Assembly: GCA_025353725.1 (NCBI GenBank)
Contig: JANXOF010000092.1
Span: 1 to 64,000, forward strand
Origin: Polyangiaceae bacterium
Lineage (GTDB): Bacteria > Myxococcota_A > Polyangia > Polyangiales > Polyangiaceae
Length of the DNA: 64,000 nt
Direction of reading: 5' to 3'
Below, one piece after another: positions 1-64,000 of the stretch; positions within the stretch are counted from its first letter, which is position 1, and each line of letters opens with the position of its first letter. The notes below the pieces were generated by a model that was not told the origin of the DNA, made no database searches, and saw only the letters and a list, made by a program, of their open reading frames with translations. Made by a program: the position numbers and the translations under genes.

Positions 1-83
1 CGCCTAACGATCGTGTCCGCGTCGACGCCATCCGCGAGCTCCTCGACCCGCTTCGCCCACCACTCCGCCGCATGCTTTTTCAT
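1..83 (-). CDS. Partial CDS, possible IS66-type accessory (TnpA-like) protein, N-terminus only
   Basis: Reading leftwards from an ATG at 81-83, the frame stays open to the window edge and gives 27 residues beginning MKKHAAEWWAKRVEELADG. Their character (an aromatic and acidic first helix, then DADTIVRR) resembles the start of the short helix-turn-helix accessory protein that opens IS66-family elements. A GGTGAAG stretch about ten bases upstream could serve as ribosome binding site, and an IS66-like terminal sequence lies about 45 bases further upstream. The gene is cut off before any diagnostic region, so the family assignment is inference; it could be any small HTH protein. Confidence 0.35.
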   Translation of the reverse strand, partial: MKKHAAEWWAKRVEELADGVDADTIVR

Positions 84-127
84 CGGCTCACTTCACCATC
101 GCGCGACGAATCGCGCACGGCGTCGAC

Positions 128-141
128 TTCCGGACGGTTAC
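128..141 (-). repeat. Candidate IS66-like terminal repeat
   Basis: Read on the minus strand this is GTAACCGTCCGGAA. IS66-family ends commonly begin GTAA-C/G-CG, and the position (about 45 bases before a TnpA-like start) fits the usual layout of that family. The partner end lies outside the window, so no inverted repeat or target duplication can be checked. Confidence 0.35.
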
Positions 142-351
142 GCTGTCGTGGCCCACATTCGTGCGAAAGATGTGTCGCGGGTGGCCCGGTGGGGGCGGCC
201 CGTTCAGAGCGTGAAGAGGGTGGCGCCCTTAAGAATGAACTGCAACGCGTGCGACGAGACGGAACGTCGATGCCACACGCCTGAGGAGCTTCGCGACATC
301 GAGGCCTGACATCGCGAGCCACGTGATCCCGCTATTCGGGCTCGGAGGTCT
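142..351. other. No convincing gene between the IS-like end and the TPR-like gene
   Basis: Frames here are short, arginine-rich and lack recognisable motifs. A 27-codon minus-strand frame (312 down to 229, starting MSGLDVAKLLRRVAS) might be a fragment of a gene broken by the putative insertion, but nothing confirms it. Confidence 0.3.
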
Positions 352-1371
352 TCACGCTTTTTGGCGAATGGTCCTTCGAGGGGCAATTCCCATGCGCATG
401 ACGACCGCCTTTGCTTCGCGTTCGAGCAGCGGGTGGATACGCTTTTGCCCGAGGAACATGCCGAGAAGCTGCGGGTTGATGTCCGCAAGCTTCTTCACCG
501 CTCGTGCGATACCTTTCGTGTCGTTGACCGCCGCGTAGGCAAACGCGCGCGAACGCCATAGCTGAGCACGAAGCTCCCCCATGTCGTCAGCCTCAGGGTT
601 GAAGAGCTCGATCGTATCGACCGCGCGGCGCCCTGCTCCGGTGCGCGCCCAGGCTTCGCTCGCCACCGCGGCGAACATCACTCGCGTGCTCGCATCTTGC
701 TGCTTGCCGAGGTCTAGCTTGTCGGCCAGTGCGCGGGCCTCCTGAGTCTCGCCGAGCGTCAGGTGGATCATCGCTCGCATCGCGCGCACCTGCCCCGCGA
801 TGGGGCCAAGCTCTTTGTCGAGGTTGACCGCTTCGAGCGTCGCAAGCGCTGCCCGCGGGTTGTCTTGCATTTGAAGCTGCGCTTTGGCGATGACCGCTTG
901 AGTGTCGCCCTTCTTGAACTCGCTATCGATACGCGCGAGGGCGACCTTGCGCCCCTCCTCGCTGCCCGCGGACTTGAGAATGGCCCCGAGCGCCTGCGTC
1001 TTCTTTACATACCGTTTGAGCCAAAGGACGGCGATGATTCCCGCCACGGTCAACGAACCCGCGGCCAAAAAACCCGCCCAGTGACCGACAATGAGGGCGA
1101 CCACCCAAACCACGCCGACCACCGCGCCGCCGCGTAGGTACACCTTGGACAGGTCGACCGGCGGGCGATCGGGGGCCTCGCGTGTCGACAGGTCGCGAAG
1201 CTCCTGCTGAGCCTCGGCATTTGACTTCTTTTTCTTGGCTGGAACTCGATCGTTGAGCGACGGCGCGGGTGGCCGCGACCGCGTAAGCGCCGCACCACCG
1301 ATCTTCGCGGGCTCAGCGTCGCGGGCGTTTGTGCTTCGGAGCGGTGAAGTCTCGAGGTCGTTCGTGGACAC
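352..1371 (-). CDS. Hypothetical membrane-anchored TPR-like protein
   Basis: A 339-residue protein of unknown function. Residues 1-75 are charged and disordered-looking with a KKKK stretch; two adjacent hydrophobic segments at about 81-97 and 98-118 form a membrane hairpin. The rest (about 120-330) is Ala/Leu-rich helical sequence with the spacing of degenerate tetratricopeptide repeats (for example ALATLEAVNLDKEL and the LGETQEARALADKLDLG segment). Such proteins usually act as membrane-tethered protein-interaction scaffolds, but no partner is visible. It lies 61 bases downstream of the AI-2E-family transporter on the same strand, so co-transcription is possible. No signal peptide is seen, so the N-terminus is probably cytoplasmic. 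Confidence 0.7.
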   Translation of the reverse strand: MSTNDLETSPLRSTNARDAEPAKIGGAALTRSRPPAPSLNDRVPAKKKKSNAEAQQELRDLSTREAPDRPPVDLSKVYLRGGAVVGVVWVVALIVGHWAGFLAAGSLTVAGIIAVLWLKRYVKKTQALGAILKSAGSEEGRKVALARIDSEFKKGDTQAVIAKAQLQMQDNPRAALATLEAVNLDKELGPIAGQVRAMRAMIHLTLGETQEARALADKLDLGKQQDASTRVMFAAVASEAWARTGAGRRAVDTIELFNPEADDMGELRAQLWRSRAFAYAAVNDTKGIARAVKKLADINPQLLGMFLGQKRIHPLLEREAKAVVMRMGIAPRRTIRQKA

Positions 1372-1432
1372 GGCGTGCTCCTACCGCGTGTCGAGCCCAC
1401 GCGCAAATGGCCTCGAAAAGCCTGGCGTCGAG

Positions 1433-2782
1433 CTACGCGGTATCGCTCGGTGGCGGGGGAAGACTCCCCACCAGTTCGTGCGACATTTCCGGATCAGCCG
1501 CCTGAATGCGGCTCCGAACGTGCGTAAACACGCTCTGCGCAATCGACATCGACGGCACCGCGAGAAGCGCCCCGACGGTATGAAAAAAGTGCTCGCCGAC
1601 CAGGAGCGAAAAAACAACGAGCACCGGGTGGAGCTTGGCCGCGTCTCCCATAATTTTTGGATTCAGGAGGTTTGCCTCGAGCTGGTGGATGCCGAGAATC
1701 CACCCGAGCGCAAACACGGCGGTCCCGACCGATTGCGTCAATCCGAGCGCGACGGCCGGGATGGCGCTCACAATCGACCCGAAGATCGGAATCAAACTAA
1801 ACACGGTCGCGAGAAGCGCGAGGACAGGCCAGTACTTGAGGCCTATCAGCCCAAAACCGACCGCCGAAAGAACGCCGTTGACGAGGCAAATGATCAACTG
1901 CCCCCGCACGACCCCTGAAAGGCCGCGGTCGATACGCGCGAGCAACTCGTAAAGCGACGCGCGATCGCTCGGGCGTGCCAGAGAAACGAAGAACCCGACG
2001 ATGCGCTCGCGTGTCAGCATCATGTAGGCCGCGAGCATGAGCGTAAGTCCGAAGACAAAGAAAAACCGACTCACCCCTGCGAGAATGTCTCGACCCACTT
2101 TCACGATCTCGAGCGCGTTGTGCTGCGCATAGAGCAAGCTTTTGCCCGCGAAGTCGGCGACCATTTTATCGAGGTCGAACGCCGCTTCACGGCTTTCGCG
2201 CAGCGGCTCGATGACGTAGCCGCCTCCCTTTGAAGGCGTGACTGCGAGCGGCCCCATGAGCTCGATGCCGAACGACCCGTCCGAGCGCGGTCGCGCGACG
2301 ACCGTGCCTGCGGGTTCGCCTTCGTCCCCCGAAGGCCTATCGTGTTCGCGGCCCACGCGTGGTTCCGGCGCCGTCTCAGCGAGCTTTGCCTCCGGGCCAA
2401 AGCCCGCGTTTCGAAGGCGCTGCTGCACGGCTGGCACCCACTGCGTGCGCACGGCTTGCGCGAGTGCGGGGAGCTCGCGCCGCAAGTTGGCGAGTTCCTG
2501 ACCGACGCGCGGCGCCGCGAAACGCAGAAAAACGCCCATCGCACCGAGCACGACCACGTAGACGAGCACCACGGCGAGCGCTCGGGAGACGCGACGCGCC
2601 TCAACCCACGCGACGAGCGGCGTGAGCACGTAGGCAATGACGAGCGCTAAGACGAACGGCAGGAGCACCGCGCGCGACACCACGATCACCGCGAGCGCGA
2701 GCCCCGAGCTCGCAAGCAAAAACCGCGTGTGTCGCTGCCGCGCCTCTTTCGCGCGACCCGTGTCGACAGGGTCGAAGGTCAT
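1433..2782 (-). CDS. AI-2E family transporter (PerM/YdiK-like permease)
   Basis: A 449-residue polytopic membrane protein of the AI-2E/DUF20 exporter family. The layout is typical: two or three N-terminal membrane segments (about 20-80), a long hydrophilic loop (about 90-200) and then C-terminal membrane helices containing the family's LIPIFGSIVSAIPAVALGL region and an NPKIMG motif near the end. Family members move small molecules or sodium; many have no tested substrate, so AI-2 export should not be assumed. I chose the ATG at 2782 (MTFDPVDTG) because the upstream extension is short and does not look like protein; a longer start at 2833 is possible. The hydrophilic loop is longer than in many relatives. 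Confidence 0.88.
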   Translation of the reverse strand: MTFDPVDTGRAKEARQRHTRFLLASSGLALAVIVVSRAVLLPFVLALVIAYVLTPLVAWVEARRVSRALAVVLVYVVVLGAMGVFLRFAAPRVGQELANLRRELPALAQAVRTQWVPAVQQRLRNAGFGPEAKLAETAPEPRVGREHDRPSGDEGEPAGTVVARPRSDGSFGIELMGPLAVTPSKGGGYVIEPLRESREAAFDLDKMVADFAGKSLLYAQHNALEIVKVGRDILAGVSRFFFVFGLTLMLAAYMMLTRERIVGFFVSLARPSDRASLYELLARIDRGLSGVVRGQLIICLVNGVLSAVGFGLIGLKYWPVLALLATVFSLIPIFGSIVSAIPAVALGLTQSVGTAVFALGWILGIHQLEANLLNPKIMGDAAKLHPVLVVFSLLVGEHFFHTVGALLAVPSMSIAQSVFTHVRSRIQAADPEMSHELVGSLPPPPSDTA

Positions 2783-3078
2783 GAGCGCTGCACGCAAAGA
2801 GAAAACGCAGGGCGAAACGTCCGCATGATCCACCCGACGTTAGCAGCGAATGCCTCCGCCGCGCGTCTGCGCGACGCTCACGAAAATCACAAACCGAAGC
2901 CCGGACCGGAGTGGCTCCATGCAGCGGCACCTCGGACCGTCAAGCCACGTCGTCACGTCGTCTCAGGACCCACAAAACGACGGCGGCGGCGCTCTCTTTC
3001 GAGGGCGACCGCCGACGGCGCAATGCAGGGCTCGGGCTAGAGGCTAGCCATGGCTCTGTTCAGGTGGCGAAGAGAGCC

Positions 3079-4947
3079 TCAGGCGTCTCCGCCCGCTTCA
3101 ATCGTCGCTTCAGCTTCGGCGACGGGGGCCTCAGCCTTTTCAGCCTTCGCCTCGTCTTTGGCGGCCTTTTTGCTCTTCGCGATGAGCTTCTCGCCAAGCT
3201 TTTGCTTGATGAGTTCGCCGATCGACGTCGCTTTACCGGCGCCTTCGTCTCCGCCCACGGACTTACCCTTGGGGGCAACGCTGGTGCGCTTCTCGGCCTT
3301 TGGTGCGGTGTTTGCTTCGCCGATGCGCATCGACAGCGTGAGGCGCCTGTCTTGCGAGTCGATGTTGGCGATTTCCGCTTTGATCTCGTCGCCGATCTCG
3401 AAGGCTTTCGGCTCACCAGCCTCGTCCTTCTTCTCGACAAGCTCGTTCGAGGAGATCTGCCCCTCGACACCATCGCGGATGCGAACGAACACGCCGTAGT
3501 CGACGATCGAAACCACCTTGGTGTCGACAATCTTACCGGGCGGGAACTCGTTGAAGATGCTCGGCCACGGGTCGTCGAAGAGCTGCTTGATCCCTAGGGA
3601 AACCTTCTTCTCGTCGTGGTTGATCGAGAGAATGATGGCCTCGACGTCGTCGCCCTTGTGATGGAGGTCGGCGGGGTTGTTGACCTTCGCCGTCCACGAC
3701 AAGTCGCTCTTGTGAACCATGCCGTCGACACCTTCCTCGATGCCGATGAAGACGCCGTAGTCGGTGATGCTGCGGACCTTGCCGCCGATCTTGTCACCGG
3801 GCGAGTACTTCTCGGTGAAGAGTGTCCAAGGATCGGGCTCGAGCTGCTTGAGACCGAGCGAAATGCGCTTGGCTTTCGCGTCGACTTCGAGAACCTGACA
3901 ATCGATCTCTTGACCGACCTCGAGGAGTTTGGACGGGTGCTTGACCTTCTTCGTCCAGCTCATCTCGCTGACGTGAATGAGGCCTTCGACGCCCGGCTCC
4001 AACTCGACGAACGCGCCGTAGTCGGTGATCGACATGACCTTGCCGTGCACCTTTTTGGCCGGCGGGAACGCCTCTTCGGCGTGACTCCAGGGATCTTCCT
4101 GGGTCTGCTTCAAGCCGAGGCTGACGCGCTCGGTTTCGGGGTTGTACTTGAGGACCTTGACGGTCACCTCGTCGCCCACCTTGAAGAGTTCTTCGGGGTG
4201 GTTGACGCGGCCCCAAGACATGTCCGTGATGTGGAGCAGGCCGTCGATGCCGCCGAGGTCCACGAACGCACCGTACTCGGTGATGTTCTTGATGACGCCG
4301 CGCACAATCTTGCCCTCTTCGAGGGTTTCGAGGGTCTTGGTCTTCTGCTCGTCGCGCTCTTTCTCGAGGAGCACGCGGCGCGACAGAACGATATTCCCGC
4401 GCTTCTTGTTGAACTTGATGACCTTGAAGGCGTAGGTCTGGCCGATCAACTTGTCCAAGTTGCGGATCGGTCGAAGGTCGACCTGCGACCCGGGCAAGAA
4501 CGCCTTCACGCCACCCTTGATGGTGACCGACAGTCCGCCCTTCACGCGCTGAGAGATGGTGCCTTCGATGAGCTCGTCGCGTTCGCACGCGCCCGAGATG
4601 TCATCCCAGACCTTCATCTTGTCCGCTTTCTCCTTAGAAAGCGTGACCAAGCCGTCGTCGTTTTCGCGGCTCTCGATGTAAACGTCGATCTCGTCGCCCG
4701 CCTTGACGGTGACTTGGCCGGCCGCATCGTGGAACTCGCTGAGGGAGATCATCCCCTCGCTCTTGCCGCCGATATCGATGATCACGTTGTCGCGGAGTAC
4801 GACCACGACGATGCCCTTGACGATTTCTCCCTCTTTGCCGAACTCTCCACGACCTGGGTCGGAGATGCTCGCCTCGAAAAGGGCCGCGAAGGAATCCATT
4901 CCTCCGGCGTCTTGGTCAGAATGCGTAGTTACGGTTTCAGTCGCCAT
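3079..4947 (-). CDS. rpsA: 30S ribosomal protein S1
   Basis: A 622-residue protein with six consecutive S1 RNA-binding repeats, at roughly residues 38-107, 123-190, 210-280, 297-367, 384-454 and 471-545. The last four carry the hallmark GxVxxITDYGAFV...GLIHVSEMSW pattern and the SLGLKQ end motif. It acts on the 30S subunit, unfolding and docking mRNA during initiation. The C-terminal 75 residues are an Ala/Lys/Glu-rich tail (KSKKAAKDEAKAEKAEA) without the sixth-repeat extension seen in E. coli. In many proteobacteria rpsA follows cmk; here cmk lies 4.6 kb upstream, separated by a GH44 gene on the opposite strand and two envelope genes. Confidence 0.97.
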   Translation of the reverse strand: MATETVTTHSDQDAGGMDSFAALFEASISDPGRGEFGKEGEIVKGIVVVVLRDNVIIDIGGKSEGMISLSEFHDAAGQVTVKAGDEIDVYIESRENDDGLVTLSKEKADKMKVWDDISGACERDELIEGTISQRVKGGLSVTIKGGVKAFLPGSQVDLRPIRNLDKLIGQTYAFKVIKFNKKRGNIVLSRRVLLEKERDEQKTKTLETLEEGKIVRGVIKNITEYGAFVDLGGIDGLLHITDMSWGRVNHPEELFKVGDEVTVKVLKYNPETERVSLGLKQTQEDPWSHAEEAFPPAKKVHGKVMSITDYGAFVELEPGVEGLIHVSEMSWTKKVKHPSKLLEVGQEIDCQVLEVDAKAKRISLGLKQLEPDPWTLFTEKYSPGDKIGGKVRSITDYGVFIGIEEGVDGMVHKSDLSWTAKVNNPADLHHKGDDVEAIILSINHDEKKVSLGIKQLFDDPWPSIFNEFPPGKIVDTKVVSIVDYGVFVRIRDGVEGQISSNELVEKKDEAGEPKAFEIGDEIKAEIANIDSQDRRLTLSMRIGEANTAPKAEKRTSVAPKGKSVGGDEGAGKATSIGELIKQKLGEKLIAKSKKAAKDEAKAEKAEAPVAEAEATIEAGGDA

Positions 4948-5365
4948 GTTTCAGTAAATCAGCCTCGTTTCGCCCTCGCTCTTGTTGAAGCGTGGGCGCC
5001 TTTCTCCCCTTTTTTAGGGGAGTGAACGGCTTAGCTCATGGCCGAAAGCCTGTCAAAGCCCGAAAAGCGCCTTAGGTGACTGGTTGGGCTTGGCCGAGCG
5101 CCGTGAGATCCTCTTGACCGTGTGTGCGGTAGAGGCCGATACTCGCGCCGACCGATGTCGAGGCGATGCTGCTGTCCGGGTACCTCCGCCGGAGCTTCTC
5201 ATTCAGACATGCCATGCGCAGAGACACTCTTGACCGTCGCAACACGCGCTTCAAGAGCGATTCAGTCCGCAGCGTGATACGCCGAGCGGGTTGCCGTCGG
5301 CGACTCCTCTTAGAATCTTTTAGCGTATGGCGAAGTCGCGGGGCACGCGGCGATCACGGAATACC
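4948..5365. other. Long leader/intergenic region between rpsA and the GH44 gene
   Basis: About 420 bases hold the divergent control regions of rpsA (minus) and the GH44 gene (plus). A short hairpin at 5004-5022 lies in the likely rpsA leader. A 60-codon minus frame at 5072-5254 is open but has no recognisable motif and unremarkable composition, so I do not call it a gene. Confidence 0.5.
5004..5022 (-). promoter_or_regulatory. Small hairpin in the rpsA 5' leader
   Basis: CTCCCC and GGGGAG form a perfect 6-bp stem around a seven-base A/T loop, ending about 57 bases before the rpsA start codon. It could be a leader structure (S1 is known to autoregulate its own translation in enterobacteria) or a weak terminator read from the plus strand. 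Nothing in the sequence decides between these. Confidence 0.3.
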
Positions 5366-5410
5366 GCGATGGATGCGATGGACGCGATGGACGCGATGGA
5401 CGCGATGGAC
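5366..5410 (+). repeat. Five-copy 9-bp tandem repeat before the GH44 start
   Basis: The unit GCGATGGAC occurs five times head to tail (first copy ends in T) and stops nine bases before the chosen start codon of the GH44 lipoprotein. It is in frame with that gene and open, so translation from an ATG at 5327 or within the repeat would add an N-terminal (MDA)n stretch. The array lies where the ribosome binding site should be. Confidence 0.85.
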
Positions 5411-5419
5411 GGAGCAAGC

Positions 5420-7219
5420 ATGAAGAACTGTCAAAACCGAGTCTTTCGCGTCCGTTCTCTCGCAAGGCTGGGGGTAACTTTGACCCTCGTCGCGTTCGGG
5501 GCAACGGGCTGCGACCGATGTTCGCGGAAGGAGCCGGCCATCGCTCCGAACGCCGAGGGCACCTCGAGCGCGAGCGCACCGATCGTCATGATGACCGAGG
5601 CAGGCGCCGTCACGTCGCAGGCGTTCATCACCGAAGCGCTCGCCAACAAGGTCGCGGGACCGACGCCCAGCGGCGGAAAGATATCGGGCGCCACCACGCC
5701 GATGGCTGTAGAGTGCAAGAGCCCAGGACAGCAAGTTAGTCCGACGATCTTTGGCATTGCTTGGGCAGATACCGATAAAGACATTGGCGCGACCGCTCAT
5801 CGATGGGGCGGTAACACGACCTCGCGTTACAACCCCAAACTCGCCACGTGGAACACGGGACTCGACTGGTTCTGGCAGAATCTGAAAATCGATTCCCACG
5901 AGGTTTTTCTCACCAAAGCCGCTGAAAAAGGCGGGCTTGCCGCAATTACGGTTCCGATGATGGGGTGGGTCGCGAAGGACTCGACGAGCGCGTCGTTTCC
6001 CGTCTCCGTGTTCGGGCCTCAGAGCAAAACGGACCCCGATCACCCGAGCTTTGGCAATGGTCTAAAGCCTGACGGTACGTCGCTCGTGCCCCCCGGCGAC
6101 CCCACGCGCACAAGCGTAAAGATAACGCCGGAGGACGTCGCACGGTTTGTCACGGACGTCCGCACGTTTGAAAAGAAGCTCGGCAAAAAAGTCGTCTTCG
6201 AGTGGATTCTCGACAACGAGCCGGGGCTGTGGAGTTCGACACATCGCGACGTTCACCCCGACCCCTTGTCGTACGACGAGCTTCTCGAGAAGACGATCGC
6301 GTTCGGTACGGCCATACGAAAGGCGGACCCCACGGCGCTCATTGCGGGTCCGACGTCGTACGGGTGGTGGGAGTACTTTTACAGCGCGAAAGACCACGCC
6401 GCGGGCCTACGAAACAAGCCTGACCGCAAGGCCCATGGGGATGTGCCTCTCCTCGCGTGGTATTTGCAAAAACTTGCCGAGCACGAGAAGAAAACCGGCG
6501 TTCGTATCCTCGACGTCCTCGACGTGCACGTCTACCCGCAGGCCGACAAAGTCCAGCAGCCGGACGGCGCTGACAGCGCGGGCGGCGGCGAGACGGACCG
6601 AAAAACGAACGACCTGCGGTTCCGAACGACGCGCTCACTCTGGGACCGCGACTATGTCGACGAGTCGTGGATCAAAGAGGCCGTGTACCTCCTCCCGCGC
6701 ATGAAGGCGCTGATTGCCCAAAACTATCCCGGGCGCGCGTTGCAGATCGGTGAATACAACTTCGGGGCCGAGGGTCACCCCGCGGGCGGCGTCGCACTTG
6801 CTGAAGTTCTTGGGCGCTTCGCGCTCAACGGCGTGAGTCACGCGTTCTATTGGACGTACCCGCAAAAGCCGAAGCCCGCCTATTGGGCCTTTCGGGCCTA
6901 TCGAAACTACGACGGAAGCGGCGGTCACTTCCAAGAGCAAATCGTCCCTTCGAGCGCCCCAAGCGGTATCTCGCTGTACGCGTCCAAGGACGCGATGGGA
7001 AAGAAGTGGGTCCTCATCGCCCTGAACTTCAGCGCAGACAGGCCTCACGACGCGAGCATCGAGCTCAAAGGCTGCGCCGCTCCCGGCGCCCTCAAATCGT
7101 ACGTCTACGCGGGCGGCAACCAGGGTTTCGTGGCCGGCGACGCACGACTCGAAGGCAACATGCTGAAGGCGAAACTCGCGCCTTACTCGATTACGGTTCT
7201 GGAGTTAGCGACGCCGTAA
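5420..7219 (+). CDS. Glycoside hydrolase family 44 endoglucanase/xyloglucanase-type lipoprotein
   Basis: A 599-residue secreted enzyme for beta-1,4-glucan or xyloglucan backbones. From the ATG at 5420 it opens with a basic n-region and hydrophobic segment ending in GATGC, a lipobox, so it is probably anchored in the outer membrane or exposed. The GH44 core follows, with HRWGGNTTSRYNP, the acid/base motif LDNEP (Glu267), the LDVHVYP strand and the nucleophile motif QIGEYN (Glu445); the 178-residue spacing agrees with characterised GH44 enzymes. A small beta domain ends the chain. Earlier in-frame ATGs exist at 5327 and inside the tandem repeat, but only the later start gives a clean lipoprotein signal. 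It stands alone on the plus strand and converges on the barrel gene with a 4-base gap. Confidence 0.9.
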   Translation: MKNCQNRVFRVRSLARLGVTLTLVAFGATGCDRCSRKEPAIAPNAEGTSSASAPIVMMTEAGAVTSQAFITEALANKVAGPTPSGGKISGATTPMAVECKSPGQQVSPTIFGIAWADTDKDIGATAHRWGGNTTSRYNPKLATWNTGLDWFWQNLKIDSHEVFLTKAAEKGGLAAITVPMMGWVAKDSTSASFPVSVFGPQSKTDPDHPSFGNGLKPDGTSLVPPGDPTRTSVKITPEDVARFVTDVRTFEKKLGKKVVFEWILDNEPGLWSSTHRDVHPDPLSYDELLEKTIAFGTAIRKADPTALIAGPTSYGWWEYFYSAKDHAAGLRNKPDRKAHGDVPLLAWYLQKLAEHEKKTGVRILDVLDVHVYPQADKVQQPDGADSAGGGETDRKTNDLRFRTTRSLWDRDYVDESWIKEAVYLLPRMKALIAQNYPGRALQIGEYNFGAEGHPAGGVALAEVLGRFALNGVSHAFYWTYPQKPKPAYWAFRAYRNYDGSGGHFQEQIVPSSAPSGISLYASKDAMGKKWVLIALNFSADRPHDASIELKGCAAPGALKSYVYAGGNQGFVAGDARLEGNMLKAKLAPYSITVLELATP

Positions 7220-7223
7220 CGCC

Positions 7224-8570
7224 TTAAAAGCGCGCGTGACGCGGTTCCCAGGTGAGGCCAGCGAAGACGGTCGCCTGGGTGAGCGTATTGAAGCGAATCG
7301 CGTTGTCGAACGTTTGGAAGCCGTAGCGGACCCCTCCGTCCGCAGAGAACGTCTCGGCAAACGCGTAGCGAACGCCAGCCTCGGCTTGGAGAATTTGATA
7401 ACGAGCCACGGAGCGCGGCGTGTTGAACACGCGAGCGTTTGAGAATTGAAGGCGTAAAAGCACACGGTCCATCGTGTAGTTCAGCGCTGCAATGCCGACG
7501 GCACGCTGCTCGAGCTCACCCGAGAAGAGGTCAATCCAAGGAGCCGTCTTTGCGATGAGCCCCAATTGAACTCTGTGCCCATGACCGTCCGCACCGGCTT
7601 GGGCTGCGGCGCCAGGCGGTAGCCGGAAGAACGGATAGCTGTCGTAAAGCAGCCCCACAGAGGCCATAGAGAACAACGAAAAGCCGCTGATGCTATCGCC
7701 ACCGACAGACCCGCCGCCAACCACCTCCGTCGATAGGTGCCTGCTGTACCAGTGCCGCCACGATTGCGTGCCCTCGGCGCGGTAAATGACGGCACCCTGG
7801 CGGTCGCCCTCGAAGCGCGTGGTGATACGACCTGCGCCTACGGTGGTGGTGAGTCTATCGTCGCGGGTTGCGGCGACCTCGAGGGTCAGGCTTGCACTTG
7901 GACCGGCAGATAGCGCGAGTGCTCCGCGAGACTTGCTGTCGGCACCGCCGAAGGCATTGTAAAATACGCCGGGCGTGAGGGACACGCGGCGCGTAAGGCG
8001 AATCGGGGCGAAAAACTGCGTCTGAAGGAAGAGGAGCGTAAACCGCGCGGCGATCGTCGACGGGATGATCGGCGTCGGATCGGGCGGTGCTCCCTCCCCT
8101 CCCCAGGGCGCTTGGACAAGAAGTGCCGTCGTCGTGATCGGGCCGTAAGCGCCGAATTGATAGAGCGAGATTCGATACCGAGGCCGCACCATCTCGACGC
8201 CGAATCCCGCGTTGTGGAGCGCAGAAGTCGGTGTGTCGTTCGGGTCGCTTGTGTTGAGCGTCGCGGGATTGATGACGCGTTCGTCAATCGAGGGACGGCT
8301 GAACGTCCGCGTGTAGATAAAACGCGGGTTGTAGGAAAGGACAAAGTGGTCCTGCCCGCCTCTCCAAATCAGGTCGTAGCGCAGGCGCGGATTGAGCTCC
8401 GATTCAGCCGCGGACACGTCATTGCTCGTACGAATGCGCTCCTCAGCGCGAACCGCCACGTGCGCTTGCTGCGCGATTTCCATAGGGACTGGGAAAAACG
8501 GAAACATAGCGAGCGCTCCACCATACCCGACTCGACACACACGCGTCGACTGCCGCGTGGATACGTACAC
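7224..8570 (-). CDS. Putative outer-membrane beta-barrel protein
   Basis: A 448-residue protein with alternating amphipathic strands from about residue 50 to the end and a C-terminal phenylalanine (EPRHARF), the usual insertion signal for outer-membrane barrels. Strands such as FGVEMVRPRYRISLYQFGAYG and LRLQFSNARVF are typical. No family motif identifies a substrate. The N-terminus carries only a weak signal-like stretch (YGGALAMFPFFPVPMEIAQQA), so the true start may lie elsewhere. It is last in the pheA-aroA-cmk run, 22 bases after the preceding lipoprotein, and may be co-expressed with it. Confidence 0.68.
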   Translation of the reverse strand: MYVSTRQSTRVCRVGYGGALAMFPFFPVPMEIAQQAHVAVRAEERIRTSNDVSAAESELNPRLRYDLIWRGGQDHFVLSYNPRFIYTRTFSRPSIDERVINPATLNTSDPNDTPTSALHNAGFGVEMVRPRYRISLYQFGAYGPITTTALLVQAPWGGEGAPPDPTPIIPSTIAARFTLLFLQTQFFAPIRLTRRVSLTPGVFYNAFGGADSKSRGALALSAGPSASLTLEVAATRDDRLTTTVGAGRITTRFEGDRQGAVIYRAEGTQSWRHWYSRHLSTEVVGGGSVGGDSISGFSLFSMASVGLLYDSYPFFRLPPGAAAQAGADGHGHRVQLGLIAKTAPWIDLFSGELEQRAVGIAALNYTMDRVLLRLQFSNARVFNTPRSVARYQILQAEAGVRYAFAETFSADGGVRYGFQTFDNAIRFNTLTQATVFAGLTWEPRHARF

Positions 8571-8592
8571 TTGAGCGTTTTGACGGCGAAAA

Positions 8593-9564
8593 TCAAAAAT
8601 CTAGGTCGCGGAACGTCACGTCTGGAAGGTCCTCGAGCAAGCGCGCCGGCACAGCCACGCGCGCGACGATCGATGAGCCGTCAACTCGAATCACAGCTGA
8701 TTTAAGCCACGCGCTAGACAAGGCGCCCTCGGTCGGGTCCGCCTGCGCGTATTCTTCGACAATACGCAACACCTGCATGTGTGCCCACGCGCTCGCGTCA
8801 TTGTCCTCGTACTGCAGCTGGATGACCACACCGGCTTTGCCCGGCATGAGCCTGACGGTCAACGCGTCGAGTTTTGTGGTGAGCGGCCCGAAGATTCGGT
8901 TCGTTCCCACGACCTTCCGAATGACAGACGAGCGCGCGTCGACCCGCATGGACGCGAGCGCTTGCCTATCGGTGTCGCGGGTGACACCGAGAACGCGCCC
9001 AGAAGGCGACGCGAATCGCTGACGCGCCCGGGCGCGTGCCGCGCCGAGGGCTGCGACCCACGTGCGGTCGGGCAGGAGAAATAGACCTCCCGAGATGCCG
9101 CTCTCCGAGTTTTCGATGCCGTACTCGACGACCCGCGTAGGAGCGTCGATACGGCGTAAAAGTGGGCGCCCACGCTCGTCGACCACCTTCGCGGGATCGA
9201 GGTGGCCGGGGACACCGCGAACGACGACGGCCATGTCTTCCGTCGACGCGTCGGTCGCCAAGCTTACGCCAACCACGAGCTCGTCGGCACCTTCGATGGC
9301 CTCGAGCGTAGTCGGCCCTCGCATCGCGCGCTGCGCCTGCGCCATCCGAAGCGCGGTTCGAAAGAGACCTCCGTAAACCGCATCGCGGCGTATCGCTTGC
9401 GGCCGAACCACGAGGTAGAGGTCCGGCGCCGCGGCAAACGCATCCTCCCATGCTGGCTCGAGCTCTTTGCGCGATACCGGATCACGCGAAGGCGGCGAGC
9501 CACAGGAAACGGGAGACGTGCTCAGCATCGCGGCGAGCGCAAGGCAAGCCAATCGAGAGGTCAT
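8593..9564 (-). CDS. Hypothetical lipoprotein, related to the one at 11725-12765
   Basis: A 323-residue predicted lipoprotein: MTSRLACLALAAMLSTSPVSC places a lipobox cysteine at residue 21. Its start codon overlaps the cmk stop codon as ATGA, so the two are probably translationally coupled. The body has an alpha/beta pattern (DLYLVVRPQAIRRD, DELVVGVSLATD, DMAVVVRGVP) that parallels the lipoprotein before aroA (ALLPGNAIALATVDG, then DVAAVVVGRFD), suggesting two diverged members of one family bracketing aroA and cmk. No enzymatic motif is evident and I do not assign a function. Confidence 0.72.
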   Translation of the reverse strand: MTSRLACLALAAMLSTSPVSCGSPPSRDPVSRKELEPAWEDAFAAAPDLYLVVRPQAIRRDAVYGGLFRTALRMAQAQRAMRGPTTLEAIEGADELVVGVSLATDASTEDMAVVVRGVPGHLDPAKVVDERGRPLLRRIDAPTRVVEYGIENSESGISGGLFLLPDRTWVAALGAARARARQRFASPSGRVLGVTRDTDRQALASMRVDARSSVIRKVVGTNRIFGPLTTKLDALTVRLMPGKAGVVIQLQYEDNDASAWAHMQVLRIVEEYAQADPTEGALSSAWLKSAVIRVDGSSIVARVAVPARLLEDLPDVTFRDLDF

Positions 9565-10289
9565 CGCGCGGATTCGGCAGCCCTTACGTGTTCGAGCATG
9601 CACGCGACGGTTTGCTCGAAAGAAAGATCCGTCGAGTCAATCAGGACTGCGCTCTCCGCACGCTTGAGCGGGGCTATGGCGCGGCCCTCGTCCTGGGCGT
9701 CCCGGCGCTGAACGTCGCGAAGCGTTTCGGAGAGCGTCGCGGTTTCGCCCTTCGCCGCGAGCTCGGCGTGCCGACGTGTCGCTCGGATCTCGGCGCTCGC
9801 CGTCAGGAAAAACTTCACTTCGGCGTCAGGGAAAACGACCGTGCCGATGTCGCGCCCCTCGAGCACCACGCCGCCCGCGCGACCCGCGACCCGCTGCAGT
9901 TCGAGGAGAACGGCCCTCACCGCACCGTGCGCCGAAACCGTGCTCGCACCTTGCGCCATATGGGGCGTTCGAATCGCTTCGGAAACGTCTTCGCCACGGA
10001 CCCGTACGCGAACGCCGACCAACGGATCCGGATCGCGCTCGAAAGAGAGCGCTCGCTCAGCCACCAGTTCTTCAGCAAACGCAGCGAGCCGAGGCGCGTC
10101 GCTCCACAGAATGCCCGCCCGCCCGGTCGCGAGCGCGACGGCGCGATACATCGCTCCGGTATCCACGAGGATAAACGCGAGAGCATCCGCAAGGCGACGC
10201 GCCACTGTGCTCTTCCCCGCACCCGCGGGGCCATCAATCGCTACGATAGGACGTCGCCGCGCGCTCACCACGTAGGTGTTACCACGCAC
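9561..10289 (-). CDS. cmk: Cytidylate kinase
   Basis: A 242-residue soluble NMP kinase that phosphorylates CMP and dCMP with ATP. The P-loop GPAGAGKST (Lys26) lies in IAIDGPAGAGKS-like context, followed by the substrate motif LVDTGAMYRAVAL, the GRDIGTVVFPDAEVKFFL nucleotide region, and the RRDAQDEGRAIAPL lid, all diagnostic of Cmk. Length is close to normal, with a short N-terminal extension (a GTG at codon 7 or 8 is an alternative start). It follows aroA by 42 bases and overlaps the next lipoprotein by 4 bases. The aroA-cmk order is widespread in bacteria. Confidence 0.96.
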   Translation of the reverse strand: MRGNTYVVSARRRPIVAIDGPAGAGKSTVARRLADALAFILVDTGAMYRAVALATGRAGILWSDAPRLAAFAEELVAERALSFERDPDPLVGVRVRVRGEDVSEAIRTPHMAQGASTVSAHGAVRAVLLELQRVAGRAGGVVLEGRDIGTVVFPDAEVKFFLTASAEIRATRRHAELAAKGETATLSETLRDVQRRDAQDEGRAIAPLKRAESAVLIDSTDLSFEQTVACMLEHVRAAESAR

Positions 10290-10331
10290 CCGCAGGCATG
10301 TCAGGTGACCTCGCTTCCTTCACGTGTTGCG

Positions 10332-11681
10332 TCAGCCAGTGGCGTCGATGCGGGCACCGAGCGCTCGAAGCGTGCCGACGAAGCGAGGAAAACTTGTTGC
10401 GATGCAGTCGCAGTCGACGATGGTCGTAGGACCTCGGGCACCCAACGCGAGCACGGCCGCCGCCATCGCGATGCGATGGTCGCCTTTGCTGTCGATGCGG
10501 GCGGGTTCCAGCGCGCCTTGCTTTCCTTCGATAGCAAGGCCGTCCGGCAGCTCTTCGCACGTAATTCCAAACGCGCGAAGGACCGTCGCCATCGTGGTAA
10601 TGCGGTCGCTCTCTTTGACGCGTAGCTCTTCGGCGTCTCGAATCAACGTCGTGCCGTGAGCTCGCGCCGCGAGGGCGCACGCAATAGGGATTTCGTCGAT
10701 CGCGCGCGGCACGATTTCGCCGCTAATCGTGATCCCGCGCAAACCTTGGTGCCACGCCGTAATTTGAGCGATGGGCTCTCCCCCCTGTTCGCCTTGCGGC
10801 ACGATTTCAATACCCGCGCCCATATGCCGCGCGATCTCGAAGATCCCCGTGCGCGTCGGGTTCGTGCCCACACCGCGAACGGTGACGCGCGAACCGGGAC
10901 AGATGTGCGCGGCCACAACGAGAAACGCCGCAGCCGAAGCGTCTCCCGGAATCTCGATGTCGAACGCAGGCATCTTCCCGCTCCACCCTGCGGGGTCGAG
11001 CTCAATCATCGTCCCCACGGTTCGTAGCGGGACGCCAAGCGCGTGAAGCATGCGCTCCGTGTGATCGCGCGAAAGCGTTGGCTCCTTGAAGTGTGTCGTC
11101 CCGTGAGCGTACAAACCCGAAAGCAAGAGTGCGCTTTTGACTTGCGCGCTCGACACCGGACTCGCGTACCCGAGCGCGCCGAGCTGCGTGCCTTCGGGCA
11201 GCGGGCTTACGACAAGCGGCGGCAACACATCACTTAGCTTCGTCGGATGGGGAGCTCCCTCGATAGACGCTCCGCGTAACCGTAGCGGTGCCACGACCCG
11301 CATCATCGGCCTTCGCATGAGCGACGCGTCGCCCGTGAGCGTCGACGCGAAGGGCTGCCCTGCCAAAATGCCCGTCAAAAGGCGCATCGTCGTGCCGGAG
11401 TTACCGCAATCGAGCTCTTTTTGCGGGGCCGTAAGGCCGAAAAGGCCCTTCCCGGTGACGCTCAGCCTCCCCTCTCCCAGATCCTCAATCTGCGCCCCCA
11501 TCGCGCGCATCGCGTTGGCGGTCGAGACGTTGTCTTCGCCGTAGGAAAATCCGCGGAGGGAGGAAACGCCCTCGCAGAGCGTGGCGAGAAGGAGAGCTCG
11601 GTGGCCGATGCTCTTGTCGGAAGGCACGGGCACACTACCGACGAGTGCACGGTCGAGGGGATGAACGACGATATCGGTCAT
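10332..11681 (-). CDS. aroA: 3-phosphoshikimate 1-carboxyvinyltransferase (EPSP synthase)
   Basis: A 449-residue enzyme of the shikimate pathway that condenses shikimate-3-phosphate with PEP. It shows the N-terminal VPSDKSIGHRALLLA motif, the DCGNSGTTMRLLTG PEP-site loop in the form typical of Bacillus-like enzymes, the DEIPIACALAARAHG strand and the ELRVKESDRI signature, then EGKQGALEPARIDSKGDHRIAM near the end. All expected catalytic motifs are present. It lies 43 bases downstream of a lipoprotein gene and 42 bases upstream of cmk, in the same run as pheA, so chorismate supply and phenylalanine synthesis are clustered. Confidence 0.97.
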   Translation of the reverse strand: MTDIVVHPLDRALVGSVPVPSDKSIGHRALLLATLCEGVSSLRGFSYGEDNVSTANAMRAMGAQIEDLGEGRLSVTGKGLFGLTAPQKELDCGNSGTTMRLLTGILAGQPFASTLTGDASLMRRPMMRVVAPLRLRGASIEGAPHPTKLSDVLPPLVVSPLPEGTQLGALGYASPVSSAQVKSALLLSGLYAHGTTHFKEPTLSRDHTERMLHALGVPLRTVGTMIELDPAGWSGKMPAFDIEIPGDASAAAFLVVAAHICPGSRVTVRGVGTNPTRTGIFEIARHMGAGIEIVPQGEQGGEPIAQITAWHQGLRGITISGEIVPRAIDEIPIACALAARAHGTTLIRDAEELRVKESDRITTMATVLRAFGITCEELPDGLAIEGKQGALEPARIDSKGDHRIAMAAAVLALGARGPTTIVDCDCIATSFPRFVGTLRALGARIDATG

Positions 11682-11724
11682 GGGAATTTCCGCTTACAAC
11701 GTTGCGATTGCGATAGAGATTCGA

Positions 11725-12765
11725 CTATTGCCCAAGGCCAAGCCATTGAGGCGCACTCGCGAGGAGTTGCCGGAGTGACTTATCGTCAACGCCGACCGTC
11801 ACCTGAACGTCGCTCTTGTCTACTTTGGTATCGAAATTTTGAATCTTGATACCGAACATGGCGAGTAGCTTCGAGTAACTCGCTCCCTGCTTCACCACGC
11901 TCGAAGCCGCCTCGGCGCTCTGCGCGTCCGCGTAGGTCAGGCTTCCGGCGACTTGCACTCCCTCTCTGAAGGTCGCGACAACACGCGTCGCTTTGAGCCC
12001 GTTGACCAGTGCGGGTGGAATCTGGCGCGTGGACTCGGGCGGCATCGGTTGCGCGGTGAAGTCACCTGCGAGCGCCAGCGCCGCCCCGGAGGTCTCGATC
12101 GTCGCTATCATCCATGCCGCGACGTCGCGTTTAACTCGCTTGTCCTTGATCCGTTCAAGGACTCGGCGAATGCCTTGTTCTGTACCCACGATGGCGCGCG
12201 TGTCCGACAGCAGCGAAAACCCGACATTGTTTAGTGTGTAGACGTCACGGCCCGCGTACTGCGACGCCACCAACGGCGCGCCGCCTTTGGTAGGCGTTTG
12301 GGTCGCCGCAAGTTGCTTGATCTTCGCGCTGTCGAAGCGCCCGACCACCACAGCCGCCACGTCAATGCCTTGGTAAGAATAGCTCCCGAGCGTCACGCGG
12401 TCGATGTCCCGCGACGCCTGAAAACCTGCCTCAGCGCCAAGGGGGATATACTTCTCGACAAGCTTTGCGAGGTCCGCGCCGAACGTTTGGCTTCCGAAGA
12501 AGGCTCGGCCGTCCACCGTGGCAAGCGCGATAGCGTTACCCGGAAGCAGCGCGAGCGCGTCTTCCATCCCTACCTCGGCTTCAGGCGACTTTACGTCGCC
12601 CTTGTCCTTGCTCGGACAGCCCGCCAGAAAGAGCGATGACGTCGATAAGGCGGACACGGCGAAAACGAAAACGACGCGCGAGAGCGCCGACCCGACGCGA
12701 CCGCTGAGACGTAAACGACGGACGAGAGGGAGGACGCCAGACTCGAATCGATGCAAGGCATTCAT
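11725..12765 (-). CDS. Hypothetical lipoprotein between pheA and aroA
   Basis: A 346-residue predicted lipoprotein. The n-region is unusually long (about 30 residues) before the hydrophobic core VVFVFAVSALSTSSLFLAGC, which puts the lipobox cysteine at residue 50; a shorter start inside this region is possible but no other ATG gives a better signal. The mature part starts with a charged linker and continues with alternating alpha/beta segments such as ALLPGNAIALATVDG and DVAAVVVGRFD. It resembles the lipoprotein at 8593-9564 in layout. Position in the aroA operon suggests co-expression, but the sequence shows no link to aromatic biosynthesis. Confidence 0.74.
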   Translation of the reverse strand: MNALHRFESGVLPLVRRLRLSGRVGSALSRVVFVFAVSALSTSSLFLAGCPSKDKGDVKSPEAEVGMEDALALLPGNAIALATVDGRAFFGSQTFGADLAKLVEKYIPLGAEAGFQASRDIDRVTLGSYSYQGIDVAAVVVGRFDSAKIKQLAATQTPTKGGAPLVASQYAGRDVYTLNNVGFSLLSDTRAIVGTEQGIRRVLERIKDKRVKRDVAAWMIATIETSGAALALAGDFTAQPMPPESTRQIPPALVNGLKATRVVATFREGVQVAGSLTYADAQSAEAASSVVKQGASYSKLLAMFGIKIQNFDTKVDKSDVQVTVGVDDKSLRQLLASAPQWLGLGQ

Positions 12766-12792
12766 GCTTAGGCCCGAGAGCCTATCAGAACG

Positions 12793-13869
12793 TCACGGCG
12801 TGGTCGTGTACGAGCCGAGCAACTTGAAGAACTTCGACTGGCGGCGCACCTCTTCGAGAGCTCCAACGATCGGGCGATCCGTCGCGTGGCCCTGCACTTC
12901 GAGGTAAAAAAGGTACTGCCAGGTTTCGCCGGGAGTCGGGCTCGACTGAATCTTGGTGAGGTTCACGCCGCGCTCGGCAAACTGCTTCAACACCTCGTGA
13001 AGCGCGCCGGGCGAGTTGCTGAGCGCGAATACGAGAGCCGTTAGGTCTCCGCCCGTTCGACTCGACGGCCGCGTTCCGACGATGGCGTAGCGCACGCCCT
13101 CATCCCCTTCGTCGCGGACGTTGCGCTTGAGAACCTCGAGGCCGTACTCGGCCGCGATCGACTCGTGGGCGAGAGCCGCGACGCGCGGGTCGGCCGCGGC
13201 AAGTTGGCACGCGCTCAAAGGCGTCTTTACTTCGACGACTTGCGCCCCGGGCAAGTCGAACGCCAAAAAGCGTTGACTGTGCGAGCGATCTTTCGCGGTT
13301 GCGTAGACTTTTTCGACCTCGGCGATAGCTCCTGCTTTGCTCGCGAGCTGAAGGTTGATGTGGGTTTCGAAGCACGCGACAATCTTCAGATCGCTTGGAG
13401 TCAGCGCGGCGATCGTCGCCTGCATGAGACCATCGGTACGTGTTTCGTAGGGGACGACGGCATAGCTCGCGCGCTGCCGCGTCACCTCGTCGACGGCTGC
13501 GGCCACCGTCTCGCACGGTGTGTACTCCGCTGCGACGCCAAACCGGGTCCGCGCGGCGGCATGCGCGAACGCGCCTTCGAGTCCGGAAAACGAAACGACC
13601 ACCGGCGCCTCGAGCGAAAAGCACGTCGCGACGATCTCACGGAAGATCTCGCGGAGCGCCTCAGGGGGCAGGTCTCCCGCGGGCGCACCCGAAACGATGG
13701 CCTCGATTTGAGCTCGCTCGGGAAGCGAGATAGGCGTGGCGAGCGACTTTCGTGCCTCCCCTACTCGCTTCGAAAGCTTCGCGCGGCGCTCGAGCGCGAC
13801 GAGAAGTTGGGCGTCTACCCTGCTGATTTCATGTCGGAGTTCTTCCACTTCGCGACGCTTTTCGGTCAT
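12793..13869 (-). CDS. pheA: Divergent bifunctional chorismate mutase/prephenate dehydratase (P-protein)
   Basis: A 358-residue protein with the three-domain P-protein layout: an AroQ-type chorismate mutase helix bundle (residues 3-85, LRHEISRVDAQLLVALERRAKL), a prephenate dehydratase-like domain (90-270) and a C-terminal ACT domain (276-350, SNSPGALHEVL). It would convert chorismate to phenylpyruvate. The dehydratase half is unusual: the family TRF motif reads VRY (259-261), VPxENSxEG reads VPYETRTDG (139-147), and the ACT ESRP motif reads QSSP. Catalysis by that half is therefore uncertain. The start at 13869 shares a CATG with the divergent gene's ATG; a GTG one codon upstream is an alternative. 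Confidence 0.85.
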   Translation of the reverse strand: MTEKRREVEELRHEISRVDAQLLVALERRAKLSKRVGEARKSLATPISLPERAQIEAIVSGAPAGDLPPEALREIFREIVATCFSLEAPVVVSFSGLEGAFAHAAARTRFGVAAEYTPCETVAAAVDEVTRQRASYAVVPYETRTDGLMQATIAALTPSDLKIVACFETHINLQLASKAGAIAEVEKVYATAKDRSHSQRFLAFDLPGAQVVEVKTPLSACQLAAADPRVAALAHESIAAEYGLEVLKRNVRDEGDEGVRYAIVGTRPSSRTGGDLTALVFALSNSPGALHEVLKQFAERGVNLTKIQSSPTPGETWQYLFYLEVQGHATDRPIVGALEEVRRQSKFFKLLGSYTTTP

Positions 13870-14455
13870 GACTACGCCGAGGCTATCACCCTTGTGCGAC
13901 GTCGACCTCCGAGGCCTTTGCGACAAGTACGAACGCATCCTCGCGCTGCGCCTCGCGCATGACCTAGCGCGTGACTCGCGGGACGCCTTCGCGGAGTCAC
14001 CTTCGCCTCAAGACGCGATGAGGGAGCTCGCTCGCCGTTTCCCTGGCGCGCTTCGGGAGCTCGATCGCTTGCCTGTTGAGGTCATCCGCACTCGGATCGA
14101 CGAGCTACGCAGCGCGCAAGAAAATCCCATGAAACGGCAGGCCTGGATGAGCGCTCAGGCACGATTTCATGCGCTTGCGCGCGGCGCTCTCGCGGCCAAG
14201 CAATGGCTGCGCGGACGCCCCTTATCAGTTGACCTGAAATGCGCGTTTTTGTGCGCGCTCGACGAGATGCCCAGCGGTAACGACGCGCGGATTTGGGCTT
14301 TTGAGCTCGAGAGCCTTGCCTCGCCCCCCCGGGGACGGCTGATGGACGTCGTTTACGCCAAGCTCGCGTCCGAGCTCGGCACGAACGCCGACCCCACGGT
14401 GAACCTCGCCTTGGCACGCGACCTCGTCTTCGCGAGGTCGTCTACTTGGACGTAG
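13868..14455 (+). CDS. Conserved-looking hypothetical protein, divergent from pheA
   Basis: A 195-residue, mostly helical soluble protein rich in Arg, Ala and Leu (KYERILALRLAHDLARDS, then a region ending GALRELDRLPVEVIRTRIDEL). I recognise no family and no catalytic motif. The frame is open further upstream inside pheA, but that part is an antisense shadow; the ATG at 13868 is the first sensible start and shares bases with the pheA start codon. There is no clear ribosome binding site. The 3' end overlaps the convergent FmdB-like gene by 14 bases. Codon use looks like that of its neighbours, so I take it as a real gene of unknown role. Confidence 0.62.
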   Translation: MTTPRLSPLCDVDLRGLCDKYERILALRLAHDLARDSRDAFAESPSPQDAMRELARRFPGALRELDRLPVEVIRTRIDELRSAQENPMKRQAWMSAQARFHALARGALAAKQWLRGRPLSVDLKCAFLCALDEMPSGNDARIWAFELESLASPPRGRLMDVVYAKLASELGTNADPTVNLALARDLVFARSSTWT

Positions 14456-14822
14456 ACGGCGTTGAACTTCCGCTCGAGCTCGAGCTCGAGCCGCTCGAGG
14501 ATGCTGCGGGGGATTGCGCGGCGGCAGGGCTTGGACTCGTAGACGCCGGGGTCACGCTGTCGCTCTTTCCACCTCCGGCCGCGGAGCCCGACGCGGAGGC
14601 GTCACTCGAACCCGACTCCGCGCTTTTGGCCTTCGACGACGGAGACGCATAGAGATCGGCGTACCAACCGCCGCCCTTGAGAATGAAGCTCCCGCCCGAG
14701 ATTTGGCGTTTCGCCGTGCTTTTCTCGCACTTCGGACAGACGTCGAGCGGGTCTGCCGAGATCTTCTGGATCTCCTCCCAAAGGTTGCCGCAGGCGGTGC
14801 AAACGTACTCGTATGTAGGCAT
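14442..14822 (-). CDS. FmdB-family zinc-ribbon protein
   Basis: A 126-residue protein whose first 45 residues are the FmdB/CxxC regulatory zinc ribbon: MPTYEYVCTACG, with cysteines 8, 11, 29 and 32 as a four-cysteine zinc site. FmdB-like proteins are small and their roles are mostly unknown; regulation of formamidase was the original proposal. From about residue 52 the chain becomes Gly-rich and then a long Ser/Ala/Pro low-complexity tail (positions 14445-14620), encoded partly by CTCGAG-like repeats. The start at 14822 is set by the conserved MPTYEY. It is convergent with, and overlaps by 14 bases, the hypothetical gene on plus. Confidence 0.9.
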   Translation of the reverse strand: MPTYEYVCTACGNLWEEIQKISADPLDVCPKCEKSTAKRQISGGSFILKGGGWYADLYASPSSKAKSAESGSSDASASGSAAGGGKSDSVTPASTSPSPAAAQSPAASSSGSSSSSSGSSTPSTSK

Positions 14823-14944
14823 AAAGCTTCGCCCACAGTGCGTCATTGGCGCGCGGTGTCAAGGGCCGGTCCACGAGATGCCCGTGTCTCGCAGCTCAGC
14901 AAGGGCTGAAAACGCTGAACATAAAGAACTGCTTGCGTGCCCGG

Positions 14945-14969
14945 GTGTTCAGCCACTACAGGTGAACAC
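14945..14969. promoter_or_regulatory. Dyad GTGTTCA-N11-TGAACAC upstream of smc
   Basis: Two perfect 7-bp inverted arms, GTGTTCA (14945-14951) and TGAACAC (14963-14969), are separated by 11 bases. A third TGAAC copy occurs nearby at about 14915-14922. The geometry (18 bases centre to centre) suits a dimeric repressor or activator. It resembles half-sites of SOS-type boxes (GTTCAG) but does not fit the published myxobacterial LexA consensus well. Confidence 0.5.
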
Positions 14970-14978
14970 TGACCGTAT

Positions 14979-15010
14979 GTGACGTGACACTATGCTCGGC
15001 GTAGCGTCAC
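14979..15010. promoter_or_regulatory. Dyad GTGACG-N20-CGTCAC upstream of smc
   Basis: GTGACG at 14979-14984 is mirrored by CGTCAC at 15005-15010. It could be an operator or form a hairpin in the leader. Arms of six bases separated by 20 can arise by chance in GC-rich DNA, so this is weak on its own. Confidence 0.3.
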
Positions 15011-15139
15011 GGTCGGTACGTTTCGTTTTTTGGGGGCGACGTGCCGCGTCAGGGGGTCTCCTCGTTCTCGTTTCCGTTTTCGTTATCCGCCTCAGCCGTG
15101 TTGTCAGCCTCAGCCCTTCTGGAAGTCGCTCGGAAAACC

Positions 15140-18100
15140 ATGAAAATCAAGCGCCTCGAGCTCCAAGGCTTCAAGTCGTTCGTCGACCGCACCGTGGTTC
15201 ACTTTGACCACGAAATTATGGGTATTGTCGGGCCGAACGGCTGCGGCAAGTCGAACATCGTCGACGCGATCCGGTGGTCGATGGGCGAGCAGAGCGCGAA
15301 GCACCTCCGCGGCCGGAGCATGGACGACGTGATCTTTAGCGGCTCCGAGTCGCGCTCACCGGCCGACTTCGCCGAGGTCACGCTCACCTTCGAGAACGAC
15401 GACCCTTCTGATGTACCGCTCGAATACAAAGATTACACGGATATCGCCGTCACGAGACGGTTACACCGGAGCGGCGACAGCGAATATCTCGTCAACAAGA
15501 CGCCAGTCCGACTGAAAGACATCACCGACCTCTTCCTCGGCACGGGAATAGGGACGAAAGCCTATTCGATCATCGAGCAAGGTAAAATTGGGCTCATCGT
15601 AAGCGCGAAGCCCGAAGACCGGCGGCTCCTTATCGAGGAGGCTGCAGGCATTACGAAGTTCAAGAGCCGGAAAAAACAAGCCGAACGCAAGATGGAGATG
15701 ACGCAGCAAAACCTGCTGCGCGTCGGTGATATCGTGTCGGAGATCGACCGCAATCTCGGCTCTCTAAAGCGACAGGCTGCAAAGGCGGAGCGGTTCATCG
15801 CCTATCGGAATGAACACGAAGACCTGCAACTGCACGACGCGGCTCACAGGTTCCTCGAACTTCACGGCTGGATCACACTCGAGCAGAGCGAGGTCGACCG
15901 CTTTGTCCTGGAGGCCGAGAATGCCAAAGCGAGCCTTGCGGCGCGCGAGGTCGATCTCGAGTCGGCACACGCCGAAGCCCACGCGGCCGAAGAGAAGGTC
16001 GAGCTGACGAACGCCGCGGCCTTCGCCCAAGGAAACGAGGTGCGCGCCGAAGAGGCCGCCATCGAGCGCGCCAAAGACCGAATTGAAGCCCTGCGTCGCC
16101 GCGAGGCCCAAGCAGAACTCGAGCTCAAAGAGATAGCCGAGCAGGCCGCCGTACAAGGTTCCGAACGCGAGGCGGTCGCGACTGAAGTTCTCTCGCTCGA
16201 AGAGGGTGAAAGCGGAGAGGCGACGGCCGCGGACTCGGACGAGATGCGCCTTGCCGAACTCAGCGACGAGCAGCAAAGCGCCGACCGTGACGTCGTCGAG
16301 CTGCGGCAAGCGGTCAGCCGTGCCCAAGCGGAGATCGCAAGCTCCGAGGCAAAGCTCGAGGGACTCGACCGACGGACACAAGAGATGGGTACGCGGGAGG
16401 AAAAGCAAGCCACCGAGCGCGAACAACGTGAGGGAAATGTGCTCGAGCTCACGGCGCGCACGGCGCAGTTGGCGCTAGCCATCGACGACTTGAGAACCGG
16501 CAATGTCACGTCGGTCGAAGACAAGGCCGCGCTCGAGCAGCAGCTTGCGGCGCTTCGCATCGAGATTGGTGAAAGCGAGGTCGCGCTCGATGAGGCGAAG
16601 GCGGAGGCTTCGAAGAAGCGCTCGCGGCTTCATGCGCTCACCGAAATGCACGCGCGACGGGAAGGCATTGGCGCGGGCGCAAAAGCCCTCGTCGAAACGA
16701 ACGACGCGAGCCTCCGGGGCTTGCTTGCCGACCGGATCGAGGCGCCGGCAGATCTCACCGCCGCACTCGCAGGATTGCTCGGCTCGCACCTCGAAGATGT
16801 CGTGGTGGACGACGTTGCTCGTGGCGTCGAGCTGCTGGCCGACCTGGCTACGTCGCGCAAGGGCCGAGCGACGATCGTTCCGTGCCGCCCATCGCATGTG
16901 GCCGAGCGATGTCCGCCATGGAACCCCGACCGCGCCGACGAAGACGGAATCGCGCACGGCGGAATCGTCGGGCGCCTCGCGGACCATCTTCGTTACGCCT
17001 CCGAAGACGAAGCACTCGTTCGTATCGTGATCGGTGATGCTCTCGTGGTTGCCGACGTGGCGACGGCGATGCGTATTCGCGCACTCGGACGAGGCGTAGA
17101 TGCCGGCACGCGCGGAACGAACCTGGCGGATTCTGTTCTCGTGACCCGCGACGGCACCGTCTTTCACACGGACGGTCGCGTCTCGGGTGGAACCGGCGAA
17201 GAGGCCGCCGCACACATGCTCGATGTCGCTCGCGAGATGCGCGAGCTTCAGATTGACGTCACGCGTCTCGAGGCGTTGGTCATCGAGCGTCTCGCACGGC
17301 ACCAGGCGCTGCGATCGCAGATCGGCGAATGCATTGGCGCTCTCGAGCGCGCGCGTCAGCAGGCGCATCAGAGCGAGCTCGCGCTCGTGCATGCCGAGAA
17401 AGACTTACGAGCGGCGGAGGCCGAACTCGAAAGTCACGCTCAGCGCCTCACGGCCATAGGCGTCGATCTCGAGGAACTCCGCGAGGCCATTCGGGAAGCC
17501 GAGGTGGAGCGCGCGGCGGCGCAAAACGTCCTTGCTACGGCGCGAGCGAGCGTAAACGTAGTCACCGCGAGCATCGCAGAAGCCGAAGCGCGAGCTCTAG
17601 AATGGCGCGAGCAGGTCGCGGAGCAGCAACAACGGGTGTTGGAGAGAAAAGTGGCGCTCGCCGCCGCACGCGAAAAGCTTGCCGCCGCACGCGGGACGCT
17701 TCAACGCGTGGCACGCAGCGAGGCCGAGCTCACCGAGCGTTCGCGACGCCTCGACGAAGAGCTGGAACGCGGAGCGGTGGAATACGGCGAGACTGCGGCG
17801 ATGCTCGTGCGTCAAAAGGAACGACTCGGCGAAGCACAGAGCATGGCGCGCGCGGCTCAGGAGCTTTTCGCCGAGGCTCGAACCGCGTTCGACGCCCTGC
17901 GCGTTGCTCTCGGCGAGCGAGAGGGCGGATTAAAGGATTTACGCACGCGAACGGACGCGGCGCGCGGCGCGCTTAGCCACCATGAAATGGCACTTCGGGA
18001 GCGCCAAATCTCCATGGACCATTTGCTGACGGGTGTACGCGAAAAGTTCCGCGGGTTGCACTTGCCTCGCGTGGTCGGCGACTACCACATGCGACCGCCG

Positions 18101-18811
18101 CCGGACTTTGAGTTACGCGACCGGATCCAGGAGCTCTCCGGCCTCCTTGATCGCATGGGGAGCGTGAATCTCGACGCCACGCGAGAGCATGACGACGCCG
18201 AAAAGCGATTTGTCTTCTACTCGACGCAGAAGGCCGACCTCGATAAGGCCCTCGCCGATCTCGAGCGCGCGATCCAGCAAATGAATCGCGAGAGCAAACG
18301 ACTCTTCGAGGACACGTTCCGGGCGGTCAACGAACGGTTTCAAACGATCTTCCCGAAGATGTTTCGCGGGGGTCGCGCGGAGTTGCGTCTGACGAACCCC
18401 AACGACATGCTCGAAACCGGCATCGACATTATCGCGCAGCCACCGGGCAAGAAGATTTCGAGCATCGAGTTGATGAGCGGCGGCGAGAAAGCGCTTACCG
18501 CCGTGTCCCTCATCTTCGCTATTTTTCAGATCAAACCGTCGCCGTTTTGCATTCTCGACGAGGTCGACGCGCCACTCGACGAAGCGAACGTAGGCCGTTA
18601 TTGCGATATGATTCGCGAGATGACCGACAAGTCGCAGTTCATTCTGATAACGCACATTAAAAAGACGATGCAGATGGTCGACGTTCTGCACGGCGTGACC
18701 ATGGGTGAGCCCGGCGTCTCGCGCCTTGTAAGCGTCAACGTGAGCGAAACGGCGAAGGGCGGGCGGGTCGCCGCGAATGGGGCCTCCCAGCCGACGGCGG
18801 CAGTCGCGTAA
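15140..18811 (+). CDS. smc: Chromosome segregation ATPase SMC
   Basis: A 1223-residue SMC protein, near the usual 1150-1200. The head has the Walker A GPNGCGKSN (Lys37 from the ATG at 15140) and the QSAKHLRGRSMDDVIFSG segment; long Glu/Ala-rich coiled coils run to about residue 500 and from about 690, flanking a hinge at roughly 530-680. The C-terminal head has the ABC signature LMSGGEKALTAVSL near 1111 and the Walker B FCILDEVDAPLDEANV near 1138. It organises and segregates chromosomes as a homodimer with ScpA and ScpB, which are not in this window. I chose MKIKRLELQGFKSF as start because this is the invariant SMC N-terminus. Confidence 0.98.
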   Translation: MKIKRLELQGFKSFVDRTVVHFDHEIMGIVGPNGCGKSNIVDAIRWSMGEQSAKHLRGRSMDDVIFSGSESRSPADFAEVTLTFENDDPSDVPLEYKDYTDIAVTRRLHRSGDSEYLVNKTPVRLKDITDLFLGTGIGTKAYSIIEQGKIGLIVSAKPEDRRLLIEEAAGITKFKSRKKQAERKMEMTQQNLLRVGDIVSEIDRNLGSLKRQAAKAERFIAYRNEHEDLQLHDAAHRFLELHGWITLEQSEVDRFVLEAENAKASLAAREVDLESAHAEAHAAEEKVELTNAAAFAQGNEVRAEEAAIERAKDRIEALRRREAQAELELKEIAEQAAVQGSEREAVATEVLSLEEGESGEATAADSDEMRLAELSDEQQSADRDVVELRQAVSRAQAEIASSEAKLEGLDRRTQEMGTREEKQATEREQREGNVLELTARTAQLALAIDDLRTGNVTSVEDKAALEQQLAALRIEIGESEVALDEAKAEASKKRSRLHALTEMHARREGIGAGAKALVETNDASLRGLLADRIEAPADLTAALAGLLGSHLEDVVVDDVARGVELLADLATSRKGRATIVPCRPSHVAERCPPWNPDRADEDGIAHGGIVGRLADHLRYASEDEALVRIVIGDALVVADVATAMRIRALGRGVDAGTRGTNLADSVLVTRDGTVFHTDGRVSGGTGEEAAAHMLDVAREMRELQIDVTRLEALVIERLARHQALRSQIGECIGALERARQQAHQSELALVHAEKDLRAAEAELESHAQRLTAIGVDLEELREAIREAEVERAAAQNVLATARASVNVVTASIAEAEARALEWREQVAEQQQRVLERKVALAAAREKLAAARGTLQRVARSEAELTERSRRLDEELERGAVEYGETAAMLVRQKERLGEAQSMARAAQELFAEARTAFDALRVALGEREGGLKDLRTRTDAARGALSHHEMALRERQISMDHLLTGVREKFRGLHLPRVVGDYHMRPPPDFELRDRIQELSGLLDRMGSVNLDATREHDDAEKRFVFYSTQKADLDKALADLERAIQQMNRESKRLFEDTFRAVNERFQTIFPKMFRGGRAELRLTNPNDMLETGIDIIAQPPGKKISSIELMSGGEKALTAVSLIFAIFQIKPSPFCILDEVDAPLDEANVGRYCDMIREMTDKSQFILITHIKKTMQMVDVLHGVTMGEPGVSRLVSVNVSETAKGGRVAANGASQPTAAVA

Positions 18812-18847
18812 CGTTACAACGCTTGGCCGGATGACCACCTCGTTCGG

Positions 18848-20194
18848 TCAGAATTCGGGGGCTTCGAGGGGGCCTGGGAGAAGCCAAGACTTCGGACCGA
18901 GGCTCTCCTGAACGGCGGCGAGATCAAGGGTCGGGGCAATGAAGGATTTCGACCGCCGGCCGTTTAGCGCGACCTGCGCGTCGACGTGCACTTCGACGCG
19001 GCCGAGTCCGCGACGCGCGTAGTCTTTTGCTACGATGTGTGCCAGCTCGAGGATCATGTCGGGCTGTGTCGATGCCATTTTAACTTGGTACGGAGTGAGG
19101 TAGGCGCCGAGATCGATAAGCGACGACGCGTGGGTCGCCGGGTCCGTCACGCTCATTTCCAGCGCGCCGTTTTTTTCGATAAGCATCACGTTCCAGGCGA
19201 AGCGAAAGCCTTGCTCGGTCCAAAGAACGTCGCCCGGATAAAGCCAATGTCGAAGCGGCGTTAGCAATTGAACCACGATATACGCCAACGCGAGCCCTAA
19301 GCCCCAGCAGGGAAGCGGTTTCGAGTCCGTCTCGCTCAAGGGCGACGGCCGTGAAGGTGACAGGAAACGAAGGCGCTCGAGAAGCGCGCGCGGCCAAGAC
19401 GGGTCGAAGAAGATGATCGCCAGACCGGACATGATCCACGGAAACATTCCGAGCTGAAAGAGCCGCCCCGTCACCACATGAAACGCGACGAGCGCGACGT
19501 AAGCGAACGAACGCGAGCGCGACCAAAGTAGCCACCCAACAATGGTCAGATCGAAGGCGGCACCCGCCCAGCTAAACGCGTACGCAAACCACTTTTCGTG
19601 AAACCAACGGCCGATCCCGGGGAAATCAGAATTCGCACTAAGCCATATTGTCAGCGGCTGAGCGTGGCAAATCCAATCGCTCTTGAGCTTCGCGACGCCA
19701 CCGAAGAAGTAAACGCATCCGACTTGAAAGCGGACGATCCAAAGGCACCACGAGGGCACGGACGCGATGCGCGCGTGCTTCACACGCTCGTGGTCGAGCG
19801 GCAAAAAAGCCATCACGAGACTTACGCAAGTTACGAGATAATAATGATTAAGGTAGTTGGTTTTATCGATAAAGTGAGCGTACGTAAAGAGGAGCCCGAA
19901 CAGGATGACGCTCGCGCGGTAGCGGTAGCCTAAGGCGACAGACATGGCCGTAAGAGTCATCAATGCGTAGTGCACGTACATGCCCGGGAATGGCCACGGG
20001 CGTACCCACTCGAATCCCCAGTAGTGAAAAAAGTGACGCGGGACGTCGTACTCGTCGTGCAGAAAGCCCTTGGCCACGAACCTTACGCTCGCGGCCACCA
20101 TCAGAAGTCCGAACCCGATTCGGAAGGCTATGAGCGAGGCAACGTCGACGGGTTTGCGCAGCGCGAGGCTAAGCGCCTTCAGGACCCCGACCAC
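18848..20194 (-). CDS. HTTM / vitamin K-dependent gamma-carboxylase-like membrane protein
   Basis: A 448-residue membrane protein with several helices in the first 290 residues (the HTTM domain) and a soluble C-terminal domain (about 325-440). It aligns by eye with human GGCX: KTNYLNHYY carries His117 where GGCX has His160, and YFFGGVAKLKSDW carries Lys169 where GGCX has catalytic Lys218. The C-terminal YLTPYQVKMASTQPDMI, then VEVHVDAQVALNGRR, also match the carboxylase family. Relatives carboxylate glutamates or only epoxidise vitamin K; the bacterial substrate is unknown. Its start overlaps the TonB-receptor gene by 16 bases, making it the last gene of a Fur-box-preceded iron operon. Confidence 0.85.
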   Translation of the reverse strand: MVGVLKALSLALRKPVDVASLIAFRIGFGLLMVAASVRFVAKGFLHDEYDVPRHFFHYWGFEWVRPWPFPGMYVHYALMTLTAMSVALGYRYRASVILFGLLFTYAHFIDKTNYLNHYYLVTCVSLVMAFLPLDHERVKHARIASVPSWCLWIVRFQVGCVYFFGGVAKLKSDWICHAQPLTIWLSANSDFPGIGRWFHEKWFAYAFSWAGAAFDLTIVGWLLWSRSRSFAYVALVAFHVVTGRLFQLGMFPWIMSGLAIIFFDPSWPRALLERLRFLSPSRPSPLSETDSKPLPCWGLGLALAYIVVQLLTPLRHWLYPGDVLWTEQGFRFAWNVMLIEKNGALEMSVTDPATHASSLIDLGAYLTPYQVKMASTQPDMILELAHIVAKDYARRGLGRVEVHVDAQVALNGRRSKSFIAPTLDLAAVQESLGPKSWLLPGPLEAPEF

Positions 20195-22347
20195 TTAATC
20201 CCTGCTCCGATTTGTCGGAACCCCGACGTAAAGATCCCGTTCGGTAGCCTTCCCGAGAGATACACTTCGTCAAGTGCGTTCTTTACAGTGAAGTGGAACG
20301 AGAGCCCCGTGGGTGCGTGCTTGTACCGCACCCCAAGGTCCAGAACGCCGTAACCAGCGATGAGTCCGGAGCGGCCCGAGACATCGGGGTCGACGGTGTT
20401 TGATTCGTCAGCGAATTGTGCGCTCACGTGACTGTACGAGGCTTGAGCCCCAAAGCCACTCGCGTGTTCGGCATCGAGCGTGGCAGTCACCGCGTGGCTG
20501 GGCGAGTACGGCACGAAGTTGCCCTCGTAGGCCCCGCCTGCAAACGTCGAGCGAACATACGTGTATTGAGCAGACACATCAACGTCGACTGGAACGGAAA
20601 GCGCGCGCGGCAGATGAGCGAGCGCCGTCACCTCCGCGCCGATATGCCGAGTCTTTCCGCCATTTTTGAACTCTGCGGACGATCCGCTGAGCGTATTGTT
20701 CGAGACGAGCTGGTTGTCGAACGCGATGACGAAGCCCGTGGCTTCGAGACGTACCGCACGCAGCGGCCTCGCGCGGGCGCCGATTTCGTAGTTCATGCTT
20801 CGCTCCGCAGAGAGCCCCGTGTCTTGTCCCGTGGGAGTAATCGACTGACTCACACGCGGCGGGGAATAACCACTATGAATTCCCCAAAAGATATTCAGCG
20901 CGGGCTTGCCGGCGGCGAAGCCAAGCCCAGGCATTAACCCCGTGGACGCCGAACGGCCTTGCAGGTCGACATCTCTCGGCACGCCACGCAGCCCATCGTT
21001 TGCGGCGGCGTCGACATTCGAAGAACTTGCGGTGAACACGCGGCGGGCATGGCGCCGAGCATACGCGCGCTCCAGTCGCATGCCGGGCGTGACCAAGAGC
21101 TTACCCCCGAAGGAAATTCGGTCTTGGACGTAGCCGGCGAGACCCAAAATCGAGGTCGTGTCATCGGAGAGGAGGTCGCCCGCCTCGGCATCGGGGCGTG
21201 CACCTCGACTCAACGTGCGCCGAGCCACGTCCGCGATGGCGCGCGCACCGACCACGAGGCGATGGTCGACGCTGCCCGTTGCGAAACGATGTTCAACTTG
21301 CGGTTCGACGCCTGCCACCTGATAGCCTCGGTCTCGAAGCGCGCGCGTCGGCCGGAAGTAAATAGCCGAACCCACAACGCCTTCCGTGCCGACCACGCGT
21401 TCGTAGTCCGCGCCCTCAGCGCGATCCCGATCGAAGTCTTGCTGGTATATCTTTAGATCGAGCAGCGTCCCGAAAAGGGTCGACCGCAGCGTCGTGTTCG
21501 CCCCAAGCCGCTGCTCGTGGCGAAGCGATACCTCATAACGCCGAATGCCAAAGACATCGCTCGGAGCAATCGAATCCCTACGCGGGTCGGACTGAAACAT
21601 GCCTTGCGTGAGGCCTACGTACGTCGTGTGTGAGCTCTCGTCGTAGACCGTGAGCTTCGCGGTCGCTTCTCCGTCTCGACCGGTCGGAAAGGTGACCTTT
21701 GCCATAAGGTCCGTCGCGTCAAAGGGCATGGCGCGAAACCCGTCGCCCTGCTTGTGCGAAACCTGCACTAGGTAGCGAACGTCGCCTACTGCGTTTCCGT
21801 AGCGGGCAAGTCCTCGGGCGTACGCCCGCTGCCCGTAGTCCGCCTCGACCGACCACGCCTCGCGCGCCGGCGGCGCCCACGTGTACAGGTTTACGACGCC
21901 GCCGACGGTTTGCGGACCGAACAGGACCATCTCATGGCCCTTGACCAAATCCACACGTTCGACGCGCTCGATGGGCGTCGAATAATACAATTCGGGTTCA
22001 CCGTACGGACTCACGACGACCGGTACTCCGTCCTCCTGGACAAGGACGAGTCGGCCGCGCGACGGGTTGAGCCCGCGAACGCCAAGATTTAGCCGCAATC
22101 CCATTCCGTCTTCCTGGCGAACGTTCAGACCGGGGACGCGGCGAAACACTTCCGTCAAACTAAGTGGCTGCGCGCGCGCAATCTCGGTTCGTGAGACTTG
22201 CGACCCAGAGCCGGAACTCCTCTCGAGATTTTCAGCGGATGTACCGCGAACGTTGACGTCGTCATCGGCGCGCGAAGGCAAGGGTGTCGTAAGCGCAAGG
22301 CCCGCGACGACGAACGAAACGATGCGCCGAGCGGACTCAGTCGCCAT
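20179..22347 (-). CDS. TonB-dependent receptor, FecA-like
   Basis: A 722-residue outer-membrane receptor. After a signal peptide ending near PSRA, a TonB-box-like DDVNVRG leads into the plug domain (about 45-165), with the typical PLSLTEVFRRVPGLNVRQEDG start, GLRLNLGVRGLNPSRG, VSPYGEPELYYSTPIERVERVDLVKG and FGPQTVGGVVNLYT. A 22-strand barrel follows. Features resemble ferric-citrate/siderophore receptors such as FecA, but the ligand cannot be read from sequence. The 5' end overlaps the second imelysin gene by 11 bases and the 3' end overlaps the HTTM gene, so it is firmly part of the iron operon. Confidence 0.93.
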   Translation of the reverse strand: MATESARRIVSFVVAGLALTTPLPSRADDDVNVRGTSAENLERSSGSGSQVSRTEIARAQPLSLTEVFRRVPGLNVRQEDGMGLRLNLGVRGLNPSRGRLVLVQEDGVPVVVSPYGEPELYYSTPIERVERVDLVKGHEMVLFGPQTVGGVVNLYTWAPPAREAWSVEADYGQRAYARGLARYGNAVGDVRYLVQVSHKQGDGFRAMPFDATDLMAKVTFPTGRDGEATAKLTVYDESSHTTYVGLTQGMFQSDPRRDSIAPSDVFGIRRYEVSLRHEQRLGANTTLRSTLFGTLLDLKIYQQDFDRDRAEGADYERVVGTEGVVGSAIYFRPTRALRDRGYQVAGVEPQVEHRFATGSVDHRLVVGARAIADVARRTLSRGARPDAEAGDLLSDDTTSILGLAGYVQDRISFGGKLLVTPGMRLERAYARRHARRVFTASSSNVDAAANDGLRGVPRDVDLQGRSASTGLMPGLGFAAGKPALNIFWGIHSGYSPPRVSQSITPTGQDTGLSAERSMNYEIGARARPLRAVRLEATGFVIAFDNQLVSNNTLSGSSAEFKNGGKTRHIGAEVTALAHLPRALSVPVDVDVSAQYTYVRSTFAGGAYEGNFVPYSPSHAVTATLDAEHASGFGAQASYSHVSAQFADESNTVDPDVSGRSGLIAGYGVLDLGVRYKHAPTGLSFHFTVKNALDEVYLSGRLPNGIFTSGFRQIGAGIKWSGS

Positions 22348-23512
22348 CGCTATCGTTGAACGCCAACGTTGTAGCCAGGGCCGTTGCCACCTCGGTCGAA
22401 AGGAGATTCTTCAACGTTCGTGCCGCCTGATAAGCATTCTCAACAGCCGGTCGCTGAGAGGTAATTGCGGTACGAAACGGCGGAGGAATAGCGGCAACTT
22501 TGCGGAGCACGTCTTCCATCGCCGCAAGAACGCGAGCGTCGAGGGACGGATTTTTAGCGCGCACGAGATCGCTAAGTCCTTTTCCGCCAGCGCCTGCGTA
22601 CATCACTCGGACGCCGTCGAGGGTGCTTACCATGTCGACAAGTGAGTTATCGCTGCGCGCGCTCTCTTCGTCCGCCGGGCGTGGTTCGCCGCCGCTCTTC
22701 GTCCCGTACGGCTTTCCTAGCTTCGTGCCCGTCACGAGATCCGTCGCAAAAATGACGCTATTGACGAGCTGATCGATCGCAGATTTGCCTGACGGAAAGA
22801 GCGCCGAGCCTGATCCGGCTTCGGTTAGCTCTCGCGCGAAGTTACCGCCCGTCGGTTCCCACGCGGTCGCGAGCTCCGAGGTCTTGGCTTGCACGAGGGC
22901 CGCGACAATGCCGGCGTAACGTCGTCGCCTATCCGCATGCGGCGCCGAAACAAACCTTGTCAGCACCGCGGCGTCGCCCGCTGCGCTATCGAAAAAGAGC
23001 GCCTCGAGCGCCATAAACCCTTTCGCGTTCGCCCCAAGCGCATCGACGGTGGACGCGTCAATGGTCTCGACGCCGCCGACAAACGCTTCGATGCCCTCAA
23101 GTCGCGCAGGCCAGAAATCAATGGCGCTCGTGATATTTTTGGTCTTTACCGGCCCGAAACGGAATGCCTCGGTCGCATGCCAGGCCTTTCGTGACGAGCG
23201 CCAAGCGTTTTGCGCGCCAAGCAGCGTCTGCGCCGACGGCGTCGCCGCAAACGCGTTCGTCTTGGCGACGAGTTCGCCCGCCGCCGCATCCGCCAAGCGA
23301 TAGGCAGGCAGGATGACGCTGCCCGTCACATCAGCAAGGACAGGCTTTGCGTCCGACGAGGAACTTGCGGTGCCGTCGCTACAACTCCCGAGAAGCGGAG
23401 TGAGCGAAGCGAGTGCTGTCGCGCAAGCGAACACAACGAAAGACGCCTTCGCTCGTGAAATGGACAGCATGCTTGGCACCGGGCGGCGTGGTTGCATTTG
23501 ATGAGTCCTCAT
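22337..23512 (-). CDS. Imelysin-family lipoprotein lacking the motif histidine
   Basis: A 391-residue imelysin (IrpA/insulin-cleaving membrane peptidase-like) protein. MLSISRAKASFVVFACATAL ends in LLGSC, a lipobox with cysteine 44 from the first ATG; the start at codon 15 would also work. The body has the paired helical bundles of the family (LGAQNAWRSSRKAWHATEAF, then VDALGANAKGFMALEALFF). The family GxHxxE motif reads G165-F-M-A-L-E170: Met replaces His. The first ATG overlaps the di-haem oxidoreductase stop as ATGA. Such proteins sit in the periplasm or on the outer membrane and are thought to bind iron or haem; this copy may be structural. Confidence 0.86.
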   Translation of the reverse strand: MRTHQMQPRRPVPSMLSISRAKASFVVFACATALASLTPLLGSCSDGTASSSSDAKPVLADVTGSVILPAYRLADAAAGELVAKTNAFAATPSAQTLLGAQNAWRSSRKAWHATEAFRFGPVKTKNITSAIDFWPARLEGIEAFVGGVETIDASTVDALGANAKGFMALEALFFDSAAGDAAVLTRFVSAPHADRRRRYAGIVAALVQAKTSELATAWEPTGGNFARELTEAGSGSALFPSGKSAIDQLVNSVIFATDLVTGTKLGKPYGTKSGGEPRPADEESARSDNSLVDMVSTLDGVRVMYAGAGGKGLSDLVRAKNPSLDARVLAAMEDVLRKVAAIPPPFRTAITSQRPAVENAYQAARTLKNLLSTEVATALATTLAFNDSDGD

Positions 23513-24996
23513 AGGTCCTTGAGAAACGCGAGAACAGCCGCACGATCCACATTCCCCATCGCGCGAAACGCGTCACGCGACAGAGTGGCCTCGCCACCGT
23601 GCCAGAGGATCGCCTCAGCAAGCCCGCGCGCCCGGCCGTCGTGAAGCAGAAACTCATGCCGATTAACGACTTTTTGGAGACCGATTCCCCACAAAGGCGC
23701 CGTTCGCCACTCCGTTCCGGTCGCCAAAAAATCCGGCCGACCGTCCGCAAGGTCCGGCCCCATATCGTGGAGCAGCAAGTCTGTATAAGGTCGAATAAGT
23801 TGGTTCGATAGCGCGGGAAAGCCTGCGAGCTCCCCAGTCTCAACTTTTGGTAGGTGACACGCCGCACAACCCGCTTCGCCGAAGAGTTGCTCGCCGCGGC
23901 GGACGTCCGCGCGGTTCCAGTCGCGACGCGAAGGCACAGCGAGCGTGGTATTGTAGCGCGTAACGGCGACGAGCTTTTGTTCGGAGAGTTCGGGCGCTCC
24001 GGTTTCTCCTCCAGACCTCGCCGAAGCGCATTCGGCTTGCGCGGCGGGACAATTTTCCGCCGGATTAAGAGCGCTGGTAATCCCGATATCGCCTAAAAAC
24101 GCGCCCGCGACCTGTTGCTCCACCGTTGGTTGATTGGCTTTCCAGCCGAACCGACCCACCGTGCGCCGACCCTCACGTTGATTCCAAACGAAGTTCATGC
24201 GGCCCGAAATGCCGTCGCCGTTGCGATCATCCTCATCGGACAGCGCGCGGAGCGTTTCTTCCGGAATCGCCGCGAGAAGGCCGAGGCCAATAATCGCCTG
24301 CGCCACGCGCGGTGAGGTCATGACGTTGCTTGCGAGGGGGCCGAAGGCGAGGTCCGAAAACGCGTACGACGGCCGACGCAGTGAATACGCTTCACCGTCC
24401 GCGTAGCTTCCTGCGATCTCCTCGTAAGTGACAGCGACGTTGCCTTCGGCTTTCACTCCTAAGATTGCGTTTTGGTTGAACTGCCCACCGTAGTTCGGCT
24501 CACCGAGAGGCCCCCCATGAGGGTCTTCACCCGGCACGCTCAGACGTACAAGCAAACCAACGAACCGTTCGCCTGGCGCTGTAGGCGGCGCGCCGCGGCC
24601 GTCTTTAAAGTGACACGCATCACACGACGTCGCATTGAACGTCGGTCCGAGTCCGTCGTTGCCAGCAATCGATGCGGGCGCACTCACCCAATTACGACGA
24701 AAAAAGTGGTTACCAAGCGAAAAGCTGTTGCTCAGCTCGGTAGTCAAGTTTCGCGCGGGGAACGAGAACGCTTCGCCGGACACGTCGAACACCGTCGTTG
24801 CTCCGCCAAGAAGCTCGCGACCCGCTTCGAGACTTGGCTCAACGTCGGTCTCACCACGCGACGCGCAGGCCGCGGCGGCGGACCCCGAGAGCACGGCTAC
24901 AAGCAAAGGACCAAGGCAACTCGCCGACACACTTTCGCAGATGCGGACGATCGCGCGCCCCTCGTGGTTTGACTTACTTGGCATTGAACGTCTCAT
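23509..24996 (-). CDS. Di-haem oxidoreductase (DHOR/DUF1111 family) lipoprotein
   Basis: A 495-residue periplasmic c-type cytochrome. The hydrophobic segment ends in AAAAC (Cys44), a probable lipobox. Two haem-attachment motifs are present: CDACH (125-129) and CAACH (377-381), within the family segments LGPTFNATSCDACHFKDGRG and RRGEQLFGEAGCAACHLP, and a C-terminal FLLHDGRARGLAEAILWHGGEA block. DHOR proteins are predicted electron-transfer or redox enzymes that nearly always neighbour imelysins, as here on both sides. Both ends overlap its neighbours by ATGA, implying coupled translation. A likely role is redox chemistry on iron brought in by this operon, which is inference. Confidence 0.92.
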   Translation of the reverse strand: MRRSMPSKSNHEGRAIVRICESVSASCLGPLLVAVLSGSAAAACASRGETDVEPSLEAGRELLGGATTVFDVSGEAFSFPARNLTTELSNSFSLGNHFFRRNWVSAPASIAGNDGLGPTFNATSCDACHFKDGRGAPPTAPGERFVGLLVRLSVPGEDPHGGPLGEPNYGGQFNQNAILGVKAEGNVAVTYEEIAGSYADGEAYSLRRPSYAFSDLAFGPLASNVMTSPRVAQAIIGLGLLAAIPEETLRALSDEDDRNGDGISGRMNFVWNQREGRRTVGRFGWKANQPTVEQQVAGAFLGDIGITSALNPAENCPAAQAECASARSGGETGAPELSEQKLVAVTRYNTTLAVPSRRDWNRADVRRGEQLFGEAGCAACHLPKVETGELAGFPALSNQLIRPYTDLLLHDMGPDLADGRPDFLATGTEWRTAPLWGIGLQKVVNRHEFLLHDGRARGLAEAILWHGGEATLSRDAFRAMGNVDRAAVLAFLKDL

Positions 24997-26180
24997 TCGA
25001 CCAGATTGATGGTCACGCCAAGATTCGCAGATACCGCGACAATGTCAGACGTTACGACGGCCCATGCGTCGATAGCGGACTTGATTTTCACGCGACCGTC
25101 GGAATCGTCAGCGCCGAGAATGGCTTGGTCGAACGGTTGCGGAATGCGGCGGGTAGACTCGATGGCCGCGGAGAGGTCTCGCTTGGTCTTGTCATCGAGC
25201 GAGGCGTCGGTCGACCTCACGAGGTCTGAGAGGCTCACCCCAAGAGACGTACTGTATCGCCCGAGATAGACGTTTTCGATGCCAACGCCATTGAAGACAA
25301 GATCTTGGTTCGTCGTGTCACTGAAGCAGGAATGCTCTTCTTCTTGGTCTTTGGTCTGGTACGCGTTGTTCATCCGCTGCTTCGCGAGTTCAGTTCCGGC
25401 GAGGCTGCCGATGCCCTTTAGGATTTTCCCTAGCGCTTCGTCAGCGTCGCCGACGAGCATCTTTGCGCCGAACGTATCTGCCTTTGCGAGTTCCCATGCG
25501 GCCGCGACCTCCGCGAACTGTTCGACCATCAAATCAGCGCAGGCCGCGAGGTATGCGCGGCGACGGGACTGATTTTTCGCCGTTCCGCCATCCACGAAGT
25601 CCGTGAACGGGCGATTGCCCGGGCCGGCTTTATTAAAGTCTTGCCCCCAGAGCAAAAACTCGATCGTGTGCCAGCCGGTAGAAAGGTTTTTTTGTCCGCC
25701 CTTTTCGTTTTCGTCGGCGATCACGGCCTTCGTGATCTGCGGCGCGAAAAAAGTCCCGTCGGCTTTTTTTAGATTGATAAGGCCCGCCTCGGGCGCATCT
25801 ACTGTGTAATCGACGAAATTCTCGTCCATCGGCCAGCCGTTAATCATTCCCTCGTGACCCGTTTCGGCGTTGTCGATGGGGCCGTTGTAAAAGCGAAAGC
25901 CTTCGGTTTGGAGATAGGACGGCCGCGCCGTTACCCAAGCCACCCTTGCCGCGTCGAATCGGGCTTGCGTGGGAAGCGCAACGAACGCGTCGACGGCAGC
26001 CTTGAGGTTTCTCATTTGCATGAGCGCATCGTCGTAGTTCGCGTGCACGAGGGTCGCATACGTCTTCACGACAGCACGTCTCGTCGGTACGACGCCCGGC
26101 GTAGCCACGCTCGTCGACGACGTTCCGCACGCGAGCATCCCGAGTGCCACGACCGAAGCAAAGCGCTGAATCAGCGTCAT
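24993..26180 (-). CDS. Imelysin-family iron-regulated lipoprotein (IrpA-like), first gene of the operon
   Basis: A 395-residue imelysin. MTLIQRFASVVALGMLAC gives a lipobox cysteine at residue 18. The conserved GxHxxE motif is intact in STGWHTIEFLLWGQD (Gly169, His171, Glu174), and the family's N-terminal YDDALMQMRNLKAAVDAF and GFRFYNGPID segments are present. Imelysins are periplasmic or surface helical-bundle proteins tied to iron uptake. It opens the five-gene minus-strand operon; AGAGG five bases before the ATG is a good ribosome binding site, and a Fur-box-like dyad lies 14-34 bases upstream of the start. It overlaps the next gene by ATGA. Confidence 0.92.
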   Translation of the reverse strand: MTLIQRFASVVALGMLACGTSSTSVATPGVVPTRRAVVKTYATLVHANYDDALMQMRNLKAAVDAFVALPTQARFDAARVAWVTARPSYLQTEGFRFYNGPIDNAETGHEGMINGWPMDENFVDYTVDAPEAGLINLKKADGTFFAPQITKAVIADENEKGGQKNLSTGWHTIEFLLWGQDFNKAGPGNRPFTDFVDGGTAKNQSRRRAYLAACADLMVEQFAEVAAAWELAKADTFGAKMLVGDADEALGKILKGIGSLAGTELAKQRMNNAYQTKDQEEEHSCFSDTTNQDLVFNGVGIENVYLGRYSTSLGVSLSDLVRSTDASLDDKTKRDLSAAIESTRRIPQPFDQAILGADDSDGRVKIKSAIDAWAVVTSDIVAVSANLGVTINLVE

Positions 26181-26193
26181 GCCTCTGGTATAA

Positions 26194-26214
26194 TGAAAAC
26201 GAACATCACTTTCA
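26194..26214. promoter_or_regulatory. Putative Fur box between the imelysin operon and a divergent gene
   Basis: A 21-bp dyad with TGAAA/TTTCA outer arms and GA/TC inner pairs. It matches 15 of 21 positions of the classical 7-1-7 Fur consensus. It begins at the last base of a TATAAT on plus (26189-26194) and ends 14 bases before the imelysin start on minus, so Fur binding could block transcription both ways. Fur represses iron-uptake genes when Fe(II) is plentiful, which fits the operon content. Confidence 0.72.
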
Positions 26215-26269
26215 ACAAGGACGTGATGGGCTGAAGCTGTTTCCTGAAAACGGCGGCTTTTCTCTAGGA

Positions 26270-26797
26270 ATGGCGCGATTGGCGCAGCGTTACCCTCACT
26301 TCGACTACAGTCCGCGCGTGCTTCACGCCGCGACGCTCCTCGTGCATCTCGTCTCGTTCGCCGCTTACATCGGTGCCGGTTTCGCCCAGCAGCGCTTGAT
26401 GAAGCTCGCGGCCGCGTCTGGCACCCTTCCGAGCGTCCGCGATTCGTTCGAGCGTCTCGCGGCCACGGTGCTCACACGCATCGAGCTCCCTGCCGTCTAC
26501 GGCTCAATCGTGAGCGGCATCGTGTTCGTCACGCAGAGTCCGGCGCTCATGAAGCAAGGCTGGCTCCACGGAAAGCTTACGTGCGTGCTTCTCCTCGCGG
26601 CCCTTAGCCACCTCGAGATGTTCAACGCGCGGGCCATCGTGAAGTTGCGCGCAGGCGCCGATGGCGCGGAGGTCGACGTAGAAATTGCCGCGAGGATGAA
26701 AAGTCACGCGTTGCTCGGCGCGATAGGGACCACGCTCGTGGTGATTCTTCTCGCCTTCGTAACATTTGTACGCTTGGGCGCATTCGCAACTGGGTAG
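26270..26797 (+). CDS. Small four-helix membrane protein, HemJ/CopD-like
   Basis: A 175-residue protein with about four membrane helices (near 16-36, 65-88, 94-115 and 143-166). The helix WLHGKLTCVLLLAALSHLEMF resembles the WLHxKLxLVLLLxxxH segment of HemJ protoporphyrinogen oxidase and related CopD-type proteins, and an early LHAATLLVHLVSFA helix carries further histidines that could bind haem or metal. HemJ would link to haem synthesis, which would fit iron control, but the resemblance is partial. Start at 26270 (MARLAQRYPHFDYSP) is preferred because upstream sequence contains the Fur box and promoter. AGGA directly precedes the ATG, rather close for a ribosome binding site. Confidence 0.6.
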   Translation: MARLAQRYPHFDYSPRVLHAATLLVHLVSFAAYIGAGFAQQRLMKLAAASGTLPSVRDSFERLAATVLTRIELPAVYGSIVSGIVFVTQSPALMKQGWLHGKLTCVLLLAALSHLEMFNARAIVKLRAGADGAEVDVEIAARMKSHALLGAIGTTLVVILLAFVTFVRLGAFATG

Positions 26798-26840
26798 TGT
26801 CGTGCGTCGAACGTGTGCGACGACTACCCACGTCCTCCGT

Positions 26841-27017
26841 TCAGTCCCCGGCCGTCGGCGTTACAAAGATTCGACGCGTGGCAACAGACCTACGTCTGGG
26901 TCGGAAGCGCGTAGGAGAACACTCGCTGGCAGCGCCGAGTAGTCCGCGGCACGCGACGGATGCGAGGGCTCCTGCAACCGCCATGAGCGATGAAATGGCG
27001 AATGCCCGATAGCGCAT
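26841..27017 (-). CDS. Possible small lipoprotein coupled to the PEGA gene
   Basis: A 58-codon frame whose ATG overlaps the stop codon of the PEGA-domain gene (TAATG). The product starts MRYRAFAISSLMAVAGALAS followed by VACR, a good signal peptide with a lipobox-like ASVAC (cysteine 23), but the remaining 35 residues are Arg-rich and featureless. The signal and stop-start coupling argue for translation. The mature part may be the remains of a longer protein lost by frameshift. Confidence 0.4.
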   Translation of the reverse strand: MRYRAFAISSLMAVAGALASVACRGLLGAASECSPTRFRPRRRSVATRRIFVTPTAGD

Positions 27018-27898
27018 TAGAAGAGGCCGTGAAGGAGCAGTTCGCGGCCATTCGTGCCGACAGCGAGTGCGCTTCCTGCGCGCTCTTTCCTTGACGGAGC
27101 CGTGAGCCAGACAACCACTCCCGCCGCCGCGACGGCCGCGCCGCCGACAACGAAGACCGTGGCGAGGTCCGCCTTGTTTGCGGCATTCATTGATTCATCA
27201 CGACGCGTGGGACCGCTTGCGCCTTGCGCGGAGTCGAATTGCGAACGCGCCGACAGGGCCATGGCACCGCCTACACCCAACGCGACGAGGCCGACAGCGC
27301 CGACCGCGATGCCGCCTATCCGCCGACCCGTCCAGTACGAAGGCGCATCGGGCGCGGGCAGCAGTAGGTCCGCGGGCGTAGGCGCACTCGCGACGCGCGC
27401 ATCGGCCTTCGAATCCGCAAACGTAACGATCACGATGCGATTCTTTTCACCCTGCCTGAGCACCACGGGTTCGTCGACGGCGGCGAAGCCTTTGGTTTCA
27501 AAGCGGAACGTGTGCCGCCCCGGGTCGAGCGGCAGCGGGTTGCCGTCGAGGCGCTCGCTCAGCGCGCGACCGTCAACGGTCACGCGGACGTCACTCACGT
27601 CGCGCCCTTTCGCGTCGCGGGCACCGAGAACGACGGTCGGCAAAACCGACATCACCTCGACAAGCCAGTTCGTGCAGTCACGATGGACGAGCGCCGGGCA
27701 ACCGACGCTGCCGCAAATATCGAGCTGCGCTTTCGCATCAAAGAGCTTACCCGCGCCGCGAAGTTCTTCAGCTTTTTCAGCCGCCTCGACGCACTTCGCG
27801 GTGTCGTCGGCGCGCGCAAGGGAGGCCCCTGTAACGGAGGCCATCGCCACCGTCAGCGCCACGCATCCGCGCCACGTGCCTCTTCGACTCCTGCTCAT
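27017..27898 (-). CDS. PEGA-domain protein with signal peptide and membrane segments
   Basis: A 293-residue envelope protein. From the ATG at 27898 (MSRSRRGTWRGCVAL) it has a signal peptide ending ASLARA. A cysteine-containing helical region (TAKCVEAAEKAEELRGAGKL) follows, then a PEGA-type beta domain (about 95-165: VDGRALSERLDGNPLPLDPGRHTFRFETKG) and two hydrophobic segments (about 200-220 and 250-275). PEGA proteins bind surface or peptidoglycan-associated structures; this architecture is frequent in myxobacteria. An in-frame upstream ATG exists at 27955 but gives no signal sequence. It is followed, with an overlapping start, by a small lipoprotein-like frame. Confidence 0.75.
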   Translation of the reverse strand: MSRSRRGTWRGCVALTVAMASVTGASLARADDTAKCVEAAEKAEELRGAGKLFDAKAQLDICGSVGCPALVHRDCTNWLVEVMSVLPTVVLGARDAKGRDVSDVRVTVDGRALSERLDGNPLPLDPGRHTFRFETKGFAAVDEPVVLRQGEKNRIVIVTFADSKADARVASAPTPADLLLPAPDAPSYWTGRRIGGIAVGAVGLVALGVGGAMALSARSQFDSAQGASGPTRRDESMNAANKADLATVFVVGGAAVAAAGVVVWLTAPSRKERAGSALAVGTNGRELLLHGLF

Positions 27899-28071
27899 GG
27901 CTATCGAGGCTACGCGTTCCCTTAAGAACCTGTCGAGCGGCTTGGTCGCGGTCACATTCCTCTTGGTTCGAAACGTAAGCCCTCGAGCGATAGGTAGTTA
28001 GCCGACAAGAACATCTCGGCATTCGCCCCGACACCCGGACCACGAGCTGGCATACTGCTACTCTCGAACAG

Positions 28072-29919
28072 ATGCAGAGCGGCGTCAGCTTGATAGGCGT
28101 AGGAACATTCGTAGTCTCCATGTGCGCGCTCGGACTCGCATGTACGTCGCTGAGCGAGTCGCCTTCAAGAGAATTGAACGCGGCATTCGAGGATGCGGGC
28201 GGCCCCATCCTCCAGCCGACCCCGTCCGTTGCATTGTGCACTGACAACCGCCCTACGTTCGCCTACCCGCCCGAAGCGCGCGCGATAGCCCTTGGCGAGA
28301 CACTTCCCAACCTCTCGTTCGAGGGCGAACACGGCAACGTCGCTCTCAAAGAGTACTTTGAGCCGTGCGCGCCGCGGTCGCGACTCCTCGTGATCCGAAC
28401 GAGTGCGCTCTGGTGTGGGACGTGCGGGTGGCATGCCGCGCATACGAACGCGTGGCTCGGTGACGTGGCCCTTGCCGAACGCATCACGCTCCTCGACTTG
28501 GTCGTGGCCGACGAAGACAACCTGCCGGCCACCATGCCCGCCCTTCTGCGCTTTCGGAAAACACTTAGCGCAGTCGGTAAGCTCGCGATCGACCCGAGTT
28601 TTACGTTTGCAAGCGTATCCGCCGCGCACGTTCCGCTTCCTGCTTACGTCATCGTCGATACGAAGACGATGCGTGTCATCACCACGGATACAAACCCGAG
28701 TGCGGAGGCTCTCCGCGCGAAGTTGGGTATCGCCCTCGCTCAGCTCGACGGCCATGCGCGCCCAGACTTTCCTGAAGCGAAAACGACCGACGGGTTCACG
28801 GCCAACGAGCTGGATCTCATCCGCGATATGGGACTGCCTGGCGCCCCACCCGCCGACCCAACGAATGCCTATGCGGACGTTCCTGCCGCGGCGGCCCTCG
28901 GGAAGAAGCTCTTTTTCGACGCCGCTCTTTCGCCTTCTGGCCGCATTTCTTGCGCCACGTGCCACGACGCGCGAAAAGGCCTCTCCGACGGGCTACCACA
29001 ATCGGAAGGCATAGCTACGACCGACCGAAATTCGCCGGGCATTGCCCTCGCCTCGCACGCGCGATGGCAATTTTGGGACGGCCGTGCGGACACGCTTTGG
29101 ATGCAGGCGCTCGGACCCTTCGAGAATACGAAGGAGTTTGCTTCGAGCAGGCTCTTCGTCGCCCACGAAATCCAGCGACGCTACGCGACAGAGTACAGCG
29201 CCGTCTTCGCGCGTTATCCGATGCCCGACATGTCCGACGCGGCACGCTTTCCGCCTTCGGGGACACCCGGATCCCCCTCATGGGACGCGATGCGCGCGGA
29301 GGACCGAGCCGCCGTCACCCGCGTGTTCGTGGACGTCGGCAAAGCCATTGCCGCGTTCGAACGCACCTTTCGCGCTACGCCCAATGCCCTTGATAAGTAC
29401 GCGGGCGGAGATCACAGCGCGTTTACGCCTGAGCAGAAGCGCGGACTGAAAGTGTTTCTCACGACCGGATGCGTACAATGCCACCACGGACCGAGACTCA
29501 CGGACGATGCCTTTCATGTCCTTCGCTTTCCTACAGGAGCGCGTGGTGGAATCGCGGACCTCGGGCGAGCGGCAGGCGTTCCGCTTCTGCTGGCCTCGGA
29601 GTTCACCGCGGGCAAGGAGTGGAGCGACGCGCCGGCCTCGGCCCGATCGTTCTTAGGGATGGAATTGCCCGTGCAGACTACGGTGGGCGCATTCAAAACC
29701 CCTACGCTGCGAGCACTCCCAGCCTCAGGGCCGTACGGACACGGCGGCACGTTCTTTACGCTCGCGGACGTCACGAAACACTACGGCGGGCGGGGTTTGC
29801 GCGAGAACGACACGCGTGCCGTGGGCGCTACCGAGGCATGGGTTCCAGAATTCGATGCCAATGCCGCGCGCGAGCTCGTCCCATTTCTCGAAACGCTCAC
29901 TGGCGAGGTGGAAGACTGA
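28072..29919 (+). CDS. Redoxin-MauG fusion: thioredoxin-like domain joined to di-haem cytochrome c peroxidase
   Basis: A 615-residue lipoprotein (GLAC lipobox, Cys24) with two enzyme-like domains. Residues 70-235 form a redoxin/thioredoxin fold with an active-site-like WCGTC (Cys115, Cys118). Residues 255-610 form a MauG/CcpA-type di-haem peroxidase with haem motifs CATCH (294-298) and CVQCH (467-471), the LGKKLFFDAALSPSGRISC start and the RNSPGIALASHARWQFWDGRADTL block. The usual role is peroxide reduction or oxidative maturation of a partner in the periplasm. Fusion to a thiol-redox domain is uncommon. It is followed 61 bases on by a small cytochrome-like gene, then a pentahaem gene. Confidence 0.9.
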   Translation: MQSGVSLIGVGTFVVSMCALGLACTSLSESPSRELNAAFEDAGGPILQPTPSVALCTDNRPTFAYPPEARAIALGETLPNLSFEGEHGNVALKEYFEPCAPRSRLLVIRTSALWCGTCGWHAAHTNAWLGDVALAERITLLDLVVADEDNLPATMPALLRFRKTLSAVGKLAIDPSFTFASVSAAHVPLPAYVIVDTKTMRVITTDTNPSAEALRAKLGIALAQLDGHARPDFPEAKTTDGFTANELDLIRDMGLPGAPPADPTNAYADVPAAAALGKKLFFDAALSPSGRISCATCHDARKGLSDGLPQSEGIATTDRNSPGIALASHARWQFWDGRADTLWMQALGPFENTKEFASSRLFVAHEIQRRYATEYSAVFARYPMPDMSDAARFPPSGTPGSPSWDAMRAEDRAAVTRVFVDVGKAIAAFERTFRATPNALDKYAGGDHSAFTPEQKRGLKVFLTTGCVQCHHGPRLTDDAFHVLRFPTGARGGIADLGRAAGVPLLLASEFTAGKEWSDAPASARSFLGMELPVQTTVGAFKTPTLRALPASGPYGHGGTFFTLADVTKHYGGRGLRENDTRAVGATEAWVPEFDANAARELVPFLETLTGEVED

Positions 29920-29980
29920 GTCGGCTTTCAAGTCCCCATCGCAAACGACGAGTGACGACGAGTGACGGGAGGGCTCCGAA

Positions 29981-30427
29981 ATGCGCAAGATGGCCCTATC
30001 GACCGTTCTCAGCTTGACCGTACTTGCCTGGGCTTGCGGCGCCCGCGAGGACGGCACTCCCCTTCCCACACGAGCCTGCGCGGACGTAGCTCTAGATAAG
30101 GCGTCTCTCGAATGTGAACCACTTTATGAGCCTAGCTATGACAACGTTTTCGCCATTACCCTCAAGCCGACTTGCGCAAAGTCAGGTGTCAGTTGTCACG
30201 CGTCTACCGGTCACCAGGGCGGCCTCGCGTTCGAAAATGCGGACGAAGCCTATCGTCAGCTACTCGAGTCGACGCAGGTCGTGCGCGCGGGAGACGCGGC
30301 GTGCAGCGCGCTCGTCGGGCGCATCCGCGCGACAGACGGAAAAGTGCGGATGCCACCGGGGCGCTCTCTCGTGAGGTCGGAGCAGTGCGCGGTCCTTCGG
30401 TGGATTCAAAACGGTGCCAAGCGATGA
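29981..30427 (+). CDS. Small cytochrome-like lipoprotein with non-canonical haem motif
   Basis: A 148-residue lipoprotein: MRKMALSTVLSLTVLAWAC, lipobox cysteine 19. The core YDNVFAITLKPTCAKSGVSCH, then GGLAFENADEAYRQLL and KVRMPPG, follows the pattern of planctomycete/myxobacterial cytochrome-c-like domains that usually read C-x-x-C-H. Here only C-x6-C-H is found, so covalent haem attachment by the normal machinery is doubtful. It lies between two cytochrome genes and its stop codon overlaps the next start as ATGA, so it likely works with them, perhaps as an assembly or docking subunit. Confidence 0.75.
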   Translation: MRKMALSTVLSLTVLAWACGAREDGTPLPTRACADVALDKASLECEPLYEPSYDNVFAITLKPTCAKSGVSCHASTGHQGGLAFENADEAYRQLLESTQVVRAGDAACSALVGRIRATDGKVRMPPGRSLVRSEQCAVLRWIQNGAKR

Positions 30428-31800
30428 GAGCGCGCATCGCTTCGAATCGAACGGCTCTGGCTTTTCCTGTCGTTGCCGTCACAGCCGGAATGGTCGCGCT
30501 CGCGTCGTGCGCGTCAACGAAAAGCGACGACGCCCCGACGCTCACGGGTGACGCACTGATGGATTCCAACAACTGCCTTCCCTGCCACGCGGAGCAAGTT
30601 CGTGAATGGTCAGGCAGTATGCATGCGTATGCGAGCGAAGACCCCGTCTTTGTCGCGATGAACAAGCGCATGCAGCGCGAGACAAACGGCCAAGCCGGGT
30701 CATTCTGCGTCGGGTGCCATGCTCCGCTCGCCGTCCGCCTCGGCCAAACCACGGACGGACTGAACCTCGAGACGTTGCCGCGCACCATGCGCGGCGTGAC
30801 GTGCTTTTTTTGCCATACGACCGACGCCGTGGAGGGAACGCACAATAACCCACTTCGACTCGCAGGTGACGACCATCTCCGTGGCGGGCTTCAGGGTCCT
30901 GCGAAGGCGCCCCACAAGGTTTACTACTCCGCGCTTCACGATCGCGAGCAAGCGGCGTCCTCTGCTATGTGCGGCACATGTCATGACGTCGTGACACCCC
31001 TCGGCGCGCCCGTGGAAAGGACATTCAAGGAGTGGTCAGCTTCGCTCTATTCGAAGCCCGGGCAGCTCTCGTGCGGGAAATGCCATATGGAGGGTCGCGA
31101 TGGCTTCGCCGCGCAGGTCGAAGCCGCGCCGAAGCGAACCGTGCACGATCACTCGATGCCGGCGGTCGACATCGCTCTCACGCCATTCAACGACGAGGCT
31201 GCGCAGCGGAAGGGAGTGCAGAAGCAGCTCGACACCACGCTGCTCGCCAAGCTTTGCGTCAAGCAGACCCCGACCACGGGCCTTGTCGCGGAAGTCACGC
31301 TCGACAACGCGTTCGCGGGCCACAAGTTCCCGAGCGGCGCCGCCCACGACAGGCGCGCATGGGTGGAACTCATCGCTTACCGCGCTGGTGCCCAGGTTTT
31401 TTCGAGCGGTAGCGTGCCCGACAAGGTAGCCGCAGCGAGTCTTAGAGACGCAAGTCTGTGGCTTCTCCGCGACTCGCTTTTCGGCGAAGGGGACAAAGAG
31501 GTGCACATGTTTTGGCAAGCCACGCGCGTGAGCTCGGAGCAGCTCCCGGCGGCCGTGACCGCCGACCGAAGCGATCCTGCGTTTCTTCACTCCGTGACCA
31601 AGAGCTATCCGCTTCCGCTCCCCGCCCCCGACCGAGTCACGATGCGCGTCCGCATGCGGCCGATCGATTTCGATGTCCTCGACGACCTCGTCGCGACCGG
31701 TGATCTGAGCGCTTCCGTGCTCGACCGCATTCCTACGTTCGACCTGGCAAGCACCGTCAAGGAGTGGTCACTCGCTGGCGGATACCGCTGTATCGAGTAG
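30424..31800 (+). CDS. Pentahaem cytochrome c lipoprotein (cytochrome c554-like domain)
   Basis: A 458-residue lipoprotein (ALASC lipobox, Cys29) with five CxxCH haem sites: 51-55, 95-99, 127-131, 183-187 and 217-221, within the first half. The arrangement (CLPCHAEQVREWSGSMHAYA, CVGCHAPLAVRLG, CFFCHTTDAVEGTH, MCGTCHDVVTPLG, CGKCHMEG) matches the cytochrome c554/multihaem family. The C-terminal 220 residues have no haem and look like a beta-rich binding domain. It probably carries electrons at the outer face of the cell or in the periplasm, possibly with the upstream di-haem peroxidase. Start is the ATG overlapping the previous stop; the open frame extending upstream is a shadow. Confidence 0.9.
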   Translation: MRARIASNRTALAFPVVAVTAGMVALASCASTKSDDAPTLTGDALMDSNNCLPCHAEQVREWSGSMHAYASEDPVFVAMNKRMQRETNGQAGSFCVGCHAPLAVRLGQTTDGLNLETLPRTMRGVTCFFCHTTDAVEGTHNNPLRLAGDDHLRGGLQGPAKAPHKVYYSALHDREQAASSAMCGTCHDVVTPLGAPVERTFKEWSASLYSKPGQLSCGKCHMEGRDGFAAQVEAAPKRTVHDHSMPAVDIALTPFNDEAAQRKGVQKQLDTTLLAKLCVKQTPTTGLVAEVTLDNAFAGHKFPSGAAHDRRAWVELIAYRAGAQVFSSGSVPDKVAAASLRDASLWLLRDSLFGEGDKEVHMFWQATRVSSEQLPAAVTADRSDPAFLHSVTKSYPLPLPAPDRVTMRVRMRPIDFDVLDDLVATGDLSASVLDRIPTFDLASTVKEWSLAGGYRCIE

Positions 31801-31840
31801 GCGCACAAGCGCACACGTTTCGAAAGATGAGAGTCGCCGT

Positions 31841-32359
31841 TCAGCCGTCGAAGCAAAAGTTAAAGGTGACGTCTTCCGTGGCTAAACCTGGCGGTTGGAC
31901 AGACACCGTTATTTGCCATAGTCCGGCCATGGGAAAGTAGAGCTTGGAGACGGCGTATCGCCCGGCGCCCACGGACGTCGCTAACGGAGCGAGAGCGCTC
32001 CCGTGGGCATGGTCGGGCATCCACGGCGTGACGACCACGGAAGCGCCATCGAGAGGCTTTCCCGAAGCGTCGGTCACTTCGAGCGTCATCGTGTTCGCTC
32101 CCTTCCGGGGAGGCGAAGGATTGGCCTCGACGACGGCCACGCGGACGCCTGCGTTCTGCTTCGCGAGGCCGGCCGTGTAAATGTCTTTCCTTCCGTCCCT
32201 CTCGCAGGCCGTCGACTGAAAACTCGCCGAACCGCCATTGGCGTCTTCGGCCGCGCTCGAGGCGCCACCGTTGCCGCACGCGAGTCCGAGCCCTGCGATC
32301 GACAACGCCACCCCCCAAGCGAAGCGCGAAACGGAACCCTGAACCCGTTCACGCATCAT
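31841..32359 (-). CDS. FixH/YtkA-like lipoprotein
   Basis: A 172-residue predicted lipoprotein: an N-terminal segment ending in GLAC (about residue 25) and then a Ser/Gly/Ala linker. The core from about residue 70 reads MTLEVTDASGKPLDGASVVV, TPWMPDHAHGSA and LYFPMAGLWQITVSV, the Ig-like fold of FixH/YtkA proteins, whose MPxHxHG loop often binds copper. Such proteins are linked to cytochrome oxidase or copper handling. It follows uvrC by 17 bases on the same strand; it converges on the pentahaem gene. Two adjacent ATGs (32359, 32356) are equally good starts. Confidence 0.75.
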   Translation of the reverse strand: MMRERVQGSVSRFAWGVALSIAGLGLACGNGGASSAAEDANGGSASFQSTACERDGRKDIYTAGLAKQNAGVRVAVVEANPSPPRKGANTMTLEVTDASGKPLDGASVVVTPWMPDHAHGSALAPLATSVGAGRYAVSKLYFPMAGLWQITVSVQPPGLATEDVTFNFCFDG

Positions 32360-32376
32360 GGAAAACGCCTTGCCCA

Positions 32377-34488
32377 CTACTCGGAGAGTAGCACCGACGA
32401 GCCTTCCGCCAAGGGCGGCCCGCAATGATCGCTCGACGGTGAGGGATACACTGTGCGTAGAGCCTTGAGATGGCGCGCGGTCACGCCGGGAACGGCCAGG
32501 ATCGCCTCGTCGGCGGCGGCCATAATGCCTTTGAGGCTGCCGAGGTGTTTGAGAAGCGCCTTGCACGTGGCGGGGCCAAGGCCTGCGACTTGGTCAAGGG
32601 CGGATGCGAATCGGACCTTCTTTCCCAAGCGCTCGCGCGCGCGATTCGAGAAGCGGTGCGCCTCGTCGCGAACACGGGCGAGAAAAAACATCGACGCCGA
32701 ATGGCTCTTCAGCGGTATCGGATTTTTCTGACCTGGCAGGTACACGCGGTCGACGAGGGTCTCGCCGAGGACGTTCTCTTTTTCTTTCGCGAGCGCGACA
32801 ATCGAGAGATCGTGGAGCCCGAGATCGCGCGCCGCCGCGAGCGCGACTGCGAGCTGACCTTTGCCGCCGTCGACCACGAAGAGGTCCGGCAAATCCCACT
32901 CCGCGCTCGCTTGCTTAGGCGCTGCGGCGCCCCCTTCCGTCGGCACATCTGCGCGCTCTTTTAGGCCTCGACGAAAGCGCCGCGCGAGCACCTCGTACAT
33001 CGCACGGTAGTCATCACCGTCGAGCGAGATACCGCCCTCGCCTTGAGCGCGCTCGCTTTCACCTTCACCTTCCGGTCGGCCCGAAGGCCGGCGCCGGGCG
33101 GGTTTCGAGTTCGCCGTCTCGCCGCGGACATGAAACGTGCGGTAACGCTTTTTATCGGCCTCTCCGTCGAGCATCGCGACGATCGCGCCGACCGTATCGC
33201 GCCCGCCTAAATGCGAGATATCGCAACATTCGATACGACGCGGAACCGTCGGAAGACGCAAACGCTCTTGGAGTTGCGTGAGCCGCTCGCTCACATCATC
33301 GCTCGCGCGGCGCTTTTCGCTAAAGGAGTGCTTGGCATTATCGTTCGCGAGTGCAAGTAACTCGACGCGCTGACCCCGTTGCGGAAAGAGGACCGCCACC
33401 TTGTGCTTGGCAAGCGTCGTCAACCACTCCGCGATGCCGGCACACGCTTCGGGCAGGAGCGGCACAATCACCTCGTCCGGAATCGGCGGCATCAGATCCG
33501 TGTCCATCGTGGAGCTTCGGGGCGAGCCCTCCGGCGCCTCGTTCTCCGGCAGTGCCATGGGCCCATAGAACTGGGCGAGAAAAGCAGAGACAACCTCTTC
33601 GTCGGGGATTTCTGCGTGCTTTACCGCGAACGTTGCGACGTCCGCGAGCTTGCCGCGCCGAATGTGAAGCAGAGCGAGTTCGACGAGATCGCCCTCGCGA
33701 TGAAGACCCAGCACGTCGCGGTTGACGTCGTCGTTCGCGACGACGCGCTGCTCCTCGCGGACCTTCGCAATGGCCGAGAGCTGGTCCCGATAGACGGCGG
33801 CGAGCTCGAAGTGCATGTGCCACGCGGCGTCGCGCATGCGGGTCTCGAGGTCCGCGGAGAGCTCATCGTGGCGGCCGTCGAGGAACATGACGACGGCACG
33901 GACCTGCTCGTCGTACCAAGCTTTGTCCGTTTCCAAGACGCACGGCGCGGGGCAGCGCTTGATTTGATATTGCAAACACGGACGCTTCCTACGCCTCATC
34001 TCGACGTCGGTGCACGTCCGAAGCTGAAAGTGCTTGTTCACGAGGTGAAGCGTGCGGCGCGCGGCAGTGGCGGAGTGGTAAGGGCCGAAGTACCGGGTGC
34101 GCCCTTCGGGATCGACCGCAGGGCGCCTGACCACCCAAAGGCGAGGCCACTCCTCCTTCAAATCGAGCCGTAGGGAGATGTACTCCTTGTCGTCACGGAG
34201 CTTGATGTTGTAGCGAGGTCGATGCTCCTTGATGAGGTTATTTTCAAGGATCGCCGCCTCTTTCTCGGAGCCGGTGACAATGGTGTCGAAATCGCCAATC
34301 GTCTTTTGAAGAATCGGAATGAAATAGCGATTATCGCTCGACCCCTCTTGAAAGTAGGAGCGAACGCGCGAACGCAGGCTCTTGGCCTTGCCGACGTAGA
34401 CCACCTCGCCCTTCTCGTCACGGAAGAGGTAGACGCCGGGCGAAATCGGCAATGCGGCGAGCTTTTCTGTGACGACCTCGGGCAACAT
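32377..34488 (-). CDS. uvrC: UvrABC excinuclease subunit C
   Basis: A 703-residue DNA repair nuclease, about 90 longer than the common length. The GIY-YIG nuclease (about 16-95: PGVYLFRDEKGEVVYVGKAKSLRSRVRSYF) makes the 3' incision; a UVR motif lies near 200-235; the RNase H-like 5' nuclease occupies the second half (CCDISHLGGRDTVGAIVAMLDG and LFVVDGGKGQLAVAL), and helix-hairpin-helix motifs end the protein (GPATCKALLKHLGSLKGI). Extra length comes from loops near 305-345 and 470-520, the latter rich in Glu, Gly and Arg. It works with UvrA and UvrB on bulky lesions; those genes are not here. It is divergent from the helicase, 56 bases apart. Confidence 0.97.
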   Translation of the reverse strand: MLPEVVTEKLAALPISPGVYLFRDEKGEVVYVGKAKSLRSRVRSYFQEGSSDNRYFIPILQKTIGDFDTIVTGSEKEAAILENNLIKEHRPRYNIKLRDDKEYISLRLDLKEEWPRLWVVRRPAVDPEGRTRYFGPYHSATAARRTLHLVNKHFQLRTCTDVEMRRRKRPCLQYQIKRCPAPCVLETDKAWYDEQVRAVVMFLDGRHDELSADLETRMRDAAWHMHFELAAVYRDQLSAIAKVREEQRVVANDDVNRDVLGLHREGDLVELALLHIRRGKLADVATFAVKHAEIPDEEVVSAFLAQFYGPMALPENEAPEGSPRSSTMDTDLMPPIPDEVIVPLLPEACAGIAEWLTTLAKHKVAVLFPQRGQRVELLALANDNAKHSFSEKRRASDDVSERLTQLQERLRLPTVPRRIECCDISHLGGRDTVGAIVAMLDGEADKKRYRTFHVRGETANSKPARRRPSGRPEGEGESERAQGEGGISLDGDDYRAMYEVLARRFRRGLKERADVPTEGGAAAPKQASAEWDLPDLFVVDGGKGQLAVALAAARDLGLHDLSIVALAKEKENVLGETLVDRVYLPGQKNPIPLKSHSASMFFLARVRDEAHRFSNRARERLGKKVRFASALDQVAGLGPATCKALLKHLGSLKGIMAAADEAILAVPGVTARHLKALRTVYPSPSSDHCGPPLAEGSSVLLSE

Positions 34489-34544
34489 CGGACTTGGCTC
34501 ACGAATCCTAGTCCGCCGCCGCTCAGTGCGCTAAGTCTCATCGC

Positions 34545-36917
34545 ATGACCGACGCGAGCGCTATCACGGCGCTGCTCGGCCCGACCAACACGGGCAAAAC
34601 GCACCGCGCCGTCGAGCGCATGCTCGAGCACAACAGCGGCATGATTGGCTTGCCGTTGCGCTTGCTCGCGCGCGAGGTCTACGACCGTATTTCCGCGCGC
34701 ATCGGCGAGAGCCGTGTGGCGCTCGTGACCGGAGAAGAGCAGCGGATTCCACCGCGGCCCTCGTACTGGGTGGCGACTGTGGAGGCGATGCCCGTCGATC
34801 GCGCGGTTGAGTTTCTTGCCGTCGATGAAGTCCAACTCGCCGCTCACGATCAGCGCGGCCATACGTTCACGTCTCGAATCCTCTCCGCGCGCGGGACGAA
34901 GGAGACCTGGTTCATGGGGGCGGCAACCATGCGCGCGGTCCTCCGCGAGCTCGTGCCCACCGCCGTACAGATCGAGCACCCTCGACTTTCGCGCCTCGCG
35001 TATGCCGGGAGTGTGCCCCTCGCACGCGTCCCTCCGAGAAGTGCCGTGGTCGCGTTTTCGATGCCACACGTCTACGAAATGGCAGAGCGGATTCGCGCAC
35101 GGAAGGGCGGCGCCGCCGTCGTGCTCGGGGCGCTCTCACCGCGCACGCGCAACGCCCAGGTCGCGATGTTTCAATCGGGCGAGGTGGACTGGCTCGTCGC
35201 CACCGACGCCGTCGGAATGGGGTTGAATCTTGGCGTTGACCACGTCGCGTTCGCCGCGCTGCGCAAGTTCGACGGACGCGAGGTGCGTGACGTCGACGAG
35301 GCCGAGCTCGCGCAAATCGCCGGGCGCGCAGGACGCTGGGTGCAGGACGGAACCTTCGGCGCGATCACGCCGCTCACGGTTCCAAGCAGCGTCGTCGCGG
35401 CCATCGAGACCCACGCCTTCGCGCCTATTCGCCGCGTGCGCTTTCGAAACGACGTCCTCGCGTTCGACGCTGTCGAATCGCTTCTTGCCTCGCTTCACGT
35501 GCCCTCTACACGGAAGGTACTCGCGCCCGCGCGTGAGGCCGAAGACGCCCTTGCGTTGCGCGCGCTCTCGCTACGCCCCGACGTCGCGCGAGCGCTGCAT
35601 GCAGGTACGGCCCGCGAGCGCGAGGAGGCCGTCAAGCTCTTGTGGGATGTGTGTACAGTACCTGATTTTCGAAAGTTGCTTCTCGAGGTGCACGTCGACT
35701 TTCTCGCGCACCTTTTCATCGAACTTAGGCGACGCGGTCGCTTGGGGGACGACTGGATCGACGAGCGGGTACGTGAGCTTTCGAGCGCGGAGGGCGACGT
35801 CGATACGCTCGTCGCGCGCATCGCAGCCGTACGAACCTGGACCTACATCGCCAACCGCGGCACGTGGCTCGAGTCACCCGACGAGTGGCAGGAAAGGACG
35901 CATGCTCTCGAGGATCGCCTGAGCGATGCGCTTCACGAGCGCCTCGTCATGCGCTTCGTCGACGTCAAAAAGGGGCACGGAACGGTACCCTCGCGAATGC
36001 GCCCGTCGCGCTCGCGCAGTCGCTCTGACCTGGGCGACACGTCAGCGACCGAGCCCGTCGACGCGGCTCACCCTTTCGCCAAGCTCGCCGCCATGCGCGC
36101 GCAGCTAACGCCACTGGCCCCGACGTCTTCCGCCGGGACAGCGCCTTGGATCGAGAGCGTTATCGAGGGCGCGCACGTCGACTTTTCGCTCGATGCGGAG
36201 GGTCTCGTCACGCACAAACTGTCGGGCAGGCATCTCGCAACGCTGACGCGCGGCTCGGGCATTGCGCTTCCTGGAGTGCGGGTGACCGACGGCGACTCAC
36301 TCAGTGGCGGAGTACAGCGCCGGCTTCACCGTCGAATGCTCGCGTTCCTGAGAGATGTCGTGACGGAGCTACTCGGCGGCGCGCGTGACGTCGCGGTCTC
36401 GCACGCGGAGTCGAATCGTTCGGTCGAAGCGTCTGCGGCCGTGCGCGGGCTCGTCCATCGGCTCGAGCAGGGTCTCGGAACGATCGTTGCCCGTGATAGC
36501 GCGGACATCGCCTACGGACTAAGCAACGAAACGCGCCAAGCCTTCGAACGCGGAGGACTCTCCCTCGGCGAACTCGTCATTTATGTGCCCGTATCGCTCA
36601 CCGAGACGGCCATCAACGCGCGAATCGCGCTCGCTTCGACGTGGTTCGGCGCGGGGCGCGCGCTCCGTCCTCCCCAGGGCGGGGCGGTTTCGTTTTTGGC
36701 GGGACGCGGTCTCGACGCGTCGGCCTACACCGCCATTGGCTTTCCCGTCTTTGGCCATCGAGCCATTCGAGCGGATGTCGCCGCACGCGTGTACGCGATA
36801 CTCAGCCAATCGACGCCTTCGAACGCGCCGCCCGAAAGCGAAATTGCGACATGGCTCGGGTGCCCGACACGCGAGGTAAAGCGCACGACCGACGCGATGC
36901 GCGTGATGCTCCGCTAA
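34545..36917 (+). CDS. SUV3-like superfamily 2 RNA/DNA helicase
   Basis: A 790-residue ATP-dependent helicase. Motif I is LGPTNTGKT (Lys18), the Walker B variant is DEVQ (94-97), the DEVQ form that marks the SUV3 group, and the C-terminal RecA domain has GALSPRTRNAQVAMFQSGEVDWLVATDAVGMGLNLGVDH and the arginine-finger motif QIAGRAGR. Mitochondrial SUV3 degrades RNA with PNPase; bacterial relatives are little studied. The region beyond about 430 is long, has no recognised motif and may contact substrate. The upstream 56-base gap is shared with divergent uvrC, suggesting a shared control region. Confidence 0.88.
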   Translation: MTDASAITALLGPTNTGKTHRAVERMLEHNSGMIGLPLRLLAREVYDRISARIGESRVALVTGEEQRIPPRPSYWVATVEAMPVDRAVEFLAVDEVQLAAHDQRGHTFTSRILSARGTKETWFMGAATMRAVLRELVPTAVQIEHPRLSRLAYAGSVPLARVPPRSAVVAFSMPHVYEMAERIRARKGGAAVVLGALSPRTRNAQVAMFQSGEVDWLVATDAVGMGLNLGVDHVAFAALRKFDGREVRDVDEAELAQIAGRAGRWVQDGTFGAITPLTVPSSVVAAIETHAFAPIRRVRFRNDVLAFDAVESLLASLHVPSTRKVLAPAREAEDALALRALSLRPDVARALHAGTAREREEAVKLLWDVCTVPDFRKLLLEVHVDFLAHLFIELRRRGRLGDDWIDERVRELSSAEGDVDTLVARIAAVRTWTYIANRGTWLESPDEWQERTHALEDRLSDALHERLVMRFVDVKKGHGTVPSRMRPSRSRSRSDLGDTSATEPVDAAHPFAKLAAMRAQLTPLAPTSSAGTAPWIESVIEGAHVDFSLDAEGLVTHKLSGRHLATLTRGSGIALPGVRVTDGDSLSGGVQRRLHRRMLAFLRDVVTELLGGARDVAVSHAESNRSVEASAAVRGLVHRLEQGLGTIVARDSADIAYGLSNETRQAFERGGLSLGELVIYVPVSLTETAINARIALASTWFGAGRALRPPQGGAVSFLAGRGLDASAYTAIGFPVFGHRAIRADVAARVYAILSQSTPSNAPPESEIATWLGCPTREVKRTTDAMRVMLR

Positions 36918-36921
36918 GCGC

Positions 36922-37000
36922 TCAGTCCTCGACTTCGCCCCACGTACCGTCGGTGCCATCGGTCACTTCCACGGCGGCGACTGGCCGGATGCAGGTCTAC
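36922..37000 (-). pseudogene. Gene-tail fragment resembling the L,D-transpeptidase C-terminus
   Basis: On minus this reads VAAVEVTDGTDGTWGEVED followed by TGA, with an in-frame stop just upstream. The last 30 bases (36924-36953) differ at only three positions from the end of the L,D-transpeptidase gene (38874-38903), whose product ends DGTWVDIED. It looks like a leftover tail of a paralogue or a partial duplication, not an expressed gene. Confidence 0.45.
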
Positions 37001-37067
37001 GTCATGGACAGCGTACGCGGTCCGCTCCGCTGCTCCCGCGCTCGCGACGGGCGGCATTGACACTGAG

Positions 37068-37644
37068 CTATGTCATCGGAGAACAGATGAAGACGATCTC
37101 GAGCTCGCGTTTCATAAAATTATTCGGAATGGTGAGCGGGACGACTGTCGCGAAGGTTTCTGACGTCATCCAAATTCGTATCGATTTGTAACGGAGCGCC
37201 GCCGACGGCCGCGTGACCGTTGCGCCGCGCTGAAAGAGAGTTCGAGCTGATGACCAACGAACGGCCTGATCGGGTGAGCATGGGAATCGAGTCGGACCGT
37301 TGCCACCCAGGCTTTGGTGCAAGCTGAAAGCCGTCGCCCATGTCGATCTTCACGTACGGAAGCGACTCGCCAATACGAAGATTTCTACGCTTTTTGCACG
37401 CCGCCGGGTCGTCGGGTAGCACACGGTCCGCGTCGTCGAGGCAAACGTCCTGTACGAGAAAGTCATACGTGTCGCTCGCGACCGGCGTGGTGGCGGATGG
37501 CATGCTCCCTGGGGGCGTAATGACATCGGCGACAAGGCTGCGGCTTGACACCTCGATCTCACGAGACTCGTTGGCGCACGCCGCGAGTGGCGCCAGTACG
37601 GTGAGGGTGAGGGCGAGTGCTCCCCGCGTTACTCTTTGCTTCAT
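37068..37644 (-). pseudogene. Frameshifted hypothetical lipoprotein
   Basis: The first part (37644 down to about 37230) encodes MKQRVTRGALALTLTVLAPL, a signal ending AAC (lipobox), then a plausible mature region with CLDDADRVLPDDPAACKKRR and YVKIDMGDGFQLAPKPGW. The frame then becomes less protein-like and stops at 37120, while the next frame from about 37235 carries a good continuation (ALRYKSIRIWMTSETF, then VVPLTIPNNFMKRELEIVF) to a stop at 37068. A single frameshift near 37225-37250 explains this. It is either a pseudogene or a sequencing error; decayed neighbours favour the former. Confidence 0.6.
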
Positions 37645-37856
37645 CCAGTACTCTCCACTGGGCCAGCAGCAAGGTTCGTTCCGATCTAGGCGACGGTTCG
37701 ATTGGGCCATTTCGCGGCGTCACAACGTCTCGTGTGCCCCGACGTCGCAGTGAGTCGCGCGACCCGCATGGAAAGTTCGATCCACGACGCGGGCGTGGGT
37801 GTACCGCGGACCTTCGGTCGCGGAATGGACCGTTCGTTGCCGGTGCGCAGAACCCG

Positions 37857-38294
37857 CTACCCGCTTGTCGGACTCGCGAATTCGACGGAAGCAACGGTGG
37901 ACCTGTCTGAACGCCGGCCTTCTCCGGGCTTCCCGACGGCCTTGTGAAGAACAGCTGCTCCAAATCCCTTGGCTCGCCGAAGGTCGGTGAGCCGAAGGCT
38001 CGTGCCGTCTACAATCACGTGGACCCAGGATTCGCCTTTGCAACGACGCGCAGTCGCGACCTGTACTGACTCAAGGATCGCCGCACTGAGCACCCTTTGG
38101 TTACTGAGGAAATCGTAGGCGCCTTGCGGTTCCGCGTCACTTCGAGAGACATCGAGGACTTTTCCTCCAGGGTGCTCCGCAAGCGACGTCGCCATTCGTA
38201 TAAAACGCGCAGTTCGGCGGGGGTCGCCTAAATTCGCATGCCCAAATTCCTCGTAGGCCCATGTCCTCGCTTCTGCCCTTGTCGTCGGACCCAT
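37857..38294 (-). pseudogene. IS4/Tn5-type transposase, 5' fragment
   Basis: From an ATG at 38294 the frame gives WAYEEFGHANLGDPRRTARF, the N-terminal DNA-binding domain of Tn5-like IS4-family transposases, then SDAEPQGAYDFLSNQRVLSA and VIVDGTSLRLTDLRRAKGFG, reaching the first catalytic aspartate (VDG). After KAVGKPGEG it loses similarity and stops at 37857, about 145 residues into a protein that normally exceeds 400. The DDE core and C-terminus are missing downstream, so this is a dead remnant. No clear terminal repeats are seen. Confidence 0.75.
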
Positions 38295-38574
38295 GCGAGC
38301 AGAACCACCGGTTAACAAGAAAATTGCCGTCAAATATTGACTTAACACCAATGCCCAGAGGCAAGCGGGGGAACTCCACCCCTCGAGCCGCCAGCAGAAC
38401 GGTCCGCGCACGCTGGACGCAGCCACTGCTCGACCGCCACGATCGCACCATCGCCTCGAGCCTGCGGGGCTTGCTCGGGTGCAGCTTCAGGCGGGGAACA
38501 CGAGGACCAGGCACGTCCCGGGGTCGGACGGTCCCCGATCGCGTTAATTCAAACCCCTCACGAACTTCCGGCCA
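38295..38574. other. Spacer between transposase and ParE remnants
   Basis: No gene supported. Frames are short, Arg/Pro-rich and without motifs; a ParD-type antitoxin expected beside the ParE remnant is not recognisable here. Confidence 0.4.
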
Positions 38575-38875
38575 GCGGTACTAGCGTGGTACCGCGCAGA
38601 CTATCCTGGCCGCGATGTCCGCTTTCAAAATGCGCTTCGCGATACTCTGGCCCGCTATTGAGTTTTCGCCACTTGCGTTCCAGGTATTTGACCCACCGGA
38701 CATCCGCAGCGCTCCGTTCCGCAAATTCTCGCAAAGCGTAATCTACCTTCCCGTTCGCGGTGATGTCGAAGTGCTCGCCGTTTTCGACGGAAGACGTGAC
38801 CTCGGCTCTTGGAAGTGGCACGCGCTTCGCTTGGTCGAGCGCATGACGGCGCGAGGCGTGAGCGGAAGGTGTTAG
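38575..38875 (+). pseudogene. RelE/ParE-family toxin, frameshifted
   Basis: In one frame (from about 38575) the sequence encodes LAWYRADYPGRDVRFQNALR and DTLARY before a stop at 38658; in the next frame it continues IEFSPLAFQVFDPPDIRSAP, FRKFSQSVIY, VEVLAVFDGRRDLGSW. Joined, these form a normal ParE/RelE toxin fold: N-terminal helices, then the strand pattern ending in VIY...VLAVFDGRR. Removing one base at 38656 restores the frame (CGC-ATT-GAG). No antitoxin is visible upstream. A broken toxin without antitoxin is what decay of a toxin-antitoxin module leaves behind. Confidence 0.7.
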
Positions 38876-39417
38876 TCCTCGATGTCGACCCACGTACCGT
38901 CGGGGACCATGCGCGCGACTTGGTCGATTTCGGCGTCCTCCAACACGACGCATCCGTGGCTTTGGTAGGCGGATTTTTTGAACGGCTTGGCCTCCGGTGG
39001 CTCGCCGTGGATACCAATTTCACCGCCAATGGTCGCAGTCGGAGGGAGGCTACCGTTTTTCTTTAGCGCCTCGAAGCGCGCACGGTCGTCGGCATTTGGG
39101 TAATCGAGCTGAAGGAAGATTCGAAGGTGAGACGGCAAGTGCTTGACGACCTTGTATTGGCCGACAGGCGTGACGTTGTCTCCCTCCTTCGTTTTCGGCC
39201 CCGCACCGCCGCGCCCGACGGCGACGGCGTAATTTGCCACGAGCGACTCGCCGTCAAAGAGCTGCATGGTCCGCGCGCTCTTGTTCACACGGACGCGAGT
39301 GACGGTCTTTTCGTGGCTCGAGGCTTTGGTACTCGCGGTAGGTGGGGCCGAAGCTCCCACCAAGCTGAGACTCGCGATGGCGAAGAGAAAACGGCTTACG
39401 TGACCCTTCAGCCGCAT
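38872..39417 (-). CDS. L,D-transpeptidase (YkuD domain)
   Basis: A 181-residue secreted enzyme that cross-links or attaches substrates to peptidoglycan. The ATG at 39417 (MRLKGHVSRFLFAIASLSLV) gives a signal peptide ending in GASA. The YkuD domain spans about 38-180: VRVNKSARTMQLFDGESLV, TPVGQYKVVKHLPSHL, IGIHGEP (His137) and the catalytic SHGCVVL with nucleophile Cys156. A longer start to 39528 would lack a clean signal. It is preceded 52 bases upstream by a secreted DUF4390-like gene, and may be part of the maiA-bamA-like transcript. The 3' end shares a near-identical 30 bases with a fragment at 36924. Confidence 0.9.
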   Translation of the reverse strand: MRLKGHVSRFLFAIASLSLVGASAPPTASTKASSHEKTVTRVRVNKSARTMQLFDGESLVANYAVAVGRGGAGPKTKEGDNVTPVGQYKVVKHLPSHLRIFLQLDYPNADDRARFEALKKNGSLPPTATIGGEIGIHGEPPEAKPFKKSAYQSHGCVVLEDAEIDQVARMVPDGTWVDIED

Positions 39418-39469
39418 CAAGGGAACGTACGGCAATCGCGTCCTTCTGGCCAGTCGCGACGCGCCACGC

Positions 39470-40147
39470 TCAAGGGCTGAACGACTGCGTACGGAACAGG
39501 AGCGACCGTTCGGCTCGCCCCGGAGCACGGACGAAAAGACCTACAAACGAGCCGAAAAGCGCGTCTCCCGGGCCGATTCCGGTGGACCCTGCCGGACGCG
39601 TGACCCACTTTCGCATCGGCTCCACCATTTGTGCGTTCACCGGATTGATCTCCACGATCACGCCGAGAAAGTGAGGCTTGCCGACCTGCGCGAGCGCACG
39701 ATCCGTCACCGGAATCCGTCGAGCCTCGAAGCAAAGGCGCTGCACGCCTTCGATCGTCAACGCGGCCGTGTCGCGCTCGGTGCCCGGGCCAGAGATTTTT
39801 AGGCGGTATACTTCCTCCCAAAGGTCGAAGGTAATGCGGCAGGTGCGTGCTGCGAGAGCCACGGGATTCGACTCGCCTTCACGCAGAAAGTACGCGCGCA
39901 TGAGAACCACGTGGGGAAGCCCATTCGAGAGCTTTGCACGAAAACCCGCGTCGAGAACGTCGACATAGCTAAAGCTCGCCACGAGTTGGTCCGCGTTTGA
40001 CTCGTTTTTCTCCCACGCGAACGTGGCTTGACGTTGCGGAAGGTCCGCCGGATGGCTCGGAACGGACACACTTTGACCCAAAGCCGGCATGGGCAATCCG
40101 AAGACGACGAACAGCACGAACGGAAGAAAGAAGCGACGCGCCGTCAT
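39470..40147 (-). CDS. Secreted protein, DUF4390-like
   Basis: A 225-residue protein with a signal peptide (MTARRFFLPFVLFVVFGLPM, cleavage near ALGQ). Segments such as ASFSYVDVLDAGFRAKLSNG followed by LPHVVLMRAYFLRE match the DUF4390 pattern of a beta-sandwich protein with an LxNGLP turn. That family is uncharacterised and often near envelope assembly genes. The start overlaps the Omp85-like gene's stop as ATGA, so the two are translationally coupled and probably act together at the outer membrane. The family call is by eye. Confidence 0.65.
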   Translation of the reverse strand: MTARRFFLPFVLFVVFGLPMPALGQSVSVPSHPADLPQRQATFAWEKNESNADQLVASFSYVDVLDAGFRAKLSNGLPHVVLMRAYFLREGESNPVALAARTCRITFDLWEEVYRLKISGPGTERDTAALTIEGVQRLCFEARRIPVTDRALAQVGKPHFLGVIVEINPVNAQMVEPMRKWVTRPAGSTGIGPGDALFGSFVGLFVRAPGRAERSLLFRTQSFSP

Positions 40148-41769
40148 TGGGAAGCCGACCGAATCGGGACGAAGCCAAGGAAGTTCGCAAGGCCAAACGA
40201 AAACCCTCCCGCGACCGTATCGACACGAAGTCCGACGTTGAACGTCAGGTCGAAGGGAACTTTCGAGAGGCCCGCGTAGCCCCGCGCGACCGCCTTGAAA
40301 TCGCGCTCGTTCGCCACGAGGTAGAGCCCCAGAGAGCCAAAAAAGTCGACGCCGTACACGCTTTTACGCCCGCGATAGACGGGGATGCGGTATTCGGCAT
40401 TCAGTCGTGCAGCGTAATCGCCATACCGCACCTCGCCAATCGTCGTCGCGAAGAAGTTCGGCGCGGCCCGCCTATCGAACGCCAAGTCGAGGGCGCGATG
40501 GGGCCTGAGGTCCGTATAGTCGCCTACGTAAAATTTCTCGAAGAGCGGAGCGTCACCGAAAACGCTGCCGAGGATTCCTTCGACGCGGATCACGTGATCC
40601 CAGGGCAAGGGCGTCCAGCGAGACGCACGAAGAACGAGCTTGGCGTACGGGTAGTCAGTTCCAATAGGCGTCAACGACGCTTCGGCAAGACCAAGCACAT
40701 ACCAGCCGCGCGTAGTGAGAAACGCGTCATCTCGTGTATCATGCACAAACGTAGCGCTCACCGTCGAAAGCACACTGGAGCCGACGTGCAGGTCGAAATC
40801 GATAGGCTCGATATCGAGTCCGCGACGGTGGCTTGCCACGCGCGGCAGAGCCGCGTCGATCTTTTCTAGGCGGTAGTCGAAGAACAACCGGCTAGCGACG
40901 CTCCCCGCGTCGTGACCGACCCCCACGACACCGCCGAATCGTTGATACCCGACTACCGCGTAATCCTGGGTCACGAGCTGCGAGGGGTCGTCGACAAGCA
41001 CGTCGCGGTTGCCAAAAAAGTCTTTCGCGTTGGAATAGAGCAGTTGCGCTTCGGCCGACCACGCGGAGCGCAAGAAGTCCGGGTCGCTAATTTTCGTGCG
41101 GAGCGCAAGTTGCCTATCGGCGATGGCTATAGCTCCGCCGAGCGCCATTCCCGTGCCTGCCACGTTCGTTTCGGACACGTCAATCCCGCCGTAGGCCGTG
41201 AGCGGGCGCGCTCGCCCGCTCGGTTCCGCGTCCGTCGCGAGGCCGAGCCAAACGTCGTTGACGACAATCGTATTGCGCTCGGTAACGTCGACCTGCAAGA
41301 TGACGCTGCCGCGCTTCGTGCCGCGCCTCAGCGAGAGTTGCACGTCGCGAAAGAATCCCGTGCCGAGAAGGCGAAAGCGCGTGAGCGGAAGCTCTCTGTC
41401 GTCGACGTCGAGGGTGTCGCCTTCTCGGAAAGGGAGAAGCCGCCGGATGACGCGCGCGAGCGTCGAAGTGTTTCCTCGAATCGCGATTCCCTCGAGCACG
41501 TAGCGCAGGCGAGTCGGCCTTGATTCACTTTTGGTGCCTTGCGAAATGACGGCCACGTCGCCTTCGGACACGGCCTCGGCCGCTCGCGCGGTGTCCGTGA
41601 GAGGAGGCGGAATCACCTCTAACGGCCGCGCGCCATCCGTGGGTTGTAGACGGGGAGCGGGCTCGGCGTCCCCCTCACCCCACGTCTTTAGCGCTTGCGC
41701 GCGGACGCTCGCCGACGCCAGGCAAAAGCCAAGCGCGGTGAGCAACGACAGGAAGGAGGAGCGACGCAC
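40144..41769 (-). CDS. Omp85-superfamily outer-membrane protein (BamA/TamA-like)
   Basis: A 541-residue protein with signal peptide (ending ASVRA), a proline-rich linker, one clear POTRA domain (about 87-172: LRYVLEGIAIRGNTSTLARV, then LGTGFFRDVQLSLRRG and VILQVDVTERN) and a C-terminal 16-strand barrel with the family VHDTRDDAFLTTRGWYV motif (the FxHDTRDxxxxPxxG element of Omp85). BamA proper has five POTRAs and is about 800 residues, so this is a shorter paralogue, possibly a TamA-like or surface-lipoprotein insertion factor. It begins 26 bases after maiA and overlaps the next gene by 4 bases. Confidence 0.85.
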   Translation of the reverse strand: MRRSSFLSLLTALGFCLASASVRAQALKTWGEGDAEPAPRLQPTDGARPLEVIPPPLTDTARAAEAVSEGDVAVISQGTKSESRPTRLRYVLEGIAIRGNTSTLARVIRRLLPFREGDTLDVDDRELPLTRFRLLGTGFFRDVQLSLRRGTKRGSVILQVDVTERNTIVVNDVWLGLATDAEPSGRARPLTAYGGIDVSETNVAGTGMALGGAIAIADRQLALRTKISDPDFLRSAWSAEAQLLYSNAKDFFGNRDVLVDDPSQLVTQDYAVVGYQRFGGVVGVGHDAGSVASRLFFDYRLEKIDAALPRVASHRRGLDIEPIDFDLHVGSSVLSTVSATFVHDTRDDAFLTTRGWYVLGLAEASLTPIGTDYPYAKLVLRASRWTPLPWDHVIRVEGILGSVFGDAPLFEKFYVGDYTDLRPHRALDLAFDRRAAPNFFATTIGEVRYGDYAARLNAEYRIPVYRGRKSVYGVDFFGSLGLYLVANERDFKAVARGYAGLSKVPFDLTFNVGLRVDTVAGGFSFGLANFLGFVPIRSASQ

Positions 41770-41795
41770 GAAAGTCTCGAATCAACCTCGCACGA

Positions 41796-42488
41796 TCACG
41801 CTTTCGCGTCGGCTTGCGCTTCAGGCTTGGCCGCGGCGACGAACGGAAGCGCGCACGCGGCGCCATCGGCGCGAACGAGCCGAGGGAACGGCGTCAGGTC
41901 CACCCCTACCCTACGTGCTGCATAGACCTGAGGAACGAGGCACGCGTCGGCCATCGAAAAGGTACCGCCGAACGCAAACGGGCCGGCCAAACCGCCCGCG
42001 TCAGGCTCACCCGCAGGCTCCGCATCGGCCCGCACGACGAGAGCCTCAAACGCTTTCAGGCCACGCGCGATGAAGTGCTTCATCCACGCCGTCCGCTTCT
42101 CCTGTTCCGTCTTACTGTCTCCGACGCGGTCAAGAACGCTCAGGTTTTGGAGCGGCTGGATACCCGCGTTGATCGTCTCGACGAGCTCGCGCACACGCGC
42201 ACGCGCTCGCGGGGCTTTCGGGAGCAGCGCGGGGTCGGGATAGAGGTCCTCGAGGAGTTCCATGATCGCGACCGATTCGCCGTAGGGCACGCCGTCGATG
42301 GTCAGCGTGGGCACGTGACCGATGGCATTTCGTGCCGTATTTTGAGGTAAAAGTTGCTCACCATCCAAGATATTGACGAACGTCGATTCGTACGCGAGGC
42401 GCTTGTAGCCGAGCGCAATCCTCACGCGGTAAGAGCACGACGAGCGCCAGTAGTGAGCGAGCAGCAGCGAGGTCGGGGGCTTTGGCAT
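41796..42488 (-). CDS. maiA: Maleylacetoacetate isomerase (zeta-class glutathione transferase)
   Basis: A 230-residue soluble enzyme that isomerises maleylacetoacetate to fumarylacetoacetate in tyrosine breakdown, using glutathione. The N-terminal thioredoxin-like domain has the zeta-class motif RSSCSYRVRIAL (Ser16, Ser17, Cys18), then GHVPTLTIDGVPYGESVAIMELLED, where the cis-proline and the glutathione-binding ES pair are visible. The helical C-terminal half carries NAGIQPLQNLSVLDRVG and ends in a variable tail. Other tyrosine-catabolism genes are not adjacent; it heads a run of envelope genes. Function in a different aromatic path is possible. Confidence 0.9.
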   Translation of the reverse strand: MPKPPTSLLLAHYWRSSCSYRVRIALGYKRLAYESTFVNILDGEQLLPQNTARNAIGHVPTLTIDGVPYGESVAIMELLEDLYPDPALLPKAPRARARVRELVETINAGIQPLQNLSVLDRVGDSKTEQEKRTAWMKHFIARGLKAFEALVVRADAEPAGEPDAGGLAGPFAFGGTFSMADACLVPQVYAARRVGVDLTPFPRLVRADGAACALPFVAAAKPEAQADAKA

Positions 42489-42542
42489 CGGGAATGGCCG
42501 AATCTAGCGCTTCTCTGACAAGAGGATAATGCGAAGGTGAGT

Positions 42543-42602
42543 CGAACCCGAGGCGAGCGGGATGCGAACCCGATCCGAAGCGAGTGCGACCCGAGCAAAG
42601 GG
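42543..42602 (-). repeat. Three 22-bp-spaced T-arm-like repeats beside the tRNA
   Basis: CGAACCCGA occurs at 42543 and 42565 and CGACCCGA at 42587, a constant 22-base step. Read in tRNA orientation they look like T-arm sequences (GGGTTCGCATCCC and GGGTTCGAC) lying directly after the 3' end of the tRNA. They may be remnants of attachment sites or of tRNA duplications. Confidence 0.5.
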
Positions 42603-42679
42603 TGGCGTCTCCGGCAGGATTCGGACCTGCGACCTACCGTTTAGGAAACGGTTGCTCTATCCAGCTGAGCTACGGAGAC
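42603..42679 (-). tRNA. tRNA-Arg (CCT anticodon)
   Basis: The minus strand folds as a complete cloverleaf: acceptor stem GTCTCCG pairs with CGGAGAC, D-arm GCTCAGCTGGATAGAGC, anticodon stem ACCGT/ACGGT with loop TTCCTAA, giving anticodon CCT that reads AGG; T-arm GCAGGTTCGAATCCTGC; discriminator G and encoded CCA. Length is 77 with CCA. It stands between maiA and a glycosyltransferase gene. Confidence 0.96.
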
Positions 42680-42812
42680 ATGGCGCGGACGCGGTCTGGG
42701 AGGCGAAGGTTTACCGCAGGCTGGCCTACGCGAGCAAGCCTCGAGCGCGTGTTCTCTTCGCGTAGCGCCGATCGCCTTTTTTAATGAGTCTTGGCGACTT
42801 GACGACGGAGCG

Positions 42813-44591
42813 TCAACGGGCCGAGACGTTGCGCTCCAAGACAAAGACGGGACAGCCCACGCTCCCATGGATCGCCGCCGTCGGGAAAATACGACTGTGA
42901 ATCCGCGCGTCGAGGGCCATGTGGTAACCGAGTGTTCCGCGCCACATCGATTGAAAAAACTTCGTCGCGTCGGCATCTTGCGCATCACCTCTCTGTACCG
43001 TCGGCACGACGCGCCCGACGTCGCCCTCAACGTTTCTTTCGAGGTAACGCCACGCGTAGCAATCGCTCACGACAATCCATCGCGGCGCGCGCTCCTCGAT
43101 GTCTCCGAGCAACGCGCGGACTTCGACGACTTCCGGGAGCGGGCTTCGATGCTCTGGGGCGCTCGGACCCACGCGAACCACCTTCATGCCCGGTCGAAAA
43201 CGGGGAAGGTACACGTTAAGACCATACGTCTCGATCGTGTCCACCGGCTGGACGTGGGCGGCCAAAAAGTCCTCGACTTCGTAGCGCGGGTCGAGGAGCA
43301 AATTCGCATCGATCGTAAGGCATCGCCACGCCCCAAGGGCCAGACCAACGGCGCACAGTCCGCGCAAGGCCCAACGAATGACCCCACCTCCGGCACGTAC
43401 GCGCAGGCAAATACGATCGACGCCTACCCCGGCATAGACCGAAGCAAGAAGCATCTGCGGCAACGTGAAGCGCTCTTCGACCCGCCGCGCGATAAGATTG
43501 AAACAAAGCGTAAACGATAGTGCGATGGCTAGCGGGACGAGCGCGGCAACCGCGAGCCCGCGCGCTTGCCGCGCTCGCACAGGAGGCGCGAAGACCGAGG
43601 TGAGCGTATCGATCAGACCGACGACCAGGAAAACCGCAAGAAACCAAGGATAGTGGTACTCCCAAGCGCGCGCGACATCGACCAGCACGAACCATCGCCC
43701 GACGCCGTCGCGCGAATACGTCGCATAATCTTGGCTCGCCGAACCCGTGAGAAACGCAACGCGCGCGGCGAACCCACGAGGGTTGGTCACGGCGCCGTCG
43801 ACGAAGGCCACGATCACGGGCGCGAGCGCGGCACTAATGCCACACTCAAACAGCACGCGTTTGGCGTGGGCGCGCGCCCATTCGTCGAATGCAAACCACA
43901 AGGCGACCGACGCCGGTACGCCGAACAAAAAGAGCGCGTACGCTTGGTCCTTGGTGGTGATCGCGAGCGCACCGAACAGAGCGACCGAACGCAGTCGCCG
44001 TGGCTCACGGCGCGCGATACCGCGTACGAGTGCGAGTACCGCGAGCAGCGCCCAGAAGAGATACGGCACGTCGAGATTCGACATGTGCGCGTAGTAAGAA
44101 AAGGAAACGTTCACACTCGCGAAGGCCGCAACGCCAGCCGCGACGCCGCGACGACGTTCCGGCGCCACGAGCTCCTCACCGATTTTCGCGAGCGTCAGGA
44201 CGATCGCGAGCGACATGAGAAGGCTCACGATGCGCGCGGCCATCGTCATGAGCGTCATGTACGGCGCCGAGAGAATCACCGGCATGACGGCGCCTATCAA
44301 AGTGCTCCCCGCACGAAGTACGGCCGCCACCGTGACGGGTACGGTCACCAGTGCGAGCAAGGCGAGGTGAAGCGGCGGGTAAGTAAAAAACTTTCCGGGG
44401 GTAAACGTGTCCGCAAGTCCCGGCAAAAAGTCCCTCGGCGCCACGCCGTCGTTGTCCCACGCGTCCGAAGCGGGCATCCCCCAGGAGAGCCCGACGCCGT
44501 GGAGGATCGCCGCAACGAGCAACGCCACCTTCAGCCCGAACGGAAGGGAGGCGACCGAGAGCGCAAGGCGCCGCCAAAAGGCCGACTTCAT
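42813..44591 (-). CDS. Polytopic membrane glycosyltransferase, GT39/ArnT-like (GT-C fold)
   Basis: A 592-residue protein with roughly 10-12 membrane helices over residues 10-420 and a soluble C-terminal domain (about 430-590). The first periplasmic loop has WDNDGVAPRDFLPGLADTFT, which holds the acidic residues expected of a GT-C catalytic site, and FFTYPPLHLALLALVTVP. Such enzymes transfer sugars from polyprenyl-phosphate donors outside the inner membrane to glycans, lipids or proteins. The start at 44591 (MKSAFWRRLALSVASL) gives a good first helix. It lies next to the DprE1/DprE2-like genes, which make polyprenyl-linked pentoses elsewhere; a link is possible but inferred. Confidence 0.75.
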   Translation of the reverse strand: MKSAFWRRLALSVASLPFGLKVALLVAAILHGVGLSWGMPASDAWDNDGVAPRDFLPGLADTFTPGKFFTYPPLHLALLALVTVPVTVAAVLRAGSTLIGAVMPVILSAPYMTLMTMAARIVSLLMSLAIVLTLAKIGEELVAPERRRGVAAGVAAFASVNVSFSYYAHMSNLDVPYLFWALLAVLALVRGIARREPRRLRSVALFGALAITTKDQAYALFLFGVPASVALWFAFDEWARAHAKRVLFECGISAALAPVIVAFVDGAVTNPRGFAARVAFLTGSASQDYATYSRDGVGRWFVLVDVARAWEYHYPWFLAVFLVVGLIDTLTSVFAPPVRARQARGLAVAALVPLAIALSFTLCFNLIARRVEERFTLPQMLLASVYAGVGVDRICLRVRAGGGVIRWALRGLCAVGLALGAWRCLTIDANLLLDPRYEVEDFLAAHVQPVDTIETYGLNVYLPRFRPGMKVVRVGPSAPEHRSPLPEVVEVRALLGDIEERAPRWIVVSDCYAWRYLERNVEGDVGRVVPTVQRGDAQDADATKFFQSMWRGTLGYHMALDARIHSRIFPTAAIHGSVGCPVFVLERNVSAR

Positions 44592-45124
44592 CGGAGAAGG
44601 CGCTCCCCTTCGTGGCCGGGGATCGTTCCGGAAACGCACAACGCGCGCCGCTGCGGATTCTGCGCGTCCAGCCCATCAAAAAGACGGCCGGCTGCAGCAG
44701 GAGTGGCCCGTACCATGAGTGGTTTGGCTATACCGACATCGCACCGCTAGGGCAAGAAGCCTCGAAGGTCGACCAACGCCGTTATCGAAGTGAATCGCGA
44801 CGATTAAATTGAATTCGCTTTACCGCCTGAAGCGTTTGATTCGGGAATCAACGAGTGCGTCTTTCGAGCGAGTGAAGGAGAGGCTGTCATTCAGGCGATG
44901 GTTTTTGAAGATCGAACGCCGCGCGTTCCACACGGGTAGAAGGCGCCCGCGAAACACGAAAAAATCGCGGGCAGGCGCGGCGACAAGGTCGAGCTTGGCT
45001 GCTGTGGGATACCTCGCGAGGCCAAGGGACGCGGGCGCGGCTGAGCCTGGCGTGATGGCCGTTAGGGGAGCACGCAAGCCAATGCCCCACTCGTGCTAGC
45101 CTCCGCAACGTTGGAAATGGGGCG
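44592..45124. other. Intergenic region before the DprE1-like gene
   Basis: About 530 bases without a gene I can support. It carries the divergent promoters of the glycosyltransferase and DprE1-like genes. Frames at 44809-45099 (plus) and 44820-45077 (minus) are open but overlap each other and have no motif. Local base composition is slightly lower in GC near 44780-44900. Confidence 0.45.
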
Positions 45125-46516
45125 ATGATGGTTACGCAATCCGCAAAAACACGGAACGAACACGAAGCGAGCGGCGTCGACGCTCAGAACGCGGCGACCG
45201 CGCCCACGCTCAATGGCTGGGGCCGCCTACCCATGCCGGGGCGTGAGCTCGCGTCGGAAAACCTCGAGACCATCACGCGCGGCGCGGTGTTGTCGCGTGG
45301 GCTCGGTCGCTCGTATGGTGACTCGTCACTCCCCGCGTTCGCGACAGACAAGGTCGTGGCGACACGGCTCGCGACCCGCATTCTCGCGTTCGACCCGGAG
45401 CGATGCGTCCTTCGGGTCGAGGCAGGGCTGAGTCTCGCCGAGTTCAATCGCATTTTCGTGCCGCGCGGATACTTCTCGCCCGTCACACCGGGCACGAAGT
45501 TCGTGACGTTCGGTGGAATGGTTGCGAGCGATGTCCACGGAAAAAACCACCACGTCGAAGGCTGTTTTGGTTCCCACGTCCGCGCGCTGCGCCTTCGCCT
45601 CGCCGACGACACAATCCTCGACTGTTCGCCTACCGAGCACGCAGACCTCTTTTACGGCAGCATCGGCGGCATGGGGTTGCTTGGCCACATTCTCGAAGTC
45701 GAGTTCGTGGTTCGGCGCATCCCGTCGGCGTGGGTGTACATGGAGAGTCAGCGCGTCCGCGGTATCGATGAGTTTCTTTCGGAACTCGGACGATACGCCG
45801 TCGAGTGGCCCATGACGATGGGATGGATCGATTGCCTTAGCCAAGGAAGCTCGCTCGGCCGCGGAATCCTCATGGCAGGCCGTTGGGCGAAACGCGAAGA
45901 GGCGAGTCCGGTTCCGCCCGCCGTACCGTTCGACAAAACGCTTCCCCTCGAGCTCCCGAATTGGGCTGTCAACTCGTTTACGGCCGGCGCTTTCAATAAT
46001 CTCTATTACTGGTCGCACTTCCAGCAATACAAGACCGCCGTAGTCGGGCCTGAGCCTTTTTTCTACCCACTCGATGCGCTCCTTGATTGGAACAAGGGCT
46101 ACGGTTCGCGCGGCTTCACGCAATACCAGTGCGTCATCCCACGAGCCGCCGGCGCGCCTGCCGTGCGCGAGTTTATGCTTCTTTTGACGAAGCTCGGCGG
46201 CGCCTCACCGCTCTGCGTGATCAAAGACTGCGGGCCCGAAGGAAAGGGCGTGCTCTCCTTCCCGCTCGAAGGCACTTCCGTCGCGGTCGACATGGCCGTG
46301 TCTGCCGACACCCAAGCGATTGTCGACCGCCTCAACGAATTCGTTATCAAAACAGGCGGTCGAATCTATCTCACGAAGGACAGCTTCACGAGGCCGGAAC
46401 ACTTCCGTGCAATGGAACCGCGGCTTCCCTCTTTTCTAGAACTGCGGCAAAAGTGGGACCCTCAACGCAGGTTGAGAAGTGCGCAATCGGTAAGGCTGTT
46501 CGGAGACCAGGTATGA
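45125..46516 (+). CDS. FAD-dependent DprE1-like oxidase (decaprenylphosphoryl-ribose 2-epimerase subunit family)
   Basis: A 463-residue flavoenzyme closely resembling mycobacterial DprE1. The FAD domain shows SRGLGRSYGDSSLP and the flavin-binding FGGMVASDVHGKNHH; the C-terminal substrate domain has CVIKDCGPEGKGVLSFPLEG and GGRIYLTKDSFTRPEHFRAM, in which the lysine of LTKDS corresponds to Mtb Lys418. The position of Mtb Cys387 (ICVDF) is alanine here (VAVDM). In mycobacteria it oxidises polyprenyl-phospho-ribose so DprE2 can reduce it to arabinose. Its stop overlaps the DprE2-like start (ATGA), supporting a two-step epimerase pair. Start at 45125 has GGGG about ten bases upstream. Confidence 0.88.
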   Translation: MMVTQSAKTRNEHEASGVDAQNAATAPTLNGWGRLPMPGRELASENLETITRGAVLSRGLGRSYGDSSLPAFATDKVVATRLATRILAFDPERCVLRVEAGLSLAEFNRIFVPRGYFSPVTPGTKFVTFGGMVASDVHGKNHHVEGCFGSHVRALRLRLADDTILDCSPTEHADLFYGSIGGMGLLGHILEVEFVVRRIPSAWVYMESQRVRGIDEFLSELGRYAVEWPMTMGWIDCLSQGSSLGRGILMAGRWAKREEASPVPPAVPFDKTLPLELPNWAVNSFTAGAFNNLYYWSHFQQYKTAVVGPEPFFYPLDALLDWNKGYGSRGFTQYQCVIPRAAGAPAVREFMLLLTKLGGASPLCVIKDCGPEGKGVLSFPLEGTSVAVDMAVSADTQAIVDRLNEFVIKTGGRIYLTKDSFTRPEHFRAMEPRLPSFLELRQKWDPQRRLRSAQSVRLFGDQV

Positions 46517-47253
46517 AAGCAGTGATCTTGGGTGGAACGAGCGGAATGGGTCGTGCGATTGCGCAGCGTCTCGTCGAACGCGGGGATTCCGTTTTTCTCA
46601 TGGGGATGGAATCGAGCGATCTTGCGCGGAGCGCCGCCGACCTCGAGGCGCGTCATCCGTCGCACGCGAAATGTGGGTTCGCCGTGTGCGACCTTGAGTA
46701 CCCGGCAGGGTTCGCCGCTGCGCTGGTCTCCGCCGATGAAGCGCTCGGCGAATTCGACACGGTCATTGTGACCGCGGCCATGTTCGCCTCGCAAGAGGCC
46801 CTTGAGGCGGATGTCGAACTCGCGCGCCGGCTCGTGACGGTCAACTACGCCAACACCGTGGTGTTCTGCGAGCACGCCCGAAAGCTCCTACTCGCTCGCG
46901 GTGGCGGGCGACTTACCGTGTTTTCTTCGGTCGCCGGCGATCGCGGGCGAAAGCCCGTGGGCATCTACGGATCGAGCAAAGCTGGTCTCTCGGTCTACCT
47001 CGAGGCGCTCGACCACAAGTATCACGCGGAGAACCTACGGGTACTTTGCGTCAAACCTGGCTTCGTGAAAACCGGGATGACCGCGGGGCTCAAGCCACCG
47101 CCTTTCGCCGGAACCGCCGAGGGCGTCGCGAAGGACGTCGTGCGTGCGATGGATGAGGGCAAGCCTCTAATCTACGCGCCGAAGATCTGGGCTCTGGTCA
47201 TGCTCGTGATCCGCATGCTCCCGCGCTTCGTGATGCGCAAGATCGGGTTTTAG
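46513..47253 (+). CDS. Short-chain dehydrogenase, DprE2-like
   Basis: A 246-residue NAD(P)-binding reductase. The Rossmann motif is GGTSGMG at the N-terminus, NYAN marks the central helix, and the catalytic residues lie in FSSVAGDRGRKPVGIYGSSK (Ser, Tyr and Lys), the SSVAGDR form characteristic of DprE2. A C-terminal hydrophobic helix (WALVMLVIRMLPRFVM) suggests membrane association. The start overlaps the DprE1-like stop as ATGA, so it should reduce the 2-keto intermediate made by that enzyme. It converges with a second SDR, 17 bases away. Confidence 0.88.
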   Translation: MKAVILGGTSGMGRAIAQRLVERGDSVFLMGMESSDLARSAADLEARHPSHAKCGFAVCDLEYPAGFAAALVSADEALGEFDTVIVTAAMFASQEALEADVELARRLVTVNYANTVVFCEHARKLLLARGGGRLTVFSSVAGDRGRKPVGIYGSSKAGLSVYLEALDHKYHAENLRVLCVKPGFVKTGMTAGLKPPPFAGTAEGVAKDVVRAMDEGKPLIYAPKIWALVMLVIRMLPRFVMRKIGF

Positions 47254-47270
47254 GCCGCGCGCAAAGCGAC

Positions 47271-48032
47271 TCAGCGACCCGAAAGGAAGGCGAGGCGTTG
47301 AATGACGCTCTCGGGCATGTTCTTGACGACGGGCATAATCGCCCCCCAAAACGACGGCACGTAAGCCTCCGCCGTGCCGGAGTCGACCGCGCGCATAATT
47401 CCGCGCGCGACCTGCTCGGGCTGCCCGAAAAGCACGTGCTTCGCGTGATCACGCGTCATCGGTGTATCGACCGGCCCGAGCTTGAGAGTGGTTACCGTCA
47501 CGCGCGACGGGTAGAGGCGCGTGCGAAGTCCTTGAAGGTAAATGTTGAGCGCCCCTTTGGCGGCTCCGTACGTATAGTTCCGCGGCCTTCCGCGATCGCC
47601 GGCGACGGACGTAATCACCCCCAGCCGGCCAGCCCGCGCGGTCTCAAGATAATTCGCGAGAGGCACAAGCAACGACACCACGCTGAGAAAGTTGGTGCGA
47701 AACGTCTTCGAAGCCGCCTCGAAGCTGCGTTCGGTGTCGATTTGGTCGCCGAGGTAGCCGTGCGCGATGAGCACGGCGTCTACCGCCCCGAGCGCGGTGA
47801 TGGCCGCCGCGACCACCGCTTCGTTCGCCTCGAGATCATCGAAGTCGGCCACTTGCGTCGAAACGTGCGCTTCGACGCGACCGACATCCGTGCAAAGCCT
47901 CGCGGCCGTTGCAAGCTTGTCGGGATTACGACCGACCAAGTGAAGCCGCGCTCCGCGGCGTGCGTATCGTTTTGCAACCTGCGCTGCCACGGCAGAGGTC
48001 GCACCAAAAATAAGCACGCGGTCACGGATCAT
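47271..48032 (-). CDS. Second short-chain dehydrogenase, DprE2-like
   Basis: A 253-residue SDR with GATSAVA cofactor loop, NFLSVVS helix and catalytic ITSVAGDRGRPRNYTYGAAK, again the DprE2-type SVAGDR version, and a C-terminal membrane-associating helix (AIMPVVKNMPESVIQRLAFL). It is a paralogue of the SDR on plus, from which it differs widely, and converges on it. The two may reduce different keto-sugar lipids or be partially redundant; which one partners the DprE1-like oxidase in the cell is not decided by position alone, though overlap favours the other. Confidence 0.85.
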   Translation of the reverse strand: MIRDRVLIFGATSAVAAQVAKRYARRGARLHLVGRNPDKLATAARLCTDVGRVEAHVSTQVADFDDLEANEAVVAAAITALGAVDAVLIAHGYLGDQIDTERSFEAASKTFRTNFLSVVSLLVPLANYLETARAGRLGVITSVAGDRGRPRNYTYGAAKGALNIYLQGLRTRLYPSRVTVTTLKLGPVDTPMTRDHAKHVLFGQPEQVARGIMRAVDSGTAEAYVPSFWGAIMPVVKNMPESVIQRLAFLSGR

Positions 48033-48097
48033 GACACCAGCTTAGTCGCTTAGTGCACACGCGCGCGACGAACGGACGCGGCTACGGCGTCAGCCCC

Positions 48098-49033
48098 CTA
48101 CTCTGCGGCTTCGGCATCCGTGAAGTCCTGCTCGACAGCGAACCCCGCCGCGCTTTGGTTGGGCTTCGGTAGGAGACATCCAGCCTTGTTGAAGTCAAGC
48201 GTATTGCCCACGAGGCAGCTGTAAATCCAATACGTCTCTTGGCCGTATCCGCGCCCTTTGTCGACGGTTACGCCTCCCGCCGCGTCGACCTCGCAGGGAT
48301 TGTTTATCGTGCAACGCGCGCCGTCTTCGTTGCCCGTGTTGTTCACACCGATAACCTCTTTGCTCACCGCATCAATGATGGGTGAGCCTGAGGTGCCTCC
48401 GATGACTTCGCAGCCCGGCTTCGAGTAACGAATCGAATCAAAGCTTCGGTAGCCGCCTTCGCGCAGCTCGTTCACAAATCCGTCCAAAGCGCACGAGTAA
48501 GTCCGTCGCCAATACCCCGAAACAACCCGAATCGACGTTCCGCCCACCGGATGATTTTCCGCGATAGTAAGCGCTTTAGCTCCGAACTTCGTTTCGATGG
48601 CGGCATACGTCGAAGCCAATCGATAAAGCGACACATCCGTCGATTTCATCGTGCCGTAGAGAAGCCTGTCGGCGTAAACCGAGCCTAGATTGCCCGTCCC
48701 CGAGGTCGTGAGGAGACGAAAGCGCCGCCGAGACGCCACGTCGGCGAAGACAGCCTCGGGAGCCGGAAGACCTCCTTCGAGGCAGTGCCCGTTCGAGAGC
48801 ACCATCGCTTGGTCCGTCGGTAGTGAGGTTCGAAACCGAACGAGCGACCCGGAGCAATTCGACAGCGACACAATACCCGTGAAGTCGACGTCCGCGGCGA
48901 GTTCTTCTTCGGGCGCGAGCGGGGCCCAGCGAAGTGCAGCGCCGTCGTCCGACGTGCCGAGCGGAAACGCGTGGGCCGCCGTCGCAACACTCATAGACAC
49001 CAAGACCGACATCAAGCTTGCGGAGATTTTCAT
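48098..49033 (-). CDS. Secreted trypsin/V8-like serine protease
   Basis: A 311-residue secreted endopeptidase. The ATG at 49033 gives a signal peptide (MKISASLMSVLVSMSVATAA, then HAF). The chymotrypsin-fold triad is visible: His83 in LSNGHCLEGG, Asp133 in STDVSLYRLA and Ser217 in GGTSGSPIID. Cysteine pairs (60/84, 181/208) suggest disulfides. The C-terminal 70 residues carry more cysteines. The longer upstream frame to 49180 lacks a signal. It stands alone, 65 bases from the SDR gene; likely an exported predatory or nutrient-scavenging enzyme, though that is inference. Confidence 0.86.
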   Translation of the reverse strand: MKISASLMSVLVSMSVATAAHAFPLGTSDDGAALRWAPLAPEEELAADVDFTGIVSLSNCSGSLVRFRTSLPTDQAMVLSNGHCLEGGLPAPEAVFADVASRRRFRLLTTSGTGNLGSVYADRLLYGTMKSTDVSLYRLASTYAAIETKFGAKALTIAENHPVGGTSIRVVSGYWRRTYSCALDGFVNELREGGYRSFDSIRYSKPGCEVIGGTSGSPIIDAVSKEVIGVNNTGNEDGARCTINNPCEVDAAGGVTVDKGRGYGQETYWIYSCLVGNTLDFNKAGCLLPKPNQSAAGFAVEQDFTDAEAAE

Positions 49034-49249
49034 CGCGGCATCTTCCCGACATTGAACGCCAACCGGCGCACACAAAGTGCGTCTCAACGAGAGATGAGTG
49101 GGCAGAGGTATGCTCTTTGTCTCTCTCTGAAGACATGCCCCCGTGTCGCTATAAGACCCGACCCCTGCGAAAGCCGACACAAATCTGGCTCTTTTCGTCG
49201 TGCCCCAGCCGGCGGGGATTCGACCGCGCGAAAGGGTTCCGCATGGGGG

Positions 49250-51733
49250 CTATCTTCGGAACAGACCCGAAGCCGTATGTACCGTCCACGCGCCGTCGCG
49301 ATACGCGCGCACAACGCCCGCTTCGGCGTCGAGCTGGAAAAGGGACAGCCACTCGTTTTCGACGAGCGCTCGAACCTTCGCGTGCTTTTCGACGACAGCG
49401 TCGACAGCCGAGCACGGCGCCTCGATGAACACGCTGAGCCGCAAGGGCGTATGTATCCAGCGTTCGCCGTCGTGGAGCGACTGCATCGGAAGGCCGATGC
49501 GGAGATCGCCGCCGTTGCCCTCGAACACGCCGAGATGACCACCGACTACGTTGTGCAACACCTTATTGCCGCTGCCGTAACGCACGTTGTCGACGGTAGA
49601 GGCGTAGTATTGAAGGTTTATCCAATGCGCGACGACCATGGGGGCCGTCATAATGAGTTCGAGGACCGAACAGTCTTTATCTTCTTCGAACCGATAATCA
49701 TGCAGAAACGAACGGCCTCCGAAGTTGATGTGTCGCGTGCGCTCGCGTGGCGCAATCACGAACGCCGCATTGTTGGCGAGGCCCCATTCGGGCCGCACCT
49801 GCGCCCAATCGCGGGCGCGATCGTCGACGGCGTTCAGCAAAGCGTCGGGTGACAAATGCGCGAGTCCCAGGTTCGGCGAACGTTCGCGGCGAGCTTGGTG
49901 TGACGCCGCGGTAAGCCATTCGTGCAGCGTGGCCACGTCGGGCAGGTGCGAGGCAGGCAATTCGTCGAGTTCGTAGAGCGTTACGTTGTCGGTCATTGTA
50001 TTGTGCAGTCCAGAGACGAACCGCGTCGTCAACGGAATGTCGATGCCGCGTGCGGCAAGGCCCACACGCACGTCGGGCTCATTGAGGAGCGCCGCCGCTA
50101 CACGCGCGTTGACCTCGCCCGTTTGTCCGCAGCACGCGCCGCAGTCGAGCCCCGCACCGTGGGGGTTATTGCGCGTCTGGCTGCCGTGACCCAGTAGCGC
50201 GACGACGCGCGCGAACCTTCGCGTGAGGCTCATCGCGCGGAGCATGCCCTCGGCAAGGGCGCACCGGTCTTCGAGAGAAACGCTCTCCCCGTCCGCGCGC
50301 GCCGTGAGCCTCGGCTTGCGTTTCGCATCCTCGGCCCGCGTGAGTCCGGCACTCTTCGGCGAGCCGCCACCGCCGCTGCCCAAGGTCTCCGCCAGGAGCT
50401 GTCCGCCGAAAAACAAGCCCATCGATTCGACGAACCCAAAGCTCGAAACGGCGCTGGTCTTGAACGCCTTCCACGCGGAGCGCACGTCGAGTCGTGCCGC
50501 CCGTCGCTCCGCCACGTCGTTAGGCAGGCAGGCATCGGTGGCACGCAGTCGTGGTGCGAGAAGACCCGGAAGCTGGGGACGAGCGGTCGTCGAGGCGATT
50601 TCCTGGTAGTCGATGGGCATGCCGAAAAACCCTGCAAAGCCTATCGTCTGCACGCTGGGGCTTTGCGCCTCCAGAGCCCGCCGGAACACTTCGGAGCGAA
50701 CATCAATGCAGAATGCAACTTGAAGCGCGGGTGTCTCCGCGGCCTGCGTTGCGGCAAAGCCCGACGGAAGCTGCCGGCAAGCCTCGCGTTGCCAAGCGAT
50801 CTCTAAGGCCTTTTGGAGGAGCCAGTCGTTCGTCTGCGAGCGCGCCGCAGAGGCGCGTTTCGCGGTCCACGTGGCCATCGCCATCGGCCACCTAGCCACG
50901 AGGCTACTGCCCCCGCGTCGAAGAAGCATCCACTCCCACGCGAGGCGAATGGCAAGCAACTCGACGATCGAATCGTCGTCTCCACCCGAGAGGCGAGCCG
51001 TCCAGCGCCGGTAAGAGCACCAAGCCGCCCAGCCGTTCAGATCGAGGAGCAGGCCTGTGAAGTAAAACTCGTGCTCGTGCACGGGAATGTTCAGTTCTCG
51101 AAGCGCAAAGCTCACCATCTCGTGCGCCGTCTCCGGCAGCTCACGGGCGATCGTGAGGTAATCGTCAAAGCCCATAAGAAAGGCCGGACTGCGGTCGACA
51201 AGCGCCTGCCGGCGCCAGCTCGCGTACAAGCCTCCCGAGTGATCCGGGCGTAGCCGTGCCTGGCCGTCATCGAAATACGCGGCACAAAACTGACTCGAAC
51301 TGTGAGTGACGAAATCCCGCCAGGACATCTCGCGCGCGAGGTCGCGCGACGCGTCCGCGATATCCATCACCCTTGCAAACGGGGCGATCAAAGGTTGCTC
51401 ACTCTTCATGAGAGACTCGAGCTCGCCGACCGTCGCGGAAGAACCACTCTCCGAGATCGCGTCTTCCAAGTCGGCCGCAGAGAGACGCCCCGCCTGCGAC
51501 TCGTTTCGAAACCACGCCCGCGGCATGAGCAGACGAGCACCTGAGAGCGCGACGAGCTTCGCCGACACGACGGAGAATGGCTCCTCCACCATTTCCCAAA
51601 ACGGATTTACCGCGATAAAGCGGTCGAGTGGCCACGTGGGCGCAATGCGCGCGCATGCCTGGCGAATCGCAGGATCAACGGACGTGAGCCGTAGTTTTGA
51701 TGTTTCCGCAGCGGTGACGACTGAAGCTATCAT
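49250..51733 (-). CDS. dabA: DabA, putative inorganic-carbon transporter subunit (DUF2309)
   Basis: An 827-residue protein of the UPF0753/DUF2309 family. With DabB it forms a membrane complex that converts CO2 to bicarbonate vectorially. The beta-carbonic-anhydrase-like zinc site is complete: CIDVRSEV (Cys342, Asp344), GHGSQTRNNPHG (His516) and LDCGACCGQ (Cys531); spacing is almost identical to the residues shown to matter in Halothiobacillus neapolitanus DabA (C351, D353, H524, C539). Start at 51733 is set by an ATGA overlap with dabB and by a protein-like N-terminus (MIASVVTAAETSKLRL); the open frame beyond it is an antisense extension into dabB. Confidence 0.94.
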   Translation of the reverse strand: MIASVVTAAETSKLRLTSVDPAIRQACARIAPTWPLDRFIAVNPFWEMVEEPFSVVSAKLVALSGARLLMPRAWFRNESQAGRLSAADLEDAISESGSSATVGELESLMKSEQPLIAPFARVMDIADASRDLAREMSWRDFVTHSSSQFCAAYFDDGQARLRPDHSGGLYASWRRQALVDRSPAFLMGFDDYLTIARELPETAHEMVSFALRELNIPVHEHEFYFTGLLLDLNGWAAWCSYRRWTARLSGGDDDSIVELLAIRLAWEWMLLRRGGSSLVARWPMAMATWTAKRASAARSQTNDWLLQKALEIAWQREACRQLPSGFAATQAAETPALQVAFCIDVRSEVFRRALEAQSPSVQTIGFAGFFGMPIDYQEIASTTARPQLPGLLAPRLRATDACLPNDVAERRAARLDVRSAWKAFKTSAVSSFGFVESMGLFFGGQLLAETLGSGGGGSPKSAGLTRAEDAKRKPRLTARADGESVSLEDRCALAEGMLRAMSLTRRFARVVALLGHGSQTRNNPHGAGLDCGACCGQTGEVNARVAAALLNEPDVRVGLAARGIDIPLTTRFVSGLHNTMTDNVTLYELDELPASHLPDVATLHEWLTAASHQARRERSPNLGLAHLSPDALLNAVDDRARDWAQVRPEWGLANNAAFVIAPRERTRHINFGGRSFLHDYRFEEDKDCSVLELIMTAPMVVAHWINLQYYASTVDNVRYGSGNKVLHNVVGGHLGVFEGNGGDLRIGLPMQSLHDGERWIHTPLRLSVFIEAPCSAVDAVVEKHAKVRALVENEWLSLFQLDAEAGVVRAYRDGAWTVHTASGLFRR

Positions 51734-53358
51734 CGGGCCTCGAGCGCCTCCTCGACATACGAGGCGGAAAAGGTGGCCTCGGACGGCCGGAGTTTTGGCG
51801 GCCATATCCAAAATGTCATGCGTGTAAAAACCTCGTCGAGGTAGAGCCCCGCGAACAGACGCGGCTGGATAGCACTCGCAAATTTGCCATTCGGCCGGAA
51901 CACGACAGCGACCTGGACTCCACATAGAGCCGCGAATCCCGCGCTGACGAAGACCCACATAAAAGGCCTGCTCGCGGGCTCTGGAAACCGCAACAGTCGA
52001 GCCGCAGCCATATGCCCGGCAACGTAGAGCGCGCTCACGAAGGCGCAGCGGAAGACGATGCCCGGGACGGCTCGAAGGCCCCCGTCGAGGGCGACGGCAC
52101 GGACGACGAACACCGATAGCGACAACATGAGCAGGATCGCTAAGGGCGCGAACGTTGCGGTCGGCGTAGAGCTCCCGATGACGAGTGCCGTCACCCCCGC
52201 CACGCTTGCGACAACGACCGCCATCGCGAGCGCCGCTGCGGCAACCCCCCGCGAGGCAGCAACGGGCTCGTGTGGCTCTGTTATGGCTTCGACACGCCAG
52301 ACATCGACCGCCATTCCCGAGCTCAGGAAAGCATGAGCCTTGTAGAGAGAATGCGCGACGAGATGAAGAAGCGCGAGATCCCACGCGCCAACACCACACT
52401 CGACGAGCATGAAGCCCATTTGGGCACAGGTCGACCACGCGAGCGCCACTTTAACGCTGACTCGTGTGGTCATCACCAAGGCGGCCACAACGGTCGTGAC
52501 CATTCCGACGACGACAAGGAAGGACTGCGCGAGCACCGCGTGCCCCATGAACGGCGCAAGCCGGATCATCACGAACCCACCGATGTTCACGATGCCGGCG
52601 TGAAGCAACGCGGAGACCGGCGTAGGAGCCTCCATGACCTGAATGAGCCATCCGTGAAACGGGAGTTGCGCGGACTTTAGCGCGACTCCGGCGGCCAAAA
52701 AAACGGCCGCCACGTGGAGAGACAACGGCAACGATTCGCGTGCGCTTGCCCACTCATTCACGGCGTCGAGGTCAAGGCTCCCCACTCTTACGCGGAGAAG
52801 CACCAGCGCGACCACCATGCACGCGTCGGCGAAGCGGCTCAGGATAAATTTTTTGTGTGCCGCGACGAGCGCCTGCGGTCGCGTTTGATAAAACGTGAGG
52901 AGCTGGTGAACCGCGACGCTCGTGGCCATCCAGGCGACGGCGACCACGAGAAGGTGGTTCGACAAGATCAACACCGTCACCGCCGAAAGGGTGGCTGAGA
53001 GTGCGCGCGCGTAGCGCACTTGGCCCGCTTCGCCTTGGAGATAGGTTCGCGAGTAGCGCACAACGACAAACGCCACGAAGGTAACGAGAAGCGACATCAC
53101 GTGCGTCACCACATCGAGACGAACGAAGCGCGCGAAAGCCTCCGCCGTTGGGGAGACGCAGGTGAGCTCGCCGCGTTCGGGCGTCGCGAAATCAAGCGCC
53201 GCTACGACCAGCGCGAGCGCAAGTCCGAGGCCAGCGGCCTGAGTCGCGCGTTGAAACGGCCGTTTCGTCGAGACAACCATAGCGCTCAGCCCAAACCCGA
53301 GAGGAATGCCCATCGCGAGGAGACGGAGTCCGAGCGCCTGGTAAGTCAGCACGTTCAT
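51730..53358 (-). CDS. dabB: DabB, NuoL-like proton-conducting subunit of the DAB carbon pump
   Basis: A 542-residue membrane protein of the NuoL/MrpA proton-channel family with about 14 helices. The antiporter signature appears as FILSRFADACMVVALVLL and ALKSAQLPFHGWLIQVMEAP, followed by TPVSALLHAGIVNIGGFVMI, in which the lysine and histidine residues typical of proton-pumping subunits can be seen. DabB couples proton movement to carbon capture by DabA. The stop overlaps the dabA start (ATGA), so the pair is translated together. Start at 53358 (MNVLTYQAL) is preferred; an upstream ATG at 53382 would add eight residues. Confidence 0.93.
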   Translation of the reverse strand: MNVLTYQALGLRLLAMGIPLGFGLSAMVVSTKRPFQRATQAAGLGLALALVVAALDFATPERGELTCVSPTAEAFARFVRLDVVTHVMSLLVTFVAFVVVRYSRTYLQGEAGQVRYARALSATLSAVTVLILSNHLLVVAVAWMATSVAVHQLLTFYQTRPQALVAAHKKFILSRFADACMVVALVLLRVRVGSLDLDAVNEWASARESLPLSLHVAAVFLAAGVALKSAQLPFHGWLIQVMEAPTPVSALLHAGIVNIGGFVMIRLAPFMGHAVLAQSFLVVVGMVTTVVAALVMTTRVSVKVALAWSTCAQMGFMLVECGVGAWDLALLHLVAHSLYKAHAFLSSGMAVDVWRVEAITEPHEPVAASRGVAAAALAMAVVVASVAGVTALVIGSSTPTATFAPLAILLMLSLSVFVVRAVALDGGLRAVPGIVFRCAFVSALYVAGHMAAARLLRFPEPASRPFMWVFVSAGFAALCGVQVAVVFRPNGKFASAIQPRLFAGLYLDEVFTRMTFWIWPPKLRPSEATFSASYVEEALEAR

Positions 53359-53398
53359 CGTCGTGCACGTACCCCGGAACAACGGTTCTTGAAAAAGA

Positions 53399-53404
53399 TA
53401 TAAT
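53399..53404 (+). promoter_or_regulatory. TATAAT, candidate -10 element for the LysR gene
   Basis: A perfect TATAAT lies 35 bases before the preferred LysR start and just before the dyad at 53415. No strong -35 is seen at the ideal distance, as expected of a regulated promoter. Confidence 0.4.
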
Positions 53405-53414
53405 TACGCATGTA

Positions 53415-53435
53415 TCGTTCGCCTATAAAGAACGA
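53415..53435. promoter_or_regulatory. Dyad TCGTTC-N9-GAACGA, candidate LysR operator
   Basis: Six-base perfect arms separated by nine, with a T-N11-A core typical of LysR-type regulator sites, lie between dabB and the LysR gene. It falls within the leader if the LysR protein starts at 53440 but would encode residues if it starts at 53410; this favours the later start. It would allow autoregulation and control of dabBA. Confidence 0.6.
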
Positions 53436-53439
53436 CAAC

Positions 53440-54399
53440 ATGACGCCCGAACGCCTAAACTTTCACCACCTGCACTACTTTTGGGCCGTGGCGAAAGACG
53501 GCAATCTCACGAGGACCGCGGCGCGCCTCCGCGTTTCCCAATCGGCACTGTCCGCGCAGATAAAACAGCTTGAAGGCCAGCTCGGGCAGGCGCTCTTTCG
53601 ACGCGAAGCTCGGCGGCTGGCCTTGACCGAAGCGGGTCGCGTGGTGCTGAGCTACGCCGAGGAGATTTTCACCACGGGAAGCGAGCTCTTAGCGACCGTG
53701 AACTCAGGTCGGCGTCGCGAAGAAATTCTTCGCCTCGGGGCCGTCGCAACGCTTTCGCGAAACTTCCAGGAGTCGTTCGTCAAGCCACTTCTCAGCGAGC
53801 CCAACGTGAAGCTTCGCCTTGTTTCGGGGGCGGCCTCGGACCTTCTCGCGAGGCTTGCCAATCACGAGCTGGATCTCGTGCTCGCGAATCAACCGGCGCG
53901 GAAGGAGGCTGGCCGCGTTTGGCGGAGTCGACGTGTCGCGAAGCAGGGGGTGAGCCTCGTCGGACGTCGCCGCGTAAAAGCGTTTCGATTCCCAGAAGAT
54001 CTCGGCGTGGTTCCGATGATTCTCCCCGGTCCGGATAGCGAAATGCGTACCGAGTTCGATGCCCTCTGCGAACAGCTTGGCGTCGGGGTGGCGGTCGTCG
54101 CGGAGGTGGACGACATGGCCACGATGCGCCTGCTCGCACGCGATATCGGTCTTGACGCCGTCGCGCTTGTTCCTACCGTCGTCGTCCGCGACGAGCTTCG
54201 CAGCGGCGCGCTAAGCGAGCTCTGCGTTGTGCCAGGCCTCTTCGAGACATTCTACGCCATTACCGTCGACCGCCAATTCCAGCATCCGCTCGTTAAGTCG
54301 CTGCTCGCACGAAAGGAAAGCGAATTGCTGGCGATGACAAGCGGCGATTCGGACGCCAAGGCGAAACGCCAGCGCGGCCCACGCGTCGTCACGGCGTAG
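53440..54399 (+). CDS. LysR-family regulator, NhaR-like, divergent from dabBA
   Basis: A 319-residue DNA-binding protein. The winged helix-turn-helix spans about 4-62 (LNFHHLHYFWAVAKDGNLTR, TAARLRVSQSALSAQIKQLE), and the substrate-binding lobes follow to about 290. The opening NFHHLHYFWAVAKDGN matches the NhaR subgroup. LysR genes commonly neighbour dab operons and switch them on when inorganic carbon is scarce. It is transcribed away from dabB, 81 bases apart, with a dyad between. The start at 53440 (MTPERLNFHH) is chosen over 53410 because the dyad lies between. Confidence 0.9.
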   Translation: MTPERLNFHHLHYFWAVAKDGNLTRTAARLRVSQSALSAQIKQLEGQLGQALFRREARRLALTEAGRVVLSYAEEIFTTGSELLATVNSGRRREEILRLGAVATLSRNFQESFVKPLLSEPNVKLRLVSGAASDLLARLANHELDLVLANQPARKEAGRVWRSRRVAKQGVSLVGRRRVKAFRFPEDLGVVPMILPGPDSEMRTEFDALCEQLGVGVAVVAEVDDMATMRLLARDIGLDAVALVPTVVVRDELRSGALSELCVVPGLFETFYAITVDRQFQHPLVKSLLARKESELLAMTSGDSDAKAKRQRGPRVVTA

Positions 54400-54433
54400 C
54401 CTACGCCGGGCGGTGCGTGTAAGACCGAGTCAG

Positions 54434-57400
54434 ATGAGCCGGGAAATCCTCGTCAGTCCTTCGTCCGCCGGTCGGCTCGCCGCCGCAGCCGCATGGCTTT
54501 CCGCGCGAAGCGAAGATCACGTCACCATCGTCGGCGCCTCGCCGGACGCGGCATCCGAGGTCGCGAGGCTCGCCCTGACCGAGGCGCGTGCGTCGTTCGG
54601 CTGGCAACGCACGACGCTCGACGCTCTCGCCGTGACGCTCGCGCGGAGTGAATTCGCAAACCGAACGATAGCGACCGCTTCGACGTTCGCGCTCGAGGCG
54701 GTATGCGCGCGCGTCGTTCACACGCTTCGTGACCGCGCAACACCTGGAGGAGACGCAGCGAGTCGCGGCACGCACGAACGCCTTCTCGGCAGGTTCGCGC
54801 CGCTCGCGGATCGGCCTGGTTTTCCACGCGCCCTCGCGCGCTCTGTCGCGGAGCTGCGCCTCGCGGGCGATGACGTCGCGTCGCGCCTCGATGGGCTCGA
54901 TGCCGACCTCTCGCGCCTCTTAAAAGCGTTCGAGACCGAACTTGACGCCGCAGGCCTTGCGGACCGCGCGCGAACACTTCGGCTCGCCACGGACCTCGTC
55001 GCGAAGCTCGATACGAAGCGCGAAGCCACGTCCAGGGCCGCCATTCTCCTCGTCGACGTACCGCTTCGCTCGCGCGCGGAGCAGGACTTCGTCGCGGCCC
55101 TAGCCGAGCGGGCCTCGTGCGTCTTCGCTACGCTGCCGGCGGGCGATGACCGCTCGCTCGCCTTCACCCGCGACGCGCTCGCGAGCGTCGGCTCTCACGC
55201 CACGATCGAGCGTCTCGCGTCCGCCGCGCCGGGCGCGCTTGGTCGCCTACACTCACACCTTTTCGCAGACGCAGCGGACGCCGTTCCCCTTCTCGCGGCC
55301 GAGCGCGCGGATGCTGAAGCTAAACTTGAAGAGGAGAAGATCGAATTTCTGTCGGCTCCTTTCGAGAGTCGCGAGAGCGTCGAAATCGTACGTGCCATCC
55401 TCGCGGAGGCCGCGCGCGGAACGAAGTTCGACCGCATCGCCGTGCTGCTTCGCGCCCCTGGCTATGCGACGCACCTCGGAGAAGCGTTCCGTCGCGCGGG
55501 CGTGCCCGCCCACGTTGCCCACGGAACGGAAGCGCCTGAGGCTTCGGGCCGCGCGATGATGGCGCTCCTTGCGTGCGCCGCAGAAGGACTCTCGGCGCGT
55601 CGTTTCGCCGAATACCTTACGATCGAGGAGGCTCCCGGAGAATCCGCGGACAGCTCGCCCGAGGCAGCGCCAGGTGCTTCCGTCGTCGAGGAGGACCGCG
55701 CAGACGTGTTCGGATCACTCCGTACGCCGCGTTATTGGGAGCGCTTGCTCGTCGACGCGGCGGTCCTGAGCGGCCATGAGCGATGGCGCTCGCGGCTCGA
55801 CGGCCTTCACGCAAAGCTCAGCGAAGACCTCGAGGCGTACATGAAGAAGGCGGATGACGCCCTCGCAGACGCCGCGCGCCGCGACCGAAGCGCACTCGAA
55901 GCGTTGCGCACGTTTGCGCTTCCGCTCATTGCAGACCTGGCCGCACTCCCGGGCGGCCCCGAAGCGAGCTCGGCGGCCTCGAGCAGCCGCGCACCGTGCG
56001 AATCTACATGGGGTGCGTGGCAAGCCGCCCTCACCGCCCTCGCCACGCGCGCGCTTCGCTATCCGCAGCGCGTGCTCGAAGTCCTCGACGAGCTTCGGCC
56101 GATGGCGGACGTCGGCCCGGTTGACCTCCGCGAAGTGAGGCTTGTCCTTGGACGACGCCTCGGACGTCTCCCTGAACAGTCAGTCGGGCGACGGTACGGA
56201 AAAGTGTACATTGCAAACATCGAAGAGGCGCGCGGACTCGCCTTCGACGTGGTCTTCGTGCCGGGTCTTGCGAACGGAATCTTTCCTCAAAAAGTACGCG
56301 AAGATCCACTTCTCCTCGACCGGGTGCGCTCGAGTCTAGGCACGGCGCTCCCCCTACAAAGCGACCGGATGGCCGACGAGCAACTCGCGCTGCGTATCGC
56401 CGTGGGCGCAGCCTCCCGGCGCGTCGTGTTCTGCTACCCGCGCGTCGAGGTCGGGCAAGGCCGCCCGCGCACGCCGTCGTTTTACGGACTCGAGCTCCTG
56501 CGCGTCGCCGAAGGCGAGCTTCGGGACTCCCACGACCTCGCGACGCGCGACGCTTTGAAGGTCGAGGCACGTCTCGGTTGGCATGCGCCGGCGGATCGAA
56601 CGCACGCCATCGACGAGGCCGAGTACGATCTCGCCTTGCTTCAATCCGTACTCGACAAAAGCGAAACTGAGGCGGTCGGCAAGGCGCACTACTTGCTGTC
56701 GTCGAACGCCCACCTCGCGCGCGCCCTTCGCTTTCGCGGGCGTCGTTGGCTGCGGACGTGGAAAGCTTCGGATGGGTTGGTCGACCCCCCTGAGGAGGCG
56801 CTCGTCGCCATCCGAGAACACGCAATCGAGAAACGTTCGTTCTCGCCGACCGCGCTACAGAATTTCGCTTCGTGTCCGTATCGGTTTCTCCTATCCGCGG
56901 TGCACCGCCTGGCGAAGCGCCGAGACCCGGCCGCCATCGAGGAACTGGATCCCCTTACACGCGGCTCACTCGTCCACGAAGTGCAGTTCGAGCTTCTTAC
57001 GCAGCTCCGTAACGCGAAGCTCCTGCCTGTCACGCGAGGCAGCTTAGAAGCCGCTCGCTCGATGCTCGACAGCGTTCTGGCCGAGGTCTCTGCCGAAGAG
57101 CGCGACAGACTTCACCCGGCCATCGAACGCGTTTGGCAGGACGCGATGGAGAGCATCGCGGCCGATCTGCGCGAGTGGCTTCGGCGGATGGCGGACGAGC
57201 CGGATTGGACTCCTGCGTATTTCGAGCTCTCGTTCGGACTCAAGGATACGCGCAAGCAAGACAGCCTGAGCAAGGACAACGCGGTCCTTCTCGACGCGGG
57301 AATCCAACTCCGCGGGTCGATTGACCTTGTCGAGGAAAGCACCACCGGAGCCCTTCGCGCGACCGACCATAAGACGGGCAAGCCGCGCGCGCAGCGGGGT

Positions 57401-57751
57401 GACGTCATCAAAAAGGGAGAGATTCTCCAACCAGTCCTTTACGCGCTCACCGTCGAAAAACTATTCCCCGGTAGGCAGGTGAAAGAGGGTCGCCTCTATT
57501 ACTGCACGACCGCGGGAGATTTTTCGAAAGTCGATATGCCACTCGACCAACGCGCCCGCGACGCCGCGCAGCTTGTCGCGACGACCATCGGCGGGGCGCT
57601 GAACCAAGGATTTTTGCCAGCCGCGCCCGCGAAAGACGCGTGTCGCTATTGCGATTACAGAAGCGTCTGCGGGCCGTACGAAGAGATTCGGACGAAACGA
57701 AAGTCGCCCGACCGCCTGAAAGGTCTTCTCGCGTTGAGGAATCACACGTGA
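54434..57751 (+). CDS. addB: AddB-like subunit: inactive helicase with iron-sulfur PD-(D/E)XK nuclease
   Basis: A 1105-residue protein, the partner of AddA in end resection for recombination repair. The N-terminal helicase-like half has no Walker A (the strand reads ILVSPSSAGRLAAAAA), as in proteobacterial AddB. The C-terminal nuclease shows FSPTALQNFASCPYRF, GSLVHEVQFELL, the catalytic GSIDLV...ATDHKTGKP aspartate and lysine, and CRYCDYRSVC. Cysteines 814, 1070, 1073 and 1079 form the AddB iron-sulfur staple. Start at 54434 (MSREILVSPSS) fits the fold; 54413 would also be open. It overlaps addA by 4 bases (GTGA). Confidence 0.88.
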   Translation: MSREILVSPSSAGRLAAAAAWLSARSEDHVTIVGASPDAASEVARLALTEARASFGWQRTTLDALAVTLARSEFANRTIATASTFALEAVCARVVHTLRDRATPGGDAASRGTHERLLGRFAPLADRPGFPRALARSVAELRLAGDDVASRLDGLDADLSRLLKAFETELDAAGLADRARTLRLATDLVAKLDTKREATSRAAILLVDVPLRSRAEQDFVAALAERASCVFATLPAGDDRSLAFTRDALASVGSHATIERLASAAPGALGRLHSHLFADAADAVPLLAAERADAEAKLEEEKIEFLSAPFESRESVEIVRAILAEAARGTKFDRIAVLLRAPGYATHLGEAFRRAGVPAHVAHGTEAPEASGRAMMALLACAAEGLSARRFAEYLTIEEAPGESADSSPEAAPGASVVEEDRADVFGSLRTPRYWERLLVDAAVLSGHERWRSRLDGLHAKLSEDLEAYMKKADDALADAARRDRSALEALRTFALPLIADLAALPGGPEASSAASSSRAPCESTWGAWQAALTALATRALRYPQRVLEVLDELRPMADVGPVDLREVRLVLGRRLGRLPEQSVGRRYGKVYIANIEEARGLAFDVVFVPGLANGIFPQKVREDPLLLDRVRSSLGTALPLQSDRMADEQLALRIAVGAASRRVVFCYPRVEVGQGRPRTPSFYGLELLRVAEGELRDSHDLATRDALKVEARLGWHAPADRTHAIDEAEYDLALLQSVLDKSETEAVGKAHYLLSSNAHLARALRFRGRRWLRTWKASDGLVDPPEEALVAIREHAIEKRSFSPTALQNFASCPYRFLLSAVHRLAKRRDPAAIEELDPLTRGSLVHEVQFELLTQLRNAKLLPVTRGSLEAARSMLDSVLAEVSAEERDRLHPAIERVWQDAMESIAADLREWLRRMADEPDWTPAYFELSFGLKDTRKQDSLSKDNAVLLDAGIQLRGSIDLVEESTTGALRATDHKTGKPRAQRGDVIKKGEILQPVLYALTVEKLFPGRQVKEGRLYYCTTAGDFSKVDMPLDQRARDAAQLVATTIGGALNQGFLPAAPAKDACRYCDYRSVCGPYEEIRTKRKSPDRLKGLLALRNHT

Positions 57752-60700
57752 CGCTCGACTCCTCACTCTCGCCCTCGACGTCCCGCCGGACGTCCGAATA
57801 TGGGCACGTAGACTCCCTCGTCGACCAGGAGGGGCGTGACCGCATCGCGCACGACCTTGACGCTACGCTCGTCGTCGAAGCGGCGGCGGGAACCGGCAAG
57901 ACCACCGCACTCATAGGGCGCATTCTTTCGCTTCTACGGTCTGGGAAAGCGACCATGCAAACCCTGGTCGTGGTCACGTTCACGGACCGTGCTGCGGGCG
58001 AGATGAGGCGTTGCCTGCGAAGCGAGATCGAACGGGCACGCACGCGCGCAGAAAGCGCGACGGAACAGGCGCGACTGGGCGAGGCGCTTTGCCATCTTGA
58101 AGCCGCCCACATCGGCACGATCCACGCGTTTTGCGCCGATTTGCTGCGTGAGCGAGCCGTCGATGCGGCGATCGACCCGCTGTTCGAGATAGCCGCCGAT
58201 GACGAGGCTGCGCGCCTCTACGATGAGGCGTTCACGCTCTGGTTCGAGCAAACGCTGGAAGCCCCGGGCGAAGGCGTCGCGCGTGTCTTGAGACGCACGC
58301 CGCGTGCGCGCGACCAGGACGGTCCCCGTGAAGCGCTTCGCAAAGCAGGGCGCACACTCGTTGACTATAGAGACTTTTCGACGCCGTACGCGCGCCCAGC
58401 CGAAAGCCGTGCGTCGGCGATTGACGACCTGCTCAGCAGGCTCCGCGCGCTCGCAGCCTATGCACCCGGCGGATATCAAGATAACTGGCTGACAAAGAGT
58501 CTCCAGGCACTCGGGCGCGTGGCCTACGAGGTCGACCGCCGCGAGGAAATACACGCCTCCGCGCGCGACTATGATGGCATCGAGGCGCAGCTCCGAACGC
58601 TCGCGGGTTACAAGGGGTGGAATTACACCGGCGGGCGCGGTCAGTGGTTCAACCGCGCCGGCGGCCTCACGATGCAGGCGGTGCGTGAAGAGCGTGCAGC
58701 CGCGAAGGAATCGCTCGATCGGTTTCTTGACGCCGCCGACGCGGACCTGGCGGCGCTGCTCTTCCGTGAGCTGTGGGGCCTGGACGCAAAGGGCGCTCCG
58801 GACGCGGCGCGCCCTGGGCTTATCCGCCTCTACAACGCGTTAAAGGCACGTTCGGGAAAGCTAGACTTTCTCGACCTTCGGATTCTTACGCGCGATCTCC
58901 TGCAGGAGGGCGACGCCGTGCGCGTGGAACTCCAACAGCGATTTAGTCACGTCCTCGTCGATGAGTTTCAGGATACGGATCCGCTCCAAGCCGAGATCGT
59001 GCTCCTCCTCGCCTCGGACGATCCGCACGCAAGCTCTCTCGAGTCCGCGCGCGTGGTCCCGGGAAAGCTTTTTTTGGTGGGCGATCCAAAGCAATCGATC
59101 AACCGCTTTCGGCGCGCGGAGCTGTCGCTTTACGAGACAATCAAGGCGCGCCTTCTCGCGCAGGGCGCGGGCTTGGTCCTGCTTCGCACAAGTTTTCGGA
59201 GCGCGCCGTCACTTCAAGCGTTCGTGAACTCGGCGTTCGAGACGAACATGCGAGCCAGCGGGCGCATGTCGCAAGCCGTGTACGTTCCACTCGCGCCGCA
59301 TCGCCCCGAACCTGTCGGCAGACCTACCGTGATTGCGTTACCCGTTCCGCGCCCCTATTCAGAATACGGCCGCGTAACGACGTGGAAGATTGAAGAATCG
59401 TTCCCGGACGCGGTCGGCGCGTTTGTTGATTGGCTGGTGCGCGAGAGCGGTTGGACCGTCACGGAGCCTGGCGCGAGCGAGCCCGTCAAGGTCGGGACAC
59501 GCCACGTTTGCCTCTTGTTTAAGCGCTTCCAAAGTTTTGGAAACGACCTGACGCTTCCCTACGTGCGCGCCCTCGAAGTGCGCCGCGTTCCACACGTCAT
59601 GGTGGGCGGAAAGAGCTTTTACGAGCGTGAGGAGATCGTTGCCGTCCGCGGCGCGCTCTCAGCGATTGAATGGCCGGACGACGCCATGAGCACGTACGCG
59701 GCGCTCCACGGTCCGTTTTTCGCGCTTGGCGACGACGCGCTCCTCGCTTTCCGCCACTCGCAGCGTCACTTGCATTCTCTCCGCAAACGCGACGAGGCGA
59801 AGCTGACCGACCTGACGAGGCCGGTCGGTGACGCGCTCGAGATTCTCGCGCGGCTTCATCGTGAGCGTAACCTGCGACCTTTCGCGGACACGGTCACGCA
59901 GCTCCTCGAAGCGACCCGCGCTTACGCCGGCGTCGCGCTTTGGCCCGGCGGGGAGCAAGGCCTAGCCAACCTTTCCCGGGTGCTCGATAAGGCACGCAGG
60001 TTTGAGCAAGGTCCGGTGACGTCGTTCCGTGGGTTCGTGTCACACCTCGAAGAGGGCGCCGAGCGTGGCGGCAGGAACGAAACGCCCGTGATCGAGGAGG
60101 GCACGGGCGGCGTACGATTCATGACCGTCCACGAGGCCAAAGGACTGGAATTTCCGATCGTGATTCTTGTCGACCCGACGGCGAGCGCGACGTCTCGCGA
60201 ACCCTCGCGGTACGTAGACCCGCAGCGAGGGCTGTTTGCCGTACCGCTCTGCGGCGCGAGCCCGATCGAGCTGCTCGAAAGGCGCCAAGAGGTCCTCGAA
60301 CAGGATCGCGAAGAAGCCCTTCGCCTTCTTTACGTGGCGACCACTCGGGCGCGCGAGCTCCTCGTTGTGCCCGTCGTCGGTGACGAGCGTGACGAAAGCC
60401 CCGCGTCCGCAAGTGGCACGGCACGTGCACTATCTTTGGGCTGGCTCGACGCTCTCGACCCGGTTCTCTATCCTTCGGATAGGCGGGGTTCAAAGGCCGC
60501 GAACGGCTGTCCGATGTTTGGCGAAGACAGCGTGCTCGAGCGCGGACCGCAAGCGTCGCGAACGACGGGTTCATCCGTGCGACCAGGACTGCATCGGCCC
60601 GCGGTCGGCACGCATAGCGTCGTTTTTTGGGACCCGAGCGCGCTCGACCTCGATCGTGAAGACGACGCCGGGCAGCGGCAACAAAAGGCCTTGGCGGTCG

Positions 60701-61320
60701 ACGAAAAAAGCGCCGTCGCGAACGCGAGCATCGAGGAACACGCCCGCTGGCAGCGAGAACGAGGCGATCTCTTGGCAAAGGGTTCGCTGCCGACGCTCGT
60801 GGTTCGAACGTTTACGGAGGGAAAAACGACGCGCGCGGACGTTACGTCAGACGGCGCCTTTGATGTGGTCATCGCCACGGCCAAGGCCGACGAAAAGCGC
60901 TTCGGCATCCTGGTGCACGCCGTCCTCGCGGCCGTACCTCTCGACGGCGATGCCAGCGCTGTCGACCGCGTCGCGCAGCTTGAGGCCCGCCTTCTCGGCG
61001 CGGCGAGCGACGAGGCGACGTACGCGCGCGACGCCGTTCTACGTGCGCTTTCTCACCCGCTGCTCGAACGCGCACGCGCCGCGCTTCGCGTGGAGCGCAA
61101 AACGGCCGTCATGATATGTGCAAGCAACGGCGCGCTCGTCGAAGGAGTGGTCGACCTTGCGTTCTTCGAGGCTGAAGCAGGCTGGACGGTGGTCGACTTC
61201 AAGACCGACGTAGAAATGGCGAGCCGACAAAACGACCACATCCGCCAAGTCGACGCCTACGCCCGAGCTATCGCGGCTGCGACAGGCCAGCCCGCCAAGG
61301 GTGTGCTCTTCGCCCTCTGA
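57748..61320 (+). CDS. addA: AddA-like UvrD-family helicase-nuclease
   Basis: A 1190-residue ATP-dependent helicase and nuclease, the motor of the AddAB complex. Motif I is AAAGTGKTT (Lys51), motif Ia VTFTDRAAGEMRR, motif II VDEFQDTDPLQAE, motif III GDPKQSINRFRRAEL, motif V VHEAKGLEFPIVIL and motif VI RLLYVATTRARELL. The C-terminal nuclease has EGVVDLAFFE and VVDFKTD, the DxK core of PD-(D/E)XK enzymes. The GTG start overlaps the addB stop as GTGA; the in-frame extension to 57640 is antisense-like, not SF1 sequence. RecBCD genes are not in the window. Confidence 0.93.
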   Translation: MTLDSSLSPSTSRRTSEYGHVDSLVDQEGRDRIAHDLDATLVVEAAAGTGKTTALIGRILSLLRSGKATMQTLVVVTFTDRAAGEMRRCLRSEIERARTRAESATEQARLGEALCHLEAAHIGTIHAFCADLLRERAVDAAIDPLFEIAADDEAARLYDEAFTLWFEQTLEAPGEGVARVLRRTPRARDQDGPREALRKAGRTLVDYRDFSTPYARPAESRASAIDDLLSRLRALAAYAPGGYQDNWLTKSLQALGRVAYEVDRREEIHASARDYDGIEAQLRTLAGYKGWNYTGGRGQWFNRAGGLTMQAVREERAAAKESLDRFLDAADADLAALLFRELWGLDAKGAPDAARPGLIRLYNALKARSGKLDFLDLRILTRDLLQEGDAVRVELQQRFSHVLVDEFQDTDPLQAEIVLLLASDDPHASSLESARVVPGKLFLVGDPKQSINRFRRAELSLYETIKARLLAQGAGLVLLRTSFRSAPSLQAFVNSAFETNMRASGRMSQAVYVPLAPHRPEPVGRPTVIALPVPRPYSEYGRVTTWKIEESFPDAVGAFVDWLVRESGWTVTEPGASEPVKVGTRHVCLLFKRFQSFGNDLTLPYVRALEVRRVPHVMVGGKSFYEREEIVAVRGALSAIEWPDDAMSTYAALHGPFFALGDDALLAFRHSQRHLHSLRKRDEAKLTDLTRPVGDALEILARLHRERNLRPFADTVTQLLEATRAYAGVALWPGGEQGLANLSRVLDKARRFEQGPVTSFRGFVSHLEEGAERGGRNETPVIEEGTGGVRFMTVHEAKGLEFPIVILVDPTASATSREPSRYVDPQRGLFAVPLCGASPIELLERRQEVLEQDREEALRLLYVATTRARELLVVPVVGDERDESPASASGTARALSLGWLDALDPVLYPSDRRGSKAANGCPMFGEDSVLERGPQASRTTGSSVRPGLHRPAVGTHSVVFWDPSALDLDREDDAGQRQQKALAVDEKSAVANASIEEHARWQRERGDLLAKGSLPTLVVRTFTEGKTTRADVTSDGAFDVVIATAKADEKRFGILVHAVLAAVPLDGDASAVDRVAQLEARLLGAASDEATYARDAVLRALSHPLLERARAALRVERKTAVMICASNGALVEGVVDLAFFEAEAGWTVVDFKTDVEMASRQNDHIRQVDAYARAIAAATGQPAKGVLFAL

Positions 61321-61372
61321 TTCGAGGGAGGCGCTTGGCGCCCCGCGCGGTCTGAAGCATGGTTCCGCACTC

Positions 61373-63616
61373 ATGAAGGTAAGCGTTCTTTCTTCCGTGC
61401 GCGTGCGTCCCCTCAGGCGTGGGGTCGCGCAGGTACGCGTCGTCCTGGCTTCGACGTCGCTTGTGTCAACGCTATGGCTTGGGGCGTGCGGCGGTGATTC
61501 CCCGACACCCCTCGCGCCCGGCAACCGCGGTCCGTTGTCGGCGACTTCCGCCGCGCCGACGGTCAAAGCGCCCGAGGCGACGACGTCGCCGGCCGTGCCG
61601 GCCTTGCCGTTTGACGTCGATCCCGTCACGGTTGCGCTCGGGCGAACCACCCCAGGCGCCGGCGGAGCCGAGGACATCGCACGTGCTCGTGAGGGCGTCG
61701 TGGCGCTCTGTGACGGCAGCCTTGCACGTGCTTCGCTCACGCTCGACGAACTCCGCGGCAGGGACGGCAAGCCTAACGGCGAACTCACATGGGACACGAC
61801 CGTCGGAAGCTTAGACCTCGCCAGGGGCGCGCTTCGTAACGCGGCGGATTTTCCGTCTCTTCTCGCCGTCGCACACCCTGACGAGGGCGTGCGAGAACAA
61901 GCAAAAGGGTGCGAGCCGAAGGTCGACAAGCTCGAGACCAGCCTGTGGCTCGACGCCGCCATCGCGCGCGTCATCAAACGCTACGCCGCGAAGAACGAAC
62001 CGCTCAGCGGGCCACGCGCGAAGCTCCTCGCAGAGGTGGTCCGAGATTTCCGTCGTAATGGTCTCGACCTTGATGCGAACGGCCAAAGGCGCATTCGAGC
62101 GATCAACGAAGCCGTCACCAAGCTTGGTCAGGACTTCGACTCGAACCTCGCTGCGTCTCACCTCGAAGTGGAGGCAACTCCATCCCAGCTTCAGGGCCTA
62201 CCGAAAGAATGGCTCGCGTCCCACAGTCCGGGTGCGAACGGCAAGATCACGATCACCACCGACTATCCCGACTACTTCCCAGTCCTCACGTATGCCACGA
62301 ATCGAAAGCTCGCGCTGGAGCTCTACAAGCAATTTGAAAACCGCGCGGCGAATACGAACGTAGAAGTTCTTGATAAGATTCTCGCGCTCCGCGCCGAGAA
62401 AGCCAAACTCCTCGGTTATGCGACGTGGGCCGATTACGTCACCGAGCCAAGAATGGCAAAAAATGCCAAACAGGTAGCTCATTTTCTCGATGGGCTCAAA
62501 CGTCACATTGCGAAGAAAGCGCAGACTGAATTCGCCGAATTTCGTGCCGTTCATGTCGCCCAAGGGGGCAAGGCGAACGACCCCATTCCGCCCTCCGACA
62601 GGCCTTACCTCGAAGACCAAGTGCGCAAAGCCACCTACGGACTCGATTCAAAAGAGGTGAGTCAGTACCTCGAGGTTCGCAAAGTAAAGCAGGGGATTCT
62701 CGCTATCACGTCGAAGATGTACGGGATTACCTACCGCGCGGCGAACATGCCGACGTGGCATGCCGACGTCGAGCCGATGGAGATCGTCGCCGCAAACGGC
62801 CAGGTTCTTGGGCGCTTCTTCTTCGACCTCTACCCCCGCGAGGGGAAGTACAAGCACGCGGCCGTTTTCAGCGTGCGCGACACGCGGCACATGCCGGACG
62901 GCTCCCGCCTCATGCCGATGGCCGCTATCGAGTGCAACTTTCCGCGCCCGGGTGCCAGCGGCCCCGCGCTCATGAGCCACTCCGATACGGTGACGTTCTT
63001 TCACGAGTTTGGACATGTCTTGCACCACTTGCTCAGCGAGGCGGAACTTTCCTCTTTTGCCGGCACAACCGTTGCGCGCGACTTTGTCGAAGCACCCTCG
63101 CAAATGTTCGAAGAATGGGCGTGGGCCAAAGAGACGCTCGACCTGTTTGCGCTTCATCACCAGACGGGCAAACCAATGCCTAAGACGTTGCACGCGGCTA
63201 TGCTCCGCTCACGTGGCCTGGGGCGAGCCCTCAGCACGCAGCGTCAGCTCTTTCTCGCCGCGCTCGATCAGGCGTACCACACGCGCCCGCTACCCCTCGA
63301 CACGACCAAAGTCTTGCAGGAAGTGGGCGAGGCGTACACGCCGTTCAAGTACGTCGAAGGCACGCATTTCCAAGCGAGCTTCGGCCACCTCATTGGCTAC
63401 GACGCCGGCTACTACGGCTACCAGTGGGCGCTTTCGATTGCTCAAGATCTGTTTACGAGATTTAAAACCGAAGGCTTGCTCAATCCACGGACAGCGTCGG
63501 CGTATCGAGCCTCCGTGCTGGCAGCAGGCTCTCGTGACGAAGAAGCCCAGCTTGTGGCGACATTCCTGGGCCGCCCACCGAGCGACGTCGCCTACAAGAG
63601 CTTCCTCCTGGACTAG
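61373..63616 (+). CDS. M3-family zinc metallopeptidase lipoprotein (oligopeptidase)
   Basis: A 747-residue peptidase related to thimet oligopeptidase and Dcp. The ATG at 61373 gives a signal ending LGAC, a lipobox, so unlike cytosolic oligopeptidase A it is exported and anchored. The zinc site is HEFGH (His544, Glu545, His548) with Glu573 in FVEAPSQMFEEW as third ligand; the substrate-side YEDQVRKATYGLDSKEVSQY, RFFFDLYPREGKYKHAA and a C-terminal GYDAGYYGYQWAL loop are all family features. It probably trims short peptides in the periplasm or outside. It follows addA by 52 bases on the same strand. Confidence 0.93.
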   Translation: MKVSVLSSVRVRPLRRGVAQVRVVLASTSLVSTLWLGACGGDSPTPLAPGNRGPLSATSAAPTVKAPEATTSPAVPALPFDVDPVTVALGRTTPGAGGAEDIARAREGVVALCDGSLARASLTLDELRGRDGKPNGELTWDTTVGSLDLARGALRNAADFPSLLAVAHPDEGVREQAKGCEPKVDKLETSLWLDAAIARVIKRYAAKNEPLSGPRAKLLAEVVRDFRRNGLDLDANGQRRIRAINEAVTKLGQDFDSNLAASHLEVEATPSQLQGLPKEWLASHSPGANGKITITTDYPDYFPVLTYATNRKLALELYKQFENRAANTNVEVLDKILALRAEKAKLLGYATWADYVTEPRMAKNAKQVAHFLDGLKRHIAKKAQTEFAEFRAVHVAQGGKANDPIPPSDRPYLEDQVRKATYGLDSKEVSQYLEVRKVKQGILAITSKMYGITYRAANMPTWHADVEPMEIVAANGQVLGRFFFDLYPREGKYKHAAVFSVRDTRHMPDGSRLMPMAAIECNFPRPGASGPALMSHSDTVTFFHEFGHVLHHLLSEAELSSFAGTTVARDFVEAPSQMFEEWAWAKETLDLFALHHQTGKPMPKTLHAAMLRSRGLGRALSTQRQLFLAALDQAYHTRPLPLDTTKVLQEVGEAYTPFKYVEGTHFQASFGHLIGYDAGYYGYQWALSIAQDLFTRFKTEGLLNPRTASAYRASVLAAGSRDEEAQLVATFLGRPPSDVAYKSFLLD

Positions 63617-63655
63617 CCTCGGCAAAGAGACTGCGCTCGCTCGGAATCCAGAGCG

Positions 63656-64000
63656 TCAATAGTTACAGGTTGCCAAAAGCTTCGCGTCGATGGGGTCGAG
63701 CCTGGGTCCCGTAAGCGTACGCTTGGTCGCATCGTAAAAGAGCCCGGAATTGATGCCGGGCCCAGCTTTGCCATCCACTTTCCTATCTTCCGTCGGTATG
63801 CACCAAATCTGGATATCGGAGCTCGCTTCGCCTTTCGCAACGTCGAAGTCTAGCGGGCCCGATGCGCCTGTATAATCGATGTTTTTGCCGGATGACAAAA
63901 CGCTGAATGCGGTATTGATATTCGTGGTCCCGGGCTGAGAGTCTTGCCCTGGGGGCACGAGTCGCTTCAACCCGACATTGATACTTGATCCGTTGAGCGG
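63656..64000 (-). CDS. Partial ABC-type amino-acid-binding protein, C-terminus
   Basis: The frame enters from the window edge and stops at 63656, giving about 114 residues. The segment AFSVLSSGKNIDYTGASGPL, then DFDVAKGEASSDIQIWCI, matches the C-terminal end of LivJ/branched-chain amino-acid-binding proteins, where ALKAGKDIDYEGASGPVDFD-type sequence is conserved. Cysteines near the end may be bonded. The N-terminal lobe and signal are outside the window, so the ligand and start are unknown. It is convergent with the M3 peptidase gene. Confidence 0.7.
   Translation of the reverse strand, partial: PLNGSSINVGLKRLVPPGQDSQPGTTNINTAFSVLSSGKNIDYTGASGPLDFDVAKGEASSDIQIWCIPTEDRKVDGKAGPGINSGLFYDATKRTLTGPRLDPIDAKLLATCNY

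Follow-up and report, generated by a model that had tools for sequence, protein, structure and literature searches.

Bacteria carry relatives of the vitamin-K carboxylase (VKGCs). The VKGC of Leptospira reportedly shows an altered activity, which points to a function different from protein carboxylation. For human GGCX, the roles of the pocket residues are described in PMC12589487, according to which Asn159 and His160 contact the Glu side chain, while Asn158, Tyr395, and Arg436 hold the Glu peptide. Imelysin operons of the Pseudomonas PA4370-PA4373 type are Fur-regulated (PMC3143127), and the Leptospira LruB operon responds to iron limitation (PMC7567364, PMC13066512). In Riemerella, the genes RAYM_09779-09794 are upregulated in iron restriction and are reported to be iron- and Fur-responsive, the carboxylase appearing there as a single row of Table 4. 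In a search of mainly open-access literature, only PMC5609570 (a table row) joined VKGC or HTTM proteins with imelysin, TonB, or iron, or dealt with DUF4856.

The window, i.e., the whole 64,000-nucleotide stretch analysed here, harbors a run of five overlapping minus-strand ORFs (18848-26180). The first encodes an imelysin of the ICMP/LruB type (imelysin 1, 24993..26180; PF09375, E 4.9e-71), whose GxHxxE motif reads GWHTIE and whose match to NF047655 (LruB) is partial and below the cut-off. It overlaps by 4 nt the gene of a DHOR/DUF1111 di-haem oxidoreductase (23509..24996; PF06537, E 2.5e-98), with two CxxCH motifs in its translation. A further 4-nt overlap leads to a second imelysin, of the GxxxxE variant (imelysin 2, 22337..23512; PF09375, E 2.1e-54), completing the order GxHxxE imelysin, DHOR, GxxxxE imelysin. 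This gene overlaps by 11 nt that of a TonB-dependent outer-membrane receptor (20179..22347; PF07715 and PF00593), which in turn overlaps by 16 nt the VKGC gene (18848..20194), starting with GTG and encoding an HTTM membrane domain followed by a VKGC lumenal domain. These five overlapping genes had been described in an earlier note on this DNA, and all ORFs, coordinates, and overlaps are borne out by the ORF listing. Imelysin 2 is a predicted lipoprotein with a putative lipobox cysteine, Cys44 (codon 23381..23383), and with a C-terminal Asp-Gly-Asp (codons 22340..22348); the Cys44 column, D389, and D391 are invariant in a 47-row alignment. Its structure model has a pLDDT of 90.5, falling to 47 in the last block, where the tail is predicted to be flexible. 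In a midpoint-rooted tree that includes two duplicate loci (L087 = L005, L137 = L014), the imelysin 1 proteins form one clade (support 0.98), and the imelysin 2 proteins, that of the window among them, lie outside it and do not form a single clade.

Both sequence and predicted fold identify the window VKGC as a homologue of GGCX. It retains the base, the equivalents of His160 and Asn159, and most of the vitamin-K pocket. It matches PF05090 (E 5e-74) and the VKGC lumenal domain PF22777 (E 4e-44), both far over the cut-off, and, by phmmer against PDB sequences, human GGCX over residues 9-440 (E 1.9e-36). Its model (pLDDT 94) aligns structurally with GGCX along almost the entire chain, with a best TM-score of 0.86, a Z of 31.4, and an rmsd of 3.0 over 437 residues; the 16 top PDB matches are all GGCX, and the next chain has a Z of 7.6. 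Since the fold tools yield aligned ranges and no residue pairs, the residues were matched by the sequence alignment, which is in register. Lys169 (codon 19688..19690) pairs there with the catalytic base Lys218, and Asn116-His117 (codons 19844..19849) with Asn159-His160, while Gln370 and Arg413 pair with Gln433 and Arg476. The Lys169 and His117 equivalences and the matching C-terminal segments, proposed earlier by eye, thus hold in the computed alignment. The Y425 position is variable. Residue 448 of the model aligns at about GGCX 517, inside the propeptide-binding domain; as the chain stops there, much of that domain is missing.

The link between VKGC and imelysin is real. Among 188 Myxococcota genomes, an imelysin lies within 10 kb and on the same strand for 45 of the 64 PF22777 matches (38/46 genomes), against about 0.5 expected by chance, and among 148 Bacteroidota genomes for 31 of the 41 VKGC matches (30/36 genomes). 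Weak HTTM proteins served as control: none of 94, i.e., the matches listed below 92 bits, three of which carry a lumenal match, has an imelysin within 10 kb, the closest pair among the matches listed being 10.16 kb apart (G073:C76). This control leaves out G174:C183, the second fragment of a linked VKGC, and combines a comparison with part of the imelysins, a comparison by contig for the imelysins unlinked to a VKGC, and one by eye for the linked ones. The pairing is also found in MAGs of Chloroflexi, Lentisphaerales, and Microthrixaceae (the latter in divergent orientation), and on one Persicobacter plasmid, imelysin adjoining the VKGC in only one of four plasmid records.

Locus architectures were counted in 101 chosen regions, which are not a random sample, and the two duplicates were removed to give 65 distinct linked VKGCs. 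A locus is called linked when an imelysin is found in its region; some imelysin is thus present by definition, its type is not. Imelysin 2 is found in all 65 loci, and DHOR in 27, being missing from 38. The association expected in the earlier note hence stands strongly for imelysins, the shared partner being imelysin 2 and not the imelysin-DHOR pair; neither of the two outcomes named there as refuting, in the structure or in the survey, was obtained. In 57 of 66 same-strand pairs (two duplicates included), no more than 100 nt separate the imelysin 2 stop from the start of the VKGC homology. Among the clusters listed, DUF4856 alone of the unlabelled genes recurs at a fixed position across linked loci. 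All linked VKGC rows, 68 with the window and two duplicates counted, fall within one group of 70 tree leaves, L117, with a VKGC profile score below 300 bits, being excluded from the tree and from the residue counts. The mirror-tree correlation between imelysin 2 and VKGC (r 0.82) is confounded by species history and is therefore not counted as evidence for contact.

A Fur-box-like palindrome, GAAAGTGATGTTCGTTTTC (26195..26213, minus strand), lies 14 nt upstream of the imelysin 1 start and agrees with the E. coli consensus at 13 of 19 positions. A scan of the 64 kb window returns five hits of at least 13, three of them overlapping upstream of imelysin 1. Such sites are enriched ahead of related operons, as 0/500 and 1/500 shuffled palindromes reach the same level in sets of 41 and 24 regions, each with one duplicate kept; the set of 41 also holds the few loci from other phyla and is without 2/43 whose region ran off the contig. 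This enrichment and the published Riemerella gene run support the tie to iron regulation. A scan for promoters and terminators did not exceed chance. VKOR, used as a marker of the vitamin-K cycle, is found in 31/46 Myxococcota genomes with a VKGC vs 132/188 overall, i.e., without enrichment and so with no signal of a vitamin-K cycle. The source genome has two matches to PF02621 (VitK2_biosynth).

The explanation that we tentatively favor, aware that it may well be wrong, is that of an iron-starvation module with a dedicated VKGC, which would oxidise menaquinol and modify a co-exported partner, probably imelysin 2. The VKGC would be an inner-membrane protein whose lumenal domain faces the periplasm, and would oxidise menaquinol with O2 to the epoxide; the base so formed would modify an acidic side chain of the partner. 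The best candidate for this partner is the lipoprotein imelysin 2, which no linked locus lacks. Carboxylation would give a malonate-like side chain well suited to binding iron, by which the metal could pass between the TonB receptor, the imelysins, and, where present, the DHOR. A narrower version makes the VKGC a working menaquinol-dependent carboxylase that adds an extra carboxylate to imelysin 2 as a malonate-like iron ligand, DUF1513 being the equivalent in Pseudomonadota; it is unlikely as a whole. The site might lie, for instance, in the C-terminal D-x-D tail, which is invariant and flexible, or at an acidic residue close to it. Against the favored explanation stand several observations: no acidic position of imelysin 2 or DUF4856 tracks the VKGC over all loci, Glu-peptide contacts are lost, the propeptide domain is incomplete, imelysin 2 operons exist without VKGC, VKOR gives no signal, the plasmid linkage is 1/4, and the Leptospira VKGC reportedly has an altered activity.

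The 65 linked VKGCs are all identical at GGCX K218, H160, and N159, as well as at V210, W223, F286, F294, and F299, which form the vitamin-K ring pocket, and at H287 and W399; the pocket residue M401 is replaced by V in 64 of them. Among the residues of the Glu-peptide pocket (N158, N159, H160, Y395, and R436), only N159 and H160 are kept, N158 being L or I, and Y395 and R436 being mixed, and neither K217 nor the C99-C450 disulphide is conserved. A VKGC acting as an epoxidase only, oxidising menaquinol with O2 without producing Gla, might explain why the base and, for the most part, the vitamin-K pocket are invariant whereas N158, Y395, and R436 are not, why much of the propeptide domain is absent, and why imelysin 2 and DUF4856 show no Glu that depends on the VKGC. 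Its role would be redox, either in local oxygen/quinone handling at iron entry or in feeding periplasmic iron/haem chemistry. This is a possibility to be taken seriously, though not a likely one: the Glu-contacting N159 and H160 are also invariant, H160 differing in 3/17 unlinked VKGC paralogues, and a lasting attachment to imelysin 2 would be hard to explain for a VKGC without an acceptor.

DUF1513 follows imelysin 2 on plasmids of Azospirillum and Roseivivax (IMEL1-DHOR-IMEL2-DUF1513) and of P. aeruginosa (DHOR-IMEL2-DUF1513). One Myxococcota locus has DUF1513 and lacks VKGC, phmmer searches of 118 loci with two DUF1513 proteins as queries yield no ORF at E 1e-5, and PF07433 (DUF1513) has no match in the source genome. 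This slot occupancy, together with the resemblance of the invariant flexible D-x-D tail to a recognition tag, would suit a non-catalytic VKGC that serves imelysin 2 as a membrane factor for assembly or sorting, with DUF1513 filling the slot in Pseudomonadota. A scaffold, however, needs no invariant K218, H160, N159, and vitamin-K pocket, which makes this reading quite improbable. Furthermore, the D-x-D tail, never as DGD, is present in 20/20 imelysin 2 operons without VKGC, a set in which 8/20 genomes carry a VKGC elsewhere (G024, G029, G048, G107, G117, G120, G125, and G174), 12/20 have no VKGC match, and locus L177 has an ORF with a weak VKGC-profile score (61 bits). As imelysin 2 also ends in DGD in three Pseudomonadota loci, the tail is ruled out as a VKGC-specific tag. 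The DGD and DND tail types track the VKGC sequence groups with one clear exception (L097), a pattern that lineage explains well enough.

Considering all loci, no acidic residue specific to VKGC loci is found in imelysin 2 (68 VKGC-associated rows, counting the window and both duplicates, vs 20 without VKGC) or in DUF4856 (32 with, 12 without); in Myxococcota subsets, a few acidic positions reach p 1e-3 or weaker, uncorrected for the number of columns. The comparison is weakened by the eight genomes of the VKGC-less set that carry a VKGC elsewhere, and by locus L177. The suggestion in the earlier note of an iron-tied activity on co-encoded proteins is thus partly supported, for the iron tie, while neither imelysin 2 nor DUF4856 shows a Glu that depends on the VKGC. 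The strongest acidic column (p 2.6e-6; 41 with, 15 without VKGC) belongs to the TonB receptor, with D/E in 40/41 VKGC-linked receptors vs D in 4/15 and E in 0/15 of those without VKGC. It could reflect a VKGC whose substrate is no operon protein but a short peptide or small molecule that the receptor handles, such as the metal carrier it imports, and a receptor gene is indeed present at 42/65 distinct linked loci. We find this very doubtful, as no receptor is seen at the 23 others, some of which are cut by contig ends, the window receptor itself has Gln at this column (Q248), and the only unlabelled gene recurring at a fixed place, among the clusters listed, is DUF4856. Finally, chance neighbourhood or hitch-hiking without functional link, which the VKGC-less imelysin 2 operons and the VKGCs without imelysin within 10 kb (19/64 in Myxococcota, 10/41 in Bacteroidota) might suggest, is already disfavored and most improbable in view of the 45/64 and 31/41 linked matches (about 0.5 expected in the first set), the 0/94 weak HTTM control among the matches listed, and the recurrence in Chloroflexi, Lentisphaerales, Microthrixaceae, and the Persicobacter plasmid.

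The presence of a GGCX relative beside the same imelysin 2 lipoprotein in many distant bacteria offers the family a testable bacterial role. It points to iron-starved cells, and to imelysin 2 and its neighbours, as the place to look for it, and supplies a partner that recurs regularly, naturally occurring operons that either have or lack the VKGC, and a rival occupant, DUF1513, of the same slot. Carboxylation of imelysin 2, if true, would mean that bacteria natively carry out protein carboxylation of the vitamin-K type, here in the service of iron uptake.

Compared to known systems, the window VKGC shares with human GGCX the HTTM and lumenal domains, the fold over 437 residues, Lys218, His160, Asn159, and the aromatic vitamin-K pocket. 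In contrast, it ends at about GGCX 517 and thus lacks the arch and a large part of the propeptide-binding domain, and N158, K217, Y395, M401, R436, and the C99-C450 disulphide are not conserved in the linked VKGCs. EfeUOB also possesses an imelysin-like domain, linked there to a haem peroxidase (PMC3143127), whereas Pfam identifies no permease among the five genes of the window operon. The Leptospira LruB operon has the same imelysin-DHOR-imelysin core, and the word "carboxylase" is absent from the main texts of PMC7567364 and PMC13066512. The Riemerella run, with consecutive tags for a TonB receptor, a vitamin K-dependent gamma-carboxylase, an imelysin, and a hypothetical protein, resembles the B architecture among the linked loci, and differs from the window operon in having neither DHOR nor second imelysin. 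The B type is represented by Cyclobacterium jeungdonense (L021), the A operon by Nannocystis exedens (L008) and, with a receptor, by Pedobacter cryoconitis (L015). The Pseudomonas PA4370-PA4373 type shares the imelysin, the DHOR/DUF1111 protein, and the second, GxxxxE imelysin (PMC3143127). In related Pseudomonadota loci, the fourth slot is occupied by DUF1513, where the window operon has its VKGC, and a TonB receptor in addition.

The five minus-strand genes at 18848-26180 overlap as the earlier note described, their coordinates being confirmed by an ORF check of the window. In operon order, Pfam identifies an imelysin (IMEL1, 24993-26180), a di-haem oxidoreductase (DHOR, 23509-24996), a second imelysin (IMEL2, 22337-23512), a TonB receptor (TBDR, 20179-22347), and a protein harboring HTTM (E 5e-74) and VKGC lumenal (E 4e-44) domains (VKGC, 18848-20194). 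A profile search of the genome returned VKGC as its sole HTTM match and IMEL1 and IMEL2 as its two imelysin matches, together with two VitK2_biosynth matches and one VKOR-family match. Divergent from the operon, with the Fur-box region in between, lies a gene for a HemJ-like (UPF0093) membrane protein (26270-26797, plus strand, start picked by eye), whose Pfam score of 33.1 is slightly under the cut-off of 34.2. A MauG-type di-haem enzyme is encoded nearby (28072-29919, plus strand); by eye, its N-terminal stretch resembles a thioredoxin-type redox domain (CGTC).

As judged from sequence and model comparisons, the likeness of VKGC to human vitamin-K-dependent gamma-glutamyl carboxylase (GGCX) proposed in the earlier note is true homology. 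Phmmer matches VKGC to human GGCX at E 1.9e-36 over residues 9-440, and a profile built from 52 VKGCs finds human GGCX at E 7e-82. In a fold search with the AlphaFold2 model (pLDDT 94.0, pTM 0.91), the top 16 chains are all GGCX, the best with a Z of 31.4 and an rmsd of 3.0 over 437 residues; the next chain has a Z of 7.6. In the phmmer alignment, Lys169 and His117 indeed pair with GGCX K218 and H160. Residue roles are those given in the accessible part of PMC12589487. Among the 65 distinct VKGCs with an imelysin at their locus ("linked" VKGCs), N159, H160, V210, K218, W223, G259, F286, H287, F294, F299, and W399 (GGCX numbering) are identical throughout. The N158 position is L or I. At Y395 the linked VKGCs have F (22), Y (21), M (19), or another residue, and at R436 they have Q (26), E (18), M (14), or another; Ala replaces K217 in 59 and Val replaces M401 in 64. 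The GGCX C99-C450 disulphide is missing from these proteins, and in the structure alignment the window VKGC ends at ~GGCX 517. With the base and most of the pocket conserved, N158, Y395, and R436 changed, and the chain ending early, the pocket thus retains its chemistry end, while the peptide-holding end and propeptide domain differ. In unlinked VKGCs, 13 of 17 have His at the Tyr395 position.

The invariance of H160 and N159 favors a second half-reaction over epoxidation alone, and the changed peptide contacts indicate an acceptor different from a GGCX-type Gla protein. The VKGC active site would face the periplasm and oxidize menaquinol, and it would modify an acidic side chain on a partner exported with it, IMEL2 being the likeliest. 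Five columns are invariant among 47 IMEL2 sequences (the start, C44, W218, D389, and D391). The protein ends exactly in Asp-x-Asp (window 22340-22348) at 63 of 65 distinct linked loci, with DGD at 45 and DND at 18; at the remaining two, 1 or 3 more residues follow. This striking tail, which differs from the IMEL1 tails, looks like a recognition motif, and its low confidence in the IMEL2 model predicts flexibility. As a VKGC-tied feature it is ruled out, being found in 20/20 imelysins from operons without VKGC. Over all loci, comparison with and without VKGC revealed no acidic position gained with VKGC in IMEL2 or DUF4856.

The VKGC-imelysin neighborhood is widely conserved. A contig scan with the window VKGC, which detects close relatives only, returned 18 loci, all with an imelysin gene and titled as Myxococcota groups, Bacteroidota genera, Chloroflexi, Microthrixaceae, and Lentisphaerales. 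The earlier note had proposed a survey of HTTM genes with imelysin-DHOR pairs; a survey of VKGC with imelysins reveals strong linkage. Across 188 Myxococcota genomes, 45 of 64 PF22777 matches have an imelysin match within 10 kb, on the same strand throughout, against ~0.5 expected by chance assuming 6 Mb genomes; they come from 38 of the 46 genomes with PF22777. In 148 Bacteroidota genomes, the same holds for 31 of 41 (30 of 36 genomes), again always on the same strand. In contrast, none of the 94 weak HTTM matches among those listed (3 carrying a lumenal match) has an imelysin within 10 kb. On plasmids, VKGC occurs on four records, adjoining an imelysin on one and lying ~25 kb from one on another. 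A tree was built from 85 VKGCs; its 68 linked sequences (including the window and two duplicates) all fall in a 70-leaf group, whose node carries no support value; the 73-leaf clade that adds three unlinked VKGCs has a support of 0.999, and 12 other unlinked VKGCs lie outside it. The two remaining members of the 70-leaf group are L114, truncated by a contig end, and L143, whose genome has IMEL1-DHOR-IMEL2 elsewhere (L160). L144-L149 form a separate Bacteroidota group without imelysins, with an upstream gene that clusters with an FAD synthetase (Pfam on L144 only).

Two operon architectures are observed. Architecture A is IMEL1-DHOR-IMEL2-VKGC, with TBDR in some; the window order, with TBDR between IMEL2 and VKGC, is seen in no other A locus of the main comparison. 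Architecture B is mostly DUF4856-IMEL2-VKGC-TBDR, DHOR and IMEL1 being absent. A type-2 imelysin is present at 65/65 distinct linked loci, mostly immediately upstream of VKGC; at L019, VKGC is divergent and IMEL1 closer. DHOR occurs at 27, including L129, a B operon with IMEL1-DHOR downstream; the 38 loci lacking it take in the contig-truncated L006 and L020, where two imelysins and no DHOR were found. In most B operons, the gene ahead of imelysin 2 encodes a DUF4856-type lipoprotein (Pfam assignment for two examples), as at L125:10288-11502 and 25 other loci; a literature search covering few subscription papers found no paper on DUF4856. At 20 further imelysin loci without an operon VKGC, TBDR is present in 16 and DUF4856 in 13, so B operons can do without VKGC, an optional component; a VKGC lies elsewhere in 8 of these 20 genomes. 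In the imelysin tree, 13 of 14 genes from 13 loci without VKGC group with IMEL1, and one (L160) with IMEL2.

The accessible parts of published reports describe imelysin-DHOR operons of Pseudomonas and Vibrio as Fur-regulated (PMC3143127), and an imelysin-DHOR-LruB operon of Leptospira as responsive to iron limitation and peroxide (PMC7567364, PMC13066512). A Riemerella gene run that looks like a B operon is iron- and Fur-responsive; the paper gives it in Table 4 and, in its accessible passages, takes up only the receptor (PMC5609570). In the window, a Fur-box-like sequence matching 13/19 positions of the E. coli consensus lies 14 nt 5' of the operon's first start codon. The mean best match in 41 regions of the Myxococcota set (a few other phyla included) is 12.56, compared to 10.32 for shuffled palindromes, 0/500 of which reach it; with the Riemerella box, 24 Bacteroidota regions average 15.67 versus 12.32, reached by 1/500. 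This enrichment in relatives and the published Riemerella run support the proposed tie to iron. The earlier finding is correct in its sequence claims and iron link, and stronger than the sequence alone could tell.

Azospirillum and Roseivivax plasmids carry the gene order IMEL1-DHOR-IMEL2-DUF1513, and a plasmid of P. aeruginosa carries DHOR-IMEL2-DUF1513; one Myxococcota locus without VKGC has IMEL1-DHOR-DUF1513-IMEL2, and a Persicobacter plasmid displays the A order, VKGC included. Two DUF1513 proteins used as phmmer queries had no match in 118 loci at E 1e-5. DUF1513 stands in place of VKGC beside imelysin 2 at L186, L187, L190, and L191. From these orders and the phmmer result, VKGC and DUF1513 look like alternative occupants of one operon position, in a small sample. 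The operon is a novel version of the imelysin-DHOR-imelysin operon, in which a vitamin-K carboxylase homologue occupies the DUF1513 slot.
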